Shown here piece after piece: positions 1 through 64,000 of a DNA stretch of 64,000 bases (position 1 is the stretch's first letter; every line of letters begins with the position of its first letter). This DNA is from Termitidicoccus mucosus (GTDB lineage Bacteria > Verrucomicrobiota > Verrucomicrobiia > Opitutales > Opitutaceae). The stretch lies in the NCBI RefSeq assembly GCF_038725785.1, contig NZ_CP109796.1:2728001-2792000 (forward strand). Reading direction: 5' to 3'. A model generated the notes under the pieces. It was not told the DNA's origin and ran no database searches. It was given only the letters and a program-made list of their open reading frames with translations. The position numbers and the translations under genes were made by a program.

Positions 1-1104
1 TGTCAACGGCACCACCTACAGCGATCCTGTCAAGCTTGTCGCCGCCGAGGCCATTTTTGCAGGCCCCGCCGATCTCGCCTTTGACAGCGCCGGAACGCTC
101 TACGTCGCCGACACGCCCGCCAACATCATCCGCCGCATCGACACCTCCGGCAGCACCTCCGTCTTCGCCGGTGCCTCCGCCTCCGGCGCGCTCCTCGACG
201 CCACCGGCACCGCCGCCCGCTTCAACCAGCCCACGGCCATCGCCTTCAACGCCGCCGGCGAACTCCTCGTCGCCGACAAGGACAACGGCGTGATCCGCAA
301 AATTACCTCCGATGCCCAAGTCACCACCTTCGCCACGGGCCTCGGCAAACCCGTCGCCCTCGCCATCGACGCCAGCGCACGCTCTATGTCGCCGACTCCA
401 CCAACCACACTATCAGCACCGTGGACACCGACGGCACCGTGGCTCTGCTTGCCGGCCTCACTGGCACCGCGGGCAACACCGTCGGCGCCGGCACCGGCGC
501 CCGCTTCAACGCTCCCCGGTGTCACCATTGACAACGATGGGTATCTCTTCGTGGCCGACACCGGCAACAACACGCTCCGCACACCTGACTCGCTCGGCGT
601 CTTCCTGCACTACGCAGGCACACCCGGCATTGTCGGCACCGCTGACGGCGACGCACCCGACGCCCTCCTCAACAACCTGGCCTCGCCTCCGACGCCGCCG
701 GAAACATCTACTTCGCAGACACCGGAAACCACACCATTCGTGTCCTCGCCGCTGACGGTGAAATCGTCACCCTCGCAGGCATGCCCGGCATTTCCGGACT
801 CCGTGACGGCTCCGCAGCCACCGCGCTGTTCAACGCTCCGCAAGCCGTCATCCTCTCGCCCGAAGGCATCCTCGTCGCCGACACCGGCAACGCAGTCGTC
901 CGCGAAATCACCTTCGCCGCTGGCGACTTCACCTCAGCCCAAGTCGCCACGCTGGCCGTTACCACCGGCACGACGATAGGCAACGGCACCGGCTCCACTG
1001 GTGGCAGCAGCGAAGGAGGAGGCGGAGGCGGCGGTGCGACTTCAATTCCCGGTCTCGCCCTTCTCGGCCTCTTCATCGTTATCGCCGCCATCCGTCGTCG
1101 ATAA
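1..1104 (+). pseudogene. NHL-repeat surface protein, 3' part, frame-broken
   Basis: This is the 3' end of a beta-propeller (NHL-repeat) protein whose start lies left of the window. Repeated blade motifs are visible, such as LYVADTPANIIRRI, LFVADTGNNTLR and ILVADTGNAVVREI, alternating with GTA.RFNxP turns. No single frame reads through. The frame changes near 379 (one base apparently missing), near 517 and near 680, and the propeller resumes in the new frame each time. The last stretch ends in a Gly-rich run, a hydrophobic segment (SIPGLALLGLF) and an Arg tail, the layout of a PEP-CTERM or GlyGly-CTERM-type sorting signal, so the intact product would be exported and anchored. It may be a true pseudogene or the result of sequence errors; the symporter downstream is also frame-broken. 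Confidence 0.75.
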
Positions 1105-1225
1105 GGTCAACATACGCTACATTCCATCATCACGAGTCTGGCAGCGGATCGGTGGTGGAATATTGCGTTCAATTGGTGGCGCCTGCTCTCACTCGCGCTG
1201 CGTCGCATCGCCTCAAAATAGAAAG

Positions 1226-1329
1226 CATATAATACCATTTTCGAATCACTTTTAGACTATAGCAGCCTCTATCCTTTTTGGAGGGACGGCCTCCCAAAAG
1301 GATTAAATCTCGTTCGGAAATTGTATAAC
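1226..1329. repeat. MITE-like inverted repeat, copy 1
   Basis: An AT-rich inverted repeat of about 100 bp. Its left end (ATAATACCATTTTCGAAT followed by ACTTTTAG) is partly complementary to its right end (TTCGGAAATTGTATAAC). A stronger hairpin sits in the middle (ATCCTTTTTGGAGG paired with CCTCCCAAAAGGAT, 1270-1303). The left end is nearly the same as the left end of the element at 3611-3713, so the two look like copies of one non-coding family flanking the symporter locus. Confidence 0.55.
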
Positions 1330-1365
1330 AAAATAACCAACGCAACTCGCAAAGAGGCAAATGAA

Positions 1366-1463
1366 GTCTGTTTTAACGCAGGTCACGGAGGCCAAACCAG
1401 AAAAGGATTTCCCTTCTCCGTGCTCTCCATGTCAGATCTCTGTGCCCTTGTGCTAAAACAGAC
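1366..1463. repeat. Inverted repeat upstream of the symporter
   Basis: The arms GTCTGTTTTA (1366-1375) and TAAAACAGAC (1454-1463) are exactly complementary. The inner sequence continues with imperfect pairing between the GGTCACGGAGG and CTCCGTG segments. Together with the element at 1226-1329 it fills most of the 1105-1580 gap, where I see no gene. Confidence 0.5.
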
Positions 1464-1580
1464 CTCCTCAATTTTTCTTTTGATAAACGCTCTTAAGTCG
1501 GCGCCTGCGGGACCATGGTTAATCCTGAATTCTGTCAGGTGCTCTAAATTAATTAACGACCATCCAATCCACGCATATTC

Positions 1581-3302
1581 ATGATTCTGGCAAGCATTAC
1601 GACCCTTGAGCTTAAATTCGTCGATTATCTCATCATCGGCATTTATTTCGCCTTCGTGCTCGGCATCGGCTGGGTGCTGCGGCGGCAAATGACCGGCACC
1701 AAGGATTACCTCGAGTCCGGCCGCTCGCTGCCCGCGTGGATCTGCGCGCTGGGCTTCATCGGCGCCAACTCGGCGCGCAGGAGGTCATGGGCATGGCCGC
1801 CTCGGGCGCCAAATACGGCATCATGACCAGCCACTTTTATTGGATCGGCGCGATTCCCGCGATGATCTTCGTGGCCATCTTCATGATGCCGTTTTATTAC
1901 GGCTCAAAGGCGCGCTCGGTGCCCGAATACCTGAAGCTGCGCTTCGACGAGAAGACGCGCGGGTTCAACGCCCTCACCTTCGCCGGCATGACCGTGATGT
2001 CATCGGGCATCTCGATGTATGCGCTGGCCAAGCTCCTCAACCTCATCCTCGGCTGGAACTTCCACGGTTGCATCATCGTCTCCGGCCTCATCGTGCTCGC
2101 CTACATTCTCGGGCGGCCTCACCTCCGCCATCTACAACGAGGTGCTCCAGTTTTTCCTCATCGTGTTCGGCTTCCTGCCGCTCGTGCTGCTCGGCCTCAA
2201 AAACGTGGGCGGCTGGGAAGGCCTGAAAACAAAGCTCATGCCCGTGGCGGAAAACGCCGGTTTTGCCAGCGATGCGTGGACGCACTCGTGGAGCTTCACC
2301 GGCTCGCCGGCGACCAATCCGATGGGCGTGGAGTGGTTCGGCTTGGCGATGGGATTGGGCTTCGTGCTTTCGTTCGGCTACTGGTGCACGGACTTTCTTG
2401 TCATCCAGCGCGCCATGGCCGCGAAGGACATGGGGGCGGCGCGACGCACGCCCATTCTCGCGGCGATTCCCAAGATGCTTTTCCCCGCGCTCGTCATCGC
2501 GCCCGGCATGATCGCCATCGCGATGCACAGCATGGCCGACGGCGACTTCCGCCTGCCCGCCAAGGGCGACGGCCTCGACTACGACCTGGTCGTGCCGACG
2601 ATGCTCTCGTATTATTTCCCGACCGGCATGCTCGGCATCGGCCTGACCGCGCTCATGGCCTCGTTCATGAGCGGCATGGCGGGCAACGTCACCGCCTTCA
2701 ACACCGTCTTCACCTACGACATTTACCAAAGCTACATCAAAAAGGACGGTTCCGACCGGCACTACCTCAACGTCGGTCGCTGGACGACCGTTTTCGGCAT
2801 CCTCTTCAGCATGGGCGCGGCGTATTTTGCGGCGGCCTTCAACAATATCATGGACGTGCTGCAACTGGTGTTCGCCTTTGTGAACGCGCCGCTCTTCGCC
2901 ACGTTCCTGCTCGGCATGTTCTGGCGCCGCACGACCGGCCACGCGGCGTTTGCCGGGCTCGTGCTCGGCACGGTCGCCGCCGCCATCCATCACGGTCTCT
3001 CCCTGCCGGAAAAAGCCGTGGCCGGAATCAAGGGGGGCTGGCTCTCGATCCAGCACGTTTACCCGAGCGAGATGGCGCAGAACTTCTGGACCGCGATCTG
3101 GGCGTGGAGCACTTGCTTCGTGATCACCATCCTCGTCTCGCTCGCGACCAAACGCACCAAGACCGACGACGAACTGCGCGGCCTGGTCTATTCGCTCACG
3201 GAAAAAATCAAGGAACACGACACGGCCTGGTGGAAACGCCCGGCGGTGTTCGGCACCGTGGTGCTCCTGTGCGCCGTCGTGCTCAACATCCTCTTCTTCT
3301 AA
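1581..3302 (+). pseudogene. Sodium:solute symporter (SSS family), two frameshifts
   Basis: The coding sequence matches the SSS family of Na+-coupled sugar or solute symporters: about 12 hydrophobic segments, an N-terminal DYLESGRSLPAW motif, a central FIGANxGAQEVMGMAASGAKYGI segment split over a frame change, and a C-terminal MFWRRTTGHAAFAGLV. It begins in one frame at 1581, shifts near 1769 (AACTCGGC where AACCTCGGC would keep the frame) and shifts back near 2111-2113 (an extra G in CTCGGGCGG). With both single-base changes repaired, one protein of about 573 residues results, a normal family length. Both changes are in short homopolymers, so sequencing error is as likely as real inactivation. 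The small membrane gene that follows probably belongs with it. Confidence 0.8.
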
Positions 3303-3323
3303 CCCTCAACCTCGCGCCAAACC

Positions 3324-3530
3324 ATGCAACTCGACGTCCGCCTTCCGATGGGTCTTCTCTTTCTGATTCTGGGAGTGATCCTGCTCATCTACGGGTTCGT
3401 TTCCGACCCGGCGATCTACGCCGCGCATCATAATTACGGGCTGAACATCAACATCGCCTCGGGCGTTGTTTTCGGCGTGTTCGGCCTGGCCATGCTGTTT
3501 CTGGCAAAACGCGGGGAAAACAAATCGTAG
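3324..3530 (+). CDS. Small two-helix membrane protein
   Basis: A 68-residue protein starting 21 bp after the symporter stop. It is mostly two hydrophobic helices (about residues 9-27 and 44-61) with a short loop between them and a Lys/Arg-rich C-terminus. Spacing and orientation place it in the symporter transcription unit. A small partner or conserved companion of the transporter is the natural guess, but no named family was recognised. Confidence 0.7.
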   Translation: MQLDVRLPMGLLFLILGVILLIYGFVSDPAIYAAHHNYGLNINIASGVVFGVFGLAMLFLAKRGENKS

Positions 3531-3558
3531 CAGACAGGAGGACTGCCTCCTGCTGGGA

Positions 3559-3586
3559 AGACGGCCTCCGTGCCGTCTATTTTTAC
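3559..3586 (+). terminator. Rho-independent terminator
   Basis: The stem AGACGGC / GCCGTCT (3559-3565 and 3572-3578) with a 6-nt loop is followed by ATTTTTAC. It lies 28 bp after the small membrane gene and should end the symporter transcript. Confidence 0.7.
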
Positions 3587-3610
3587 TTTAAATCTAGTTA
3601 ACTGAAAAGT

Positions 3611-3713
3611 GTTATACCATTTCTCAATGACTTTTAGCCTTTATCCGGTAGGCGGCCACGGAGTGGTCACCCTACCATTTATGGTCTAAATTTGAGTGGG
3701 AAATGGTATAATA
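3611..3713. repeat. MITE-like inverted repeat, copy 2
   Basis: The ends GTTATACCATTTCTCA and a right end reading GGGAAATGGTATAAT are complementary for about 13 of 15 positions. The interior contains a second small stem (GGTAGG / CCTACC). The left end closely matches the element at 1226. It lies at the boundary between the symporter locus and the decayed conjugative element. Confidence 0.6.
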
Positions 3714-3732
3714 TTCAGAATGCCTGTATCTG

Positions 3733-4619
3733 TTAAGCAGATACATCTAATACCGAAAAGATCACTCGGTCTTGCAAAAATCGCTCGACGGCACCGCGCA
3801 TGGGACGTGCGCCAAGGGTTTTGTGGAAACCTGCCCGCAAAATCGTCTCTACGTCATCGGGAGTGATCGTGATCTCATGCCCCAGCTTTCGCAGCCGCGC
3901 CAGTTCGCCCGCGATCATGGCCTCGCAAATCTCCCGCTGCACCGCATAAGGCAACCGCGCAAACACCACCTTTTCCGTCATGCGCCCCACCAGTTCGGGA
4001 CGCAGTGTTTGATTCACCGCGCCAACCGTGCGCTCAATGCTCGCAAACGGGCGGACTGCATCCGCATCCCTCCGCCGCGCCGATGTTCGACGTGCACATA
4101 TAATATCCCGAAAGATTTTTCCTCTCGCCACTCGCCAGCGTATGCTCGCGTCATCCAGAATCTGCAAAACAAGTCCAGCACGAGCGGATGCGCCTTTCGA
4201 TTTCATCAAACAAAGAGTCCGCCATTGCCACCGTCGCCATGCGCGGCCTCCGTCTTCGCCAGCGCCCGGCCAAGCAAGCCAATATCGCCGACCTTCTCGC
4301 CAATCAACTTTCAACCGAGGCTTGGTTTTGGTATTCCGACATGTCAAGCGCAGCGCTTCCCGAACAAATACCCCGTGAACGCATTCGTTATCTCCGTCTT
4401 GCCCGTCCCCGTCGGCCCGACGAAGAGGAACGAACCTTTGGGCCGTCCCGGATGAGAGAGGCCGAGTTCGCCGCGCCGCAATACCGATTCCACGCACCCG
4501 ATGACATGCGCCTGCCCCTTGATGTGCCCGCGTAGATGCGCGCCGAGGTCGCGAAGCTGTTCGCGACGCTGGCGAAACCAGTCGTCGCCGATGTTTTTAA
4601 TGGATCGAAATGCAGGCAT
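3733..4619 (-). pseudogene. ClpA/ClpB-like AAA+ ATPase, frame-broken
   Basis: The N-terminal part (from ATG at 4619) carries a Clp-type second-domain start: GQAHVIGCVESVLRRGELG, then Walker A GPTGTGKTE. The C-terminal part is in another frame and shows LRPELVGRM and then ARPMRGAVERFLQD, typical of the small C-terminal AAA+ lobe of ClpA/B. Between about 4360 and 4010 the sensor and Walker B parts are recognisable only by switching frames (FDEIEKAHP- and LQILDDAS-like stretches). The gene lies 18 bp after the coupling-protein gene and is co-oriented with the relaxase, so it belonged to the conjugation module, perhaps as an unfoldase or accessory ATPase. It cannot make a full-length product as written. 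Confidence 0.75.
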
Positions 4620-4637
4620 GACAAGATCAAGATGAGA

Positions 4638-6197
4638 TTAACGAAACCACTCGCACACGCGCCCGTCCGCATCGCGCGGCGGCAGCACCATGCGCCGAAA
4701 CCCGACCTCGCAGTGTTGCACGACCGCCTGAAACTTCCGCAGCCGCCGGAACTCATGCGGTTCGATGTGATACTTCTCCTCCTCTGAATACGACATTGTC
4801 CGCTTGCCGGCGGAATACCCATACGTGCGTTTCCGGTATTTCTTCTTGCCGAGCGTGTCGGCGGCGATTTTCGCGGATTCCTCGTCGGCGGCCTTGAACA
4901 TGATGCGGTTCGCCATGTTCGCGATAAAAACCCTGGCCTTTTGCTCGTCGCCAATCGGCGGGATGAGCGACGTGTAACTCTGCGTCGCCGCGACAACCGT
5001 CGCCCTGGCCTCGCGCATCACGTCCACGACGTTGTAATCGCTCGTGCCGTCATGGTTCGCCGTCACGATCTTTTGCGCCTCGTCGGCCCACAATATCAAC
5101 AAATTGTCATTCGCCCGCTCCTTCGAGGTCCGGTCGAAGCGCAGCAGCACATGCGAATAAAACACCAGTTTTAATAATGTGTGTATATAACGCCGCTCCG
5201 TCTTGAAACGTTGCGGAATCGAGACGCAAATCACCTTGCCCCGGTCGATCTCCGCAAACGAAAGCGTCGATTTCTCGGGACAAAACACCCTCGCGATGTC
5301 GGGATGCGTAAAATGCTTCAACCGATTCGCCAGCGTGCCGCGCACGCCGCCCAGTTGATCCTTCGGCTGGCTGGCGATTTGCGTTTCGTAATATTCCATC
5401 AGTTCGCGCGACTCCGGCGTGTTTTTTTCATCCAGCATGCCGATAATGTCCTTCATCCATGCGTCCGATGAGAGCATTTCATAGGCGTGGTTGAGCGTGA
5501 CGGACAACCCGGCGCATGCCAGCGCCTGAAACGCAAAATCCATCTGGATTTCCGCCTGGGTCTTGAAAAACGACTGGTCGCCGTCCTGCCCGAGCGAAGC
5601 GGCGACATCGCACACGTCCTTCGCCTTCGCCGAAAAGGGCAGGCGCGCGTCCTCAAGGTAGTTGAACGTGTGCGGGGGTTCCCAATCCGCAGGCGCGCCG
5701 TCCGGTCGCACTTGCAGCAAAATCAAGTCCTGTTCGCGTCCGAGATGCCTGAACATCTCTGAAAGCGTCTCCCAGTACAGCCCCTTGTCATCGATGCAGA
5801 TGCCACCCCAGCGCGGGCAGTTTTTCGAGACCTGCCAGAGCATGGCATTGATGGCCGAGAGCGTTTTTCCCGAACCCGTCTCGCCCGTCACCAGCCAGCC
5901 CCGGCAGAAGTCGTTCAGCGACCACGAAAACCCGCCCAGCGTCAGAATCGGCTTCACACGCGGGCGACCGCGCGTCGCCATCACACCGCACGCCACCTGC
6001 CAGACGGCAAACACGGCGAACACCGCCGTCATCGCCAGCGCCGCGCCCGGCGACATGCCGGCCCGCCGCGTGAAAAACGCGCAGCCAAGACTCGCGACGG
6101 CGAGAAGAAAACGAAACAGCATAAGTGCAAATGCCGCGCGCAACCTTGCACACAGCCTCGCCATTATGCCCGAAAACACCGCGCCCGGCTTGGACAT
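4638..6197 (-). CDS. Type IV coupling protein (TraD/VirD4/TrwB-like)
   Basis: A 519-residue inner-membrane ATPase that would recruit the relaxase-DNA complex to a conjugative type IV secretion channel. Two hydrophobic segments near the N-terminus (about residues 22-43 and 50-72) fit the membrane anchor of TraD/VirD4 proteins. Walker A is TGETGSGKT (about 104-112) and Walker B is LLILWADEAQK (about 370), followed by a conserved ATQSYTSL sensor segment. This is the only intact gene of the conjugation block; both neighbours on the same strand are frame-broken. No VirB-type channel genes are present in the window, so any function would depend on another element. Confidence 0.85.
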   Translation of the reverse strand: MSKPGAVFSGIMARLCARLRAAFALMLFRFLLAVASLGCAFFTRRAGMSPGAALAMTAVFAVFAVWQVACGVMATRGRPRVKPILTLGGFSWSLNDFCRGWLVTGETGSGKTLSAINAMLWQVSKNCPRWGGICIDDKGLYWETLSEMFRHLGREQDLILLQVRPDGAPADWEPPHTFNYLEDARLPFSAKAKDVCDVAASLGQDGDQSFFKTQAEIQMDFAFQALACAGLSVTLNHAYEMLSSDAWMKDIIGMLDEKNTPESRELMEYYETQIASQPKDQLGGVRGTLANRLKHFTHPDIARVFCPEKSTLSFAEIDRGKVICVSIPQRFKTERRYIHTLLKLVFYSHVLLRFDRTSKERANDNLLILWADEAQKIVTANHDGTSDYNVVDVMREARATVVAATQSYTSLIPPIGDEQKARVFIANMANRIMFKAADEESAKIAADTLGKKKYRKRTYGYSAGKRTMSYSEEEKYHIEPHEFRRLRKFQAVVQHCEVGFRRMVLPPRDADGRVCEWFR

Positions 6198-6229
6198 TCA
6201 GACCATTTTCAGGGACGAAACGACCATGC

Positions 6230-6648
6230 TTATTTTGCCACCACGTTTATTTCCGAAACCACGGGCGCGGGTGCGGCGACGCCCGCCGTGGCAGCCTGGT
6301 AGCTTTCCGAAACCTCGCGCAATTCACGCAGGACGGACGCCTCGATGGCATCGACCACGCCGCCGAGGTTGTGACCGCGCACGGAAACATCGTGGCTCAT
6401 AAAGACCAGACGCAAGTGCTCGCATTTGCCCGTGCCATCGCCAGTCGCTACATCCGGTTCGTAACCCACGCCGTGGAAGCAAGTCCACGGAAGAAGCCAG
6501 CATTGTTTGTCCCGCCTTATGAGGCGCAGGAATGGCGGTGGCGTCGCCGAAGTCTCGCGTTTTTCGGACGCGGCACTGCCGTTTCCGGACGATGTGATGT
6601 TGCCACCGGCGGCGGGCGGGCGGTGACGTTCGATTTTTTCAGGCTCAT
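6230..6648 (-). pseudogene. Unknown gene of the conjugation block, probably frameshifted
   Basis: The region between the relaxase remnant and the coupling protein. An ATG at 6648 opens MSLKKSNVTARPPP, but the recognisably protein-like part is in another frame: LLPWTCFHGVGYEP, then HLRLVFMSHDV and DAIEASVLRELREVSESYQ, ending in a run of Ala/Pro/Val. Joining the two requires one frameshift around 6530-6560. No known domain was recognised. Position suggests a small accessory gene of the transfer module, co-transcribed with the coupling protein 32 bp away. Confidence 0.45.
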
Positions 6649-6649
6649 A

Positions 6650-9390
6650 ATTGTATTCGATTGGTCTTGTTGCGGTTGCTGTTTCTGTTGCGGAGGCGGG
6701 CACCCATTGCCGGAGCGATTCGTGCAAACGTTGCTGCGCCTTCAACGACAACTGGTGCTGAAACGCCTCCTTGAGTCTCTGGCGCCAGCCTCGGCGGTCG
6801 CCTCGTCGGGCTTGATGGACGCGCCAGTTCGCGGTCGGACTCGCGCTCGACGTTCAGCGCAGCGCCTCCTTGTCGCTGGTAAACACGACGATCTTCCGCC
6901 GCGCCCGCGATATGCATACATTGCTGGCGGTCATCGCTTGCCATCATGGGCGCGAGCACGCGACGGTATCGACGGTCTGCCTGCTGCGAGGCGAAGGTGA
7001 CCGCGTAGCCGCCACAAACATCCGCTGCGTCGCCGCGAGCGTTTTCGAGACTCCGCGTCATCACGCACGCGGATGCGCCGTCCATCACGCGCCGCACGTG
7101 ACCAGTTCGCCGTTACGGATCGCCTCACTCTCGGCGGATTTTCCATTGAACTTCATCTGCAAGCGGTCGCCGCGCGCAGTTCCAATTCATTCGTCTTGGT
7201 GACGACAAAGCGGTCCGCATTTGTAGCTCACGGTCGTGGTGCGCCCGTCTTTGCGCAAGGTCACGCCGTGCTCGCGCATCGGTGACCTCGCACCAATCGC
7301 CCCGCTGAAACGCCGTAGCCGAATGAACAAAACCCCGCGTCCGGCGTGTAGAAGCGCGCATCGCGCCGCCTCGCTCAAGTCCGCCGACTGCCACGACGCC
7401 ACCGCCTGCCCGCGCCCAGTTTTCCGGTTTCACGCAGACGCGTACGGATGGCGTCATTGGCCGCGCGCACATCGTCCCAAGTCTGCGCGACGGCGAGCAC
7501 CCGTTCGCGATCCAGCGCCTCCCTATTCGCGTGCCAGTTCCACCATGCGTTCGCCGGCATCGAGTTCACGAATGCACCCCATTGCATCCAGTCGAATGAA
7601 GCGCCAGCCGCCCTCCGCCGCCTTCACCGCCGAGCGGTATTTTCGCACAAACGCCTTTTCTTCCCGCGATGCCACCGCCTCCGGGTCCTGCCTTCGGATT
7701 TTTTCAAATGCACCGTCTGCAAATTCGTGTGCTCCTCGATGGCGCGCAGCGTCCGAGGCAACCACCGCGCCCTGCTGCCGTGTGTCGCCCGACAGGATCA
7801 GCCGCCCGCCGCAAGCCCGCGGTCAACCAGCGCGCGCATGTCACGCCCGCCGATCTGCCCGGCCTCATCGACAATCACGACCGCCGCGCGCAGCGTGCCC
7901 TCCGCACCGTCCGCCCTCCCGCCAGCAGCTTTGCCAAAGTGTCCGCCGAGGCGAGGCCGTCGCGACGCAAGTCCGCCGCCTGCTGGTGTTGCGGCGCGAA
8001 CACGCGCACGGGATGCCCCGCCGCCTCCAAGCCCCGTACGACCTCCCGCACCGCAAATGTTTTCCCCACTCCCGCCGCCCCTTGGAACACCGTGATAAAA
8101 TCGCGGCTGCGCAGGATGCGCAGCACCGCCCCGCGCTGTTCCGCCGATAACGACTCCGCCGGTTGATACCCCGCGTTGAACGCGGCATGGCTTCGCATCC
8201 CGTTCTGCGCGTCGAGCACAAGGGAAAACTCGCACACCAGCGCCTCGCGGTTGGTCAGTTTGCGCGACTTCGCGTCGCGGATGTAATCGCGTTTCGCCAG
8301 CTCGTTTTCCAAGTCCTCCAGGGAAAATTTTTGACCGCGCCCGCGAGCCAGAGCCGCCGACATCAGCTCGTAGTCGCCGACCACCGAACGCCGCTCAAAC
8401 AGGTGCTCGTCCGCCCACGCGACAAACCCGGGCAGCCCGCATTTTTCCGGGGCCACCGACGGCAGCGGAGGCGGCAGCCGCGCCGGCTCCAGTTTGGCCA
8501 GCGCCTCATGTTCGGAGGCGGGCATTTCCGAGGCCCAGCGCGGACGCAGTTTTTCCGCGCACGCGCTTTTGATTTTACGCCGCCGCTTGTCCTGCGCGAC
8601 CTGCGCGCAGGCCTGCCGTTGCCGCAGACCTTCCTCCGATGCGTTTTTCGTCTCCGCATCGATCTGTTGATGCGTTTGGAAAACCGGCGATCCACGCCTC
8701 CGGCACCCCTGAATCTCTCCAAACCCGGTCGGCGTGTTGACGATTTCAGCCGAATTGCGAGCCCTTCGCCATCTCATGATAGTAAAGATTTCGCAAATTT
8801 TTGCGCCCGATACATGCCCGTCGCGTGAAGCGCGCTTCCTTTTCCCAAAAATCGTAGGTCGCGTTGAACACCACGCAATGCGTGTGCAGATGCGGATCGA
8901 GTTCGCGACTGGTGTCATGCCGGAACAGCGCGGCGGCAATGCCGCCGGTCACGCGCTCGCCATTTTCGCCATCCTTGCGCACGCGCGTTTCTGCGAATTT
9001 TTCCAGTTCATCGACCATCACGCGGACAGCCTTGTCGTGCAGTGCGATAATCCGGGCATCCTGCCAAAGCGCGACTACCGAAACCGACTTCGGCGGCGAT
9101 ATGGTGAAGTCATAAAAGACGCGCCGGTTCGACACCGTGTGCCCGTCTTCGCGACGGGTCGTGTTGCGCCGCATGGTTAAGAGTTGTCCGGTTTCCGGAT
9201 GCTGACCTTCGCACATCGCCAGGAAATTTTTTTCGTCCACGATGCCGTCGAGCCCGAGCATGGACGCGGCGATACCGCGCCACTCGCCGCGCACCACGTG
9301 TCCGTCCATGTAGTAGTCCCCCGTCGCCAGATGCTCGCGGAAATACCCCGCCGCGTTGGACAGATTCAGTTGCGGCTTGGCCGTCAGCAT
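6650..9390 (-). pseudogene. MobF-type conjugative relaxase/helicase (TrwC/TraI), decayed
   Basis: The N-terminal TrwC domain is intact from ATG at 9390: MLTAKPQLNLSNAAGYF, then FTISPPKSVSVVAL and the metal-binding HLHTH motif that gives MobF relaxases their histidine triad. Reading breaks near 8750. The family's further landmarks appear one after another in different frames: THQQIDAET (8680), helicase Walker A GAAGVGKT (about 8070), VIVDEAGQIGG (about 7860), LILSGDTRQQGAVVASD (7800-7745), AVAQTWDDVRAANDAIR (7490) and C-terminal helicase remnants near 7190 and 6850-7000. At least six frame changes are needed, so this is a genuine ruin rather than one sequencing error. The expected intact length of about 900 residues fits the span. 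The element can no longer mobilise itself with this relaxase. Confidence 0.85.
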
Positions 9391-9950
9391 GGCAGCACCT
9401 CCCTCGCGACACGCGCGCGGATAATGCGGATAGGCCGCGCCCACCCGGAACGCACCTGCGTTCTTTTTGAGCACCACGCCTCTCCCCTTGCCTCAGTCGG
9501 CAATGATTTTTTCGGGCCTTGCATGACCGCAGCCTACCGGAGGCGCGCGAAAAGAAATAGGGGCGGTATCCACATTCCAAATACCCGGATTTCCGGCGGC
9601 GCGCGCAACCCGCACGGGCGCGCTCGCACTGAGCCTGCCCGCATCGCCCGACCAACACGAAATCGCGCCGCGCCCCTGCGTGCCTTGTGGCGCGGCGCGA
9701 CCTCGTGAGGCGCGGAGACGCACCGGCGCACGGACGGGGAGCCAGAACGCCGGCGGTCGGCGGCGGGGCGCGGGTGTTCGCGCGCCGCCGGTGAAGCGGT
9801 GCCCTCTTTTTTGCGCGCCTCCGCCCGCCGCCGTCCATGCTCCCTTGGCGCGGAAAATCACTCCGCATTTTGCTTCGCCGGAAATGCGGACAATGGCCGC
9901 GTGACACGCCACCGGACATTAAGAAATCTGCCCTGCCCGTCGTCTTCTCA
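9391..9950. other. Gap upstream of the relaxase, no gene seen
   Basis: This stretch of about 560 bp is very GC-rich, with many CGCGC and CGGCGG runs. Open frames on both strands lack recognisable domains and look like composition artefacts. It should hold the relaxase promoter and possibly the transfer origin, but no clear inverted repeat and nick site could be fixed by eye. Confidence 0.4.
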
Positions 9951-10124
9951 CCCTATCACATCGGTCAATGTCGTGCTCGCTGGCGCTCGCCTCCACACCG
10001 CCCGTCCGCGACCCGCGCAGCCGGGCTTTGACTCGATGTGAGTCCGGGCGGACGAGATCGGGCGGAGCCGAGGATAACCCGGCACACCGCCGGGAACGGA
10101 CTGCGCCTGATTTCATTTCCGAAC
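9951..10124 (+). promoter_or_regulatory. radC RNA motif-like leader, copy A (divergent)
   Basis: This leader ends at the ATG of the 115-residue gene. It shares with the leaders at 10615 and 11461 the order GTCAATGT, TGCTCG, CTCCACACC, a hairpin, TTTGAC, ATCGGGC, GCCGAG, AACCCGGCA and GGGAACGGACTGCGC. The hairpin after CACC is GCCCG...CGGGC here but GGACGCC...GGCGTCC in the other two copies, which is compensatory change within a conserved stem. A second stem (CCCGGC / GCCGGG) is also kept. A conserved RNA named radC is known upstream of radC, methyltransferase and anti-restriction genes of integrating conjugative elements, which fits this context. The identification is from memory of motif and context, not from a covariance search. 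Confidence 0.6.
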
Positions 10125-10472
10125 ATGAATCAAAAGGCTCGAATCAAACGCGACCTCGCCAGAACCGAAAGCACCCAGGCCATCGAAAGACTCCGCAAGA
10201 ATTACCTGAAGGTCGGCGACACCGTTTACGTCTTCCTCCGCCACATCAGCAGGAGCGGCACGTGCCGGTGGCTGGATCTTTACACCGTGCGCGAAAACAA
10301 GCCGCTGCGCATCACTTGGAGCGCGGCCAAGGCGCTGGCCATCCGATACGACTCGCGTCGCGAGGCCATCCCTGTGGAGGGAGGGAACTTTGACTGCGGC
10401 CACTCGCTGGTGCACGACCTCGCGTGGCGGCTTTTCGGCAACAGCGACGCCCTTGACCACCGCTGGCTTTGA
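10125..10472 (+). CDS. Unknown mobile-element protein, 115 aa
   Basis: The start is ATG at 10125, directly after the structured leader; a longer upstream reading would translate the leader and is rejected. The protein begins with a basic helix (MNQKARIKRDLARTE), then VGDTVYVFLRHISRSGTCRWLDLY and a C-terminal NFDCGHSLVHDLAWRLFG. It has two Cys and several His but no recognised metal-binding or DNA-binding domain. The shared leader with the RadC gene suggests that it is expressed with the other cargo genes, possibly on entry into a new host. Function unknown. Confidence 0.65.
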   Translation: MNQKARIKRDLARTESTQAIERLRKNYLKVGDTVYVFLRHISRSGTCRWLDLYTVRENKPLRITWSAAKALAIRYDSRREAIPVEGGNFDCGHSLVHDLAWRLFGNSDALDHRWL

Positions 10473-10614
10473 CCGGCATCCGGCGGCTCCGCGCACGGCG
10501 CGGCGGCATCCGCCTTCGTCGTGTTTTTTATCCGGGCAGCCGCGCGCGGACAATCACGCCGGACGGGCGCGAGCCCGTATTTAATATCTGAATACAATCG
10601 CGAAAAACCGCATC

Positions 10615-10863
10615 GCACATCCGCGCGCTCCACCGGCACCCCGCGTTAGCACCGCCTGCCGCTGCGTGTTCCGAATTGTGTCACACCCGTCAATGTCTTG
10701 CTCGCCCTCGCAAGCTCGGGCTGCGCTCCACACCGGACGCCTCCGCACCTGCTCCGGCGTCCTTTGACTGGGTGTGCCTTCGGAACGGCGTGAATCGGGC
10801 AGAGCCGAGACAACTCCGGCACGGGGCCGGGGAACGGACTTCCGCGCGATTCCGCTAAAAAAC
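10615..10863 (+). promoter_or_regulatory. radC RNA motif-like leader, copy B
   Basis: A leader of 249 bp ending at the ATG of the RadC-like gene. It is more than 85 percent identical by eye to the copy at 11461-11705, from GCACATCCGCGCGCTCC to the GGAACGGACT box. It contains a GGACGCC/GGCGTCC hairpin and a CCGGC/GCCGG hairpin with variable loops. Placement immediately before radC is the classic context of the radC RNA motif. Confidence 0.65.
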
Positions 10864-11316
10864 ATGCGTATCTTCGAGGCAAAACTGACCTACTCGCTCG
10901 TCTCCCCTGGCGAGGCAATCGCCCTTAACACGCCGGCACTTGTCGTCGCCTACCTCAACTCCGCCTTTGAGCAGAGCCCGCTGCAAGAGGCGTTCTACTG
11001 TGTTTATCTTGATCGAAAAAACCATCCGTTGGGACGGCACCTCATCTCGCTTGGAACGGCAACCTCCACTCTGACCTCGCCCCGGGAAGTGTTCCGTGGA
11101 GCCATCCTCTCGGGGTCCACCGGCGTGTGCTTGAGTCACAATCACCCTAGCGGGGACCCGGCCCCCTCGACTGCGGACATTCGCGTCACCCGTGACCTGA
11201 AGGAAGCCGCAAGGATTCTCGATATCGACCTCGTGGACCACGTGATCGTCGGTGATGTCAATGCCGATCCCCTCAAGGTCGGATACTTTTCCTTCCACCA
11301 ACAGGGACTGCTCTAA
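10864..11316 (+). CDS. radC: RadC-like JAB/MPN domain protein
   Basis: A 150-residue RadC-family protein made of the JAB (MPN+) metalloprotease-like domain only. The metal motif SHNHPSGDPAPS starts at about residue 91 and carries the two His and the Asp of a JAMM zinc site. The N-terminal helix-hairpin-helix region of chromosomal RadC (about 220 residues) is absent, which is usual for RadC copies on plasmids and conjugative elements. The role of RadC is unsettled; the old link to DNA repair is doubtful, and in mobile elements it is usually found near anti-restriction genes. ATG at 10864 follows the structured leader directly. The next gene has its own copy of that leader. Confidence 0.85.
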   Translation: MRIFEAKLTYSLVSPGEAIALNTPALVVAYLNSAFEQSPLQEAFYCVYLDRKNHPLGRHLISLGTATSTLTSPREVFRGAILSGSTGVCLSHNHPSGDPAPSTADIRVTRDLKEAARILDIDLVDHVIVGDVNADPLKVGYFSFHQQGLL

Positions 11317-11460
11317 AAGCCATTCCAAGGAAGCCTCCATTGCTGGCGTTCCGGCCCGGCCCCATTCTTCAGGATGGCGTCAATCGTGGTTGCGACGCCA
11401 CCGATGGCGAAATCACCGGCGGAAGCCGCGCGGCAATGATGCGACTCCCGCCAGCCCCCG

Positions 11461-11705
11461 GCGCATCCGCGCGCTCCATCGGCACCACGCTTAAAACCCT
11501 TGCCTGCTGCGTGTTCCGAATTGTGTCACACCCGTCAATGTATTGCTCGCCCTCGCAAGCTCGGGCTGCGCTCCACACCGGACGCCTCCGCACCTGCTCC
11601 GGCGTCCTTTGACTGGGTGTGCCCTCGGAACGACGTGAATCGGGCAAGGCCGAGACAACCCGGCATGTCGCCGGAAGCGGACTGCGCCTGATTGCGCCAA
11701 ATCAC
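11461..11705 (+). promoter_or_regulatory. radC RNA motif-like leader, copy C
   Basis: A leader of 245 bp ending at ATG 11706, nearly identical to copy B with scattered substitutions. Both hairpins are kept (GGACGCC/GGCGTCC and CCGGC/GCCGG), and it ends GCGGACTGCGCCTGATT, matching copy A at that end. Three such leaders within 1.8 kb indicate a shared control of the cargo genes. Confidence 0.65.
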
Positions 11706-12194
11706 ATGACAACCGAAACGACCTGCGTGTTGGAAACACTCCACCTGCCCCAAGGCCGCAAGCGCGCCTCCGTCCACCGGGAGCTTCTCCACCACATCGA
11801 GGCTGGCGAAACCATGCCCTTCCGCTTTCTGCACGGCTACCTAAATGCCGCGCTGTGGACCTCCCGCGACGACAACGAAAAATACTTCGACGCCACCCAC
11901 ACCATTGAGGACATCGCCATCGCCTCGCTGGTGAGCGCATGGGCGGAATGCTCACAATTCTGCCGCGAGTGCAAAACCGACCTGTGCCATCTCGACGACG
12001 AGCGTAACGGCCACAATTTCTGGCTCACGCGCTGCGGTCACGGCAGCGGCTACTTCGACGAGTCTGTGAACGACGAGTCCGCCGAGTTCGCCATGCAGCA
12101 ACTCACCCGCGCCAGCGAGTCCTTCGGCGAAGTCGATCTCTATATCGGCGACGACCGCAAACTGCACTTCAGCAACGAAAGCCGCGTCGCATGA
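11706..12194 (+). CDS. Unknown mobile-element protein, 162 aa
   Basis: The start is ATG at 11706, directly behind leader copy C. The middle of the protein has a Cys/His-rich patch (FCRECKTDLCHLDDERNGHNF, split here into CRECKTDLC and HLDDERNGH) followed by LTRCGHGSGYFDE, suggesting a small zinc-binding or redox-stable fold. The rest is acidic and helical. Similar proteins are seen as hypothetical genes on plasmids, conjugative elements and phages. It overlaps the next gene by ATGA (12191-12194), so the two are translationally coupled. Function unknown. Confidence 0.65.
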   Translation: MTTETTCVLETLHLPQGRKRASVHRELLHHIEAGETMPFRFLHGYLNAALWTSRDDNEKYFDATHTIEDIAIASLVSAWAECSQFCRECKTDLCHLDDERNGHNFWLTRCGHGSGYFDESVNDESAEFAMQQLTRASESFGEVDLYIGDDRKLHFSNESRVA

Positions 12195-13015
12195 AAACGA
12201 GTCAAACCCCGACCTTCAGGTCGTTGCTCGAACAACTCATCCGCCGCCACGACGCGCACGAGGTGTTCACGGCATTCGCATCTTTGGCCGCTTGCGCACT
12301 CGCGCACGGCACCCGTGAAACCGAATACCTCGAAGAGGCCAAACGCTGGAACAGGGACGAACTGGAAATTTTCAGCCACGCCCTTGCAGCACTGGTCATG
12401 GAAATGGAGGCCCAGCCCTTCACCGACTTGCTCGGCGGTCACTACATGGAACTGGCCCTCTCCCATAAAGGGCAGAAATGGAATGGCGAGTTTCACACCC
12501 CGCAGAACATCTGCGAGATGATCGCCCACATGCTTGCCGGTGACTCATCGCTGCCGCCAGAAGGCCCCGTCACGCTCTGCGAACCGGCCTGCGGCGCGGG
12601 AGCGATGATCCTGGCCTACGCCAAGGCGCTCTCACCGGAGAACCGCTGCCGTTTGCGGGTCACCGCCATCGACATCAGCAAGACCGCCTGTGACATGTGC
12701 TTCATCAACACCACCCTCTGGGGTATCCCAGTCGAGATTGTCCACGGCAACACCCTCGCGATGAAATTCTTCGCCTCATGGCGGAACATCCACTGGGTTT
12801 TCCGGGGACGCCTCCATCTCTTCGCCGGACTTGCCGCCGCACAAAACCAGACAGACGCGCCGCAATCCGAAAACGGGAACGAAAATGAAACGATGATGCC
12901 GCTCGCAACCGCTCTCATCGCATCCACCGCCGCACAACAGGGACAACCGCCCACGCCGGAGAAAGCCGAGCAAATCAAAGCCGCGCTTGGACAGCAAATG
13001 TTCGACTTCGCATGA
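12191..13015 (+). CDS. N6 DNA methylase-like protein without a visible catalytic motif
   Basis: A 274-residue protein related to the N-6 adenine methylases of type I restriction systems. The S-adenosylmethionine-binding motif is clear (PACGAGAMILAYA, about residue 138), preceded by GEFHTPQNICEMIAHML and followed by VTAIDISKTACDMC. The catalytic NPPF/Y tetrad that should follow is not seen; instead the chain reads VHGNTLAMKFFASW and ends in a Gln/Glu/Ala-rich tail. This truncated form is common on plasmids and conjugative elements, where its activity is unclear. It may bind DNA or SAM, or block host restriction, without methylating. No specificity or nuclease subunit is nearby. Confidence 0.7.
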   Translation: MKTSQTPTFRSLLEQLIRRHDAHEVFTAFASLAACALAHGTRETEYLEEAKRWNRDELEIFSHALAALVMEMEAQPFTDLLGGHYMELALSHKGQKWNGEFHTPQNICEMIAHMLAGDSSLPPEGPVTLCEPACGAGAMILAYAKALSPENRCRLRVTAIDISKTACDMCFINTTLWGIPVEIVHGNTLAMKFFASWRNIHWVFRGRLHLFAGLAAAQNQTDAPQSENGNENETMMPLATALIASTAAQQGQPPTPEKAEQIKAALGQQMFDFA

Positions 13016-14096
13016 CCCCGGTTCGGGAAACCCAAGGAAGAGAGAGGGGAGCCCCGGCGCAGGCTCACTTTGGTCATGTTTCCCTTGCGGGATGGCCGAC
13101 CTTGCGGATTGGGAATTTCCTCACATCGCGCCCCGTTGCCGATTGTGGCGTCGCGTGCAAGGTCCGCTTCGCTCTCCACCTTGCACGCGACACCCGATCC
13201 GGCAACTACTGGGGCGCGGAGGTTCGCTGGCCGCTGCCAGCACAAAGAGAACACGGCAGACGCCTCGTGACCGCGACCCGCGCAGGGCTGGCGTTGCCAG
13301 CCCACCGGCTTGCGCGCCTCTTTTGGCTGGCCGGCGTTTCCGTTTCTTCCCGCCGCCCGTCCATGCAATCCACCGCCGGACGCGCCTGCCCCAAACTCAA
13401 GCCACCTTTGGCGCGACCGGCGCGAACGCTCCGCGCCAAGAATGCGACGCCGCGCCCCCTGCAAACCGACTCGCCTGACGGAATCGAAAAAACGCCCGCC
13501 ACCGCAATGATGCCGCCACCCGGCGCACGCGCACCAAGGCCGCAAACCACCCGCGCCGGACAGCCGTCACCACTTCAAAAGGCTTCCCAACGGCGACAAC
13601 CGCCTTTCCGCATCACCGGGAAGACCCCGACCGACGGGAAGGCAACCGGCGGAAGAATCCGCGCCATTGGCACGCAACAGCAACTTATGGAAACCCCAAA
13701 AATACCGGGACAAAAATGGGGCTCGACCAACCGGGCGGATTCCCGCATTGTCAGCGAATGGGAATTTGTATCCATGATTTGAATACAAATAAGGGGCTTG
13801 CCCCGTGTCCAAGTCCCTCCGGAAGGTTGACAGGAAGTTGCCAAAAATGCTGTTTTTTGCTTCCCCTCCCCGCAACAACCTGCCACACTTTGCCCGTTCT
13901 AAACTATTAACCACCAACTAAGTCCGCTATTACTAGCGACTTGTTCATGACGAACGCGCGGGCATCTTGCCGGCCTTGGCGGCGCGGAGCGCCGTCGCAC
14001 GGGCGGGACGCCCGTGCCACTCGATCCGGCGACACGGCGCATCATCTGCCGGCTGGAAGCCGGCGCCCCCAGTCGCTCACGCGTTTATCCGGCGCC
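13016..14096. other. Gap after the mobile-element cargo
   Basis: I see no convincing gene in this 1.08 kb. A frame from an ATGA overlap at 13012 runs to 13782 (256 codons), but it is Arg/Pro/Ala-rich, domainless and probably fortuitous. Landmarks are a perfect 14-bp stem GTCGCGTGCAAGGT (13150-13163) / ACCTTGCACGCGAC (13178-13191), an AT-rich partial inverted repeat around TTTGTATCC and GAATACAAA (13763-13789), and a stem GCACGGGCG / CGCCCGTGC (13996-14016) downstream of cysH. The GC-to-AT change after 13.75 kb may mark the element boundary; no integrase or tRNA attachment site was found. Confidence 0.45.
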
Positions 14097-14837
14097 CTAG
14101 ATCTGAAAGTCGCCGCCGTTGTTTTCGTGCAGGCCGCACTCGCGTTTCAGTCCGCCGAAGCGGGTGTCCTCCTCGCGCATGCCGTCGAGGAGCTTGCTCG
14201 TACTGTGCCAGTCGCCGATCGAGACGTAGCCCTGCTCCCAAAGCGGATGATACGGCAGGCCATGCTGCGTGAGATATTGGTGCACGCGGCGGTTGTCCCA
14301 GTCGATGATGGGGTGGATTTTGGTGATTTTGTTCTGGACCTGGGCGACCTTGAGGGAGCCGCGCGTGCTGGCCTGCGTCCTGCGCAATCCCGCGAGCCAC
14401 GCGGTCGCGCCGAGTTCGCGCACGGCCCGGTCCATGGGTTCGATTTTGTTGATGACGTTGTAGCGCTTCAGGCCCTCGATTCCCTGCTCCCATTGCTTGC
14501 CATAGAGCGCCTCCTGTTCGGCGGCGGTCATGCGCGGCGTGTATTTTTTCAGGTTCAGGCCGAGCTTTTCCGTAAGATCGCGGGCGAAGCGGTAGGTTTC
14601 GGGAAACAGATATCCCGTGTCGATGAAGACGACCGGGATGCCCGGGACGATTCGCGTGACAAGGTGCAGCATCACCGCCGCCTGCACACCGAAACTCGTC
14701 GTCATGACGAGGCCGTCGCCGAAGGCATCAACCGCCCATCGTATTCGATCCTCCGCGCTGCTTTGTTCGAGATTGAGAGTGGAATGGTTTGCCTGTGCTG
14801 ACTCCGAAGTCGCCGGAGTCGTAGTCGAGATGCTCAT
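14097..14837 (-). CDS. cysH: Phosphoadenylyl-sulfate (PAPS) reductase
   Basis: A 246-residue cytoplasmic enzyme that reduces PAPS to sulfite with thioredoxin in assimilatory sulfate reduction. Visible motifs are the PP-loop-like [41 protein letters not shown], and the C-terminal catalytic RECGLHE with Cys at about 234. That is the only cysteine; the CC...CxxC ligands of the iron-sulfur-dependent APS reductases are missing, so PAPS is the expected substrate. ATG at 14837 is preferred over an upstream TTG. The upstream region is AT-rich (14850-14940). No other cys genes are in the window. Confidence 0.9.
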
Positions 14838-15036
14838 GGTTACAGGCAATAAACATAGTTAGGACATTAATTAAGTAAAGATAAAATATTGTTTTTATCT
14901 CATTGCTTGTCATTATATTATATAATTTCAAGCCATCGGAATATTTCAGACAGGATTAAAATCGGGGCGATGCAACCCATTGGGTTACATTCCGAGCGAA
15001 AACGACAGGCTGGCACCCGGCATTTCTTTGACGGGT

Positions 15037-15654
15037 TTACTTCAGGGCGGCGGCGATGTCGGCGGCAAGTTTTTCGACGGAGACGCTCAGGAGCGCCGCA
15101 AGTTGGCCGAAATCCTTCCCATCCCAAACGGCTGATGGAGCGGCAAAGGCGCGGCGGACTGTCTTTCCGGGGTTGGCGCGGAAGCGGATTTCATAGTCGG
15201 CGGCAAACCGCACTCCGTGGGTGCCGTCGGGATTTTGCACTCCTTCGCATGCGAGTATCCAGACGGAAAGCTCGCAATCGGCATCGCGTCCCATGCCGGC
15301 GCGGTCGTCCACGCCGGCCGCCGCGCCTGACGCGATCAGGCTGTCGCGGAGGATGCGGGCGACGCCGGAATCGAGCGGCTCGGCCCAGCGGACATAAACC
15401 TGCGGGACGATCTCGTTTTCGCCACGGCGGACAAGCATGGTTTTCACGCCTTGGAGGTAGCCGGCGAGCGTGAGCGCGCGAATATTCACTTGGGCGCGGG
15501 CGCCCGGACCGGGCGTCACGCCGGGTGCCGCCGGCACGCCGAGGATGTAGGTGCGGGTGGGATCGACCTTGGCTTGCGGGACGATCGAGCAGCCGCCGAG
15601 AAACGTCGCGAGCAGTGCGACGGCGAAGGCGCGGGAAATGAGGGAGGATTTCAT
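15037..15654 (-). CDS. ABC transport auxiliary lipoprotein (PqiC/YrbC-type partner)
   Basis: The last gene of the Mla-like operon. A 205-residue protein with a lipoprotein signal peptide (MKSSLISRAFAVALLATFLGGC, lipobox LGGC, Cys about 22) followed by a domain with VDPTRTYILGVP and a C-terminal ALLSVSVEKLAADI, as in the ABC-type transport auxiliary lipoprotein family found with MlaEFD/PqiB systems. It would sit in the outer-membrane inner leaflet or periplasm and help lipid transfer. ATG 15654 is preferred to an upstream TTG. A perfect 40-bp inverted repeat separates it from mlaD. Confidence 0.75.
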   Translation of the reverse strand: MKSSLISRAFAVALLATFLGGCSIVPQAKVDPTRTYILGVPAAPGVTPGPGARAQVNIRALTLAGYLQGVKTMLVRRGENEIVPQVYVRWAEPLDSGVARILRDSLIASGAAAGVDDRAGMGRDADCELSVWILACEGVQNPDGTHGVRFAADYEIRFRANPGKTVRRAFAAPSAVWDGKDFGQLAALLSVSVEKLAADIAAALK

Positions 15655-15686
15655 GATGAGCAAAAAGAGAGGAAGATTTTTCCAAG

Positions 15687-15784
15687 TTCTTTCCTCTTTA
15701 TTCTTTCTCTTTCCTCTTTCTCCTCAGACGGGAAACCTCTGTTTTGAGGAGAAAGAGGAAAGAGAAAGAATAAAGAGGAAAGAA
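15687..15784. repeat. Perfect 40-bp inverted repeat, AG-rich family copy 1
   Basis: The arms 15687-15726 and 15745-15784 are exactly complementary over 40 bp, with an 18-nt loop. The arms are made of AAAGAGGAAAGAGAAAG-type words. The element lies inside the mla operon, between mlaD and the lipoprotein gene, and there is no T-run, so it is not a standard terminator. The core of the right arm recurs at 22846-22880 and 32321-32355. Confidence 0.9.
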
Positions 15785-15799
15785 TCGGAAGGAAAGGCA

Positions 15800-16813
15800 T
15801 CAGCGTTTTTCCTGCGGCGGGCGGCCGGTGAGGAGGGCGTTCGGGTTGCGTTCGAGGAAGTCCATGAACAGCCCGACCGACGCGGCGGCATCGGTGAGCT
15901 GGCGCAGGGCGCGGCCGAAATCGGCGCCCAGGCCGTTTTGCCCATGGAGGAAATCGCGCGCGGATTCCGCGGTGGCGTTGATGTTGCGCAACGCCTGCCG
16001 CACTTCGACGAGCGTTCCGCGGAGTTCGGCGGCGGTGGGCTCGACCTGGTTTTCGATTCTGGCCAGCGAGGTGGAAAGCTGCCTGACGGCCTGGTCGAGG
16101 CCGGCGAACAGACGCTGCGCCTCGGGCGAGCCGACGAGGGTGTTCACGTTTTTCGCGACGTTTGTCCACTCCGTGCTGAGCTGGCGGAGCTGGAGTCCTT
16201 CCACTTGCGCACGGATGGCGGCCATGGTGGCGCGGGCGTCGGTGAGCAGGCCGCCGATGTCGGCGCTTTTCAGCTTGGCGATCAACTCGGTGAAGCTGGA
16301 CTGAAGCTCGGTGGTGGCCGACGGGACGCTCGGCACGACGCTCAGGTGGCTGGGCGAAGGCATCATGGACGCCGAAGCCGGATAGAGCGCGGGGTCGAGA
16401 AAATCGAGTTCCACGAAGAGCAGGCCGGTGGCAAGCCCAAGGATGCCGAGCTGGGCGCGCAGGCCCTTGCTTATCATGTGGTCGAGATCATCCGCGTCGG
16501 AGACCTGCACGGGCTCACCCTTTTCGTTGGTGATCATGCTGCGGTTGATCTCGCAAACGACGGCAACGACCGACTCGCCGGTCGCGCGGTTCATGCTGAC
16601 GCTCAAGTCGGCCACGCGCCCGATGCGCACGCCGCGAAGCTTGACGGGGGAGCCGACGTCGAGGCCGTGGATGGATTCATCGAAATAAACGATGAACTGC
16701 TGCGGTTTCGAAAAGAAGCGGGCGCCGCCGAACGAGAGCAGCGCCACCACGCCGATCGCGATCGCACCGAGCACGAAGATGCCGATCAGGGAGGGGCTGA
16801 CTTTGGTTTTCAT
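15800..16813 (-). CDS. mlaD: MlaD/MCE-domain periplasmic lipid-binding protein
   Basis: A 337-residue protein with one N-terminal transmembrane helix (PSLIGIFVLGAIAIGVVAL, about residues 7-25) and an MCE domain at about 37-115 with VYFDESIHGLDVGSPVKLRG and GRVADLSV. It also has a long C-terminal helical region rich in Ala, Leu and Arg that may form the oligomeric channel. MCE proteins bind lipid between the inner-membrane ABC complex and the outer membrane. Its ATG overlaps the stop of the ATPase gene (16810-16813), so translation is coupled. The family is often fused or duplicated; this is a single-MCE form. Confidence 0.88.
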   Translation of the reverse strand: MKTKVSPSLIGIFVLGAIAIGVVALLSFGGARFFSKPQQFIVYFDESIHGLDVGSPVKLRGVRIGRVADLSVSMNRATGESVVAVVCEINRSMITNEKGEPVQVSDADDLDHMISKGLRAQLGILGLATGLLFVELDFLDPALYPASASMMPSPSHLSVVPSVPSATTELQSSFTELIAKLKSADIGGLLTDARATMAAIRAQVEGLQLRQLSTEWTNVAKNVNTLVGSPEAQRLFAGLDQAVRQLSTSLARIENQVEPTAAELRGTLVEVRQALRNINATAESARDFLHGQNGLGADFGRALRQLTDAAASVGLFMDFLERNPNALLTGRPPQEKR

Positions 16814-17727
16814 GGTTTTGGTTTGGGAAAATTGCCGGGGAACGCGGAGCGCGAGAACCCGGGCATGGTGTCATAAAAGGCCCCGCCCCCGCCGTCGTTT
16901 TCAACCGGCCGCACGGCGGGGAGCTCGGCGCCGGGGCGGACGGAGCGCTGGAGAAATTCGCGCACTCGTCCGTCGGGGCTGCCGGCCGCGAGGTCGCCGG
17001 GCGGGCCGTCGGCGATGATGCCTTTGTCTTCGCGCGAGAGCATGATGAGGCGGTCGGCGATGCCGAAAATGCTGTCGAGCTCGTGCGAGACGATGACGAG
17101 CGTGGTGCCGAAGGCGTCGCGGATTTTCAGGATGAGTTCGTCGAGGTTGCGCGAGGTGACGGGGTCGAGGCCGGCGGAGGGTTCGTCGAAAAAGACGACC
17201 TTCGGGTCGAGGGCGAGGGCGCGGGCGAGCCCGGCGCGTTTTTTCATGCCGCCGCTGATTTCGGCCGGGTAATAGTCCTCGTAACCGGCGAGCCCGACCT
17301 GCGCGAGTTTGAAGGCGACGATCTCCTCGCGCTCGCGTTTGCCGAGCGTGGTGTATTCCTCCAGCGGCAGGGCGATGTTTTCGCGCAGGGTGAGCGCGCT
17401 CCAGAGCGCGGCGCTTTGGTAGAGCACGCCGAAGGTCTTGAGCAGTTCGCGGCGGCGGTCGGGAGGGGCGTTGACGAAGCTTTCGCCGAAATAGCGCACG
17501 TCGCCGTTGATCGCGGGCTGAAGGCCGATGAGATGCTTGAGGAGCGTGCTTTTCCCGCAGCCCGAGCCGCCGCCGATGAAGCAGATCTGCCCCTCCGGAA
17601 TGGCGAAGTTTACGTTCTCGAGAATCGCCCGCCCGTTGTAGCCGCAGGCGAGGTTCACCGCCTCGATGGCGGGAACCGGCGCGGAGGCGGCGGGGGCGGC
17701 GGCGGGAGTTGTCCGGGGATTGCTCAT
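16810..17727 (-). CDS. mlaF: MlaF-type ABC transporter ATP-binding protein
   Basis: A 305-residue ATPase of the Mla/Ttg2 lipid ABC transporter. Walker A is GGGSGCGKST, the signature is ISGGMKKRAGLARAL, Walker B is VVFFDEPSAGLDP and the switch histidine is in VIVSHEL. The start is ATG at 17727 (MSNPRTTPAA), with a Pro/Ala-rich lead before the domain begins at VNLACGYNGRAIL; the same frame stays open upstream only as a shadow of mlaE. It follows mlaE by 23 bp. A C-terminal extension of about 50 residues after the ATPase core is Gly/Pro-rich. Confidence 0.92.
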   Translation of the reverse strand: MSNPRTTPAAAPAASAPVPAIEAVNLACGYNGRAILENVNFAIPEGQICFIGGGSGCGKSTLLKHLIGLQPAINGDVRYFGESFVNAPPDRRRELLKTFGVLYQSAALWSALTLRENIALPLEEYTTLGKREREEIVAFKLAQVGLAGYEDYYPAEISGGMKKRAGLARALALDPKVVFFDEPSAGLDPVTSRNLDELILKIRDAFGTTLVIVSHELDSIFGIADRLIMLSREDKGIIADGPPGDLAAGSPDGRVREFLQRSVRPGAELPAVRPVENDGGGGAFYDTMPGFSRSAFPGNFPKPKP

Positions 17728-17750
17728 GGGAATCGTCAGGCGCGCGCGGA

Positions 17751-18890
17751 TTACCAGCCGAGGAAGTTGAAGAGGACGGCGAAGACCGCGTCGCTCATGA
17801 TGATGAAGAGAATCGCCGTGACGACGGCGGAGGTGGCGGCCCGCCCGACGCCGGCGGCGTTGCGCTGCGCCTGCAAGCCGCGCAGGCAGCCGGCCATCCC
17901 GACGATCATGCCGAAGGTGACGGCCTTGATCAGCCCGGTGCCGATGTCGGAGAGGTCGATGGCCGTGAGCATTTCCACCCAGTAGGCCGCCGCCGGGATG
18001 TCGAGCACCACCATCGCGATGACCAGGCCGCCGAGGATGCCGAGCGCATTGGAATAAAGCGCGAGCAATGGCATCATCACGCCCAGCGCGAGGATGCGCG
18101 GGATGACAAGAAAATCGACCGGGCGCACCCCGAGCGTCATGAGCGCGTCGATTTCCTCCCCGGCCTTCATGTTGGCGATCTGCGCGGCGAAGGCCGCCCC
18201 GGTGCGGCCCGCGAGCACGACGCCGGTCATCATCGCGCCCATCTCGCGCACCATCACGAGCGAGACGAAGTCGGCGACAAAGATGTCCGCGCCGTATTGC
18301 CGCAGGATGGTGGAGGCCACATAGGCGAGGATGACCCCCGTGAGGAAACTGATGAGCCCCACGATGGGCAGCCCCATGACGCCGCATTGCTGCATCTCGA
18401 ACACGCAGTCCCGCCAGCGAAGTTTGCCCGGGCGCGCGGCCAGCCAAAGCGCGCTGCGCGCGCACTCGATGACGAACCGGCACAACTGGCCCGACAGGTC
18501 GATGAGATGCAGCGTGGCCATGCCGACCGTGGTCGGAAGATCGCGGCAGTGGTCGTCGGTGGTGTCCGGCACCTTGGTTTTCGACACATCGCCGAGCAGG
18601 GCGAGCACCTTGGACGAGAGGCCGGAGTCGCTGAACCGCACGCCCTGCTCCCCGCACCATTGGCGGACGGCGTTGACGAAAAGCACGAGCGAGGTGTCCC
18701 ACACGCCGACGCGGCTCATGTCGAAGGCCAGCGTCGTGACGGCGATGGTGGCGCCGTCGCCGCCGGACATTTGTTTGGCCAGAAGCGGCCATGAGGGCAA
18801 CACGCCGGTGATCTGCCAGTCGCCGCTCAAGCTCACGCACGCCTCTCCGCTGTCAGGGTTGGTCTGAATGCTTGCTTGGGAGCGGCTCAT
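17751..18890 (-). CDS. mlaE: MlaE-type permease with N-terminal STAS domain
   Basis: The first gene of the operon. A 379-residue membrane permease of the MlaE family (DUF140), with the typical LISFLTGVILAYV, REMGAMMTGVVLAGRTGAAFAAQI and MKAGEEIDALMTLGVRP stretches and five or so transmembrane helices. An N-terminal region of about 120 residues resembles a STAS domain, corresponding to the free MlaB protein of Enterobacteria fused to the permease, an arrangement known in other phyla. With MlaF, MlaD and the lipoprotein it would form a complex moving phospholipid between the two membranes. Confidence 0.9.
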   Translation of the reverse strand: MSRSQASIQTNPDSGEACVSLSGDWQITGVLPSWPLLAKQMSGGDGATIAVTTLAFDMSRVGVWDTSLVLFVNAVRQWCGEQGVRFSDSGLSSKVLALLGDVSKTKVPDTTDDHCRDLPTTVGMATLHLIDLSGQLCRFVIECARSALWLAARPGKLRWRDCVFEMQQCGVMGLPIVGLISFLTGVILAYVASTILRQYGADIFVADFVSLVMVREMGAMMTGVVLAGRTGAAFAAQIANMKAGEEIDALMTLGVRPVDFLVIPRILALGVMMPLLALYSNALGILGGLVIAMVVLDIPAAAYWVEMLTAIDLSDIGTGLIKAVTFGMIVGMAGCLRGLQAQRNAAGVGRAATSAVVTAILFIIMSDAVFAVLFNFLGW

Positions 18891-18995
18891 GTGGCGTCGT
18901 GCTTGAAGGATATCGCTGCGTTAATACTGGCGGCATCTATAACAAGATCAAAAAATATCTGTTCCGCCCGACGCTCATCAGTGATGCTTTCCAAC

Positions 18996-19655
18996 ATGTC
19001 ACCACGCAAGGCAGTCTTTTTCGACCTCGACGGCACGCTGCTCGACCATTTTGCCGCGATTCACCGCGCACACAGCCACACACGCCGGCACTTCGGTTTG
19101 CCCGCGCCGACCATGCAGGAAGTGCACCGCGCCGTCGGCGCCGGCGTGGACGTGGCCATCTCGCGCATTTTCGCCGGGCACGACGAGCTGCTCGCGCAGG
19201 CCATCCCGGTTTACAAGACCTACTGGGACAAGAACATGCTCGACGGCGTGGAGTTGCTGCCCGGATCGCGCGAGTTGCTGGAGGCGCTCAATGCCGCCGG
19301 CGTGCGCTGCGCCGTGCTCACCAACAAACACGGCCCGTCGTCGCGCATCGTGTGCGGCCACCTCGGCATCACGCCGCTGCTGGCCGGCATCTTCGGCGCG
19401 ACCGACACGCCCTGGCTGAAGCCGCAGGCCGAATTCACCGCCCACGCGCTCGCCGCCATCGGCTGCGATGCGGCCGCGGCCTGTCTCATCGGCGACTCCA
19501 TCTATGACGTGCAGACCGGCCTCAACGCCGGCTTCCCGTGCCATTGCGTGACCACGGGCACGCACGGCGAGGCGGAACTCCGCGCGGCGGGCGCGTCCGG
19601 CGTGTGGCCGGACATGTTCGCGGTGGGTCGAAACGTCTTCGGCCTGTGGAAATAA
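18996..19655 (+). CDS. HAD-family hydrolase, phosphoglycolate phosphatase-like
   Basis: A 219-residue HAD superfamily phosphatase with motif I VFFDLDGTLLDH (nucleophile Asp about 10), a helical cap (HRAHSHTRRHFGLPAPT onward), motif II AVLTNKH and motifs III/IV around KPQAEF and IGDSIYDVQTGLNAG. Cap type and spacing fit the Gph/pyrophosphatase PpaX group. ATG 18996 is chosen because the upstream in-frame extension lacks domain features. It is divergent from the mla operon, with about 105 bp between starts. Substrate is uncertain; phosphoglycolate is the usual default. Confidence 0.85.
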   Translation: MSPRKAVFFDLDGTLLDHFAAIHRAHSHTRRHFGLPAPTMQEVHRAVGAGVDVAISRIFAGHDELLAQAIPVYKTYWDKNMLDGVELLPGSRELLEALNAAGVRCAVLTNKHGPSSRIVCGHLGITPLLAGIFGATDTPWLKPQAEFTAHALAAIGCDAAAACLIGDSIYDVQTGLNAGFPCHCVTTGTHGEAELRAAGASGVWPDMFAVGRNVFGLWK

Positions 19656-19704
19656 ATAAAACCGCTCCCATCACCACCCCCCCCGTTTTTTTACTCGTTC
19701 CCTC

Positions 19705-21144
19705 ATGTGGTTTTTCCTCACAGGACTCATCCTCGGCGTGACCGGCATGGCTCTGCTCTACTACCGCGCGCGACGCGAACTTGTGCGCGTGGACGAGGAA
19801 AAACAAGTCGTCACCCAGGAGACGCAGATCGTCGTGGACTTCATGCACCACATGGCCGAGGCGATGGCCGAGACGCCGCGGCGCGAGGACTTGCACCAGC
19901 GCATCGTGCACGCGTCCATCCTGTGCACGGGGGCGTTGAGCGCGTGCATCTTTGAGCGGGGCCCGGACGACTCGATGCGCGGCGTCGCGCTCGAAGGGCT
20001 TTTCCCGCCGCATCGCCCGCTGCCCGAATACCTGAAACACTCAAACCTCTCCCGCGCCAAATTCATCGAGGCCGTCCTGAAATCGGAAGTGTTTCCCGTC
20101 GGCGAAGGCGTGGTCGGCGCGGTGGCGGCGACCGGGCGCGGCGAGTTCATCCCCGACGCCAAGGCCGACCCGCGCGTCGTCGCCCACGACGATCCCGCGC
20201 TCGAAGTGAAGTCGCTCATCGCCGTGCCGCTCACGTTCACCGGGCGTTTCTTCGGCGTGCTCGCCGTGGCCAACCCCGCCGACAACCTGCCTTTCACCGA
20301 GACCGATTTTTCGCTCGTGCAATCCCTCGCCGAGCAGGCCGCGCTCGCGTTGCACAACACCGAGTTTCTCAATTTCCAGCTCGAAAAGAAACAGCTCGAC
20401 CTCGACCTCACCCTCGCCAGCAGCATCCAGCAAATGCTCCTCCCGCGCGCGATGCCGCGGATGCCGGGCATCGACATCGACACGCGTTACTCGCCCGCGC
20501 AGAAAGTCGGCGGCGATTTCTTCGACCTGTTCGTGCTCTCCGAGACTCGCCTCGGCATCGCGGTCGGCGACGTGTCGGGCAAGGGCGTCGCGGCCTCGCT
20601 CCTCATGGCGATCTGCCGCACCAACCTTCGCCAGATCGCGCCGCGCTTCGACTCGCCCGCGCGCATCCTCGCCGAGCTCAACCGCACGATCGGCGACGAC
20701 ATCCGCCAAGGGCTCTACATCACGGTCGTGTTCGCCATCGTCGACATCGAATACAACGAAGTCACCATCGCGCGCGCCGGCCACGAGCTTCCCTATTGTG
20801 CGCAGGTTGACCGGCTGACGGGGACGTTTCAGGGCGGCTTCATCGGCTCCGAAGGCATGGCCGTCGGCATGGTGGACGACGAACTCTTCAACGCCACCAT
20901 CGCCGACCGCCACGACCCCTTCCGTCGCGGGGAACTGCTCATGCTTTACACCGACGGCATCACCGAGGCCGTGTCGCCGGACGGCGCGGAATTCTCCAGC
21001 GGGCGCCTCGCCGCCGAAATCCAGTCCGTGCACCAGCGCGGCGCGCGCGAGATCAACGCCCACATCATGGAATCGGTGGCCCGCTTCGCCGAGGGCGCGC
21101 CGCAGCGGGACGACTGCACGCTCGTCACCGTCAAGCGCCTGTGA
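19705..21144 (+). CDS. GAF domain-SpoIIE/RsbU-type PP2C phosphatase
   Basis: A 479-residue signalling protein. The N-terminus is a single membrane helix (MWFFLTGLILGVTGMALLYY). A GAF domain follows at about residues 65-220 (GEGVVGAVAATG, IAVPLTFTGRFFGVLAVAN), then a short coiled linker and a PP2C-like SpoIIE/RsbU domain from about 240 (SIQQMLLPRAMPRMPG, GGDFFDLF, VGDVSGKGVAASLLM, LLMLYTDGITEA, RDDCTLV). Such proteins dephosphorylate anti-anti-sigma factors in partner-switching stress regulation. No anti-sigma or antagonist gene is adjacent, so the target is unknown. It follows the HAD gene by 49 bp. Confidence 0.88.
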   Translation: MWFFLTGLILGVTGMALLYYRARRELVRVDEEKQVVTQETQIVVDFMHHMAEAMAETPRREDLHQRIVHASILCTGALSACIFERGPDDSMRGVALEGLFPPHRPLPEYLKHSNLSRAKFIEAVLKSEVFPVGEGVVGAVAATGRGEFIPDAKADPRVVAHDDPALEVKSLIAVPLTFTGRFFGVLAVANPADNLPFTETDFSLVQSLAEQAALALHNTEFLNFQLEKKQLDLDLTLASSIQQMLLPRAMPRMPGIDIDTRYSPAQKVGGDFFDLFVLSETRLGIAVGDVSGKGVAASLLMAICRTNLRQIAPRFDSPARILAELNRTIGDDIRQGLYITVVFAIVDIEYNEVTIARAGHELPYCAQVDRLTGTFQGGFIGSEGMAVGMVDDELFNATIADRHDPFRRGELLMLYTDGITEAVSPDGAEFSSGRLAAEIQSVHQRGAREINAHIMESVARFAEGAPQRDDCTLVTVKRL

Positions 21145-21243
21145 AGCCGGTGTGAAAATAAGCGCCCGCGCCGCGCAAGCGTCCGTGTTTCCCGTTGACC
21201 CGCCGCGCCGCGCCCCTGACCATGCAGGCGACTTATTCTCTCC

Positions 21244-22641
21244 ATGGCTGAAACTACTGAATACGACCTCATCGTCATCGGCGGAGGCCCGGCGGGCTAC
21301 GCGGGTGCGATTCGCGCCGGGCAACTCGGCAAAAAAGTTGCCTGCATCGAGCAGGAACGCGCCGGGGGCACCTGCCTCAACTGGGGTTGCATCCCGACCA
21401 AGGCCCTGCTCAAGAGCGCCGAGCTCTACCAGAAAATGAAGAAATCCGACATCCACGGCATCACCGCGAAGGAGGTGTCGTTTGATTTCGCGAAAGTCAT
21501 CGAACGCTCGCGCGGCGTGTCGAACCAGATGGCCAAGGGCGTCGAGTTTCTGCTCAAGAAAAACAAGGTCGATTACTTCATCGGCCGCGGCCTCGTCAAC
21601 GCGCCCGGCATGGTCTCCATCACCGAGGGCGAGCACAAAGGAAAATTTTTCAAGACGAAGAACATCCTCGTCGCGACCGGCTGCAAAATGCGCCACATCC
21701 CCGGCCTCGACTACGACGGCGTGCGCGTGATGACCTCGCGCGAGGCCCTCGCCGCCACGCACCAGCCGAAATCCGTCATCATCGTCGGCGCCGGCGCCAT
21801 CGGCGTGGAGTTCGCCTATTTCTACAACGCCCTCGGCACCAAGGTCACCCTCGTCGAAATGCTCCCGCAAATCCTCCCCGTCGAGGATGATGAGGTTTCG
21901 AAGACGCTCCATCGCGCGCTCGAAAAACAGGGCATCGCGATCCACACCGGCACCACTTGCGAGAACTTCCGCGTGGGCAAAAACAGCGTGAAGGTGGACC
22001 TCGCGAAGGACGGCAAAAAAACCGAGATCGAAGCCGAGACGCTGCTCTCCGCCATCGGCGTGGTCGCCAACATCGACGGCGTCCTCGCCAACAACGTGAA
22101 GCCCGAGCTCGACCGCAACTTCCTCAAGGTGGGCGACGACTACCAAACCACGGTCAAGGGCATCTACGGCGCGGGCGACATCATCGGCCCGCCTTGGCTC
22201 GCGCACGTCGCGACCTTCGAGGCCGTGAGCGCCGTCAACGGCATGTTCGGTCACGGCACGCCCAAGCGCGTGAAACTCTTCCCCGGCTGCACCTACTGCC
22301 AGCCGCAGGTCGCCAGCACCGGCCTCACCGAGAAAGCCGCGAAGGAAAAGAAACTCGACTACAAGGTCGGTAAATTTCCCTTCACCGCCTCGGGCAAGGC
22401 CGTCGCATCGGCCGACAGCGACGGTTTCGTGAAAGTCATCAGCGATGCAAAGACGGGCGAGATTTACGGCGCGCACATCATCGGCGCCGAGGCCACGGAA
22501 CTCATCGCCGAATACGGCCTCGCCGTGGAGATGGAAGCCACCGTGGACGAAATCCACCAGACCATCCACGCGCATCCGACCCTGAGCGAGGCCCTTATGG
22601 AAGCCGCCGCCGCCACGACCGGCGAGGCGATCCACATCTGA
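21244..22641 (+). CDS. lpdA: Dihydrolipoyl dehydrogenase (E3)
   Basis: A 465-residue FAD-dependent pyridine nucleotide-disulfide oxidoreductase, the E3 subunit that reoxidises lipoamide in 2-oxoacid dehydrogenases and glycine cleavage. The FAD-binding VIGGGPAGYAGAIRAG is at residues 11-26, the redox-active GGTCLNWGCIPTK has Cys44 and Cys49, and the NAD-binding VGAGAIGVEFAYF and the C-terminal catalytic HAHPTLSEA follow. Length is normal. No E1 or E2 genes are near. ATG at 21244 follows the phosphatase stop by 99 bp, in which no clear terminator was seen. Confidence 0.95.
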   Translation: MAETTEYDLIVIGGGPAGYAGAIRAGQLGKKVACIEQERAGGTCLNWGCIPTKALLKSAELYQKMKKSDIHGITAKEVSFDFAKVIERSRGVSNQMAKGVEFLLKKNKVDYFIGRGLVNAPGMVSITEGEHKGKFFKTKNILVATGCKMRHIPGLDYDGVRVMTSREALAATHQPKSVIIVGAGAIGVEFAYFYNALGTKVTLVEMLPQILPVEDDEVSKTLHRALEKQGIAIHTGTTCENFRVGKNSVKVDLAKDGKKTEIEAETLLSAIGVVANIDGVLANNVKPELDRNFLKVGDDYQTTVKGIYGAGDIIGPPWLAHVATFEAVSAVNGMFGHGTPKRVKLFPGCTYCQPQVASTGLTEKAAKEKKLDYKVGKFPFTASGKAVASADSDGFVKVISDAKTGEIYGAHIIGAEATELIAEYGLAVEMEATVDEIHQTIHAHPTLSEALMEAAAATTGEAIHI

Positions 22642-22770
22642 CGACACGCGGAGTCCTCGTAGGGGCGTCGCTTGCGACGCCCGGTTTGCTCAAAGCGGAG
22701 CGCAAGTTTCCGGGGGAGCGCACACGTCCCGCGTGCACTCCCCGACCCCGGTGATTCGCCGAAGCGGCCG

Positions 22771-22911
22771 GGTGTAACTCAAAGTTGTGTCACTCTCTCT
22801 TTCTTCTTTCCTCTTTATCTTTCTCTTTCGTCAGGAACGGGCATGGAGAAAGAGGAAAGATAAAGAATAAAGAGGAAAGATTCCGGCGGTGACTTCACTT
22901 TGAGTTGCACC
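22771..22911. repeat. Nested inverted repeat, AG-rich family copy 2
   Basis: The outer arms GGTGTAACTCAAAGT (22771-22785) and ACTTTGAGTTGCACC (22897-22911) differ at one position. Inside, a C/T-rich arm (22797-22829) faces an A/G-rich arm with the AGAGGAAAGATAAAGAATAA word (22846-22880) shared with the elements at 15687 and 32261. This fills the gap of 324 bp between lpdA and the next gene; nothing else is seen in that gap. Confidence 0.75.
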
Positions 22912-22965
22912 CGAAGCGGCCTGCCATGCCATTTTGACAGTGCAACTTTTCCGCGTCCGGCCATT

Positions 22966-23835
22966 ATGAGCCGCGTGGTAATCGAATTCGCACCTCTTGA
23001 GGACGAGTTGGGCGACGTGCTCGACAAGGCCATGCTCCGGGCCGAGCTCTCCGGCGACGCGCTCGCCGGGCGCGCCGGTGTCGCGCCGGAAAAAATCCGC
23101 GACGCCATCGACTACCGCAACGAACTCTCCGCCGACGAAATCCGCCGCCTCGCCGCCTCGCTCTCGCTCAACGAAGCCGGCCTCCTCTCGCTCGCGCAAA
23201 ACCGCTACCCGCTGCCCGCCATCGCCGGGCTCCCGCTCTGCCTCTACCCGCTGCGCAACCCGCACGGCATCGGCGTCGCCAACGCCTACATCGTCGCCGA
23301 CTGCTCCAGCCACGCCGGCATTCTCTTCGACACCGGCGCGAGCCACGCCGCGCTCCGCCGCGTCTGGCCCAAGCGTATCCAGAAACTGGATGCGATCTTC
23401 ATCACCCACGCGCAGACAGAGCACGTCGGCGGCCTCGCCGCGCTGCTCGACGAACTCGGCCCCGTGCCCGTCTTCTGCCCCGAGGACTCCCCTCCCCTGC
23501 CCGGCGTGGACAATCCCGTCGCCGCCGGCGAAGCCGCGCGCCTGCGGTTCGGCAAGTTCGAAGTCCGCGTGCTGAAAACCCCCGGCCACGCCGAGGCGCA
23601 CAACTGCTACCACATCACCGTCCCCAAGCTGCCCCATTCCGCCGGACTCCTCGTCTCGGGCGACCTGTTGTTCGCGGGCTCGGCCGGACGCGGTTTTTTC
23701 TGCTGCCACCGCATGGAGGAAAGCCTGCGCCGCCTCTTCGACGAACTCCCCGACAACACCGTCATCGCCCCCGGCCACGGCCCGCTCACCACGCTCGAAA
23801 ACGAGCGCCGCTTCAACCCCTTTGCCCCGCGCTGA
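22966..23835 (+). CDS. Metallo-beta-lactamase-fold protein with N-terminal HTH-like region
   Basis: A 289-residue protein. The first 80 residues look like an XRE-type helix-turn-helix region (LSGDALAGRAGVAPEKIRDAI, then ELSADEIRRLAASLSL). The rest is a metallo-beta-lactamase fold with AYIVADCSSHAGILFDTG, the site ITHAQTEHVGGL, TPGHAEAHNCYH, VSGDLLFAGSAGR and APGHGPLTTLENE. The normal THxHxDH zinc motif is altered to THAQTEH: the second His is Gln and the Asp is Glu, while the later His and Asp ligands are kept. It may bind one metal or act on an unusual substrate. ATG 22966 is chosen because upstream in-frame sequence lies in the repeat. Confidence 0.75.
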   Translation: MSRVVIEFAPLEDELGDVLDKAMLRAELSGDALAGRAGVAPEKIRDAIDYRNELSADEIRRLAASLSLNEAGLLSLAQNRYPLPAIAGLPLCLYPLRNPHGIGVANAYIVADCSSHAGILFDTGASHAALRRVWPKRIQKLDAIFITHAQTEHVGGLAALLDELGPVPVFCPEDSPPLPGVDNPVAAGEAARLRFGKFEVRVLKTPGHAEAHNCYHITVPKLPHSAGLLVSGDLLFAGSAGRGFFCCHRMEESLRRLFDELPDNTVIAPGHGPLTTLENERRFNPFAPR

Positions 23836-24024
23836 GCCCGCATGGACTTTCCCTGCCCATGCAAACGCCCCTCTCGCCGCCAGGCAGAGCTCCGTAAATA
23901 GCGGCGGAACCGACTGATTCAGCCCGGCATACGCCCCGCCCGGCTGGGAATGTAATCCATTGGGTTGCATTGCATCGGCCACGGCTCCATTTGCAATGCG
24001 CCCGTATCCGATTGCCGGCGCCCG

Positions 24025-24750
24025 CTATTTTAACGCCTCCGACGCAGGCCCTCTCGGTCGCTCGGTCACGCCCAGCAGCAGCGTCTGCTCCTCCACGGTG
24101 CCATTCGTGCGCAAACGCACTTTTATCGGAATCGACTCACCCGATACACCCAGTCTCGAAGTCATCGGCTCCGCCTCGAAAGCCGTGCCGGCCCCGATGG
24201 TGATGCGGTCGGGTTTCACCGCAAAATTGCCCAGCGCCGAGTTGAACTCCAGCACCTCGACCACAACCGCCGTGTCGCCGCGATTGGCCAGCCGCAACTC
24301 GATCCGCGCGGGCGGATTGTGCTGCTCCCGGATATTTGCGCGCGGCTCTCCGTCGTCGCCACCGCCCATTCCCGGGCCGCCTCCCCCGCCGGGACCTCCG
24401 CCCATGCGGCTGCCCGGCGGTCCGCCAAACCCCATGCCTCCTTCTGGGTGGCCGCCTCCACCCTTGCGTGAATCGCGCTTCCCCTCGTCCGGCGTTCCAC
24501 CGCCCGCGCCCGGCCGCGCCGCCGGTCCGAGCTTGATGTCGGCGGCGATCATCCCTCCGAAAAACACCCCTGCCCCCGCCATGTCCGGCACACGTATCAT
24601 GCCCGGGCCGCCCTCGCCGCCGCCTGGCGGCGGTCCGCGGCGTTTTCCCGAACCGCACCCCGCCAGCCCAAATGCAAGAATCCACATGACGATGCCAAGC
24701 GGGATGATTGCGAAGCGACTAAACCGGCGCGCGGATACAAACGGGCTCAC
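24025..24750 (-). CDS. Gly-rich lipoprotein with conserved C-terminal domain
   Basis: A predicted lipoprotein of 241 residues if it starts at GTG 24750, giving a signal peptide with two Arg (SARRFSRFAIIPLGIVMW) and the lipobox GLAGC. ATG 24687 would leave a signal with no positive charge. A low-complexity linker rich in Gly and Pro (about residues 35-130) is followed by a compact domain with RIELRLANRGDTAVVVEVLEF and a C-terminal VRLRTNGTVEEQTLLLGV. The domain looks like a beta-sandwich periplasmic module. No named family was recognised. It is divergent from cimA. The same frame stays open antisense to cimA, which is a composition effect. Confidence 0.6.
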   Translation of the reverse strand: MSPFVSARRFSRFAIIPLGIVMWILAFGLAGCGSGKRRGPPPGGGEGGPGMIRVPDMAGAGVFFGGMIAADIKLGPAARPGAGGGTPDEGKRDSRKGGGGHPEGGMGFGGPPGSRMGGGPGGGGGPGMGGGDDGEPRANIREQHNPPARIELRLANRGDTAVVVEVLEFNSALGNFAVKPDRITIGAGTAFEAEPMTSRLGVSGESIPIKVRLRTNGTVEEQTLLLGVTERPRGPASEALK

Positions 24751-24927
24751 GGGAGAAGCGGGAAAAAGGAGTTGATTGCTGAAACCCAAAAACGCGTGTC
24801 CGCCACGCGGACACACTGCCTGTCCTATACACGAAACCGCGCCCCTTTGTTCCGCGAAACACCGCCGCTCCCCGCCTAAAAGCCACCTTGCCACCCGCGC
24901 CCCCATCCCCAAATCTCGCCCCTCCCC

Positions 24928-26511
24928 ATGACCAGCCACACACACGCAGTCCGCATCTACGACACCACTCTCCGCGACGGCACCCAAGGCGAAGGCATCA
25001 GCTTCTCCGTAACCGACAAGCTTCTCATTGCCGAGCGCCTTGACCAGTTCGGTGTCGATTACATCGAAGGCGGCTTCCCCGGCTCCAACCCCCGCGACAT
25101 CACCTTTTTCCAGGAGGCGCGCTCGCTCCGCCTCAAGCACGCCCGCCTCGCCGCCTTCGGCTCCACCCGCCGCGCCGGTGTGAAGGCGTCCGACGACCTC
25201 CAGCTCCGCACCCTCCTCGACAGCGGCATGCCCGTCATGACCATCGTCGGCAAGACCTGGACCCTCCACGTCACCGATATCCTCCAGACCTCCCTTGAGG
25301 AAAACCTCTCCATGATCGAGGATTCCGCCGCCTGGCTCACCGCCCAGGGCCGCGAAGTCATCTACGACGCCGAGCACTTCTTCGACGGCTACAAAACCAA
25401 TCCCGACTACGCCCTCCGCACCCTCGCCGCCGCGCTCAAGGGCGGCGCCTCCGTGCTCACCCTCTGCGACACCAACGGCGGCACCCTCGTGGACGAGTTC
25501 AAGACCATCGCCGCCCGGGTTGTCGCCGAGTTCGGCCCCGAACGCGTCGGCGTCCACTGCCACAACGACTCCGGCCTCGCCGTCGCCCTCTCCCTCGCCG
25601 GCGTCGAAGCCGGGGCCACCCTCGTCCAAGGCACGGTCAACGGCTACGGCGAGCGCACCGGCAACGCCGACCTCGTCGCCATCCTGCCCAACCTCCTCTT
25701 GAAGATGCACCGTTCCGCGCACTGCGCCCCCAAGCTCGCCGAGCTTCGCGAACTCTCGCTCTACTTCGACGAACTCGCCAACCTCCGTCCCAACACCAAG
25801 GCCCCCTACGTCGGCGCCTCCGCCTTCGCGCACAAGGGCGGCCTCCACGCCAACGCCGCCCGCAAAATCAAATCCTCCTACGAGCACATCGACCCCGCCC
25901 TCGTCGGCAACCGCACCCGCGTGCTCGTCTCCGACATGGCCGGGCGCAGCAGCATCGCCATGAAGGCGCGCGAACTCGGCTTCGATTTCGACGAAAAGGC
26001 CCCCGCCATGAGAAAGCTCATCGAGGAGCTGAAGGAACTCGAATTCCGCGGCTACGAATTCGAGGCCGCCGACGCCTCGCTGAAGCTCCTCCTCGCCAAG
26101 CACCTCGGCCGCCGCTCCAAGTATTTCGACGTCGAAAGCTACCGCGTCATCGTTGAGCGCAGCAAAGACGAACTCGTCGCCGAGGCCACCGTGAAAATCA
26201 CCGCCAACGGGCAATCCTGCCACACCGTCGCCGAGGGCACCGGTCCCGTCGGCGCGCTCGACCAGGCCCTTCGCCTCGCCCTCGAACCCGTGTATCCGCA
26301 ACTCAAGGACGTGTCCCTCTCCGACTACAAAGTCCGCATCCTCGACAGCCGCCAGCACGCCAACGCCCGCACCCGCGTGCTCATCGAGACCACCGACGGC
26401 CGCCAGCACTGGGGCACGGTCGGCGTGAGCGACAACATCATCGACGCCAGCTGGGAGGCCCTCCGCGACGCCGTGGACTACGCCCTCATGCGCCACGAGC
26501 AGAAATTATAA
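24928..26511 (+). CDS. cimA: Citramalate synthase
   Basis: A 527-residue enzyme of the alpha-isopropylmalate synthase/HMGL superfamily, condensing pyruvate with acetyl-CoA to citramalate for threonine-independent isoleucine synthesis. The N-terminal YDTTLRDGTQGEGISFSV carries the catalytic Arg-Asp, GVHCHNDSGLAVA the metal-binding HxH, and TVNGYGERTGNADL the flexible lid. The C-terminal region (about 400-527, with RVLIETTDGRQHWGTVGVS) is the LeuA-type allosteric domain that normally senses isoleucine. Length and the GNADLV pattern fit CimA rather than LeuA (NifV and homocitrate synthases are shorter). It stands alone, with no ilv or leu neighbour. Confidence 0.92.
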   Translation: MTSHTHAVRIYDTTLRDGTQGEGISFSVTDKLLIAERLDQFGVDYIEGGFPGSNPRDITFFQEARSLRLKHARLAAFGSTRRAGVKASDDLQLRTLLDSGMPVMTIVGKTWTLHVTDILQTSLEENLSMIEDSAAWLTAQGREVIYDAEHFFDGYKTNPDYALRTLAAALKGGASVLTLCDTNGGTLVDEFKTIAARVVAEFGPERVGVHCHNDSGLAVALSLAGVEAGATLVQGTVNGYGERTGNADLVAILPNLLLKMHRSAHCAPKLAELRELSLYFDELANLRPNTKAPYVGASAFAHKGGLHANAARKIKSSYEHIDPALVGNRTRVLVSDMAGRSSIAMKARELGFDFDEKAPAMRKLIEELKELEFRGYEFEAADASLKLLLAKHLGRRSKYFDVESYRVIVERSKDELVAEATVKITANGQSCHTVAEGTGPVGALDQALRLALEPVYPQLKDVSLSDYKVRILDSRQHANARTRVLIETTDGRQHWGTVGVSDNIIDASWEALRDAVDYALMRHEQKL

Positions 26512-26521
26512 ACAAATTAAA

Positions 26522-26606
26522 ACCGCGAAAGGCACGAAAGCCGCAAAAAACAAACACCGAGAGAAACCGGCTCACGAATCTTCGCACCCTTCGCGTCCTT
26601 CGCGGT
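26522..26606. repeat. Inverted repeat, CGCGAAAGGCACGAA family
   Basis: The arms ACCGCGAAAGGCACGAAAG (26522-26540) and TTCGCGTCCTTCGCGGT (26590-26606) pair with a few mismatches. It lies between cimA and aroA. A similar single arm (CTTCGCGCCCTTCGCGGTT, near 33320-33340) follows the nucleoside phosphorylase gene. Confidence 0.6.
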
Positions 26607-26635
26607 ATAAAAAACAACTCGCAACCATCCGCCCG

Positions 26636-27991
26636 ATGCCGCCGCTTCCCGCTCAGCTTCCGATAAAACCCTTCACCGCGCCGGTCGGCGGTGAAGTCGT
26701 GCTGCCCGGCTCGAAAAGTCTCACCAACCGCGCCCTCCTTCTTGCCGCGCTTTGCGACGAACCCGTCACGCTCACCGGCGCGCTCTTCAGCGACGACACC
26801 CGCCTCATGGCCGAAGCCCTCCGCCGGCTCGGCCTCGGCATCGAAACCGATGAGGCCGCCGGCGCCGTGCGTGTCGGCAGCCGGAAAAACGCCTTCAAGG
26901 ATACGGCGCGGACGCAGCCGGTGGAGGTGTTCGTCGGTTTGGCCGGCACCGCCGCGCGTTTTCTCACCGCGCTCTGCGCCGCCGCGCCCGCCGGCGTTTA
27001 CCGCATCGACGGCGTCCCGCAGATGCGCAGGCGCCCCATGCGCGGCCTCATCGAGGCTCTCCGTGCGCTCGGCGCCGACATCCGCTGCACCGGCGAGGAA
27101 GGCTTTTTCCCCGTCGAAATCCGCGCGCGCGGCCTGCGCGGCAGCGCGGTCGCCATCGACGCGCGCGAAAGCAGCCAGATGCTTTCCGCGCTCCTCATGG
27201 TCGCGCCCCTCGCCGCCTCCCGCATCGACATCACCCTCGACGGCGGCGTGCGCTGGCCCTTCGTCGAAATGACCGCGCGCCTCATGGGGCAATTCGGCCA
27301 GCCCTCCATCGAGCGCCCGGCCGAAGACCGACTCCGCGTTGCCTGCGGACACCGCTACCAACTCCCTGCCGCCGCCCGCGGCGCCTATGCCGTCGAGCCC
27401 GACGCCACCGCCGCCAGCTACTTTCTCGCGCTTCCCCTCGTCACCGGCGGCGCGCTCACCCTGCCCGGCCTCCGCTCCCACGAAGACGGCGGCCTGCAAG
27501 GCGACACGCGCTTCGCCTCCGTGCTCGCCCGCGCCGGCGCGACCCTCACCGCCACCGCGCGCGGCCTCGCCGCCGCCTTTGACCGCGGCTCTCCCCGCCG
27601 CGCCGTCACGGAAAACTTCAACGAATTTTCCGACACCTTTCTTACCCTCGCCGCGCTCGCGCCGCTGCTCGACGGCGCCACGCGCATCACCGGCATCGCG
27701 CACACCCGCAAACAGGAGACGGACCGCGTCGCCGGCATGGCCCGCGAACTCACGCGCCTCGGCCAGCACGTCATCGAAACCGAGGACGCCCTCGAAATCC
27801 ACCCGCGCCCGCTCGTTTCCGGTCAGACCGTCGAAACCTATGAGGATCACCGCTTCGCCATGAGCTTCGCCATCCTCGGCTGCCACGACCTCCACGGCGA
27901 CGGACGCCCCTGGCTCACCATCGACAACCCCGCCTGCTGCGCCAAGACCTTCCCGCATTTCTTCGACGTGCTGGAATCCCTGCGTCCGTGA
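26636..27991 (+). CDS. aroA: 3-phosphoshikimate 1-carboxyvinyltransferase (EPSP synthase)
   Basis: A 451-residue shikimate pathway enzyme joining PEP and shikimate-3-phosphate. Visible motifs are LPGSKSLTNRALLLAAL (phosphate-binding Lys/Ser), VGLAGTAARFLTAL, PQMRRRPMRGLIEALRALGA, DARESSQMLSALL, and near the C-terminus HTRKQETDRVAGMARELTRLG and YEDHRFAMSFAILG. The family's usual VKESDR appears here as RKQETDR, a conservative variant that keeps Glu, Asp and Arg. The start ATG 26636 lies 29 bp after the inverted repeat. It is followed after 218 bp by cmk, a common pairing in bacteria. Confidence 0.95.
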   Translation: MPPLPAQLPIKPFTAPVGGEVVLPGSKSLTNRALLLAALCDEPVTLTGALFSDDTRLMAEALRRLGLGIETDEAAGAVRVGSRKNAFKDTARTQPVEVFVGLAGTAARFLTALCAAAPAGVYRIDGVPQMRRRPMRGLIEALRALGADIRCTGEEGFFPVEIRARGLRGSAVAIDARESSQMLSALLMVAPLAASRIDITLDGGVRWPFVEMTARLMGQFGQPSIERPAEDRLRVACGHRYQLPAAARGAYAVEPDATAASYFLALPLVTGGALTLPGLRSHEDGGLQGDTRFASVLARAGATLTATARGLAAAFDRGSPRRAVTENFNEFSDTFLTLAALAPLLDGATRITGIAHTRKQETDRVAGMARELTRLGQHVIETEDALEIHPRPLVSGQTVETYEDHRFAMSFAILGCHDLHGDGRPWLTIDNPACCAKTFPHFFDVLESLRP

Positions 27992-28047
27992 ACCTTGAGT
28001 TTGAACTTGATGAGCTACAGCCGAAAATTTTTCAGAAAAAGCGTGCA

Positions 28048-28113
28048 GGTAGGGCGAGGCGTCCTCGCCGAGCCGCGTTGCGCCAGCGGCTCAGCCGGAG
28101 GCTTCGCCCTACC
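28048..28113. repeat. Short GC-rich inverted repeat between aroA and cmk
   Basis: GGTAGGGCGAGGC (28048-28060) pairs with GCTTCGCCCTACC (28101-28113), with one mismatch; inner GC-rich sequence can pair further. It lies inside the 218-bp aroA-cmk gap. Confidence 0.55.
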
Positions 28114-28209
28114 CCAAGGCATTTGCCTGCGTCTCATCAGTGAAGATCCAAATTCAGTCATCGGCGCGGAAGCGCCTCATTCATTCCGAATTCCGCAATC
28201 CGCATTCCC

Positions 28210-28896
28210 ATGAGTCTTCCCTTCGTCATCATCGCCATCGACGGCGGCGCGGCCTCCGGCAAATCCTCCACCGCCCGCGCGCTCAGCGAACGATTCAACC
28301 TGCTGCACGTTGACACCGGCTCGTTCTACCGCGCCATCACCGCCGAACTCGTCCGCCGCGGCATCGCGCCCGAAAACCTCGACGCCCTCCGCGCCGCGCT
28401 CGCCGCGCTCGCGCTCGGCACCCGGGTCGAGGGCCGCGCCGCCCGCATGGAAATCGCCGGCCGGACCGTCGATCCCGCCGAAATCCGCAGCCCCGCCGTC
28501 AATGCCGCCGTCTCGCATTTCGCCGCCGTCCCGGACGTGCGCGCCGCGCTCCTCGCCTACCAGCGCGGCCAAGCCGGCGTCGCCCGCGGGCACGGCTTCC
28601 GCGGGCTCGTCATGGAAGGCCGCGACATCGGCTCCGTGATCTTTCCCGACGCCGATTTCCGCTTCTTCCTGCACGCCGACCCGGAGGAACGCGCCCGACG
28701 CCGCGCGCTCGAGGGCCAGCAGGACTCCATCGCCGAACGCGACCGCCTCGACACCCAGCGCAAAACCGCCCCGCTCGCCATCCCGCCCGGCGCGACCGCC
28801 ATCGACAGCACGCACCTCACGCTCGCGCAGGTCGTCGAAAAGATCTCCGTGCTTGTCGCGGTCAAAATCCCGCCCCTCCCGCCCGCCGCCGCATGA
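28210..28896 (+). CDS. cmk: Cytidylate kinase
   Basis: A 228-residue nucleoside monophosphate kinase phosphorylating CMP and dCMP. The P-loop DGGAASGKSSTARAL is at the N-terminus, followed by LHVDTGSFYRAI (nucleotide base binding), a GRDIGSVIFPDADFRFFLHA stretch (given here as GRDIGSVIF and FRFFLHA), and the Arg-rich lid PEERARRRALEGQQ. All are standard for bacterial Cmk. Its end overlaps the acyltransferase start by ATGA (28893-28896), so the two are coupled. Confidence 0.93.
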   Translation: MSLPFVIIAIDGGAASGKSSTARALSERFNLLHVDTGSFYRAITAELVRRGIAPENLDALRAALAALALGTRVEGRAARMEIAGRTVDPAEIRSPAVNAAVSHFAAVPDVRAALLAYQRGQAGVARGHGFRGLVMEGRDIGSVIFPDADFRFFLHADPEERARRRALEGQQDSIAERDRLDTQRKTAPLAIPPGATAIDSTHLTLAQVVEKISVLVAVKIPPLPPAAA

Positions 28897-29552
28897 GCTA
28901 CGAGTTTCGCCAGGTCGAGATGGATCGCGTGTATGGCTTCTGCCACTACATGCTGCGCGTGCTTTATGACATTGCCTTTCGCGGCGACGTTTACGGGCAG
29001 GACAACATCCCGAAATCCGGCCCGTTCATGCTGGCCTCGAACCACGCCAGCCACCTCGACCCGCCCTTCGTCGGCGCGCATGTCCCGCACCAGGTCTCGT
29101 TTTTCGCCAGAAAAACCCTCTGGAAACCCGGCCTCGCTTCGTGGTGGCTCGACACCGTCGGCACCATCCCCGTGGACCGCGACGGCGGCTCCGACGTGAA
29201 CTCCATCAAACGCGTGCTTCAGGCCATCAAGGACGGCAAGGTCATCATCCTTTTCCCGGAGGGCACGCGCTCGCCCGACGGCGGCCTGCAACGCGCCAAG
29301 CCCGGCGTCGGCATGCTCGCGTGCCGCACGCATGTGCCGGTGCTGCCCGCGCGGATTTTCGGCTCATTCCAGGCCTTTGGCCGCGACGGCAAATTCCGCC
29401 CCGGCACGCCCATCTCGGTCGTTTACGGCAAACCCATGATGCCCGGCGAATACGACCATCCCGGGGACGGCAAGGAACGCTACCTGCGCGCCAGCGAACG
29501 CATCATGGCCCGCATCGCCGCGCTGAAACTGCCCGAGCCGGCGATGGTGTAG
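28893..29552 (+). CDS. plsC: 1-acyl-sn-glycerol-3-phosphate acyltransferase
   Basis: A 219-residue membrane-associated acyltransferase making phosphatidic acid. The HX4D motif appears as SNHASHLDPPF, and the acceptor-binding motif as ILFPEGTRSPDGG, with a third block VPVLPARIFG. Between them, FFARKTLWKPGLASWWL and GTIPVDRDGG match the PlsC family. The first 40 residues contain a hydrophobic helix (HYMLRVLYDIAF). The cmk-plsC overlap is a common bacterial arrangement. Confidence 0.92.
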   Translation: MSYEFRQVEMDRVYGFCHYMLRVLYDIAFRGDVYGQDNIPKSGPFMLASNHASHLDPPFVGAHVPHQVSFFARKTLWKPGLASWWLDTVGTIPVDRDGGSDVNSIKRVLQAIKDGKVIILFPEGTRSPDGGLQRAKPGVGMLACRTHVPVLPARIFGSFQAFGRDGKFRPGTPISVVYGKPMMPGEYDHPGDGKERYLRASERIMARIAALKLPEPAMV

Positions 29553-29562
29553 GCTCGGCGCA

Positions 29563-29825
29563 GGAGCGGCGGCGTCTCCGCCGCCGGACGAGGCGCAGCC
29601 TCGCCAGATTGGTTGGCACGAACGGCCCCGCCCATGCCGCGCAACTCATGCCCTTTACGACTAAAAATCAGCCGTCGCCGAAAAACGGTGCGCTTAACCG
29701 CGACGGCCTCGCAGGAGCTCGGCCCTCCAGAAGTCGAACTTCATTTCGTAAAGGGCATAAAGGGCAGGATACCCGGGCTGCTTTGGCGCGCTGATGCGCG
29801 TCCGGCGGCGAGACGCCGCCGCTCC
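29563..29825. repeat. Nested long-range inverted repeats after plsC
   Basis: The outer arms GGAGCGGCGGCGTCTCCGCC (29563-29582, extending to 29585) and GGCGGCGAGACGCCGCCGCT (29804-29823, extending to 29825) pair with one gap. Inner arms ATGCCCTTTACGA (29648-29660) and TCGTAAAGGGCAT (29746-29758) are exact. The 293-bp gap between the convergent plsC and cdd genes contains nothing else recognisable. Confidence 0.65.
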
Positions 29826-29845
29826 GTCGCCCCGCGCGACATCCC

Positions 29846-30262
29846 TCACAAATCCAGATTTCCCGGCCCGAACGCCCCCGGCAGCAATTTGTCCAGCGTC
29901 GTGTCGATGCGTCCGGCGGCGGCGCAAACCGAAACCACCCGGGCCTCCGGGCCGAATTCGTTAATGACTTGGCGGCACGCGCCGCAGGGAGCGGTGGGAG
30001 TCGCGGTCGGCGTGTGGATCACCACGCAGCGAATCGCGCGTTCGCCCGCCGCCACTGCGGCGAAAACCGCCGCGCGCTCGGCGCAGATGCCGAGCCCGTA
30101 GCAGGCGTTTTCCACGTTGCAGCCGGCATAGATCTTGCCCGACCCGGCCAGCACCGCCGCGCCCACCGCGAACTTGCTATACGGGGCGTAAGCCCGGGCC
30201 GACGCCTCGCGGGCGTTTTTCTCAAGCCGTCGCAAAACCGGAGCGGACGGGGACGGCTTCAT
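29846..30262 (-). CDS. cdd: Cytidine deaminase
   Basis: A 138-residue pyrimidine salvage enzyme deaminating cytidine and deoxycytidine to uridine forms. The small tetrameric (T-CDA) type is recognisable by AYAPYSKFAVGAAVLA, NVENACYGLGICAERAAVFAA (zinc Cys and catalytic Glu in CAE) and the second zinc motif PCGACRQV. Length is typical. It lies only 4 bp downstream of coaD on the same strand, so both are probably on one transcript. Confidence 0.93.
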   Translation of the reverse strand: MKPSPSAPVLRRLEKNAREASARAYAPYSKFAVGAAVLAGSGKIYAGCNVENACYGLGICAERAAVFAAVAAGERAIRCVVIHTPTATPTAPCGACRQVINEFGPEARVVSVCAAAGRIDTTLDKLLPGAFGPGNLDL

Positions 30263-30266
30263 CGGG

Positions 30267-30752
30267 TCACCTCTTTATCGCATACGCCCGCCTGAGCGCG
30301 TCGGCCACGTTCGGCGGGACAAAATGCGACACATCTCCATCGTAACGAGCCACTTGCTTGACGAGATTCGAGCTCGTGAAGCTGTAGGCCCCGCGCGGCA
30401 TCACAAAGAGTGTCTCAATCTCCGGCTTTAAGTGTCGATTCATCAAAGCCATGTTAAACTCGAACTCGAAATCCGACAGCGCGCGCAGGCCGCGGATGAT
30501 GGCGTTCGCCTTTTGCTCCATCGCAAAATCCACCAGCAGGCCGTCGAACCTCGTCACCGACACGTTGGGCAGGTCCTTGATGTTGGGCAGAAACATCGCC
30601 ATGCGCTCCTCCGGGCTGAAAAGCGGCCCCTTGCCGGGGTTGTGCGCGACGGCCACGGTCACGTGGTCAAACAGGCGCGCGGCGCGCGAGAGGACGTCGA
30701 GATGTCCGTAAGTGACGGGATCAAAGGTGCCGGGATAAATGCAATGGCGCAT
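30267..30752 (-). CDS. coaD: Phosphopantetheine adenylyltransferase
   Basis: A 161-residue enzyme for the fourth step of coenzyme A synthesis. The nucleotidyltransferase motif [16 protein letters not shown] is at the N-terminus (TxGH as TYGH); [35 protein letters not shown] (written here in part) and the C-terminal [19 protein letters not shown] follow. All family landmarks are present at normal spacing. It is upstream of cdd and divergent from pgsA. Confidence 0.95.
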
Positions 30753-30922
30753 CGGAGCGGGTTTGGGAACAAAGGGTTCTTGATTGAATCTTGGTAATCT
30801 TAAACGGTGTCAGGCGTCTTTGCCGCACACCGGCGAGAAAAGCAACTCATGAGCACGAATTTTATCACCATCTCCCTGACGAGGTTGTTTCCGGCGTCTT
30901 CAGGCAACCTTCCCGCCCGCGC

Positions 30923-31513
30923 ATGAAACTCAACCTGCCCAACCTCCTCACCATCTCGCGCATCCCGCTGATGTTTTTCATCGTGTGGCTGATGTATTGC
31001 AAGTGGCCGGGCTCGGCCACGCTCGCGTTTGTGGTGTTTGTGGCGACCGGCGTGAGCGACTGGCTCGACGGCTATCTGGCCCGGCGCCAGAAACTCGTCT
31101 CGAACTTCGGAAAGTTCATGGACGCCATCACCGACAAGATTCTCGTCATCGGCCTGATGGTCGCCTTCGTCGAGCAATACGACTCGGTGCTGTTTCTCGT
31201 GATGGTGCTGCTCACGCTCTGCCGCGAGTTTCTCGTGAGCGGCATGCGCATGGTGGCCGCGACCAAGGGCGTGGTCGTGGCGGCGGAACGCGGCGGCAAG
31301 GTGAAAACCTCCATCCAGCTCGTCGCGGTGGGCTTCCTGCTCTTCGTGCCGATGCTCGAGCGCGACCTCGCGCGTTTCCTGCCGTTTTCCGTCACCGACT
31401 ATTATGACATCATCCACGATATCGGCATCTACCTCTTCGTCGTGGCGACCGTCCTCGCGGTCAACTCCGGCATCAACTACCTGCGGAAATACCGCCATGT
31501 GCTCGACGAATGA
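30923..31513 (+). CDS. pgsA: CDP-diacylglycerol-glycerol-3-phosphate 3-phosphatidyltransferase
   Basis: A 196-residue inner-membrane enzyme making phosphatidylglycerophosphate. The CDP-alcohol phosphotransferase signature is complete across SDWLDGYLARRQKLVS and FGKFMDAITDK (D-x2-DG-x2-AR-x8-G-x3-D-x3-D). Several hydrophobic helices surround it. ATG 30923 is chosen because MKLNLPNLLTISRIPLMF is the classic PgsA N-terminus; the longer upstream frame adds non-conserved sequence. pgpA, encoding the next enzyme, follows after 173 bp containing an inverted repeat. Confidence 0.93.
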   Translation: MKLNLPNLLTISRIPLMFFIVWLMYCKWPGSATLAFVVFVATGVSDWLDGYLARRQKLVSNFGKFMDAITDKILVIGLMVAFVEQYDSVLFLVMVLLTLCREFLVSGMRMVAATKGVVVAAERGGKVKTSIQLVAVGFLLFVPMLERDLARFLPFSVTDYYDIIHDIGIYLFVVATVLAVNSGINYLRKYRHVLDE

Positions 31514-31533
31514 CGGGCGCGCTTCGGGCGCCG

Positions 31534-31664
31534 GTTCAAGTTCAAAGTTTAAGTTGAAGTTGAAAGTTTAAGTTCAAGCCGCAACGCTGCGCAGTCCATG
31601 GCTTCGCATTTCTCAGCGCCTCCGCGCAGCCGGAGTCTTCAACTTCACCTTTAAACTTAAACTG
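31534..31664. repeat. Inverted repeat, AAGTTTAAGTT family copy 1
   Basis: The left arm is built of repeated AAGTTTAAGTTGAAGTTGAA words (from 31534) and the right arm reads CTTCAACTTCACCTTTAAAC followed by TTAAACTGG (31637-31664). The loop is GC-rich. It lies between pgsA and pgpA. The same family recurs at 51199-51296, and both copies are followed by GGCCGCG.AGCGGC. Confidence 0.75.
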
Positions 31665-31686
31665 GCCGCGCAGCGGCGGCCCTCTC

Positions 31687-32220
31687 ATGAGCATCAGGCA
31701 ACCTCTCTGGCCGCGTTTTTTGCCCACTCCCGTCGTGCTCGCGCTCGCCCGCGTGGGTCCGTTTGGCCGCGCGCGCAAGGCCCCCGGCACCTGGGGCTCG
31801 GTGGCGGGGCTGGGGCTCCAGTTGCTGGTGTTTCACTACCTGCATCCGCTCGCGGCCGTGGTGCTCTGCCTGCTCGGCATCTGGTTTTCCGTGGCGGTGT
31901 GCGGCGAGGCCGAGTTTCGCCTCGGCAAACGCGATCCCGGCGACGTCGTGCTCGACGAATTTGTCGCGATGCCGCTGTGTTTTCTCGGCTGGCCGCTTAT
32001 CGCCGGCTCGCTGCCCGCGTGGGCCGCGCCTTGGGGCGTGTATGTCGCGGCCTTCGCGCTCTTCCGGCTCTTCGACATCGCGAAGCCCTTCGGCATCAAA
32101 AAACTCCAGGACCTTCCCGGCGGCTGGGGCGTGACCATCGACGACACCGCCGCCGCCCTCGCGACCTGCGGCGTGCTGCACGCCGCGGCCTTTGCCCTGC
32201 GGCATTTCGGGGGCGCCTGA
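31687..32220 (+). CDS. pgpA: Phosphatidylglycerophosphatase A
   Basis: A 177-residue membrane phosphatase that would convert the PgsA product to phosphatidylglycerol. Family motifs are KAPGTWGSVAGLGL, the acidic DVVLDEFVAMPLCF (Asp and Glu catalytic or metal ligands), and FRLFDIAKPFGIKKLQ followed by GGWGVTIDDTAAAL. Three or four hydrophobic segments are present. Co-orientation with pgsA indicates a two-gene phospholipid head-group unit. Confidence 0.93.
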   Translation: MSIRQPLWPRFLPTPVVLALARVGPFGRARKAPGTWGSVAGLGLQLLVFHYLHPLAAVVLCLLGIWFSVAVCGEAEFRLGKRDPGDVVLDEFVAMPLCFLGWPLIAGSLPAWAAPWGVYVAAFALFRLFDIAKPFGIKKLQDLPGGWGVTIDDTAAALATCGVLHAAAFALRHFGGA

Positions 32221-32260
32221 TCCTTCCCCCTCCTCCCTCCGAACCGGCAAAGCCGACTGC

Positions 32261-32356
32261 TTTCTCTTTCCTCTTTATCTTTCTTCTTTCTCCCGCGGCG
32301 AAGCCTTTTTCGTTTTTTGAGAGAAAGAGGAAAGAGAAAGAATAAAGAGGAAAGAT
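32261..32356. repeat. Inverted repeat, AG-rich family copy 3
   Basis: A C/T-rich arm (TTTCTCTTTCCTCTTTATCT, from 32261) faces an A/G-rich arm (GAGAAAGAGGAAAGAGAAAG, from about 32321 to 32356), imperfectly paired around a GC-rich loop. The A/G arm is almost identical to the right arm at 15745-15784. It lies between the convergent pgpA and dehydrogenase genes. Confidence 0.75.
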
Positions 32357-32366
32357 TGGGAAGGCC

Positions 32367-33200
32367 CTACCCCAGCAACTTGATCAGCGCCGCGAAGTCC
32401 TCGTCGGCATAACCGGCCTGATCGGCGTGCCACAGGCATTCGCGCACGGTGTCGAGCACCGGGAAATCCTCGCAACCCTGGGTCCGCGACGCGAGGCGCA
32501 TGTCCTTGAGCATGTGCTTCACCGAAAACTGCGGCGAAAACTCGCCCGCGCGCAGCTTCGGCTCCTTCAGCAAGGTCAGCCCCGAGCAGCTCACGTTCTT
32601 CTTGATCGCGGTGAAAAACACGTCGTCGCTCACGCCGGAGCGGCGCACCATCGTGAGCGCCTCGGCCAGCGCCTGCATCTGCGCGGAAATGTTCAGGTTC
32701 ATCGCGAGCTTGAGCGTGGTCGCCTGCCGGTTGTCGCCGATGTGGTAACGCGCCTCGGAAATCAGCGACAGCAACGGCTCCACCGCGCGGACCAGTTCCT
32801 CCGCGCCGCCGAGGTAAAACACCGATTTTTTCTGCTCCGCCGCCGGCTTGCTGCCGGTGAACGGCGCCTCCAGGTAGCGCGCGCCGCGCGCCTCGACCAG
32901 CGACTTGAACTCGCTGCTGCCCGCCGGGTCGATCGTGCTCGATTGCACGACGATCTTGCCCTGCGCCAGCGCGGGCGAGATCTGCTCGATGATGCCGCGC
33001 ACGGCGGGCGGGTCGGCCACGACGATCTGGACCACGTCGGCCGCGCGCGCCACCACCTCCGCGGTCGGCAGCCATTTCGGGAAATCCGGCTTCGCCGTGC
33101 GGTTCCACGCGCCCGCGAGCACGCCCGCCTCGTGATAATGCCGCGCCCAGACGCCGCCGATGATGCCCAGCCCGATGACCCCGATGCTTTGTGATTTCAT
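32367..33200 (-). CDS. NAD(P)-dependent beta-hydroxyacid dehydrogenase family protein
   Basis: A 277-residue oxidoreductase of the 3-hydroxyisobutyrate dehydrogenase/GLYR family. The N-terminal Rossmann motif is IGVIGLGIIGGVWARHY, the substrate-binding loop reads FTGSKPAAEQKK, and the catalytic-lysine helix is NNRQATTLKLAMNLNI. The C-terminal helical domain has the normal length. The reaction is likely reduction of a small aldehyde or oxidation of a beta-hydroxyacid; the exact substrate cannot be told. ATG 33200 (MKSQSIGV) is preferred over an extension from 33281. Confidence 0.85.
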   Translation of the reverse strand: MKSQSIGVIGLGIIGGVWARHYHEAGVLAGAWNRTAKPDFPKWLPTAEVVARAADVVQIVVADPPAVRGIIEQISPALAQGKIVVQSSTIDPAGSSEFKSLVEARGARYLEAPFTGSKPAAEQKKSVFYLGGAEELVRAVEPLLSLISEARYHIGDNRQATTLKLAMNLNISAQMQALAEALTMVRRSGVSDDVFFTAIKKNVSCSGLTLLKEPKLRAGEFSPQFSVKHMLKDMRLASRTQGCEDFPVLDTVRECLWHADQAGYADEDFAALIKLLG

Positions 33201-33346
33201 ATGATAATTTGTGTTGGATGATGGTATTAACTGACCACGAAGAGCATGCCGGATGCAAAGAAAAGACGTCTTTGATGGCAATCTTGCGAATCAGAGAAGC
33301 CCTTGGTCCCACGCAGTTTTTCTTCGCGCCCTTCGCGGTTAAAAGA

Positions 33347-34051
33347 TCAGCCCAGAATCTCCAGCAGCCGCGTGAAAAGCCGGTCCACCCGCGCCTGATT
33401 TTCCCGCACGAGTTCCTTGAACCGTTCGAAGTCGATCCCCGCCGCGCCCTCAAGCCCGTTGGCGTAGTTGTCCACGATGGCGAGCGAGTTGTAGCGCAGG
33501 CCGGTTTCCGCGCACAAGTCGGCTTCATGCGCCGCCGTCATGCCGACCACGTCGCCCCACTCGCGGAGGATGCGCACCTCGGCGCGCGTCTCGAAGCGCG
33601 GCCCGCGCATCTGCACGTAGATTTTCCCGGTGTGCACGACGAACTCCGGCGCGAGCTTTTCCGTGAGCATCGGGATGAGATTGTTGGCGATGCCGGGCGA
33701 GCCGCCGCGCAGTTCATCGTCGAAAAACGTCGCCGGCCCGTCTTGCAGGCACACGTAGTCCGCGCACGACACCAGCGTGCCCGGCGGCAGGTTGAGCCGC
33801 AGCGAGCCGACCGAGTTGACCGACACCACGTCGGTAAAACCGAGGTCGGCCAGCGCGCGGATGTTGGCGCGATGGTTGATGGCGTGCGGCGGCTTTTGCG
33901 CACCCTCGCCGTGCCGGTTGATGATCACGTGCCCGCCGCGCTTGCGATAGGAAACCCGTCCCCATGTCGTCTCGACCGCCGCCCCCTGCCCCCAATCGGT
34001 GAACAAGGCTGAGTTCATCATGCTCGTCCCGCTAATGAATGCGACCTTCAT
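33347..34051 (-). CDS. MTA/purine nucleoside phosphorylase family protein
   Basis: A 234-residue phosphorylase of the methylthioadenosine/purine nucleoside phosphorylase superfamily, cleaving a purine nucleoside with phosphate for salvage. Motifs are RHGEGAQKPPHAINHRANI (phosphate and His), VVSVNSVGSLRLNLPPGTLV, YVQMRGPRFETRAEVRI and DVVGMTAAHEADLCAE (Met and Glu of the ribose site), then VDNYANGL. The base-specificity residue after VDNYANG is not decisive between MTA and inosine or guanosine. ATG 34051 (MKVAFISG) is preferred over 34081. Confidence 0.85.
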   Translation of the reverse strand: MKVAFISGTSMMNSALFTDWGQGAAVETTWGRVSYRKRGGHVIINRHGEGAQKPPHAINHRANIRALADLGFTDVVSVNSVGSLRLNLPPGTLVSCADYVCLQDGPATFFDDELRGGSPGIANNLIPMLTEKLAPEFVVHTGKIYVQMRGPRFETRAEVRILREWGDVVGMTAAHEADLCAETGLRYNSLAIVDNYANGLEGAAGIDFERFKELVRENQARVDRLFTRLLEILG

Positions 34052-34200
34052 GCCGCCCATTATCGCGCGCCCGCGCATCATCGCCAGCTATTTCCCGTAC
34101 GCCACTGTATGCGATCTTTTCCGCCCGGCCGCGTCCAAAAGCCATTTTTCGGTTCGCAACCACCGCCCGCCCCCTTCAATCCTTCAACTCTTTCTCCGCC

Positions 34201-35184
34201 ATGCCCATATTCGACAAACCGCTTTCCGAACTCAAAAAATATCGCGGCGTCAATCCGCGCCCCGCCGACTTCGACGCCTACTGGCGCGCCGCGCTGGCCG
34301 AGCTCGACGCCACCCCGCCGCAGGCCGAACTCGTGCCCAGCACCGCCATCAACCCGCATGGCGCCGAGTGCTTCGACCTCTGGTTCAACGGCACCGCCGG
34401 CGCGCGCGTTTACGCCAAATACCTTCGCCCTAAAACCGCCGCCGCGCGCAAGGCCGCCGCGCCGCGCCACCCCGCCCTCCTTATCTTTCACGGCTACAGC
34501 GGGCACAGCGGCGACTGGACCGACAAGCTCGCCTACGTGAGCCAGGGTTTCTGCGTCGCCGCGCTCGACTGCCGCGGGCAGGGCGGGCGCTCCGAGGACA
34601 CCGGCGGCGTGAAAGGCAACACCCACCGCGGCCAGATCATCCGCGGCCTCGGCGACCCCGATCCGCAAAAGCTCCTCTTCCGTAACATATTTCTGGATAC
34701 GGCCCAGCTCGCCCGCGTCGTCATGGCGATGCCCGGGGTGGACCCGGCCCGCGTCGGCGCCACCGGCGGCTCGCAAGGCGGCGGCCTCACGCTCGCCTGC
34801 GCCGCGCTCGAGCCGCGCATCAAGCGGGCCGCGCCCGTCTTCCCCTTCCTCTGCGACTACCGCCGCGTCTGGGACATGGACCTCGCCAAGGATGCCTACG
34901 AGGAACTCCGCGCCTACTTCCGGCTCTTCGACCCGACGCACGCGCGGGAAAAAGAAATATTCACCAAGCTCGGTTATATAGATTGCCAATACCTCGCCCC
35001 GCGCATCAAGGCCGAGGTGCTCATGGCGACCGGCCTGATGGACACCATCTGTCCGCCCTCGACCCAGTTTGCCGCCTACAACAAGATCAAGTCGCGCAAA
35101 CGCATGGAAATCTACCCCGACTTCGCGCACGAACACCTTCCCTCCCACAACGACAAAATCTTCGAGTTCATGCGCGGTTTGTGA
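34201..35184 (+). CDS. CE7 family acetyl esterase (acetyl xylan esterase/cephalosporin deacetylase)
   Basis: A 327-residue alpha/beta hydrolase of carbohydrate esterase family 7, removing acetyl groups from xylo-oligosaccharides and similar substrates. The N-terminus PLSELKKYRGVNPRPADFD is typical. The family's RGQGGRS is visible, as are the nucleophile GGSQGGG, the Asp-containing GLMDTICPPST and the His in YPDFAHEHLP. There is no signal peptide, so it acts in the cytoplasm on imported oligosaccharides, as CE7 enzymes usually do. It is convergent with the GH112 gene. Confidence 0.9.
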   Translation: MPIFDKPLSELKKYRGVNPRPADFDAYWRAALAELDATPPQAELVPSTAINPHGAECFDLWFNGTAGARVYAKYLRPKTAAARKAAAPRHPALLIFHGYSGHSGDWTDKLAYVSQGFCVAALDCRGQGGRSEDTGGVKGNTHRGQIIRGLGDPDPQKLLFRNIFLDTAQLARVVMAMPGVDPARVGATGGSQGGGLTLACAALEPRIKRAAPVFPFLCDYRRVWDMDLAKDAYEELRAYFRLFDPTHAREKEIFTKLGYIDCQYLAPRIKAEVLMATGLMDTICPPSTQFAAYNKIKSRKRMEIYPDFAHEHLPSHNDKIFEFMRGL

Positions 35185-35211
35185 CACCTGCATCCCATTT
35201 TTTGCAGGAGA

Positions 35212-35481
35212 TTTTAATCGCGGAAGCGCGGAAAAGCGGAAACCCAGGAAAAACTATATTGATGCCTGTCTATTTTCAATGTCCGGGAGGAGTCATGAGG
35301 GAGAAATTGTTCTCACAAAGGCACGAAGGCACAAAGGAATGGGAAATCCTCCCCCTTCCCTCTTTGTGCCTTCGTGCCTTTGTGAGAGACAAAAAAGTTC
35401 CTGCAATAGGCATCGGAAACAGCGACGAACCCTATTTATAATATTCCGCCTTTTCGTCCTTCCGCGCTTCCGTGATTAAAA
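35212..35481. repeat. Nested inverted repeats between CE7 and GH112 genes
   Basis: The outer arms TTTTAATCGCGGAAGCGCGG (from 35212) and TTCCGCGCTTCCGTGATTAA (ending 35479-35481) pair with few mismatches. Inside are exact 26-bp arms at 35311-35336 and 35362-35387, built of TCACAAAGGCACGAAGGCAC. A 25-nt spacer separates the inner arms. The 312-bp gap between two convergent genes is filled by this structure. Confidence 0.85.
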
Positions 35482-35496
35482 AAACAAAACCACGTC

Positions 35497-37710
35497 TCAC
35501 ACATCGAGAATCGCGATTCCGTGGGCGTCGAGCCCGACCGGCAGCGCGGTCCTGCCGTCGCCCAAGGTCACCCTTGTGGTCTGCGGCGTGCCCGCATTGT
35601 TGATCACCACGAGCTTTTTCTTCTTCGGAAACCACGAGCATTCGGTATAAAAGTTCTCCGCATGCCAGGCGCCCCACGCAGCCTCGTCCGCCGCCGCCCA
35701 GAAGAGCGCCCGATGCAGCAGCCGCGTGTTTTCATGGCTGAACTTAAATCCGCTTAAATACACCGCGCGGCCCTTGCCGAAGACATGCGTGGCGAGACGC
35801 GGCGAACCGTCGCCGTCGGCCAGCACCTGCGTGCCGCCGCCCAGCACATAAATGCCGTCCACGCCCTTGCCGAGATCGGGCGCCCTGCCGTCCGCCAGGT
35901 CGGCGGTGATGAAGTGGGGTGCCGCCGCGCCGGCGGCGGGCGCGTCGTAGTTGTAGCTGCCGTTGGCCAGACGCTCGCCGTTGTCGCGGTCGAGCCCGAG
36001 CACTTGCGCGAGGCGGAAATTCTGCCCCGGCTGCGGACGCGCCGACGGCTCGGCAATGCCGACGAAGCCGCCGCCCTTGCGCACCCATTCGGCCAGCGCC
36101 GCCTCGACCCGCGGGTCGTCCCAATGATGCCCGCCGCTCCACGCCGTGCCGGCGCGGCCGCAGTTGATGATCGCCCGCACGCCGCGCGGCACACCCCTGG
36201 CCGCGACATCGTCGAGACTGATGAACTGCACGTCGAGCGGCAGACCCGCCAGCGTCTCGAGCACGTGGTAAAGCTCGACGTTTTGCATAAAATGCCCGGA
36301 GCAGGTCCACGCGCGAAGGTCGCCCCAGGCGGTGAGCACGGCGACCTTGAAGGGTGCGACATAAGGCGTGTCACCCGCGTGAAAGGATTTCAGCAGGCGG
36401 AACTCCTGCGCCACCTGCTCGATGTAATCCTGGAAATCCGGCCAGGGCTCGACCAGCGACAGGTAACCGCCCAGCCCGATGCGGTCGATGGGGGCGCGCA
36501 CGATGCCGCGGCGCGCGTCGATCCAAAAATTCTTCGCATCGAGCGTCGGGTTGCCGCCACCGCCCTTTTGGAAAGTCGGCTCGCCCTTGAGGCCGGTGGG
36601 GAACAGGTAGGGATGCAGACGTAGTTCTTTTGTGGATACGCCCCGCGAATGCGCGCACAGCCGCACCTCGAAGGCGTTGAACACGCACTTGATGAGCCCG
36701 TCGAAACCAAACTCCGCGAAGCGCGGGCTGCTCGGCTCCACGCCGATCCAGTGGTCGTCATAAAAGACGTAGGCGAGTTTCCCGTGGCGGTGGACGAGGT
36801 CGATGCACTTGCGCCCGAATTCGATCACGAAATCGTGCACGAACGCCATGTAGTCGCGGTAGCGGCGCGACGGAGCGTTGTGAGTGGAATTATAAAGACC
36901 GCCGTTGACAAAATCCTCCGAGGTCAGCCGGTAGCCGTGTTTTTTCTCGAACAACCGCAGCGCGCGCGGGCTGACGGTCATCTCGTAGTCGCCCCAGTCC
37001 GAGTAGATGTCGCGCAGCCGCTTGTGGTCGGCGCCCCAGAACCACGAAAAATTATAAAACATCGACGTAAACCGCACGACCTTGGTGTCCGGATGCCCGC
37101 GCAGCCAACCGTCGAGGAACGCGAGCAGCGCCTTTTGCGTTTCCGGCTGCATCGGATCGACCGCGGCGAGGTGCTCGCGGTCGCCCCAGTTATTGGTGAG
37201 GTGATTATACATCGAGATCTCCTCCCAGATGCGAAACGCGAGGAAGTTGACCGTGTATCGATGTCCCGGATACGCGCCGGTGATGGTGACGGCGCCCTTG
37301 CGCGGATTCACCGACCACTTCGATTTCGGGACCTCATCACCCGTGGTGCGGTCGAACACCTGCCACCACTGCTTGGGCGAGTCCTTGAAATTCACTGCGA
37401 ACTGCTCGGTGTAGTAGCCGTCGAGCAGCGTGACGGTCACGGAGCTTTTTGCGGCGACGACGGGCCGGCTCATGAGAAAATTCTGCTGGAGCTTGTCGCG
37501 ATGCGTGCGCGCCCAAGGCTGCACGGAGCGGACAAGGCAGACGGTCGAATAGATGGCATAGCCCGACTGGACGATCTCGGGCGAAAGCTGGGTGCCGTCG
37601 GAGTCGCGGATGGTGTCGGCGCCCCACTTTTTTGCGAGGCGCAGCGTGAGCTGTTCGAAGCCGGCTTCGCCGGGCAGCGTGAAGGAGCCGGTGGAAATGT
37701 CGGAAGTCAT
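35497..37710 (-). CDS. GH112 beta-galactosyl-N-acetylhexosamine/rhamnose phosphorylase
   Basis: A 737-residue glycoside phosphorylase of family GH112. Members split galacto-N-biose, lacto-N-biose or galactosyl-rhamnose with phosphate to galactose-1-phosphate. N-terminal GSFTLPGEAGFEQLTLRLAKKWGAD, TSMFYNFSWFWGAD and WGDYEMTVSPRAL (each cited in parts) are typical, with the acidic region around HNAPSRRYRDYMAF and AYVFYDDHWIGVEP. The protein has no signal peptide. Specificity between lacto-N-biose and galactosyl-rhamnose cannot be told by eye. ATG 37710 starts the conserved MTSDISTGSF; upstream codons to 37848 are not conserved. It is divergent from cas3 by about 250 bp. Confidence 0.88.
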   Translation of the reverse strand: MTSDISTGSFTLPGEAGFEQLTLRLAKKWGADTIRDSDGTQLSPEIVQSGYAIYSTVCLVRSVQPWARTHRDKLQQNFLMSRPVVAAKSSVTVTLLDGYYTEQFAVNFKDSPKQWWQVFDRTTGDEVPKSKWSVNPRKGAVTITGAYPGHRYTVNFLAFRIWEEISMYNHLTNNWGDREHLAAVDPMQPETQKALLAFLDGWLRGHPDTKVVRFTSMFYNFSWFWGADHKRLRDIYSDWGDYEMTVSPRALRLFEKKHGYRLTSEDFVNGGLYNSTHNAPSRRYRDYMAFVHDFVIEFGRKCIDLVHRHGKLAYVFYDDHWIGVEPSSPRFAEFGFDGLIKCVFNAFEVRLCAHSRGVSTKELRLHPYLFPTGLKGEPTFQKGGGGNPTLDAKNFWIDARRGIVRAPIDRIGLGGYLSLVEPWPDFQDYIEQVAQEFRLLKSFHAGDTPYVAPFKVAVLTAWGDLRAWTCSGHFMQNVELYHVLETLAGLPLDVQFISLDDVAARGVPRGVRAIINCGRAGTAWSGGHHWDDPRVEAALAEWVRKGGGFVGIAEPSARPQPGQNFRLAQVLGLDRDNGERLANGSYNYDAPAAGAAAPHFITADLADGRAPDLGKGVDGIYVLGGGTQVLADGDGSPRLATHVFGKGRAVYLSGFKFSHENTRLLHRALFWAAADEAAWGAWHAENFYTECSWFPKKKKLVVINNAGTPQTTRVTLGDGRTALPVGLDAHGIAILDV

Positions 37711-37959
37711 GTGATGAAAATAGGATGATGAAAGGTGAGGAAACGCGATGATGGCGGAGAAAACACAGGGAGCCGTCAGCGAAACGCGACAACGCGGTTC
37801 AATCCGATGGCTCCAAACCAGCCGAGGCAAATCGCCCGCCCCGCACAAGCCAGCTACCAGAGGAGTTTACAGTCCGAACGGAATAGTATTCTCATCCCTG
37901 CTCAGATCTGGACTGAATAAGTCGATTGTGCTAAACATCGCCAAAATTTAGGCAACCCC

Positions 37960-40350
37960 ATGCCTTATTACGCCCATACCGCCAGCGATCCAAATGACCC
38001 GGACAGCCAACTTCCGGAAGGCTCTGGCAAATGGCAATTGCTTCGCGAACATCTTGAGGCCGTCGCCAAGCTCGCCGCCCAGTTTGCCGCCGCCTTCGGC
38101 CTCGCTGATATCGCACGGCTCGCAGGACTGCTTCACGATTTGGGAAAGTACGCCGAGCGCTTTCAAGCCCGCCTTCACGACCCTGCTCACATCCATGGCA
38201 TCAACCATTGGATTTCCGGCGCATTTGCGGCCTACGCCTCCAGCCATCCACTCCTCTCCTTCCTGATAGATGGTCACCACACGGGGCTACCTTCATTCCA
38301 AAATGACGTCGCCGGCATACGCGCCTCGCTGCAGCAATCCCTCAAAAAATTCAATTCACCCGTCACTCGTTCCGCACTCACCGGAGGCTGTCCAGAGTCC
38401 GTTGAGGACCTCCTTAAACACCTCACCAACGATGGCATTACGATTCCGAACATTTCGGCCCAGCCGTTGCCCGCGCTGACCGAGGCTAATCGCGTATTCG
38501 AAACGGCCTTCCGCGCCCGCATGCTTTTCAGTTGCCTGGTGGACGCCGATTTTCTCGACACGGAGCGGCATTTCGATCCCGCCCAAGCCGCCAGGCGGCC
38601 AGCTTTTTCGCACGCTCCGAATCACGACTTCCTCAACGCGCCCCGAGCCCTCGAAATCCTTCTCGCCGAACTCCGCGCAAAACCGGCCGACGGCGAAGTC
38701 AACCGCCTCCGCCGCGAACTCCTCGACAACTGCCTCCAGAAAGCCGCCTGCCCTCCCGGCCTCTTTACTATCACTGCGCCCACCGGCAGCGGCAAAACCC
38801 TCTCCTCGCTCGCGTTCGCGCTCCGGCACATTGAGCTGCACAACAAACCCCTTGCGACCGACGACGCGTGCCGTCTCCGCCGCATCATCGTCGTCATCCC
38901 CTACACCAGCATCATCGAGCAAACCGCCGATGTTTTCCGCAAACTTTTCGGAGCCCAATTTGGACCCGGTTACATCCTTGAGCACCACAGCGCCGTCGCT
39001 CCGCGCGAGCTTGAGAGCAACGCCCCTCAACACGACCGCGATGCCGAGGATGAACGCACACGGCGCGCCCGCCTCGCGCAAGAAAACTGGGACGCCCCGC
39101 TGATCGTCACCACCAGCGTCCGGTTTTTCGAGAGCCTCTTTGCGAGTCGCACCAGCGATTGCCGCAAACTCCACAACATTGCCCGCTCCGTCATTCTCTT
39201 TGATGAAGTCCAAACGCTCCCGCACAACCTCGTCCCCTCGCTCCTTTCCGGCGTCAGTCTCCTGACCGGCGCCCCCTATGGCAGCACGGCGGTCTTCATG
39301 ACCGCGACCCAGCCCGCCTTCGCCTCCGCTAAAAACGCGCTGCCCTTTGGCTGGAACCCCACCCCGATCGAAGCCGATGCCAACGCCCTTTCGGAAACGC
39401 TCCGGCGCACTCGTATTCAGCTTCCCACGACGCCCGAAGCGCCTGCCGTTTCATACACATGGAGCGAACTTGCGGGGGAGCTTCTCAACGCCCCGCACCA
39501 GCAAGCCCTCTGCGTCCTCAACACCACCAAGGATGCCCGCGCCCTGTTTCGTATTCTAAAAAAAACTGCCGCGCCCGGCGCGATTCTCCACCTTTCCTCG
39601 CGCATGTGCCCCGCGCACCGCCGGCAGGTGCTCGCCGAGGTGCGTCGCCGCCTGCATCCGGATAATACCGCAAAACCATCCTGCATCCTTGTCTCCACGC
39701 AGCTCATCGAGGCCGGCGTTGACGTGGATTTCCCCATCGCCTACCGCGCACTCGGCCCGCTCGACTCCATCATCCAAACCGCCGGGCGCTGCAACCGGGA
39801 GGGACGCCGCCCGGGACGCTGCTCCGTCATCGTTTTTCACGCGGTCGAGGGCGGCATCCCGCCAGGCGCCTACGAAACCGCCACTGCCGCCACGCTTGCT
39901 TTTCTCAAGCGATACCCCGATGCGGAAGACCGCCTCCACCTCCCGCAATTCTATGCCGATTATTTTGCCGAACTCTACAAACTCACCGGACGCGATTCCG
40001 CCGCCGCCGATCCTGTTTATGCCGCGTCGGCAAAGCTCGATTTCCCTGCCGCCGACGCGGCTTGCCGTTTGGTTGATGCCAACACTCGCAGTGTCCTCGT
40101 GCAGTGGAAACGCGGCCAGGAAATCATCGAAAAATTGCGCCGGGAAAAACACCTGAGCACGGACGAGTGGCGCGAAACCCAGCACTATTCCGTCAATCTC
40201 TACGAGCACGGCGAATTTCTTGACGCCAAGGCAAAGGGGTATGTCGCCACGGCTCTTGAATCCCAAAATGTCGAAAAATGGTTTTGGGCAGCCAACTACG
40301 ACGAACACCTCGGAGCCTGTCATGCCGAAGGTGAGGATTTCTACTTATGA
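37960..40350 (+). CDS. cas3: CRISPR-associated helicase/nuclease Cas3 (type I-C)
   Basis: A 796-residue effector nuclease recruited by Cascade to unwind and degrade target DNA. The N-terminal HD nuclease domain has LAGLLHDLGKYAERF (His59-Asp60) and DGHHTGLPS. The helicase part has Walker A ITAPTGSGKT (about 271-280), the DEAD-box-like ILFDEVQTLP (about 415), motif III FMTATQPAF, and motif VI IIQTAGRCNREG. Order HD then helicase in one chain is standard. It is the first gene of the cas operon; cas5 starts 62 bp later. The promoter should lie in the AT-rich 37860-37955 stretch shared with the divergent GH112 gene. Confidence 0.96.
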   Translation: MPYYAHTASDPNDPDSQLPEGSGKWQLLREHLEAVAKLAAQFAAAFGLADIARLAGLLHDLGKYAERFQARLHDPAHIHGINHWISGAFAAYASSHPLLSFLIDGHHTGLPSFQNDVAGIRASLQQSLKKFNSPVTRSALTGGCPESVEDLLKHLTNDGITIPNISAQPLPALTEANRVFETAFRARMLFSCLVDADFLDTERHFDPAQAARRPAFSHAPNHDFLNAPRALEILLAELRAKPADGEVNRLRRELLDNCLQKAACPPGLFTITAPTGSGKTLSSLAFALRHIELHNKPLATDDACRLRRIIVVIPYTSIIEQTADVFRKLFGAQFGPGYILEHHSAVAPRELESNAPQHDRDAEDERTRRARLAQENWDAPLIVTTSVRFFESLFASRTSDCRKLHNIARSVILFDEVQTLPHNLVPSLLSGVSLLTGAPYGSTAVFMTATQPAFASAKNALPFGWNPTPIEADANALSETLRRTRIQLPTTPEAPAVSYTWSELAGELLNAPHQQALCVLNTTKDARALFRILKKTAAPGAILHLSSRMCPAHRRQVLAEVRRRLHPDNTAKPSCILVSTQLIEAGVDVDFPIAYRALGPLDSIIQTAGRCNREGRRPGRCSVIVFHAVEGGIPPGAYETATAATLAFLKRYPDAEDRLHLPQFYADYFAELYKLTGRDSAAADPVYAASAKLDFPAADAACRLVDANTRSVLVQWKRGQEIIEKLRREKHLSTDEWRETQHYSVNLYEHGEFLDAKAKGYVATALESQNVEKWFWAANYDEHLGACHAEGEDFYL

Positions 40351-40412
40351 TCCTGCATTTTCAAAAACAACCATGGAGCTTCCTCTGATTAACCAATAGA
40401 TATTTATCACCA

Positions 40413-41174
40413 ATGCCTATCTACCTCCGCACATGGGGTGACCTCGCCTGCTTTACTCGGCCAGAGATGAAAGTGGAGCGTGTCAGTTACCCGGTCATCA
40501 CGCCCTCCGCAGCCCGCGGGCTCCTTGAAGCCATTCTCTATAAACCCCAATTTCGCTGGCGCATCCATCGCATTGCCGTCCAGAGGCCAATTCGGTTCCT
40601 CGCCTTTCGGCGAAACGAGGTGAAATCCCGCCTTTCCACACGTAACCCGGCTCCGCTCCTCGCCGACGAAGACCGCACCCAGCGCAACACGCTCGCGCTT
40701 CGCGACGTGTCCTATGTGATCGAGGCGTCCATTGAACTTACGGCGCTGGCTGGCCAGCCGCGCCGCGCTCCTCATGCGTCCGATGAACCACAGGGCGACG
40801 ACAACGTGGGAAAATACCTCGGCATGTTCCAGCGCCGTGCCGAGAAAGGCCAGTGCTTTGCCCAGCCGTGCTTCGGTTGTCGTGAATTTCCGGCACACTT
40901 CGAACTCACGGATGCAAGCGCGATGAGCGTTCCGTCCGGGATCAATCCCGACTCGGATCTCGGCCTCATGCTCTACGATGTGTTCGACTTGGATGTGTCG
41001 AAAAACCAACGCCCCGGAAAAATCGAGAAAACCAATCCCCGGATTACCTTTTTCCCGGCTGCGCTCAAAAACGGTGTCGTCACGATTCCATCGTGGAGTG
41101 AAGTTCGCCGTCAGCTCACAGCGGCTACGACAACGGCCACCTCCACCGATTCCCAAAAAGGAGGTGTCGCATGA
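40413..41174 (+). CDS. cas5: Cas5d/Cas5c, pre-crRNA processing subunit
   Basis: A 253-residue Cas5 protein of type I-C. In this subtype it replaces Cas6: it cuts the repeat at the 3' base of the hairpin and stays on the 5' handle. The N-terminus MPIYLRTWGDLACFTRPEMK and YPVITPSAARGLLEAILYKP are characteristic of the Cas5d group. The C-terminus contains GLMLYDVFDLD. The stop overlaps the cas8c start by ATGA (41171-41174). Confidence 0.95.
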   Translation: MPIYLRTWGDLACFTRPEMKVERVSYPVITPSAARGLLEAILYKPQFRWRIHRIAVQRPIRFLAFRRNEVKSRLSTRNPAPLLADEDRTQRNTLALRDVSYVIEASIELTALAGQPRRAPHASDEPQGDDNVGKYLGMFQRRAEKGQCFAQPCFGCREFPAHFELTDASAMSVPSGINPDSDLGLMLYDVFDLDVSKNQRPGKIEKTNPRITFFPAALKNGVVTIPSWSEVRRQLTAATTTATSTDSQKGGVA

Positions 41175-42952
41175 TGCTTCAGGCTCTCATCGCTTATGCG
41201 GAACGCGAGAATCTTGGTGATGCCGATTTCGAAACGGTCGCCGTGCGCTGGCTTATTCCCCTCGGCTCGGATGGAAAGCTTGCCGGCAATCCCATTCCGC
41301 TTTCTGAAGATCCCTCGGCGAAGAAACCACGCCCCAAGCCAATGCTTCGTCCGTTCACTTCCCCCAACGAACTCAATCAAGGCACCAAGTCCCATTTCCT
41401 TTGCGATACGCTTGAGCGGGCTATTTTGCTTCCCGATCCCAAAGCAACGGAGTCCAAAGTCGCAGCTCGCCGCGTCCAGCACGCTTATTTCAAAAGCCTC
41501 CTTTCCGAAGCAGCCGCTGCTTGCGCCGATGACCCTGAAGCTGCTCCGTCCACTGCGGCGTTGCGCGCGATCAAGACCTTTCTCGATGACGAAGACGCTC
41601 TCGCTTCTCTTCGCGAACAATTCAGTAGCCTGAAGGCGAAGCCGACGGAAAACGTTACATTCAAAGTCGGCGATTCCATTATTCTTGAATTTCTGGCTCT
41701 GAAAAAGTTCTGGCGGACGCGCCGTCAGGCTGCGGCCGCTTCCGGCGCCAACAAACGCTCTGAGCGCATTTGCATTGCGACAGGCGAGCTGAGTGAAATT
41801 CTGGATACCACGGAGAAAATCAAGGGAGTCCCCGGCGGATTGGCCACCGGCACCAACCTCATCAGCTTCGATAAGGATGCGTTTTGCTCCTACGGCCTTA
41901 ACCAGGCGCAAAACGCTGCGCTTTCTCCCAATGCCGAGTTGAAAATCCGCTCTGCACTCAATGAGCGTATCGAAAAAAGCCGTGCGCAAGGGCTCGTTTT
42001 CAACGGCACGGTTTATATCCACTGGACCCGGAATGCGCTCAATCAGACCGATCCCATTGATCTGCTCCACACGCCGGACGCCAATGCGATCGCGCAACTT
42101 CTCCTGTCGCCAAAAACGGGACGGCAATACTCCGATCTCGATGCCAACGCCTATTATTGCGCCGGGCTCACCGGAAACGGAGCGCGCATTGTTGTCCGCG
42201 ATTGGATCGAAACCACCGTGCCCGAAGTCGAGCAAAGCATCGCAGCCTGGTTTCGCGATCTCACTTTGGTGAATCCTGACGGCATGGAAACGCGCAACAA
42301 CTTCAAATTTGGCGCGCTTCTTTACGGACTCGTTCGCGACAAACTCGACGAACTCGCCCCGCAAATCCCCGTCCAACTTCTTCATTCCGCGCTCCGCAAT
42401 ACGCCGCTCCCGCAAACGGCTTTGGCAGCCGCGCTTCGTCGTCAGCAGATCGAAGAGGACAAACTCTCTCCTGCCCGTCTCGCCCTCATCAAGGCCTGCC
42501 TGCTTCGTTCAATCACAACCCGAAACCAAAAGGAAAATCACACCATGACAGCCGAACTGAATACCGAATCCCGCGACCCCGCCTATCTCTGCGGGCGTCT
42601 CTTTGCCGTTTTTGACCGGCTCCAGTATCTCGCCTTGGAAGGCGTCAAGGCCGGCGTGGTCGAGCGTTATTACGCCAGCGCCAGCGCCACACCAGCAATG
42701 GTCATGGGTCGCCTTTTCCGCAACGCCCAGTATCATCTCTCGAAGACGGATGGTGGCATCGCGACCAATATCTCCAAGGATTTCGAGGCAATTGCCTCCG
42801 CGCTTGGACACGAATTTCCCGCCGCCCTTGATCTCGAAGGCCAAGGCCGCTTCGCCCTTGGTTATTACCACCAAAAGGCGGAATATCGGCGTATCTCCGC
42901 CGAACGCAAAGAGGCTGCCGCTCAGGCCAAGGCCGCGGCAGAGGCCAAGTAA
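41171..42952 (+). CDS. cas8c: Cas8c (Csd1), large Cascade subunit
   Basis: A 593-residue large subunit of type I-C Cascade that recognises the PAM. The N-terminal [13 protein letters not shown] and the [20 protein letters not shown] stretch (in parts RPFTSPNEL and [11 protein letters not shown]) are typical Csd1. The middle contains [15 protein letters not shown], and the last 135 residues form a helical bundle region. An internal ATG at 42545 with its own ribosome-binding site allows separate synthesis of that C-terminal part (see Cas11c). Start ATG 41171 overlaps cas5. Confidence 0.95.
42545..42952 (+). CDS. cas11c: Probable Cas11c, internal translation product of cas8c
   Basis: An in-frame ATG at codon 459 of cas8c, preceded by AAAAGGAAAA (AAGGA at 42530-42534, 10 nt before the ATG), would make a 135-residue protein beginning [19 protein letters not shown]. 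In studied type I-C systems the small subunit Cas11c is made exactly this way, from an internal start near the 3' end of cas8c, and is needed for a stable Cascade. The product has [16 protein letters not shown] and a Lys/Ala-rich C-terminus, as expected for a helical small subunit. That it is translated here is an inference from the start site and length. Confidence 0.75.
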
Positions 42953-43029
42953 CCACAATTCACCCCGCACTACGCATTTCCTTCGCCTGCCAAAATATCC
43001 ATCAACCCTATCCAATATATAAATACGCC

Positions 43030-43905
43030 ATGAACAACCGCTACGACTTCGTTTATCTCTTCGACTGCAAAGACGGCAATCCCAACGGAGACCCCGATGC
43101 TGCCAACTCCCCGCGCATCGACCCGCAGGACATGCACGGCCTCGTTTCCGATGTCTGTCTGAAACGCAAAATCCGCAACTACGCCCTGCTCGAAAAAGCG
43201 GGCGCCGACGGCTACGACATTTTTGTTCAGCAAGGCTCCGTGCTGAACGACAAGATTGGCGAGGCCCATAAAGCGCTCGGCCACGACATCGATCCGAAAT
43301 CCGAAAAGAAAAAAGCCACCCGCGAGCAGGTTGGCAAAGCCCGCGTCGAGATGTGCCGCCGTTTTTATGACGTGCGCACCTTTGGCGCGGTCATGTCCAC
43401 CGGCCCCAACGCCGGCCAGGTTCGCGGCCCTGTGCAACTCAGCTTTTCGCGCAGCATCGATTCCATCCTTCCGCTCGACCTCAGCGTCACCCGCATGGCT
43501 GTCACCGAGGCAAAGGAAGCCGACGCGCCCAACCAGACCATGGGCCGCAAAAACATCATCCCCTACGGACTCTATCGTTGCCACGGTTTCATCAGCGCCA
43601 ACCTCGCCAACGAGACTGGATTCAGTGATGACGACCTCGAACTCCTCTGGCGCGCCCTCTCGCTCATGTTCGACCACGACCGCTCTGCCAGCCGCGGCAC
43701 AATGGCCCCGCAAAAGCTCATTGTTTTCAAACACGCCAGTCTCCTCGGCAACGCGCCCGCGCACAAGCTCTTCGACCGTGTCCAGGTTTCCCTGAAACCC
43801 GAACTTGCCGCCGCCGGGAAAGCTGCACGGTCCTTCTCCGACTACATCGTGACCATCAATCGCGACAACCTTCCCTCCGGGGTGGAAATCATCGAAAAAC
43901 TCTGA
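43030..43905 (+). CDS. cas7: Cas7c (Csd2), Cascade backbone subunit
   Basis: A 291-residue RAMP-fold backbone protein that polymerises along the crRNA spacer. The N-terminal [20 protein letters not shown] and [20 protein letters not shown] motifs are characteristic of type I-C Cas7, as is [19 protein letters not shown]. It starts 77 bp after cas8c, preceded by a short AT-rich spacer (TCCAATATATAAATACGCC). Length and motif order are normal. Confidence 0.96.
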
Positions 43906-43912
43906 CCTTGCA

Positions 43913-44545
43913 ATGGGCTCATCAGCCCAGATTTCTCTCAGCGCCCTCAACGATTATCTCTACTGTCCGCGACGGGCAGGATTGAAATTCATTGAAGGGC
44001 TGCGCGGTGAAAACGAGCACACCCTACTCGGCGACCAGGCGCACGAGCATGTCGATTTTCCCGGATATGAGCAACGCGCGGGGTGGACTCTGCTCCGTGC
44101 GCTGCCGCTTTATTCCGACCGGCTCGGCCTTTCAGGAAAAGCCGACTTGGTGGAAGTCCGCCATGCACTCGGTGGCGAATCCATTACCGAAATCCGCCCT
44201 GTCGAATACAAGAAGGGACCGAAGCGGCGTTTCGACAACGACGAAGCCCAGCTTTGCGCCCAGGCTTTTTGCCTCGAAGAGATGTTCGGGTTGGGCATCG
44301 AGACCGGCTCTATTTATCATGCGTCCTCGCAAAAACGCCGCGACGTTTGCTTCGACGAACCCTTGCGCATCAAGACACGCGAAACGATCACCGCCCTGCG
44401 GGGGTTGATCGAGGCCGGGGAAATGCCTCCCGCCGAGTTGCGTCCGCAATGCGAGGGTTGTTCCCTGCACGAAATCTGCCTGCCCGAGGCTTCGGTCAAA
44501 CCACCGTTTCGCCATCTCTACGAACCGCGAGACTACGCCTTCTGA
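43913..44545 (+). CDS. cas4: Cas4 exonuclease, spacer acquisition
   Basis: A 210-residue RecB-family nuclease with an iron-sulfur cluster; Cas4 trims prespacers and helps choose those with the right PAM. The first cluster Cys is in LNDYLYCPRRAGLKF, and the other three in PQCEGCSLHEICLPE near the C-terminus. Nuclease motifs are LSGKADLVEV (Asp), RPVEYKKGPK (Glu-x-Lys) and DEAQLCAQAFCLEE (Gln motif). It lies 7 bp after cas7 and 48 bp before cas1, the usual I-C order. Confidence 0.95.
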   Translation: MGSSAQISLSALNDYLYCPRRAGLKFIEGLRGENEHTLLGDQAHEHVDFPGYEQRAGWTLLRALPLYSDRLGLSGKADLVEVRHALGGESITEIRPVEYKKGPKRRFDNDEAQLCAQAFCLEEMFGLGIETGSIYHASSQKRRDVCFDEPLRIKTRETITALRGLIEAGEMPPAELRPQCEGCSLHEICLPEASVKPPFRHLYEPRDYAF

Positions 44546-44593
44546 TTTGTAATTTTTCATTCATTCTCCGTAACTGCTTCCGACGTTTCCGCC

Positions 44594-45628
44594 TTGTCCC
44601 AGCTCCTCCAAAACACCCTCTATCTCCTCACGCCCAAGCTCTCCGTTTATCGGGATGGACTTGCGCTCCGCATCGAGCAGGACCGCCAGCTCAAGCTCTC
44701 GCTTCCCATCCACAATTGCGAATCGCTGCTCGTGTTCGGCCCCGACATATATGTGTCGCCGGCCGCGATGCGGCTTTGCTGGGAAAACGGAGCCAGCGTT
44801 TGTTATTTCACCGAATGGGGGCGCCTTGAGGCCCGCGTTGAAGGCATCCCGCAAGGATCGGTCCACCTCCGGCGTATCCAGCACGCCGCGGCCTCCGACC
44901 TGGTTCGCACGGCGGAAATCGCGCGGTCGTTTATCGCGGGAAAAATCCACAATACCCGCTGGCTCCTCAACCGCAGCGCGCGCGATGCCGCCGAAACCGC
45001 GGATGCCGGCGCCCTGCGTTCCGTATCCGACATTTTGATACGTCTGCTGCGGCAACTCCCGGCGACGGCAGACACGGATGCCGCACGCGGGATCGAAGGG
45101 CAGGCTGCGGCGCTCCACTTCGAGGTGTTCGGGAAACACCTGCGCCCCCAAGTCAGGCAGAAATTTCCGGTGGACGGACGGAACCGCCGTCCGCCGCGCG
45201 ATACGGTGAATTGCGTGCTGTCGTTTCTTTATGCGTTGCTGCGCCATGATTGTGTCTCGGCGCTGACTGCGACGGGACTCGATCCATTCGTCGGCTATTT
45301 GCATGCGGATCGCTCTGGCCGTGAATCACTGGCGCTCGACCTGATGGAGGAATTTCGTCCCTGGGCGGAGCGGCAGGCCATCACGCTGTTGAATCGAGGC
45401 GAACTGGGCTCCAAGGATTTTGCCTTTCGCGAAGGCGGGGCCGTGGAACTCACCGAGGCGGCGAGGAAAACGCTGGTCGGCACCTACCAGACCCGCAAAC
45501 GCGAGGAAACGGCACATCCGCTGTTCAAGGAAAAAGTGCGCTATGGACAGTTGCCTTTTATCCAAGCGCGCGTGTTGGCCCGGGCCTTGCGGGAAAAAAC
45601 CGAATATATTCCCCACCTGTTTACCTGA
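44594..45628 (+). CDS. cas1: Cas1 integrase
   Basis: A 344-residue metal-dependent integrase that inserts new spacers. Conserved acidic and His residues are seen in RGIEGQAAALHFEVFG (Glu), GLDPFVGYLHADRSGRESLA (His) and LDLMEEFRPWAERQ (Asp/Glu). The N-terminal beta-domain starts LLQNTLYLLTPKLSVYRDGLALRIE (in parts). The annotated start is TTG at 44594; no nearer ATG precedes the conserved N-terminus, so a TTG start is likely. Confidence 0.95.
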   Translation: MSQLLQNTLYLLTPKLSVYRDGLALRIEQDRQLKLSLPIHNCESLLVFGPDIYVSPAAMRLCWENGASVCYFTEWGRLEARVEGIPQGSVHLRRIQHAAASDLVRTAEIARSFIAGKIHNTRWLLNRSARDAAETADAGALRSVSDILIRLLRQLPATADTDAARGIEGQAAALHFEVFGKHLRPQVRQKFPVDGRNRRPPRDTVNCVLSFLYALLRHDCVSALTATGLDPFVGYLHADRSGRESLALDLMEEFRPWAERQAITLLNRGELGSKDFAFREGGAVELTEAARKTLVGTYQTRKREETAHPLFKEKVRYGQLPFIQARVLARALREKTEYIPHLFT

Positions 45629-45664
45629 CAGGGAAGGCTGCTTTCAACGAAACTGTTTCCGCCT

Positions 45665-45961
45665 ATGTTTTTGCTCATCACGTATGATGTTTCCATGACC
45701 GACGAGAAGGCGGGCGCGCGACGTTTGAGGCGCGTGGCCAAGGCGTGCACCTCTTACGGGACGCGTGTGCAAAAATCGGTCTTCGAGATGCAGCTTGGCC
45801 AGACAGAGTGGGTCGCATTGCGGGCTCGGCTGCTGGACGAAATCGATCCCGCGCGGGATTCGTTGCGGGTGTATTTTATCGACCAGACGAGCAAAACCCG
45901 CATAGAGCATTTTGGTGCCGGGCGACCGGCGAATCTGGTCGAGGACACGCTGGCATTGTGA
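45665..45961 (+). CDS. cas2: Cas2, spacer acquisition
   Basis: A 98-residue ferredoxin-fold protein forming the Cas1-Cas2 integration complex. The N-terminal MFLLITYDVSMTDEKAG carries the conserved Asp after the first strand, and GTRVQKSVFEMQL and LRVYFIDQTS complete the family pattern. It is the last cas gene; its stop at 45961 is followed by the leader. Confidence 0.96.
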   Translation: MFLLITYDVSMTDEKAGARRLRRVAKACTSYGTRVQKSVFEMQLGQTEWVALRARLLDEIDPARDSLRVYFIDQTSKTRIEHFGAGRPANLVEDTLAL

Positions 45962-46168
45962 CCGCGGCGAAAGGGGCGAGGCGATATGGCGTGCGAAAGC
46001 AATGCCTCCCCGGATCACGCACACGTTCGCAAGGATTGTAACTTGATAAATTTCAGCCAAGTAAGACGTATGGAAGACAAGATGCGGTCATTGTCTTTTT
46101 GCTTCTTGGCAAGATTCGCAGAACCCACCAAGTAACTTCTTGGCATATAGAGGCAAAATCTATGCGCC
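45962..46168 (+). promoter_or_regulatory. CRISPR leader
   Basis: The 207 bp between cas2 and the first repeat. The first third is GC-rich; the part from about 46035 is AT-rich with direct repeats (AACTTCTTGGCATA and CTTCTTGGCAAG). Repeat orientation (GAAAC end pointing away from cas2) and the degenerate repeat at the far end show that transcription and spacer addition start here. Confidence 0.8.
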
Positions 46169-49100
46169 GTCACTCCGAACTTCGGTTCGGAGTGCGGATT
46201 GAAACGAGAAAGACGCGGCAGTCGATGCGTGGATAACGAGTCACTCCGAACTTCGGTTCGGAGTGCGGATTGAAACTATATATGTCAAGTATAGGAAGCG
46301 GCCCACAGAAGTCACTCCGAACTTCGGTTCGGAGTGCGGATTGAAACCGGCGCTGGGCTGCAAATATGTCGAATACCGCTGGTCACTCCGAACTTCGGTT
46401 CGGAGTGCGGATTGAAACTCAGAACTCAAAGCTCGTCGGATCAAATCGAGAGTCACTCCGAACTTCGGTTCGGAGTGCGGATTGAAACATTGATGTTACC
46501 TACGCGCCGCAGTGGCTCGATGGGTCACTCCGAACTTCGGTTCGGAGTGCGGATTGAAACACATACATACACGAAGACGGGGTGACGGAAGACACGTCAC
46601 TCCGAACTTCGGTTCGGAGTGCGGATTGAAACAATACCGCCATCGAGCCACTGCGGCGCGTAGGTAGTCACTCCGAACTTCGGTTCGGAGTGCGGATTGA
46701 AACACAAGGGCGGGCTCTTTCTTATGCCGCTCCTCTGTGTCACTCCGAACTTCGGTTCGGAGTGCGGATTGAAACTCTACGAAGTTTACTTACCGTCTCC
46801 TTCCTCGGGGGTCACTCCGAACTTCGGTTCGGAGTGCGGATTGAAACTCTGGTCTTGCTGCGAATACGGTCACCAAGTCTTGTCACTCCGAACTTCGGTT
46901 CGGAGTGCGGATTGAAACTTCGACCTCATTACCACCTTATCATTTTCGGATGTCACTCCGAACTTCGGTTCGGAGTGCGGATTGAAACATGTATACGAAA
47001 AAGAAACTAGACCAATCCCTCGTCACTCCGAACTTCGGTTCGGAGTGCGGATTGAAACCCCGTCACCGAAACCCTTCCCCTCGATACCATTGTCACTCCG
47101 AACTTCGGTTCGGAGTGCGGATTGAAACATGTATACGAAAAAGAAACTAGACCAATCCCTCCCCGTCACTCCGAACTTCGGTTCGGAGTGCGGATTGAAA
47201 CCATCCCTGCACTCGCTATCGGTCTCGGTTCCGCGTCACTCCGAACTTCGGTTCGGAGTGCGGATTGAAACTCCGGTGTCACTTCCTCTGCTCTCTCGGT
47301 TCAGCGTCACTCCGAACTTCGGTTCGGAGTGCGGATTGAAACTCCGGTGTCACTTCCTCTGCTCTCTCGGTTCAGCGTCACTCCGAACTTCGGTTCGGAG
47401 TGCGGATTGAAACGTATCACTTATTCGCTTATCGAAGCAATGGTTGGTCACTCCGAACTTCGGTTCGGAGTGCGGATTGAAACTGGCGTTATCTTAACGC
47501 CCTCGGAGAGCCCAAACTGTCACTCCGAACTTCGGTTCGGAGTGCGGATTGAAACTTGAATTCTGAGACTGCTAAAGAGTCCCTGATTGTGTCACTCCGA
47601 ACTTCGGTTCGGAGTGCGGATTGAAACCGGCCCCTTCTGAGGCCAAGGCAAACAAGAGGTGTCACTCCGAACTTCGGTTCGGAGTGCGGATTGAAACGAC
47701 CAGGTCGGCGCTGGTGGTATGATATCCTCTGTCACTCCGAACTTCGGTTCGGAGTGCGGATTGAAACCGGCTGAAGGTCAGCAGCGGGTCGAGGTAGCTC
47801 ATGTCACTCCGAACTTCGGTTCGGAGTGCGGATTGAAACTTGAAGTCGCTTCATGTAGAAGCGTGGGATGGGGTCACTCCGAACTTCGGTTCGGAGTGCG
47901 GATTGAAACGTGCAGTTGCAGCGGTTGATGGAGCGTGATGCTCGGTCACTCCGAACTTCGGTTCGGAGTGCGGATTGAAACTCCACCCTTGATGGATATA
48001 TCCTCACTGGGTCGGGTCACTCCGAACTTCGGTTCGGAGTGCGGATTGAAACTATCCCTGCACTTGCTATAGGTTTGGGTTCTGCGAGTCACTCCGAACT
48101 TCGGTTCGGAGTGCGGATTGAAACTTGAAGTGTAAGAGTGTCTCCGGGGAGCACCTCATGTCACTCCGAACTTCGGTTCGGAGTGCGGATTGAAACATGC
48201 GCTGTGTTCACGAGGCTTCCCTTCATGACTGTCACTCCGAACTTCGGTTCGGAGTGCGGATTGAAACACCTCTGCTTTCAATGCTTCGGAGGCCGCCCGT
48301 TGTCACTCCGAACTTCGGTTCGGAGTGCGGATTGAAACAAGCGACGTGAATGGGCTATGCGTTGTGTCCATGGTCACTCCGAACTTCGGTTCGGAGTGCG
48401 GATTGAAACGTTCATTGACGTCGCCTCTATCCCTGACTTCCAGGTCACTCCGAACTTCGGTTCGGAGTGCGGATTGAAACATAGGTTTAGGCTCTGCGAT
48501 TGCGACATCTGCGTGTCACTCCGAACTTCGGTTCGGAGTGCGGATTGAAACGCATCGATAAATGTGCGAGTGATACGATGGACGTGTCACTCCGAACTTC
48601 GGTTCGGAGTGCGGATTGAAACCATCCCACGCTTCTACATGAAGCGCCTTGAAAAGTCACTCCGAACTTCGGTTCGGAGTGCGGATTGAAACATTTATTG
48701 AGCGCGCTCACCTTGCGCGTGAGCGAGGGTCACTCCGAACTTCGGTTCGGAGTGCGGATTGAAACCAGAAGCTCGTGCTGATGCAGGCCAACATCATGCG
48801 GTCACTCCGAACTTCGGTTCGGAGTGCGGATTGAAACTTTCGGCACAAGATGGAACCAATCCTGCGGATCGGTCACTCCGAACTTCGGTTCGGAGTGCGG
48901 ATTGAAACCTTCTAAAAACGATCGCGCCGGGTGGTGCATACCCGTCACTCCGAACTTCGGTTCGGAGTGCGGATTGAAACCACAAGGTCACGGGCGGCAC
49001 TGTGCGCCCCCGCGTCACTCCGAACTTCGGTTCGGAGTGCGGATTGAAACTCGGAGGAGTTCGAGGCCAGCATCGAGCGCGACGGGTCACTCCGAACTTC

Positions 49101-49325
49101 GGTTCGGAGTGCGGATTGAAACCAATAGAGCACAATCAGAATGCACGAACAGCGCGGTCACTCCGAACTTCGGTTCGGAGTGCGGATTGAAACAGGCGGA
49201 GCGGTATGGATTTACGCAATCCCCGGCGCGTCACTCCGAACTTCGGTTCGGAGTGCGGATTGAAACATAGAGGGCGCGCTCGTGCCAATCGGCCTGCCGG
49301 TCACTCCGAACTTCGGTTCGGAGTG
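46169..49325 (+). CRISPR. Type I-C CRISPR array, 44 full repeats + 1 truncated, 44 spacers
   Basis: A 37-nt repeat, beginning GTCACTCCGAACTTCGG and ending GGAGTGCGGATTGAAAC, recurs from 46169 with no variation that I can see. Spacers are 33-36 nt. The repeat holds a 10-bp stem CACTCCGAAC / GTTCGGAGTG closed by a TTCG tetraloop; after the stem are exactly 11 nt (CGGATTGAAAC), the 5' handle expected of Cas5d cleavage. The last repeat (49300-49325) stops at the end of the stem and lacks the handle. Spacers 16 and 17 (47272-47305, 47343-47376) are identical. Spacers 12 and 14 share their 5' ends but differ in length. Several spacers match one another as overlapping or synonymous variants. Short open frames across the array are artefacts. 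Confidence 0.98.
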
Positions 49326-49420
49326 GCTCAGTCACTCCGCTCACCTATGGAAATACCATTTAAGCCCATACCCATCAAACTAATGCAGTCCCATGTCCAT
49401 CATTTTGAATGGCAATAGAT

Positions 49421-49987
49421 TCAATTCAGCGCCAAAAAATTTTCCAGCATCCTCATCCCTCCTTCGGTGGCGATGGATTCGGGGTGGAATTGCACGCCCC
49501 AGATCGGAAGCGTCTTGTGGCGCAGGCCCATGATCTCCCCTTCGGCGGTCTCCGCAGTGATTTCGAGGCAGTCGGGCAGCGTCGCCCGCTCGACCAGCAG
49601 CGAATGATAACGCGTCGCCGGAAACCCCTGCGGCAGTCCCCGGAACACATCGGTGTCCTTGTGCAGGATGGGCGAGGTTTTCCCGTGCATCAGGCGCTCC
49701 GCGCGCACCACCCGCCCGCCAAAATACTGGCCGATCGACTGGTGCCCGAGGCAGACGCCGAACAGCGGTTTCTTCCCCGCAAAGGCCGCGATGATGTCGA
49801 GCGTGACCCCCGCCTCGCTCGGCGAGCACGGACCGGGCGAAAGCAGCACCCGATCGGGATTCAGCGCAAGCGCCTCCGCCGGCGTGATTTCGTTGTTGCG
49901 AAACACGCGCTGCTCCACGCCGAGCTGCCCGAAATACTGGACGAGGTTGTAAGTAAACGAGTCGAAGTTGTCGATGACGAGGAGCAC
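49421..49987 (-). CDS. pabA: Glutamine amidotransferase of para-aminobenzoate/anthranilate synthase
   Basis: A 188-residue class I glutamine amidotransferase (PabA/TrpG) supplying ammonia for p-aminobenzoate or anthranilate synthesis. [19 protein letters not shown] opens the protein; the nucleophile elbow is [16 protein letters not shown], and the catalytic His-Glu are in [18 protein letters not shown] at 49987 is chosen as start because it gives the normal length and N-terminus; the frame remains open upstream into folP antisense. Position divergent from the folate genes favours the PabA role, though such proteins often serve both pathways. Confidence 0.88.
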
Positions 49988-50114
49988 GTCCGGACATTTT
50001 GCGTTTTCAGTCCCAGGGTCAAGCGGCCAGCGCGGCGAGCCTCCGCGCGGGCTTGCGTCCGCCGCCCCGACATGCGAGCCAATGCGGCAAACCGCCGCCC
50101 GAACATTTTTCTTC

Positions 50115-51206
50115 ATGAGTCCTCCCTCATCAGCGCCAGCATCCATCACCTCCCCCACCCCGCTCGATTGGCAAAGCCCGCACGGACGTCCGCTGCCGAC
50201 GGGCATCGACCCGGCGGGCTTGCGCACGCTGGTCATGGCGGTCCTGAACGTGACCCCCGACTCGTTTTCCGACGGCGGGCAATTTCACTCCACCCAGGCG
50301 GTGGTTGATCGCGCCGGCATGCTGCTCGGGGAGGGCGCCGACCTGCTCGATGTCGGCGGCGAATCCACCCGGCCCGGCCACATGCCGGTCGGCGAGGCCG
50401 AGGAGCAAGAGCGCGTCCTGCCTGTGATCGAGGCGCTGCGCAAGGCCTTCCCGGCAACGCCCATCTCCATCGACACCCATCGGGCGGCCGTTGCCCGCGC
50501 TGCGATCCGTGCCGGGGCCGACATTATCAATGACATCTGGGGCGGCATGTCCGGCATGGATGCCGCCGCCTGGCGGGCATGGCGCGAAGCCGGCACCGGC
50601 AATGCCGGTGCAAATCCCAAATCCCTTCCGAGCGAAGCGAGAAGCCCGACAATCCCTTCCGAGCGAAGCGAGAAACCTGGCAATCCCAACAGCACCGGCA
50701 CCCCCGCAGCCGCGGCCACGCCACCGATTTCGCCCATGGCCCGCGTGATGGCCGAAGCGCGCTGTCCCGTCATCCTGATGCACAACCGCATGTCGGGACG
50801 CGACTACACCGGCTTCTGGCCGGATGTGCTGCTCGACCTCCGCGCCAGCATCGCCATGACGCGCGCGGCGGGCGTGGCGGAAAACCAGATCTGGCTCGAT
50901 CCCGGCTTCGGCTTCGCCAAGGACGCCGCCGAAAACCTGGAGGTGCTCAGGCATCTCGGCCGCATCGCCGCGCTTGGCCATCCCGTGCTGCTCGGCACGT
51001 CGCGCAAATCGACCATCGGGCGCGTGTTGGACGAGCCGATACCGGCGCAGCGCGGCGCGGGCACCGCCGCCACGCTCGTGTGGGGCGTGCAGCAGGGCGC
51101 GCGCATGGTGCGTGTCCACGACGTCGCCGATATGCAGCCCTTTCTCCGCATGGCCGACGCCATCCGCTCCGGGCTGGCATGGCGGAAGGCTTCGCCTTCA
51201 GTTTAA
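50115..51206 (+). CDS. folP: Dihydropteroate synthase
   Basis: A 363-residue folate enzyme joining p-aminobenzoate to the pterin. Motifs are [81 protein letters not shown] and [11 protein letters not shown]. It is longer than the usual 270-290 residues because of an N-terminal Pro/Ser-rich lead and an in-frame insertion of about 45 residues (50600-50735) between [11 protein letters not shown] and the LMHNR strand, made of repeated short words. ATG 50115 is the most upstream start before the domain; an internal start is possible. The stop codon lies inside an inverted repeat arm. Confidence 0.9.
50613..50692 (+). repeat. In-frame short-word repeat insertion within folP
   Basis: The word AATCCCTTCCGAGCGAAGCG followed by AGAA occurs at 50633 and 50657, preceded by AAATCCCAAATCCC and followed by another CAATCCC. 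It encodes a Ser/Pro/Glu/Arg-rich loop ([18 protein letters not shown]) with no counterpart in other dihydropteroate synthases. The reading frame is preserved. Confidence 0.75.
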
Positions 51207-51296
51207 GTTGAAAGTTTAAGTTTAAGTTCAAACCATCATCCTGCTTCCCCGCGCGCCGCACTTTTCAATTTCAACTTAAACTTCCAACTTAAACTG
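51199..51296. repeat. Inverted repeat, AAGTTTAAGTT family copy 2
   Basis: Arms of 34 nt at 51199-51232 (CAGTTTAAGTTGAAAGTTTA...) and 51263-51296 pair with about four mismatches. The left arm contains the folP stop codon TAA (51204-51206). It lies between folP and folB. Confidence 0.85.
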
Positions 51297-51323
51297 GCCG
51301 CGAAGCGGCCCCGCCCCCTTCCC

Positions 51324-51689
51324 ATGCACGATTCGCTCACACTTTCCCGCATGCGCTTCAACGCCTGTCACGGCGTGCTGGCATCGGAGCAAAAACAGCC
51401 GCAGCCCTGGGAGGTCACGGCGCGGCTCGAACTGCCGCTCGCCGACGCGGGCCGGAGCGACGAACTGGACCGGAGCATCGACTACCGCGACATCCATGCG
51501 GCGGTGCGCGCCGTGATGGAAGGTCCGCCGCGCAAACTCGCCGAGACGCTGGCGGAGGCCATCGCCTCCGCGCTGCTCACGCGTTTCCCCGCCGTGCGCG
51601 CCGTGGAGGTCGAGGTATGCAAAACGCATCCGCCCGTCGATTTCGCCTTCGCTGGTCTGCTCGTGCGGATTCGCCGCGAACGGCAATGA
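51324..51689 (+). CDS. folB: Dihydroneopterin aldolase
   Basis: A 121-residue enzyme making 6-hydroxymethyl-dihydropterin. The N-terminal MRFNACHGVLASEQKQPQPWEV matches the family's YHGVLPEE region with the catalytic Glu, ELDRSIDYRDIHAAV is the conserved dimer segment, and AVEVEVCKTHPPVDF holds the C-terminal Lys-x-x-Pro motif. The stop overlaps the folK start by ATGA (51686-51689). Confidence 0.92.
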   Translation: MHDSLTLSRMRFNACHGVLASEQKQPQPWEVTARLELPLADAGRSDELDRSIDYRDIHAAVRAVMEGPPRKLAETLAEAIASALLTRFPAVRAVEVEVCKTHPPVDFAFAGLLVRIRRERQ

Positions 51690-52255
51690 GCGCCACCCGT
51701 CAGGCCTTTATCAGCGCCGGCTCGAATCTCGGCGATCGCGCGGAAACCCTGCGCGCCGCGATGGCGGTTTTGGCGCGCACGCCTGGAATCGCGCGCGCCG
51801 AATCGTCCCCCATCTACAAAACCGCCCCTGTGGATGTCCTCGACCAGCCCGCGTTTCTGAACCTCGCCGCCGGAATCGAAACCACCCTCGCGCCCGAAGC
51901 ACTGCTGTCCCGCCTGCAAGAAATCGAAAGCCAGTTCGGCCGCGCGCGCAATCCGTCGCGCCCACGCGGCCCGCGCACGCTCGACCTGGATCTGCTGCTT
52001 TACGAGGGTGAAACCCGCTCTACCCCGCAGCTCATCCTGCCCCACCCGCGCATGTGGCGGCGCGCTTTTGTGCTGGTGCCGCTGCGGGAATTGGTGGAAA
52101 CGCACGCGGGCTGGATGCGCGGCGAAGCGTGGGCGGAAACGCGCAAACAACTCAACGCCCTGGTCCGCGATCCCGTCATCGCCGCGCAACGCATTGCGAT
52201 TGCGCGCGGCCGTGCGCTTGCAAAATCACCACGGCGCGACAGCTCCCGTTCGTAA
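51686..52255 (+). CDS. folK: 2-amino-4-hydroxy-6-hydroxymethyldihydropteridine diphosphokinase
   Basis: A 189-residue pyrophosphokinase activating the pterin for FolP. Motifs are FISAGSNLGDRAETLR, PIYKTAPVDVLDQPAFLN, RGPRTLDLDLLLYE (metal-binding Asp pair) and LPHPRMWRRAFVLVPL. The last residues (KSPRRDSSRS) and the stop codon are encoded within the TCGTAAATCGT repeat that follows, so its C-terminus may have been changed by that insertion. It is coupled with folB. Confidence 0.93.
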   Translation: MSATRQAFISAGSNLGDRAETLRAAMAVLARTPGIARAESSPIYKTAPVDVLDQPAFLNLAAGIETTLAPEALLSRLQEIESQFGRARNPSRPRGPRTLDLDLLLYEGETRSTPQLILPHPRMWRRAFVLVPLRELVETHAGWMRGEAWAETRKQLNALVRDPVIAAQRIAIARGRALAKSPRRDSSRS

Positions 52256-52282
52256 ATCGTCCATCGTAATTCGTAATTTCCC
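52249..52282. repeat. TCGTAAATCGT-family repeat, single arm
   Basis: This is one arm (TTCGTAAATCGTCCATCGTA and on to TTTCCC) of the family seen as a full inverted repeat at 56461-56584. It supplies the folK stop codon (52253-52255) and ends at the tgt start. Confidence 0.8.
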
Positions 52283-53434
52283 ATGCCCGACCACTTCCAA
52301 CTCCTCGCCACCGATACCGCCGGCGGCACCGCCGCGCGGCGCGGACGCCTCCGCACGCGGCACGGCGTCATCGAGACCCCCATCTTCATGCCCGTCGGCA
52401 CGCAGGGCACGGTGAAGGCGGTCACGCCCGCGCAGCTCCGCGAGATCGGCGCGCAGATCATCCTCGGCAACACCTACCACCTCAACCTCCGCCCGACCAG
52501 CGAGCTCATCCGCGACTTGGGCGGCCTGCACACATTCATGGGCTGGGACGGCCCCATCCTCACCGACAGCGGAGGTTTTCAGGTTTTCAGCCTCGCGAAG
52601 CTGCGCGACATCCGCGAGGACGGCATCGCCTTCCAGTCGCATGTGGACGGCGCGAAGCTTTTTCTCGGCCCGCGCGAGGTCATGGCCATCCAGCAAAACC
52701 TCGGCAGCGACATCGCCATGGTCATCGACGAATGCCCGCCCTGGCCCTGCGAACGCGACGCCTGCGCGCGCGCCGTCGGGCGCAGCCTCCGCTGGGCGAA
52801 GCAATGCCGCGACATCGCCGCCGACAGCGGCTTCCTCGCCGCCGGGCACCATGTGTTCGCCATCGCGCAGGGCTCCACCTTCGACGACCTCCGCCGCGAG
52901 GCCGCCGAGTCGCTGGCCGCGCTCGATTTTCCCGGCTACGCCGTCGGCGGCGTGAGCGTCGGCGAACCCGAGCCGGAAATGCTCAAGCAGGTCGGCGCGA
53001 CCACGCCGTTTCTTCCCGCGGACAAGCCGCGCTACACCATGGGCCTCGGCACGCCGCCGCAGATGCTGAAAATGATCGCGCTCGGCGTGGACATGTTCGA
53101 CTGCGTGATGCCCACGCGCGTCGCGCGCAACGGCCTCGCCTTCACGCCCGACGGCCCCATCAACCTGCGCAACGAAAAATACCGCGCCGACCCGCGCCCG
53201 ATTTGCGAGGGTCTGGACAACTACACCGCGCGCTTCTCGCGCGCCTATCTGCGCCACCTCGCCACGACCAACGAGATGCTCGGCGGCACGCTCCTCTCGA
53301 TGCACAACCTGCATTTCTTCCTCGACCTCATGGCGCAGGCCCGCGCGCACATCGAGGCCGGCGACTACGCCGGCTGGCACCGCGCGTGGATCGCGCGCTA
53401 CGAGGCCGGAGCCGCTGAACGCACGGCAAAATAA
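52283..53434 (+). CDS. tgt: tRNA-guanine transglycosylase with altered zinc site
   Basis: A 383-residue enzyme exchanging G34 of certain tRNAs for preQ1 on the way to queuosine. GNTYHLNLRP, LTDSGGFQVFSLAKLR (catalytic Asp), VGGVSVGEPEPEM and the nucleophile block MFDCVMPTRVARNG are present. The zinc motif that normally follows (CxCxxC before a YSRAYL-like block) reads here CEGLDNYTARFSRAYLRHL: aligned on FSRAYL, the three Cys are Leu, Asn and Ala. A later His (SMHNLHF) is kept. The protein may fold without zinc. It is downstream of the folate genes. Confidence 0.92.
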   Translation: MPDHFQLLATDTAGGTAARRGRLRTRHGVIETPIFMPVGTQGTVKAVTPAQLREIGAQIILGNTYHLNLRPTSELIRDLGGLHTFMGWDGPILTDSGGFQVFSLAKLRDIREDGIAFQSHVDGAKLFLGPREVMAIQQNLGSDIAMVIDECPPWPCERDACARAVGRSLRWAKQCRDIAADSGFLAAGHHVFAIAQGSTFDDLRREAAESLAALDFPGYAVGGVSVGEPEPEMLKQVGATTPFLPADKPRYTMGLGTPPQMLKMIALGVDMFDCVMPTRVARNGLAFTPDGPINLRNEKYRADPRPICEGLDNYTARFSRAYLRHLATTNEMLGGTLLSMHNLHFFLDLMAQARAHIEAGDYAGWHRAWIARYEAGAAERTAK

Positions 53435-53524
53435 ATCGCGTTCATCACGGCGTGGGCGCCGATCCGATATTGAGGTTTTTTGTGTTCGCAGGGCGCGGGG
53501 TTCCCGGAAACGCGACAGCGCCGT

Positions 53525-53647
53525 AGCGCAGGCATTCTGCCTGCCGTCTCCAACTTGTCACGCGAAGCGTGGCATTTTTCAGGAAAAAGAAAAAAGTCAG
53601 CAGCGCTTCGCGCCTCCGGTTTCGACGGCAGGCAGGATGCCTGCGCT
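53525..53647. repeat. Inverted repeat between tgt and LysE gene
   Basis: The arms AGCGCAGGCATTCTGCCTGC (from 53525 to 53548) and GACGGCAGGCAGGATGCCTG (from 53624 to 53647) pair with one mismatch in 24. The interior contains the smaller stem CACGCGAAGCGTG. It lies between two convergent genes and may work as a bidirectional terminator-like structure. Confidence 0.8.
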
Positions 53648-53691
53648 GCGCAAATCCCAAAAGGACCGCACAGAGATCTTCCCGCCAAACC

Positions 53692-54345
53692 TCACCGCGC
53701 CAGCAATCCCACGCCTATCGCGACAAGCAGCCCGCCTGCGACCTGTTCCACGCGATGCTGCCAGCGCGGAAGACGGCTCCTCACGCCCGGGTGCGAGATC
53801 AGTCGCGCGATCAGCAAATCCCAAACCAATACCACCGAAACCATCCAGGCGCCGTAGCCAATCTGGACGAACCACGACGCGCCCGCTTCCACGCCGAGCG
53901 AAAACAAACCCGTGTAGAACAGCCCGTTTTTCGGATTCCCCAGCCCCGAGGCCAACCCGATCAGAAATGGCTTCGGCTTCGCAAAACCGCCGGCGGGCCC
54001 ATGCGCGCCCGTGCGCCCAATCGCGCCGGACTCTTCCTCGGTTGAGCCGTCCAATCGCGACGCATCGACTGGTTTCGCGCGCAAAAAGCGCCAGCCCAGA
54101 TAAATCAAAAACAGCGCGCCGCCGGTCTTGAGCCAGAACATGATGTTCTCCCAGCCGCGAACATGGCTCACGCCCCAGAGCGCGAGCGCGATCCAGACGG
54201 CATTGGCGGCAGCGATGCCCGACGCCGCGCGGGCGCCGACGCCAAACCCGTTGCGCAGCGCGGTCCGCACGAGCAGGAAAAAATCCTGCCCGGGGCTGAT
54301 GAGTGCGAGGAAGTGCGCGCCGGCGATGAGCAGAAAGGTTTGCAC
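53692..54345 (-). CDS. LysE/RhtB family amino-acid exporter
   Basis: A 217-residue membrane protein of the LysE/RhtB family exporting amino acids or homoserine lactone-like compounds. It has about six hydrophobic segments, the family pattern FLALISPGQDFFLLVRTAL at the N-terminus, and FLIYLGWRFLRAK followed by a Gly/Ser/Glu-rich loop and GLASGLGNPKNGLFY. GTG 54345 gives MQTFLLIAGAHF; an ATG at 54435 would add non-conserved residues. The co-oriented AraC regulator immediately upstream is probably its controller. Confidence 0.82.
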   Translation of the reverse strand: MQTFLLIAGAHFLALISPGQDFFLLVRTALRNGFGVGARAASGIAAANAVWIALALWGVSHVRGWENIMFWLKTGGALFLIYLGWRFLRAKPVDASRLDGSTEEESGAIGRTGAHGPAGGFAKPKPFLIGLASGLGNPKNGLFYTGLFSLGVEAGASWFVQIGYGAWMVSVVLVWDLLIARLISHPGVRSRLPRWQHRVEQVAGGLLVAIGVGLLAR

Positions 54346-54475
54346 GCCGCCCAGCGTAGCATCCGCGTCTTGAACGAAATTGCAGCCCGGCCGCCCCTCC
54401 TCGATGCGATCCCGTCCCCACGAGATACAAATCAAAGCATCTCCTCGCTCCGGAGTTCTTTTCTCTTCATTCTTC

Positions 54476-55285
54476 TCACCTCGTCAGCGCCCGGCGATAC
54501 GCGCCCGGCGTGAGTGCGACGTAGCGTTTGAACATGCGCGTGAGATGGCTCTGGTCGGCGAAACCCGCGGCGAGCGCCGCATCGCAGGGCGTCATGCCTT
54601 CGCGCAGCCAGCGGCGCGCGCGATTGGCGCGCAGGCAGAGTTGAAGCGCGTGCGGCGTGATGCCGTGGTGCCGCTGGAAATCACGCAGCAACCGCCACGG
54701 CGTCGTCCCCGCAAGCACGGCCAGTTCGTCGAGCGCGAGGGTTTCGCACGCATGCGCCTCGATGTATTCGCGCACGCGACGCAACGCGGCGGGGTCATCC
54801 GGCTCCGCGCGCCCGGGCTTGTCAGTCCGGTCCCACTCCGGCGCGAGCCGGCGCACCAGCCGCAGCATCGCCGCCTCGGTTTCCGCGCGCGGCGCATCCT
54901 CGAAAACGCGACGCGCGAGCGCCTCGTAATCGAGCCAGAGCGCGCGGCTGGCCGACACACCGGAATGCGGTTCGGACACGCCTTGCGCGCACAGCCAGGC
55001 CAGGTCGATGTGCAGCATGCGGTAACTCCACGGCGCGCCGGGCCGGGGATTGCACGCGTGGACCTCGCCCGCGCGCACCCACACGCACGCGCCCGCGGCG
55101 ATGCGCCGCGTCCTCCCGCCGATCAGACAACGGCTGCGGCCGCCAAGGATCTGCCCGAGCGAAAACGTGTCATGCACGTGCGGCGCGTAACCGGCGGAAG
55201 CGCGCGATGTTTCCCGCAACTCCCAGCCCCTGCCGCCGTGGCGGATGCGCTGCGTGACACCGCGCCGGTTTCCATCCTCGTGCAT
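54476..55285 (-). CDS. AraC family transcriptional regulator
   Basis: A 269-residue regulator with an N-terminal cupin-like sensing domain (PHVHDTFSLGQILGGRSRC, ACVWVRAGEVHACNP) and a C-terminal double helix-turn-helix AraC domain (ETLALDELAVLAGTTPWRLLRDFQ cited in parts; AALAAGFADQSHLTRMFKRY; TPGAYRRAL). This AraC subtype commonly sits beside LysE exporter genes and activates them. It is upstream of the LysE gene on the same strand and 10 bp after folE2. The inducer is unknown. Confidence 0.88.
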   Translation of the reverse strand: MHEDGNRRGVTQRIRHGGRGWELRETSRASAGYAPHVHDTFSLGQILGGRSRCLIGGRTRRIAAGACVWVRAGEVHACNPRPGAPWSYRMLHIDLAWLCAQGVSEPHSGVSASRALWLDYEALARRVFEDAPRAETEAAMLRLVRRLAPEWDRTDKPGRAEPDDPAALRRVREYIEAHACETLALDELAVLAGTTPWRLLRDFQRHHGITPHALQLCLRANRARRWLREGMTPCDAALAAGFADQSHLTRMFKRYVALTPGAYRRALTR

Positions 55286-55295
55286 GGACGCCGCC

Positions 55296-56255
55296 TCACC
55301 CCGCCAGTGTTTCGAACTCCATGAATTCGGCCGTCATGCCGCCGGGCGCGCCCTTGCAGATCACGCTCACCGCGTCGTGCGAGTGCAGCGACTCGAAATG
55401 CGCGCACACCACGCGGAAATCCCGGATGCGCGCGTCGGCGTCGAGCCGCGCGTAAACCAGCCGCGCCGCGTCCTCGACGAATTTCAGATGCGCGCCGTTG
55501 AGCTCGGCAAACGCCTGCTCGTCCTCGCGCTTCACCATCACCTGTGTCTCCGTGCGCAGCGCCGCCCGGCAGTGCGCGTGCAAATCTTCCACCGCGAGCC
55601 GCCGCCCCGGCGCGAGTTCCACGCGCAGGCGCGCCTTCGAGCGCTGGCTGTGCCCCACCGCATACACGCCGCGCCGGTCGCGCGCGTGCTCCGCCAGCTC
55701 CGCCGAGCACGGGCAGGCCGAGGAATAGACAAAATCGAACTCCACGAAGCGCCGCGCCTTTGTCCCCGCCGACAGCGACGCCTCGAACACCACGCGGTAA
55801 TACTGCCAGCCCTCCAGCCCGCTGCGCAGGCTTTCCTGCCGCAGCGGAAACGAAAACGCCACGCGCAGCCGCGCTTCCCGCGAGCCGACCGCGCGCAGGT
55901 ATTTTTTCAAAATCCGCTCCAGCAGCTCCGGGGTGCACACCTGATCCTGATGCTCGTAGAACGAGCGCACCACGCGGCTCATGTTGATGCCCTTCAGGTG
56001 CGCGTCGAGCGACACGCTCCCGCTCACCGACGCCTCCAGCGTCACGGGCCCGCCGCGCCGCGCCGCGAAGCGCAGCGGCAGCCGGAAATTGGACACGCCG
56101 ACCTGCTGGATGCCCACCGCCGCGCCCTCGATCGGCCCGCCCGCGCCCATCAAGTCCGGCAGCGACGCGCGATACGCCGCGTCGGGCTTGAACGCCGCGT
56201 CGTAGCCGCGGGCGATCCTCGGCGCCGGGCCGTCGGCGGCCTGGTGCAGATACAT
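55296..56255 (-). CDS. folE2: GTP cyclohydrolase FolE2 (type IB)
   Basis: A 319-residue alternative GTP cyclohydrolase I that opens the folate pathway without strict zinc dependence. [45 protein letters not shown] (the metal Cys) and [16 protein letters not shown] are the type IB landmarks. ATG 56255 (MYLHQAADG) is chosen; a more upstream ATG at 56354 would add a Lys/Thr-rich lead. With folP, folB and folK nearby it completes much of the folate route; no classic folE is in the window. Confidence 0.88.
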
Positions 56256-56460
56256 CGCCCCGCCCCGCGCCGCTTTCGTCCGGACCTTTGACCGCCCCGT
56301 TTTCGCACCCCGCCCGCCCGTGATTGTTGTTTTGATTGAGGAGGATTTTTTCATCGCGCAAGCAGCCATGCCGCCGGATGCGGCCGGAAAGAGAAGAAAC
56401 TGGGACAATCGGACATAAGCGGCCAACAAAAACCACCAAGGCCCCAAGGTCAACGAGGGG

Positions 56461-56584
56461 AATTTACGAATTACGATGGACGATTTACGATTTGGGCGCG
56501 GCTGCGCCGGAGGCGGACGTGTCGGGGAAACAAACGGCGCGGCAGCGCCTTCAATCGTAAATCGTCCATCGTAATTCGTAAATT
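56461..56584. repeat. Perfect 32-bp inverted repeat, TCGTAAATCGT family
   Basis: The arms AATTTACGAATTACGATGGA... (56461-56492) and ...TCCATCGTAATTCGTAAATT (56553-56584) are exactly complementary over 32 bp around a 60-nt GC-rich loop. The structure lies between divergent genes (folE2 and the TRASH-like gene). The same sequence is found at 52249 and, varied, at 58823. Confidence 0.9.
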
Positions 56585-56625
56585 TCCCAAGGGTTTTCGC
56601 CAGGCGGAGCGTATCACCTTGTCGC

Positions 56626-56940
56626 ATGAAAACATCCATCACGCTCGCACTCGCCGCTTTGTTCCTCGCCGCCGCGCCCGCCGGCTTCGCTGCCTCCGGC
56701 GGCGATTGTTGCGCCGCGCCCCGGCCAGCCGCCGTTGAAGGCGTGCCTGCCGACTACCCGCTCGACACCTGCGTTGTCCGCGGCGGCAAACTCGGCGAAA
56801 TGGGCAAGCCCTATGCGCACATCCACAAGGCCGAGGGCCAGCCCGACCGCACCGTTTATTTCTGCTGCAAGGGCTGCCTGCCCGCCTTCGAAAAAGATCC
56901 CGCCGGCTACCTCAAGAAACTGGACGAGGCGAAGAAATAG
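56626..56940 (+). CDS. Secreted TRASH/YHS-like metal-binding protein
   Basis: A 104-residue exported protein: signal peptide [18 protein letters not shown] with cleavage likely after GFAA. The mature part has [12 protein letters not shown], a conserved [19 protein letters not shown] and a C-terminal [18 protein letters not shown], the Cys-rich TRASH/YHS pattern that binds soft metals such as copper. It lies just upstream of the CusB-like and CusA-like genes, so a periplasmic metal-chaperone or sensing role with that efflux system is likely. The RND adaptor starts 145 bp later. Confidence 0.8.
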
Positions 56941-57085
56941 CACGAAACCCGAAAGGCAGGGAGTCCTCCCTACCTTGTATTGAAAATCAATTTCTAGAAA
57001 ATCTCCTTTCGTTTTCGAGGTGTTTCGAGAACGAGACTGGGGACGATTGATAAATAGAATCCACCGCGCCACCACCACCGCAGCC

Positions 57086-58819
57086 ATGTCCGCCTCCGCC
57101 AAAACCGTCGCCCTCATCCTCCTCCTCACCGCCCTCGCCGCCGGCTCCGCGGGTTATTTCATCGCCCTCAGGACCGCGCCCTCGCACGCCGCCTCCTCCG
57201 CGACCGCCGCCGCGCGCAAAATCAAGTTCTACCAGTCGCCGATGCACCCGTGGATCAAATCCGACCGCCCCGGGAAATGCACCATTTGCGGCATGGATCT
57301 CGCTCCCGTTTACGAAGGCGAGGAGGGCTTCGACTCCGGCGGCAGCGGCCTCGTCACGCTCACGCCCGCGACCGCCGCGGTCATCGGCGTGGAGACCTCG
57401 CCCGTCACGCGCGGCCCGCTCGCGCGTACGCTCCGCGTCACCGGCGTGCTCGACGACGACGAGACCCTTCACCGCGTCCTCAGCGCACAACTCCCCGGCC
57501 GCATCGAAAAGCTTCACATCAACACCATCGGCGCCGCCGTCGCGCCCGGCGCGCCGCTCGTCACGCTCTACAGCCCCGAAATGCTCAGCGCGCAGCGCCA
57601 GTATGTCGAGCGCCTGCGCGCCGGCGCCATCGCGTTCACCGCCTCGGAGCTGGCCGACGCCCGCGAGCGCCTCCTTTCCCTCGGCCTTGCCGAGCCCGAT
57701 GTCGTCGCCCTCGAGCGCAGCCTGCAACCCTCGGCCGTCTTCACGCTGCACGCCCCCGCCGCCGGCACCATCATCACCCGCCACGCCTACGAAGGCCAGT
57801 GGGTGCAGACCAACGACCAGCTCTTCGAAATCGGCGACTTCTCGCATCTCTGGTTTGTGTTCGACGCCTACGAGGCCGACCTCCCCTGGCTGCGCGCCGG
57901 CCAGCCTGTCGATGTATCCACGCCATCACTACCCGGCGAGGTCTTCACCGCGCCCATCGACTTCATCGATCCCAATCTCGATCCCGCCACCCGCGCCGCC
58001 CGCGTGCGCGTCGTCCTCGACAACACCGCCCGCCGCTTCCTCCATCGCCAGACCGCCTACGGCCTCGTGCGCCTTTCCTCGCCCGACACGCTCCTCGTGC
58101 CGCGCACCGCGGTGGTCTTCACCCGCGCCGAGCCCGTCGTTTACCTCGACAAGACCGGCGGCGCTTACGAACCCCGCCCCGTGAAACTCGGCTCTGCGGG
58201 CGACACCCACTACGCCGTCCTCTCCGGCCTGCGCGAAGGCGACCGCGTCGTCACCCAGGGCGCGCTCCTCATCGACGGCCAGGCCCAGCTCGCGCAAAGC
58301 GCCGCGGCCGCCGATGGCGGCAAATCCCAGGAAACAAATCCCAAATCCCAAAAAAATTCCAAAGACGACGACGCTGGCGGACACGCCGCGCATGCGTCCG
58401 CCGCCGACATCAGCGCGCTCACTCCGCTCGTGCTCGCCTCCGCCGACGCCTCTGCCGCGCTCGCGGCCGACGACCTCGCCCGCTACCGGCAGCTCCTTCC
58501 CGCGCTCCACACCGCCCTCGCCTCCTACATCGACACCGCGCCCGACGCGAAAAACGGTCCGCTGGCCCAATTCACTTCCGGCCTGAAACCCGGCCCCACC
58601 CTCGCCGAGGCCCGCGCCGCCTACGAGGTCTTCAGCACCGCGCTGGCCGATCTCGCCCGCGCCGCGCACCTGCACCACAGCGGCCTCGTCACCATTTATC
58701 AGTGCCCGATGACGCCCGTCCTCGGCACCGGCCGCTGGGTGCAGCGCCCCGAATCCCCCGGCCTTCGCAATCCCTTCTTCGGCTCCGCCATGCTCGAATG
58801 CGGGGAGAAAATAGAATGA
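57086..58819 (+). CDS. cusB: Heavy-metal RND efflux periplasmic adaptor (CusB/CzcB-like)
   Basis: A 577-residue membrane-fusion protein linking the RND pump to an outer-membrane channel. An N-terminal membrane anchor (ALILLLTALAAGSAGYFIAL) is followed by a heavy-metal binding domain (YQSPMHPWIKSDRPGKCTIC, then GMDLAPVY, about residues 49-76). Then come the adaptor barrel and hairpin (RVTGVLDDDETLHRVL; PLVTLYSPEMLSAQRQYVE; HAPAAGTIITRHAYEGQWV). A C-terminal extra region (about 440-577) resembles the DUF3347 domain and ends in a second Cys/Met pair (YQCPMTP, MLECGEK). A Lys/Ser/Asn-rich linker (GGKSQETNPKSQKNSKDDD) is encoded by repeated AAATCCCA words. ATG 57086 is chosen. It precedes the pump gene. 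Confidence 0.9.
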   Translation: MSASAKTVALILLLTALAAGSAGYFIALRTAPSHAASSATAAARKIKFYQSPMHPWIKSDRPGKCTICGMDLAPVYEGEEGFDSGGSGLVTLTPATAAVIGVETSPVTRGPLARTLRVTGVLDDDETLHRVLSAQLPGRIEKLHINTIGAAVAPGAPLVTLYSPEMLSAQRQYVERLRAGAIAFTASELADARERLLSLGLAEPDVVALERSLQPSAVFTLHAPAAGTIITRHAYEGQWVQTNDQLFEIGDFSHLWFVFDAYEADLPWLRAGQPVDVSTPSLPGEVFTAPIDFIDPNLDPATRAARVRVVLDNTARRFLHRQTAYGLVRLSSPDTLLVPRTAVVFTRAEPVVYLDKTGGAYEPRPVKLGSAGDTHYAVLSGLREGDRVVTQGALLIDGQAQLAQSAAAADGGKSQETNPKSQKNSKDDDAGGHAAHASAADISALTPLVLASADASAALAADDLARYRQLLPALHTALASYIDTAPDAKNGPLAQFTSGLKPGPTLAEARAAYEVFSTALADLARAAHLHHSGLVTIYQCPMTPVLGTGRWVQRPESPGLRNPFFGSAMLECGEKIE

Positions 58820-58822
58820 AAT

Positions 58823-58916
58823 CACGATTTACGAATTACGATTCACGACTGGATGAGGCGCTCCCGCGCCAGACTGCATTCGTGAAATCGTAATTCGTAA
58901 ATCGTAAATCGTAATT
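58823..58916. repeat. Inverted repeat, TCGTAAATCGT family, between cusB and cusA
   Basis: The left arm ATCACGATTTACGAATTACG (from 58821) and the right arm CGTAATTCGTAAATCGTAAA (58889-58908) pair with small bulges around a GC-rich loop. It fills the gap between two genes of one operon, so it would be transcribed and form a strong hairpin in the mRNA. Confidence 0.85.
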
Positions 58917-58922
58917 TCCGCC

Positions 58923-61900
58923 ATGATTTCCCGCCTCATCACCTGGTCGCTCGGCAACCGCTTTCTCGTCATCGCCGCCTTTCTCGGCATGTGCGCGTGG
59001 GGCGTGCATGCGTTGCGCACCGTGCCCATCGACGCCATCCCCGATCTCTCGGAAAACCAGGTCATCGTTTACGCCGACTGGCCCGGCCGCTCCCCGCAGG
59101 AGGTCGAGGACCAGATCACCTACCCGCTCTCGGTCTCGCTCCAGGGCCTCGCCGGCGTGCGCACCGTGCGCGCCACCTCGATGTTCGGGTTTTCGTTTCT
59201 CACCGTCATCTTCAACGACGATGTCGAAAACTACTTCGCCCGCACGCGCGTCCTCGAACGCCTGAACTCGCTCGGAGACATCCTCCCCGAAAACGTCTCC
59301 GCCCGCCTCGGCCCCGACGCCACCGGCCTCGGCTGGGTTTACCAATACTACCTGAAAACCGACCCCAAAACCGACGCCGCCGCGCACGACCTCGGCTCCC
59401 TCCGCACGTTGCAGGACACATTCATCCGCTACCAGCTCGAGAACGGCGCCGAGTTTGTCGTGCGCGGCGTCGGCCTCGTCACCAGCACCGCCGACATCGA
59501 GGCCGTCCCGCTCGCCGCCCGCGCCGGCACGCCGCTTTATCTGCGCGACATCGCCCGCGTCGAAATCGGCGGCGACTTCCGCCGCGGCACGCTCGACATC
59601 GACGGGCGCGAGGTCGTCGGCGGCATCGTCGTCATGCGCTACGGCGAAAACGCCCACCAGGTCATCCGCGACATCAAGGCCCGCATCGCCGACATCTCGC
59701 CCGGCCTCCCTGCCGGCGTCACCATCGAGCCCTTCTACGACCGCAGCGGCCTCATCGAACGCGCCATCGACACCCTCAAGCACGCCCTCGTCGAGGAAAT
59801 CATCCTCGTCACCCTCGCGCACATTCTCTTCCTCTTCCACTTCCGCAGCATCCTCATCGTCACGCTTCCGCTGCCCGCCTCCATCCTCATCTCCTTCATC
59901 CTGATGAAGGAGTTTGGCATCCCCTCGCACATCATGTCGCTGACCGGCATCGCCATCTCCATCGGCGTGCTCGTGGACGCCGGCATCGTGATGACCGAAA
60001 ACGTCATCCGCCACTGCGAGCGAGCGCTGGAGGAAAAGCAAAAGACCGCGCCGCCCAGCGGCCCCGCGCCCGGCCTTTCCGCCGGCGAAATTTTCCAGCT
60101 CACCCTCCGCGCCAGCACGCAAGTCGGCCGTCCCATGTTCTTCTCGATGGCCATCATCATCCTTGCCTTTGTGCCCGTGTTTCTGCTCACCGGCCAAGAA
60201 GGCAAGCTCTTCCACCCGCTCGCCTACACCAAGACCTTCGCCCTCATCGGCGCCGTGCTCCTCGCCATCACCGCGGTCCCCGTTTTCTGCACCCTGCTCG
60301 TGCGCGGCCCCTTCCGCCCCGAGAACAAAAACCACCTGATGCGCTTCCTGCTGCGCATCTACGACCCCGTGCTCGACTGGGCGCTCATCCACCGCAAGAC
60401 CGTGCTCTCCGCCGCCGCCGTCCTCCTCGTGTTTTCCTGCGTCCTCGCCCTCGGTCTCCCGCGCGCGCTCGTCGAGCGTCTCGACCGCGCCGGATACCAT
60501 CGCGCCGCGCGCGCCGCCGCCGGCTTCGGCTCCGAATTCATGCCCACCCTCGAGGAAGGCAGCCTGCTCTTCATGCCCGTCCTCCTCCCGGCCACCTCGC
60601 TCACCGAGGTCAAGCGCATCATGGCCTGGCAGGACAAGGTCATCAGCCAGCACCCCGAGGTCCTCATGTCGGCGGGCAAACTCGGCCGCTCCGACACCGC
60701 CACCGATCCCGCGCCCATCGAGATGATCGAGACCACCATCACCCTCAAGCCCCAGGACCAGTGGCGCCCCGGCGTCACCAAGCAGCAAATCGTCGCCGAG
60801 CTCTCCGACCGCCTCACCCAGGTCCCCGGCTACGTCCCCGGTTTTCTCCAGCCCATCGAAAACCGCATCCTGATGACCAGCACCGGCATTCGCGCCCAGG
60901 TGGGCGTGAAGATTTTCGGCGACGACCTCAACGCGCTCCAGCGCAAAGCCTCGGAAATCGAGCGCATCATCAACACCATTCCCGGCGCCACCGGTGTCGC
61001 CCCATCCCGCGACGTCGGCAAACCCTACCTTGAAATCGCCGTCCGCCGCGACCAGATGGGCCGCTACGGTCTCCGCGCCGCCGACATCCTTGCCTACGTC
61101 GAGACCGGCCTCGGCGGCTCCACCGCCACCACCACGATCAAGGGCCGCGAACGCTGGCCCGTCCAGGTCCGCCTCGAACGCGCCGACCGCGACGACATCG
61201 AAAAACTCCGGCACCTCCTCATTCCCACGCCCGCCGGTCCGCACATCACGCTCGGCCAAGTCGCCGACATCAAGCGCGTCATCGGCCCCAACGAAATCTC
61301 CAGCGAAAACGGACGCCTCCGCGTCTTCGTGCAGGCCAACGTGCGCGACCGCGACCTCGGCAGCTTCGTCGGGGAGATCAAGCAGCGTATCCAAAAGGAA
61401 ATTACACTCGATCCCGGCCAGACCGTCGAATACAGCGGCCAGTATGAAAACCAGATCCGCGCCGGCCGCACACTTCGCATCGTGTTTCCGACCGTCATCG
61501 TGATTATTTTTCTTCTCCTTGTGATGACGTTCCGCAGCGTCCTCGAGGCCGCGCACGTCATCCTCGCCGTCCCCTTCGCGCTCACCGGCGGCGTCATCCT
61601 CCAGGCGTTCCTCGGCTACAACTTCAGCGTGGCGGTCTGGGTCGGCTACATCGCCCTTTTCGGCACCGCGATCCAGACCGGCATCATCATGGTCCTCTAC
61701 CTCGAGGAAGCCGTGCAAAAGGCCCGCGACCGCAAGTCCGCCGCCGCCGCGCCCCCAATCGAAAATCGAAAATCGAAAATCGAAAATTCCCTCACCCGCC
61801 CCGAACTCATCGCCGCCATCAAGGAAGGCGCGCGCCTGCGCCTCCGCCCGAAAGTGATGACCGTGGCCACCACCATCGCGTCCCTGCTGCCCATTTTCTG

Positions 61901-62060
61901 GGCCACCCGCACGGGCACCGAAATCATGCGCCCGCTGGCCACGCCCGTCGTGGGTGGCATGATCAGCAGCCTTCTCCACATCCTGATCGTGACCCCCGTC
62001 CTTTTCGCCCTCATTCATGAACGCAAACTCAAAAACAAAAACAGTGGCCAGCCTTCATAA
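58923..62060 (+). CDS. cusA: Heavy-metal RND efflux pump (CusA/CzcA family)
   Basis: A 1045-residue inner-membrane RND transporter with 12 helices, exporting metal ions such as copper or silver with CusB. The N-terminal VPIDAIPDLSENQVIVYADW and GRSPQEVEDQITYPLS are typical of the heavy-metal group; GIAISIGVLVDAGIVMTENV and AVWVGYIALFGTAIQTGIIMV are the helix-4 and helix-10 blocks. An in-frame insert around 61755-61790 encodes PIENRKSKIENS by triple repetition of AATCGAAA. No outer-membrane channel gene follows in the window. Confidence 0.93.
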   Translation: MISRLITWSLGNRFLVIAAFLGMCAWGVHALRTVPIDAIPDLSENQVIVYADWPGRSPQEVEDQITYPLSVSLQGLAGVRTVRATSMFGFSFLTVIFNDDVENYFARTRVLERLNSLGDILPENVSARLGPDATGLGWVYQYYLKTDPKTDAAAHDLGSLRTLQDTFIRYQLENGAEFVVRGVGLVTSTADIEAVPLAARAGTPLYLRDIARVEIGGDFRRGTLDIDGREVVGGIVVMRYGENAHQVIRDIKARIADISPGLPAGVTIEPFYDRSGLIERAIDTLKHALVEEIILVTLAHILFLFHFRSILIVTLPLPASILISFILMKEFGIPSHIMSLTGIAISIGVLVDAGIVMTENVIRHCERALEEKQKTAPPSGPAPGLSAGEIFQLTLRASTQVGRPMFFSMAIIILAFVPVFLLTGQEGKLFHPLAYTKTFALIGAVLLAITAVPVFCTLLVRGPFRPENKNHLMRFLLRIYDPVLDWALIHRKTVLSAAAVLLVFSCVLALGLPRALVERLDRAGYHRAARAAAGFGSEFMPTLEEGSLLFMPVLLPATSLTEVKRIMAWQDKVISQHPEVLMSAGKLGRSDTATDPAPIEMIETTITLKPQDQWRPGVTKQQIVAELSDRLTQVPGYVPGFLQPIENRILMTSTGIRAQVGVKIFGDDLNALQRKASEIERIINTIPGATGVAPSRDVGKPYLEIAVRRDQMGRYGLRAADILAYVETGLGGSTATTTIKGRERWPVQVRLERADRDDIEKLRHLLIPTPAGPHITLGQVADIKRVIGPNEISSENGRLRVFVQANVRDRDLGSFVGEIKQRIQKEITLDPGQTVEYSGQYENQIRAGRTLRIVFPTVIVIIFLLLVMTFRSVLEAAHVILAVPFALTGGVILQAFLGYNFSVAVWVGYIALFGTAIQTGIIMVLYLEEAVQKARDRKSAAAAPPIENRKSKIENSLTRPELIAAIKEGARLRLRPKVMTVATTIASLLPIFWATRTGTEIMRPLATPVVGGMISSLLHILIVTPVLFALIHERKLKNKNSGQPS

Positions 62061-62133
62061 TTTTCTTTAACAGCCATGCTTTGGGTATATGCTGCTGCCG
62101 GTTAACTCAACCCATAACCCAATCCGAAGTCTC

Positions 62134-62508
62134 ATGAATAAAACTCTGCGCAAGATCCTCGCCCTTTGCTTTGCCGCGACGCTGCTCGCCGCTCCCGCCG
62201 TCGTCTCAGCCCAAAGCAGCCCGCCTTCCGCCCCGGCCAAGGCCAAGTCCGAAAAGAAAGCAAAAGCCGCGCCCAAAGTGGACCTCAACACCGCCACGAA
62301 GGAGCAGCTTGTCAAACTTCCGGGCATCGACGAGGCCACCGCCGACAAAATTATCGCGGCGCGCCCGTTCACCGGCAAAGGCCAGCTCAAGAGCAAAAAA
62401 ATCGTCAGTGACGCGACCTATGAAGCCATCAAGGATCTGACTGTCGCGAAACAACCCAAGACCTCCGGGGCGTCGAAAAAAGAAAACAAAAAGAAAAAAA
62501 CCGAATAA
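62134..62508 (+). CDS. Secreted helix-hairpin-helix protein (ComEA-like)
   Basis: A 124-residue exported protein with a signal peptide (MNKTLRKILALCFAATLL, cleavage near VVSA-QS), a Lys/Ala/Pro linker, and a helix-hairpin-helix DNA-binding motif VDLNTATKEQLVKLPGIDE like that of competence protein ComEA. The C-terminus is strongly basic (KKENKKKKTE). The HhH module binds DNA non-specifically; a role in DNA uptake is possible but not shown by context. ATG 62134 gives the signal peptide. A strong terminator follows. Confidence 0.78.
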   Translation: MNKTLRKILALCFAATLLAAPAVVSAQSSPPSAPAKAKSEKKAKAAPKVDLNTATKEQLVKLPGIDEATADKIIAARPFTGKGQLKSKKIVSDATYEAIKDLTVAKQPKTSGASKKENKKKKTE

Positions 62509-62531
62509 CCCGCGCACATCTTTCAAAAACA

Positions 62532-62571
62532 GGGCCGCCGCCGGAGATCTCCCGGCGGCGGCCCCGTTTTT
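62532..62571 (+). terminator. Strong Rho-independent terminator
   Basis: The stem GGGCCGCCGCCGG / CCGGCGGCGGCCC with a short loop is followed by CGTTTTT. It lies 24 bp after the ComEA-like gene and also faces the 3' end of the convergent glycogen synthase gene. Confidence 0.9.
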
Positions 62572-62593
62572 GCCTCCTTCGTTCAGCGCGTCC

Positions 62594-64000
62594 TCACAAT
62601 GCCGCCTCATACAATTCCATGTAGGCCCGCGCGGCTTTAGCCCAGCTGAAATCGCGCCGCATGCCGCGTTCGCGCATCGCCGCCAGGGTCGTTTTGTCGG
62701 CAAACAACTTCACCGCGCGTTTCAACCCGTCGCGCAGCCCGGCCGCGGTCGGCGGAAACATGATGCCGGTGCCCCCGGCGGGATTCTCGTCGATGTCGGT
62801 CACCGTGTCGGCCAGTCCGCCCACACGCGTCACGAGCGGCGGCGTGCCGTAGGCCTGCGAATACATCTGGTTCAACCCGCACGGCTCGAATATCGACGGC
62901 ATCACAAAAAAATCGCCGCCCGCCTCGACGAGGTGGCTCATCGCCTCGTCGAGGCGCGCCACGAGCGTGATTTTTCCGGGACGGCTCGCGGCCAGCGCGC
63001 GCATTTCGCCCTCCAGCCGCTTGTCGCCGGAGCCGAGCACCACGAGGCGGCAGTCGTGCTTGAGGAAAAACTCGCGGTTATCGAGCACGAGCTGCACGCC
63101 CTTCTGCTCGGTCAACCGGCACACCATGCCGAAGACGGGGACATCGTCCCCCGCCGGATCGAGCCCCGCCTTTTTGAGCAGCGCCTCGCGGCATACCGCC
63201 TTGCCCGCCATGTCCCCGGCGGAGTAATTCGCCGGCAGATGCGCGTCGGTCGCCGGATTCCACACGGACGGGTCGATCCCGTTGATCAGGCCGGACAAAT
63301 CCTCGGCGCGCGACGCCACCACGCCGTCCAGGCCGCATCCGTATTCCGGCGTCTGGATTTCGCGCGCGTAGCGCGGGCTCACCGTCGTCACGCGGTCGGC
63401 AAACAAAATCCCCCCCTTCATGAAACTCATCTGCCCGTAGTATTCGAGCCCGTCGATGCCCCGCAGCTCGTCGGGCAGGTTCGTGCGGAAAAACGCCCGC
63501 ATCGGGAACAGCCCCTGGAAGGCGATGTTGTGGATGGTGAACACCGTCTTGAGCGCGAGCGTCGCGCCGTGGCGGCTCTCCGCGTGGCGCAGCAGCAGCG
63601 GCATCAACGCCGCCTGCCAGTCATGCGCGTGCACGATGTCGGCCTGCATCTCGAGCAACCGCAGCGCCTCGACCGTGCCCTTGCAGAAAAAAATATAGCG
63701 CAGGTAGTTGTCCTCGTAGTCGCGCTCGCCGTTGCCGTAGGCGCCCTTCCGGTCGAAAAACTCCTCCCGGCACACCGTGAAAATATTCAGGTTGGGACAA
63801 GGCGAAAACACCTTCACGTCGCCGCTTACGAAAGTGTCCCCCATCTCGATTTTCAACCGCAGCACCCGCTCCGCCGCGGCCGCGTCCGGCTGCGCGAAAA
63901 CCGCGCTGTATCCGGGGATGAAGACGGACACCTCATGCCCGTCCCTGGCCAGCGTCGAGGCCAGCGATCCGACTGCATCGGCCAGCCCGCCGGTTTTGAT
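62594..64000 (-). CDS. glgA: Glycogen synthase (ADP-glucose), 5' end outside window
   Basis: A GT5-family starch/glycogen synthase extending chains from ADP-glucose. The first visible residues (KTGGLADAVGSLASTLARDG) are the conserved ADP-glucose-binding KxGGL region, so only about 15 N-terminal residues lie past the right edge. Other landmarks are DIVHAHDWQAAL, FTIHNIAFQGLFP, INGIDPSVWNPATD, VPVFGMVCRLTEQKG and the C-terminal SIFEPCGLNQMYSQAYGTPP. The visible part of about 468 residues fits the family. It is convergent with the ComEA-like gene. Confidence 0.94.
   Translation of the reverse strand: MKTGGLADAVGSLASTLARDGHEVSVFIPGYSAVFAQPDAAAAERVLRLKIEMGDTFVSGDVKVFSPCPNLNIFTVCREEFFDRKGAYGNGERDYEDNYLRYIFFCKGTVEALRLLEMQADIVHAHDWQAALMPLLLRHAESRHGATLALKTVFTIHNIAFQGLFPMRAFFRTNLPDELRGIDGLEYYGQMSFMKGGILFADRVTTVSPRYAREIQTPEYGCGLDGVVASRAEDLSGLINGIDPSVWNPATDAHLPANYSAGDMAGKAVCREALLKKAGLDPAGDDVPVFGMVCRLTEQKGVQLVLDNREFFLKHDCRLVVLGSGDKRLEGEMRALAASRPGKITLVARLDEAMSHLVEAGGDFFVMPSIFEPCGLNQMYSQAYGTPPLVTRVGGLADTVTDIDENPAGGTGIMFPPTAAGLRDGLKRAVKLFADKTTLAAMRERGMRRDFSWAKAARAYMELYEAAL

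Follow-up and report, generated by a model that had tools for sequence, protein, structure and literature searches.

Gokushoviruses occur in metagenomes worldwide, and their host range is described as little known (PMC7062461). CRISPR spacers already link microviruses to hosts, a link reported for about 20% of 4,077 genomes and spanning 17 phyla (PMC9239249). The predicted hosts named in PMC8530359 are Bacteroides, Firmicutes and Proteobacteria, and microvirus proviruses are known from Bacteroidetes (PMC3091885). Verrucomicrobia have been named as potential hosts, from abundance alone (PMC4406084), and the string "Verrucomicrob" is absent from the main text of PMC9239249. Our literature searches found no paper joining microviruses and Opitut- taxa, and among the papers pairing microvirus or gokushovirus with Verrucomicrobi- none was, by its title, on verrucomicrobial microvirus hosts. 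Microvirus-derived spacers therefore have precedents; the host group is the new part here, and we did not find it in print. The window, a stretch of 64,000 nucleotides from Termitidicoccus mucosus, contains the complete type I-C locus of a Verrucomicrobiia bacterium, and gokushovirus-like microviruses have very probably infected the lineage of this bacterium many times over. At least nine of the 44 spacers resemble fragments of the genes VP1, VP3 and VP4, taken from both strands and from more than one phage genotype.

The type I-C operon is complete by NCBIfam profiles, with Cas8c/Csd1, Cas5c, Cas7c and Cas3 in addition to Cas4, Cas1c and Cas2. It lies upstream of the array on the same strand, and the locus is composed as follows.

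37960..40350, + strand: cas3, HD nuclease-helicase (NCBIfam cas3_core and cas3_HD above cut-off)
40413..41174, + strand: cas5c (TIGR01876, 157.8 bits, cut-off 85)
41171..42952, + strand: cas8c (TIGR01863, 328.1 bits, cut-off 218.65)
43030..43905, + strand: cas7c (TIGR02589, 366.5 bits, cut-off 182.25)
43913..44545, + strand: cas4 (TIGR00372, 108.5 bits, cut-off 65)
44594..45628, + strand: cas1c (TIGR03640, 398.7 bits, cut-off 385)
45665..45961, + strand: cas2 (TIGR01573, 57.9 bits, cut-off 24.5)
45962..46168, + strand: presumed leader, placed in the gap from cas2 to the first repeat
46169..49325 (end approximate), + strand: CRISPR array, 44 repeats and a truncated 45th, 44 spacers

The 44 full repeats are identical and 37 nt long, the first starting at 46169 and the truncated 45th at 49300, and the 44 spacers measure 33-36 nt. 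The 3' end of the repeat is ATTGAAAC, like that of most related I-C arrays examined. The contig that carries the array measures 7.82 Mb in a genome of 7.92 Mb, and when that genome was searched with a repeat-spacer-repeat query, 44/44 matches fell inside the array.

A first-pass annotation had read signature peptides of the microvirus replication protein VP4 in spacers 11, 29 and 31, and the positions, frames and peptides that it gave are confirmed in the list below. Profiles (PSSMs) of VP1-VP4 were built from IMG/VR contigs fetched with the back-translated peptides RPHYHLIIFG (28 contigs) and WAMRCVHEA (72 contigs), of which 100/100 carry VP4 and 99/100 VP1. Spacers 11, 29 and 31 are favoured in this design, since their own motifs fetched the contigs; spacers 21, 25, 28, 32 and 35 were unused in the fetch. 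As controls we scored 527 spacers that a simple finder called in related I-C arrays at 23 loci, and 264 shuffles of the spacers of the window. In the control set, 200 strings of locus L173 come from two overlapping array calls, so that some are perhaps one spacer in shifted register, and the strings of L128, L163 and L172 include repeat ends where the repeat was cut short. Spacers 11, 21, 25, 28, 29, 31, 32 and 35 scored 18.1-34.5 bits, against 16.3 for the best control and 16.1 for the best shuffle (Fisher p 6.6e-10 for 8/44 versus 0/527, the threshold being the control maximum). The three motifs noticed originally, at 31.7, 33.2 and 30.9 bits for spacers 11, 29 and 31, are thus beyond chance. 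The assigned spacers, together with the unassigned spacer 15, and the peptides that they encode are these.

46348..46381, + strand: spacer 3, RRWAANMSNTA, probable VP2 (pilot protein), borderline
46489..46523, + strand: spacer 5, IDVTYAPQWLD, probable VP1
46633..46666, - strand: spacer 7, probable VP1, opposite strand of spacer 5
46919..46951, + strand: spacer 11, RPHYHLIIFG (frame +2), HUH motif of VP4, 31.7 bits
47202..47234, + strand: spacer 15, IPALAIGLGS; spacers 15, 27 and 33 are variants of one coding target
47628..47660, - strand: spacer 21, TSCLPWPQKGP, VP1, 34.5 bits
47840..47872, - strand: spacer 24, PIPRFYMKRLQ, VP4, opposite strand of spacer 35
47910..47944, + strand: spacer 25, VQLQRLMERDA, VP1, 22.9 bits
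48125..48159, - strand: spacer 28, EVLPGDTLTLQ, VP1, 22.1 bits
48197..48230, + strand: spacer 29, MRCVHEASLHD (frame +0), VP4, 33.2 bits
48339..48372, + strand: spacer 31, KRREWAMRCVH (frame +0), VP4, 30.9 bits
48410..48443, + strand: spacer 32, FIDVASIPDFQ, VP3 (internal scaffold), 22.0 bits
48623..48655, + strand: spacer 35, IPRFYMKRLE, C-terminal part of VP4, 18.1 bits

By profile score the capsid VP1 accounts for spacers 21, 25 and 28 and the replication protein VP4 for spacers 11, 29, 31 and 35. The initial proposal of VP4 as the target therefore holds for part of the record, with VP1 matched about as often. The strength of spacer 21, absent from that proposal, equals that of spacers 11, 29 and 31; the peptide of its reverse strand recurs unchanged in the capsids of several microviruses. 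Spacer 24 alone reaches 15.7 bits, a score matched by 2/527 controls, and shares 29/31 nt with spacer 35. Nine of the 44 spacers (11, 21, 24, 25, 28, 29, 31, 32 and 35) are counted as firm, and adding the probable spacers 3, 5 and 7 gives 12/44, with the other 32 outside these assignments. Spacers 5 and 7 have 27 identical nt in common on opposite strands. Their joint 14-mer IDVTYAPQWLDGGI scores 46 against LDVTYRPEFLGGGS in the VP1 of contig L058, the maximum of 200 shuffles being 44, and L058 was the only IMG/VR contig found with the pattern LDVTY..P; singly, neither spacer has a significant score against the VP1-VP4 PSSMs relative to the controls. Spacer 3 scores 38 against the VP2 stretch REWQERMSNTA (shuffles: 95th percentile 34, maximum 39), and its profile score of 15.7 bits is reached by 2/527 control spacers.

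Several further candidates were dropped. Spacer 6 as VP4 has 16.4 bits, 0.1 above the controls, but its score of 32 lies below the shuffle maximum of 39. The common target of spacers 15, 27 and 33 found no place in any microvirus protein compared; as a VP2 N-terminus it is unproven, its 16-mer scoring 29 against a shuffle mean of 32.7. Spacers 16 and 17 looked close at 10 DNA mismatches, but their peptides were never above their own shuffles. In IMG/VR the patterns VQLQRLMERDA and IPALAIGLGxA returned no contig, and the one fetched with RxWAx..MSNTA (L190, 10.9 kb) has ORFs that look like those of a tailed phage by eye and is a chance match; it is present in the 12-spacer PAM set and was excluded from later work. 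Contigs of four relatives contain genes that resemble spacers 40 and 44 (3 mismatches for spacer 40; 3, 4 and 5 for spacer 44), and two of these genes, compared with Pfam and PHROG, gave no match.

Could 44 spacers read in six frames yield such peptides by chance? A spacer spans no more than 10-12 codons, blastn matches taken singly have weak E-values (6e-3 at best), and plain BLOSUM single-sequence scores separate less cleanly, 43 or more being reached by 7/44 spacers of the window and by 3/527 controls (from L169, L125 and L121, one of them scoring 52). However, the profile scores of the eight spacers all lie above those of the 527 controls and the 264 shuffles, the matches gather in a single phage family and follow the reading frame of its genes, and overlapping spacers differ synonymously. 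We regard the probability of a chance origin as negligible.

Searches at the DNA level point to the same family. When the array as a whole was compared by blastn with 50,697 phage records, 40 records were matched at E up to 10 and 33 of them are microviruses; the 33 are not as many independent viruses, since genome duplicates such as KM589511/NC_027645 are included. Spacer 21 matched 21 microvirus records, spacer 11 six, spacer 25 four, and spacers 28 and 31 one each, the genes hit being the capsid (21, 25 and 28), the replication protein (11) and VP4 (31). Of the other seven records, six are Mycobacterium phages that match spacer 44 over the same 22 nt; the seventh is a Pseudomonas phage (spacer 25, E 3). 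Two control arrays, each from a relative, had matches in 24 and 6 phage records, with 0 microviruses. A third, that of L173, matched 112, of which 15 are listed, eight of these without a displayed name and four just as "Bacteriophage"; given these incomplete names we do not claim zero microviruses for L173. Among 72,556 plasmid records there were five matches (E 0.3-3), none over a microvirus spacer. In these searches no rival source emerged for the microvirus spacers, plasmids giving nothing and tailed phages the one weak match to spacer 25. The closest DNA match is that of spacer 21, with 3 mismatches in 33 nt to L071 and L178; the other firm spacers have from 5 to more than 9 mismatches at best, among them spacer 11 (5, among 124 microvirus genomes), spacer 28 (5, to L182) and spacer 29 (6, to L018, with an identical peptide). 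No microvirus protospacer that was exact or had 0-2 mismatches was found in the collections searched. With best matches of 3 to more than 9 mismatches, the actual target phages are absent from these collections.

A second source to be weighed is some other replicon with an HUH endonuclease, such as a rolling-circle plasmid or a filamentous phage. The motif RPHYHLIIFG is typical of a widespread class of HUH endonucleases, and the VP4 of an integrated microvirus described below (L192) matches the general Pfam replication family REP_ORF2-G2P. Against such a source, spacers 21, 25 and 28 lie in the microvirus capsid and spacer 32 in the scaffold, the plasmid search was blank on these four, and all 100 IMG/VR contigs fetched by motif carry VP4, 99 of them with VP1. 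We therefore consider another HUH replicon extremely improbable.

The firm spacers represent both strands: 11, 25, 29, 31, 32 and 35 read as the coding strand and 21, 24 and 28 as its complement. The packaged microvirus strand is the coding strand, so the complement is present only in the double-stranded form. Microvirus genes all have one orientation (PMC9239249). Spacers of both strands together with one-way genes make the double-stranded replicative form the likely source and target, a reading that is supported but unproven. The strand pattern lends indirect support to the replicative form as the target, which the earlier reading had proposed. Where spacers overlap, nearly all of their differences are silent. 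Spacers 29 and 31 overlap at MRCVH with three differences, all synonymous; the in-frame differences of 15 and 27 and of 27 and 33 are synonymous only; and 24 and 35 show one synonymous and one Gln/Glu change. Such silent differences show that more than one phage genotype was sampled, and variation that is synonymous only would be expected of real genes under selection.

The evidence on the protospacer adjacent motif is mixed. TTC is the I-C motif and is reported for Akkermansia too (PMC8278651). VP4 matches with a 5'-TTC PAM had been named as the result that would support the earlier reading, and this part was not borne out: there is no exact protospacer, and TTC occurs at the site of spacer 5 but not at those of 25 and 29. 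At the site homologous to spacer 5 it was seen in 16/31 sequences, while GCN precedes the sites homologous to spacer 25 in 66/96. The residue before spacer 29 is Ala or Ser in 46/50 VP4s that contain its motif but had not been fetched by it, and Phe in none, no IMG/VR contig was found with F-MRCVHEA, the pattern of TTC before spacer 29, and the sequence of spacer 31 itself has GCT directly before the spacer 29 site. Spacers 15 and 27 likewise place GCT before the site of spacer 33, which TTC does not fit, and the near-matches carry GCG for spacer 40 and GCC, GCC and ACC for spacer 44. Over the 12 spacers compared, at homologous sites and not at exact protospacers, no shared consensus emerged. 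The absence of TTC at spacer 29 may reflect an unusual PAM, acquisition at a wrong site or misleading homologues.

A microvirus was also found at a chromosomal site in one genome assembly of the same family. The capsid family PF02305 gave one match in 252 family genomes, on contig C125 of G089 (14.7 kb, here L192), from a genus different from that of the window. The genome of the window itself gave no capsid match, and there were none among 372 genomes of the order or 387 of the phylum, samples that include family members; control genomes gave no signal. The genes of L192 run VP5, VP3, VP1, VP2, VP4 in one direction and are followed by host genes, one weakly Ribonuc_L-PSP-like and others with DUF1549/DUF1553 and DUF1501. 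VP1 matches PF02305 with 538.6 bits, the VP2, VP3, VP4 and VP5 families were also matched, and the capsid is 53% identical to its nearest IMG/VR relative found. The unit of 4,522 bp is bounded by GACATAATATTCATTGTGCG (at 228) and GACATACTATTCATTGTGCG (at 4750), boundary repeats of 20 nt that are alike at 19/20 positions, and has a GC content of 0.48 against 0.61 in the flank. In 11 family genomes, the dif-like motif of these repeats, sought with up to 2 mismatches, occurs once in ten, that of the window included, and twice in G089, and the reversed motif, used as a control, has no match in the same 11 genomes. In the genome of the window, the GC skew, followed over 19 kb only, changes sign no more than about 2 kb from the motif, which would suit a dif site. 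To the right of the unit, 4/6 genes are collinear with those beside the dif-like motif of the congener G087, at 69-82% protein identity, and the remaining two would fall outside the G087 stretch fetched; the left flank of 227 bp matches nothing beyond the motif. Judged from these features, the assembly of G089 (65% complete, 490 contigs) contains a complete microvirus that occupies the dif site in the chromosome of a verrucomicrobial host.

This prophage is close to some of the spacers of the array and is not itself their target. Among 124 microvirus genomes it ranks first by peptide, each time by one point, for spacers 25 (IQLQRLLERDA) and 28 (EVLPGDTMNLQ), has the best DNA match to spacer 31 (6 mismatches, the next having 7) and is second for spacer 32; for spacers 11, 21, 29 and 35 it is unremarkable. 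In the VP1 tree it is the sister of Blackfly microvirus SF02 (L178), with support of 0.886 and long branches, and in the VP4 tree it is placed weakly elsewhere; SF02 is also the record with the best E-value in the blastn of the array against phages. Fourteen spacers of G088, a genome of the genus of the prophage, scored at most 12.0 bits against the profiles.

CRISPR loci move often, and the array may have been acquired horizontally from a donor that is the true host of these microviruses. Cas8c was matched in 33/252 family genomes, our own included, and two of the 20 named Cas8c loci come from elsewhere: a Candidatus Hydrogenedentota fragment, with 77% identity along 124 residues, and a Nitrospinae locus, with 31%. 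However, 15 of the 20 are verrucomicrobial and three are named only "bacterium", and a genome of the same family carries the dif-integrated microvirus that is close to some of the spacers. The firm microvirus spacers also span positions 11 to 35, so that acquisition would have been spread over the history of the array. Transfer from another host is accordingly quite unlikely to explain the record.

How the fragments were obtained is a separate matter, and the spacers may have come from integrated prophages or excised circles in lysogens, not from lytic infection. A complete dif-integrated prophage is present in the family, and in Escherichia, gokushovirus prophages are reported to undergo continual excision and re-integration (PMC7062461). 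In the genome of the window, on the other hand, the dif-like site occurs once and the capsid search gave no match, and both routes would leave identical spacers and are indistinguishable here. We consider an origin in lysogens possible but doubtful. A wider conjecture, which we think rather improbable as a whole, is that a temperate, dif-integrating gokushovirus-like lineage is a regular parasite of this family, with which the I-C system keeps pace by acquiring spacers repeatedly, perhaps through priming, at a small number of conserved sites in capsid and replicase, using a PAM other than TTC (GCN at the sites of spacers 25, 29 and 33 and at the majority of the near-matches to 40 and 44).

On the preferred reading, that of repeated infection of this lineage by gokushovirus-like microviruses, Cas1, Cas2 and Cas4 would acquire the fragments either from the replicative form, which arises as double-stranded DNA after infection, or from a phage copy integrated in the chromosome. 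The crRNAs would then guide Cascade-c and Cas3 to the replicative form, and the phage would be destroyed before its single-stranded genomes are packaged. Repeated matches at the same sites, from both strands and from diverged genotypes, are such as primed adaptation against returning mutants would give. The locus offers a natural case in which to ask how a Cascade that targets double-stranded DNA protects against a phage packaged as single-stranded DNA. Two signs, the immune record and the dif-integrated genome, point to one bacterial family as host. Comparing translated spacers with family profiles, with the spacers of related arrays as control, also reveals targets that DNA matching leaves weak.

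These observations can be compared with three described systems. As in the published CRISPR assignments of hosts, spacers tie microviruses to a bacterium (PMC9239249, PMC8530359); compared with the approach reported in PMC9239249, the link here is made at the protein level, with control spacers for comparison, and leads to a verrucomicrobial host. The Akkermansia type I-C loci, as they are described in PMC8278651, share with ours the set Cas3-Cas5c-Cas8c-Cas7c-Cas4-Cas1-Cas2 and spacers against phages. All genes of our locus run in one direction, whereas the Akkermansia loci are reported as split and in two directions, and the recognisable targets here are single-stranded DNA phages. Finally, the enterogokushoviruses reported in PMC7062461 are microviruses of 4.3-4.7 kb inserted at dif in Escherichia, and the prophage in G089 is likewise inserted at dif. 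Both have one conserved, host-like dif copy and one that is more variable, while the host of the prophage belongs to the class Verrucomicrobiia.

A complete microvirus prophage was found at a dif-like site of G089, a family relative belonging to another genus, and is the sole match obtained in a capsid search of 252 family genomes. The capsid search of the window's own genome (G000) gave no match. This genome carries a single dif-like site, which lies near a local change in GC skew.

L192, 228-4769: the G089 microvirus prophage
G000:C1:780397-780416 (in L217): the dif-like site in G000

The prophage-bearing genome also has CRISPR arrays, whose repeats resemble those of the window, and a search for Cas8c in this genome returned no match. 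These arrays are short and irregular (L218, 6630-6940; L219, 6890-7110).

In the window array, some spacers are repeated, and three others encode a single site, IPALAIGLGSAIATSA, with silent differences among them; comparison with microvirus proteins found no placement for this site.

46989-47021 and 47129-47164: spacers 12 and 14, the same sequence save for 3 additional bases ending spacer 14
47272-47305 and 47343-47376: spacers 16 and 17, adjacent and identical
47202-47234, 48053-48087 and 48481-48514: spacers 15, 27 and 33, three silent variants of the coding site

Near-matches of spacers 40 and 44 were detected in contigs of four family relatives, with 3 mismatches for spacer 40 and 3-5 for spacer 44.

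L224, 4298; L225, 4400; L226, 4327; L227, 4249: near-matches of spacers 40/44

Two of the genes in which they lie had no match when run against protein families, and perhaps belong to prophages. Upstream of the near-matches of spacer 44 the sequence is GCC in two cases and ACC in one. Most homologous sites and near-matches (spacers 25, 29, 33, 40 and 44) carry GCN at the PAM position, and not the TTC expected for type I-C systems.
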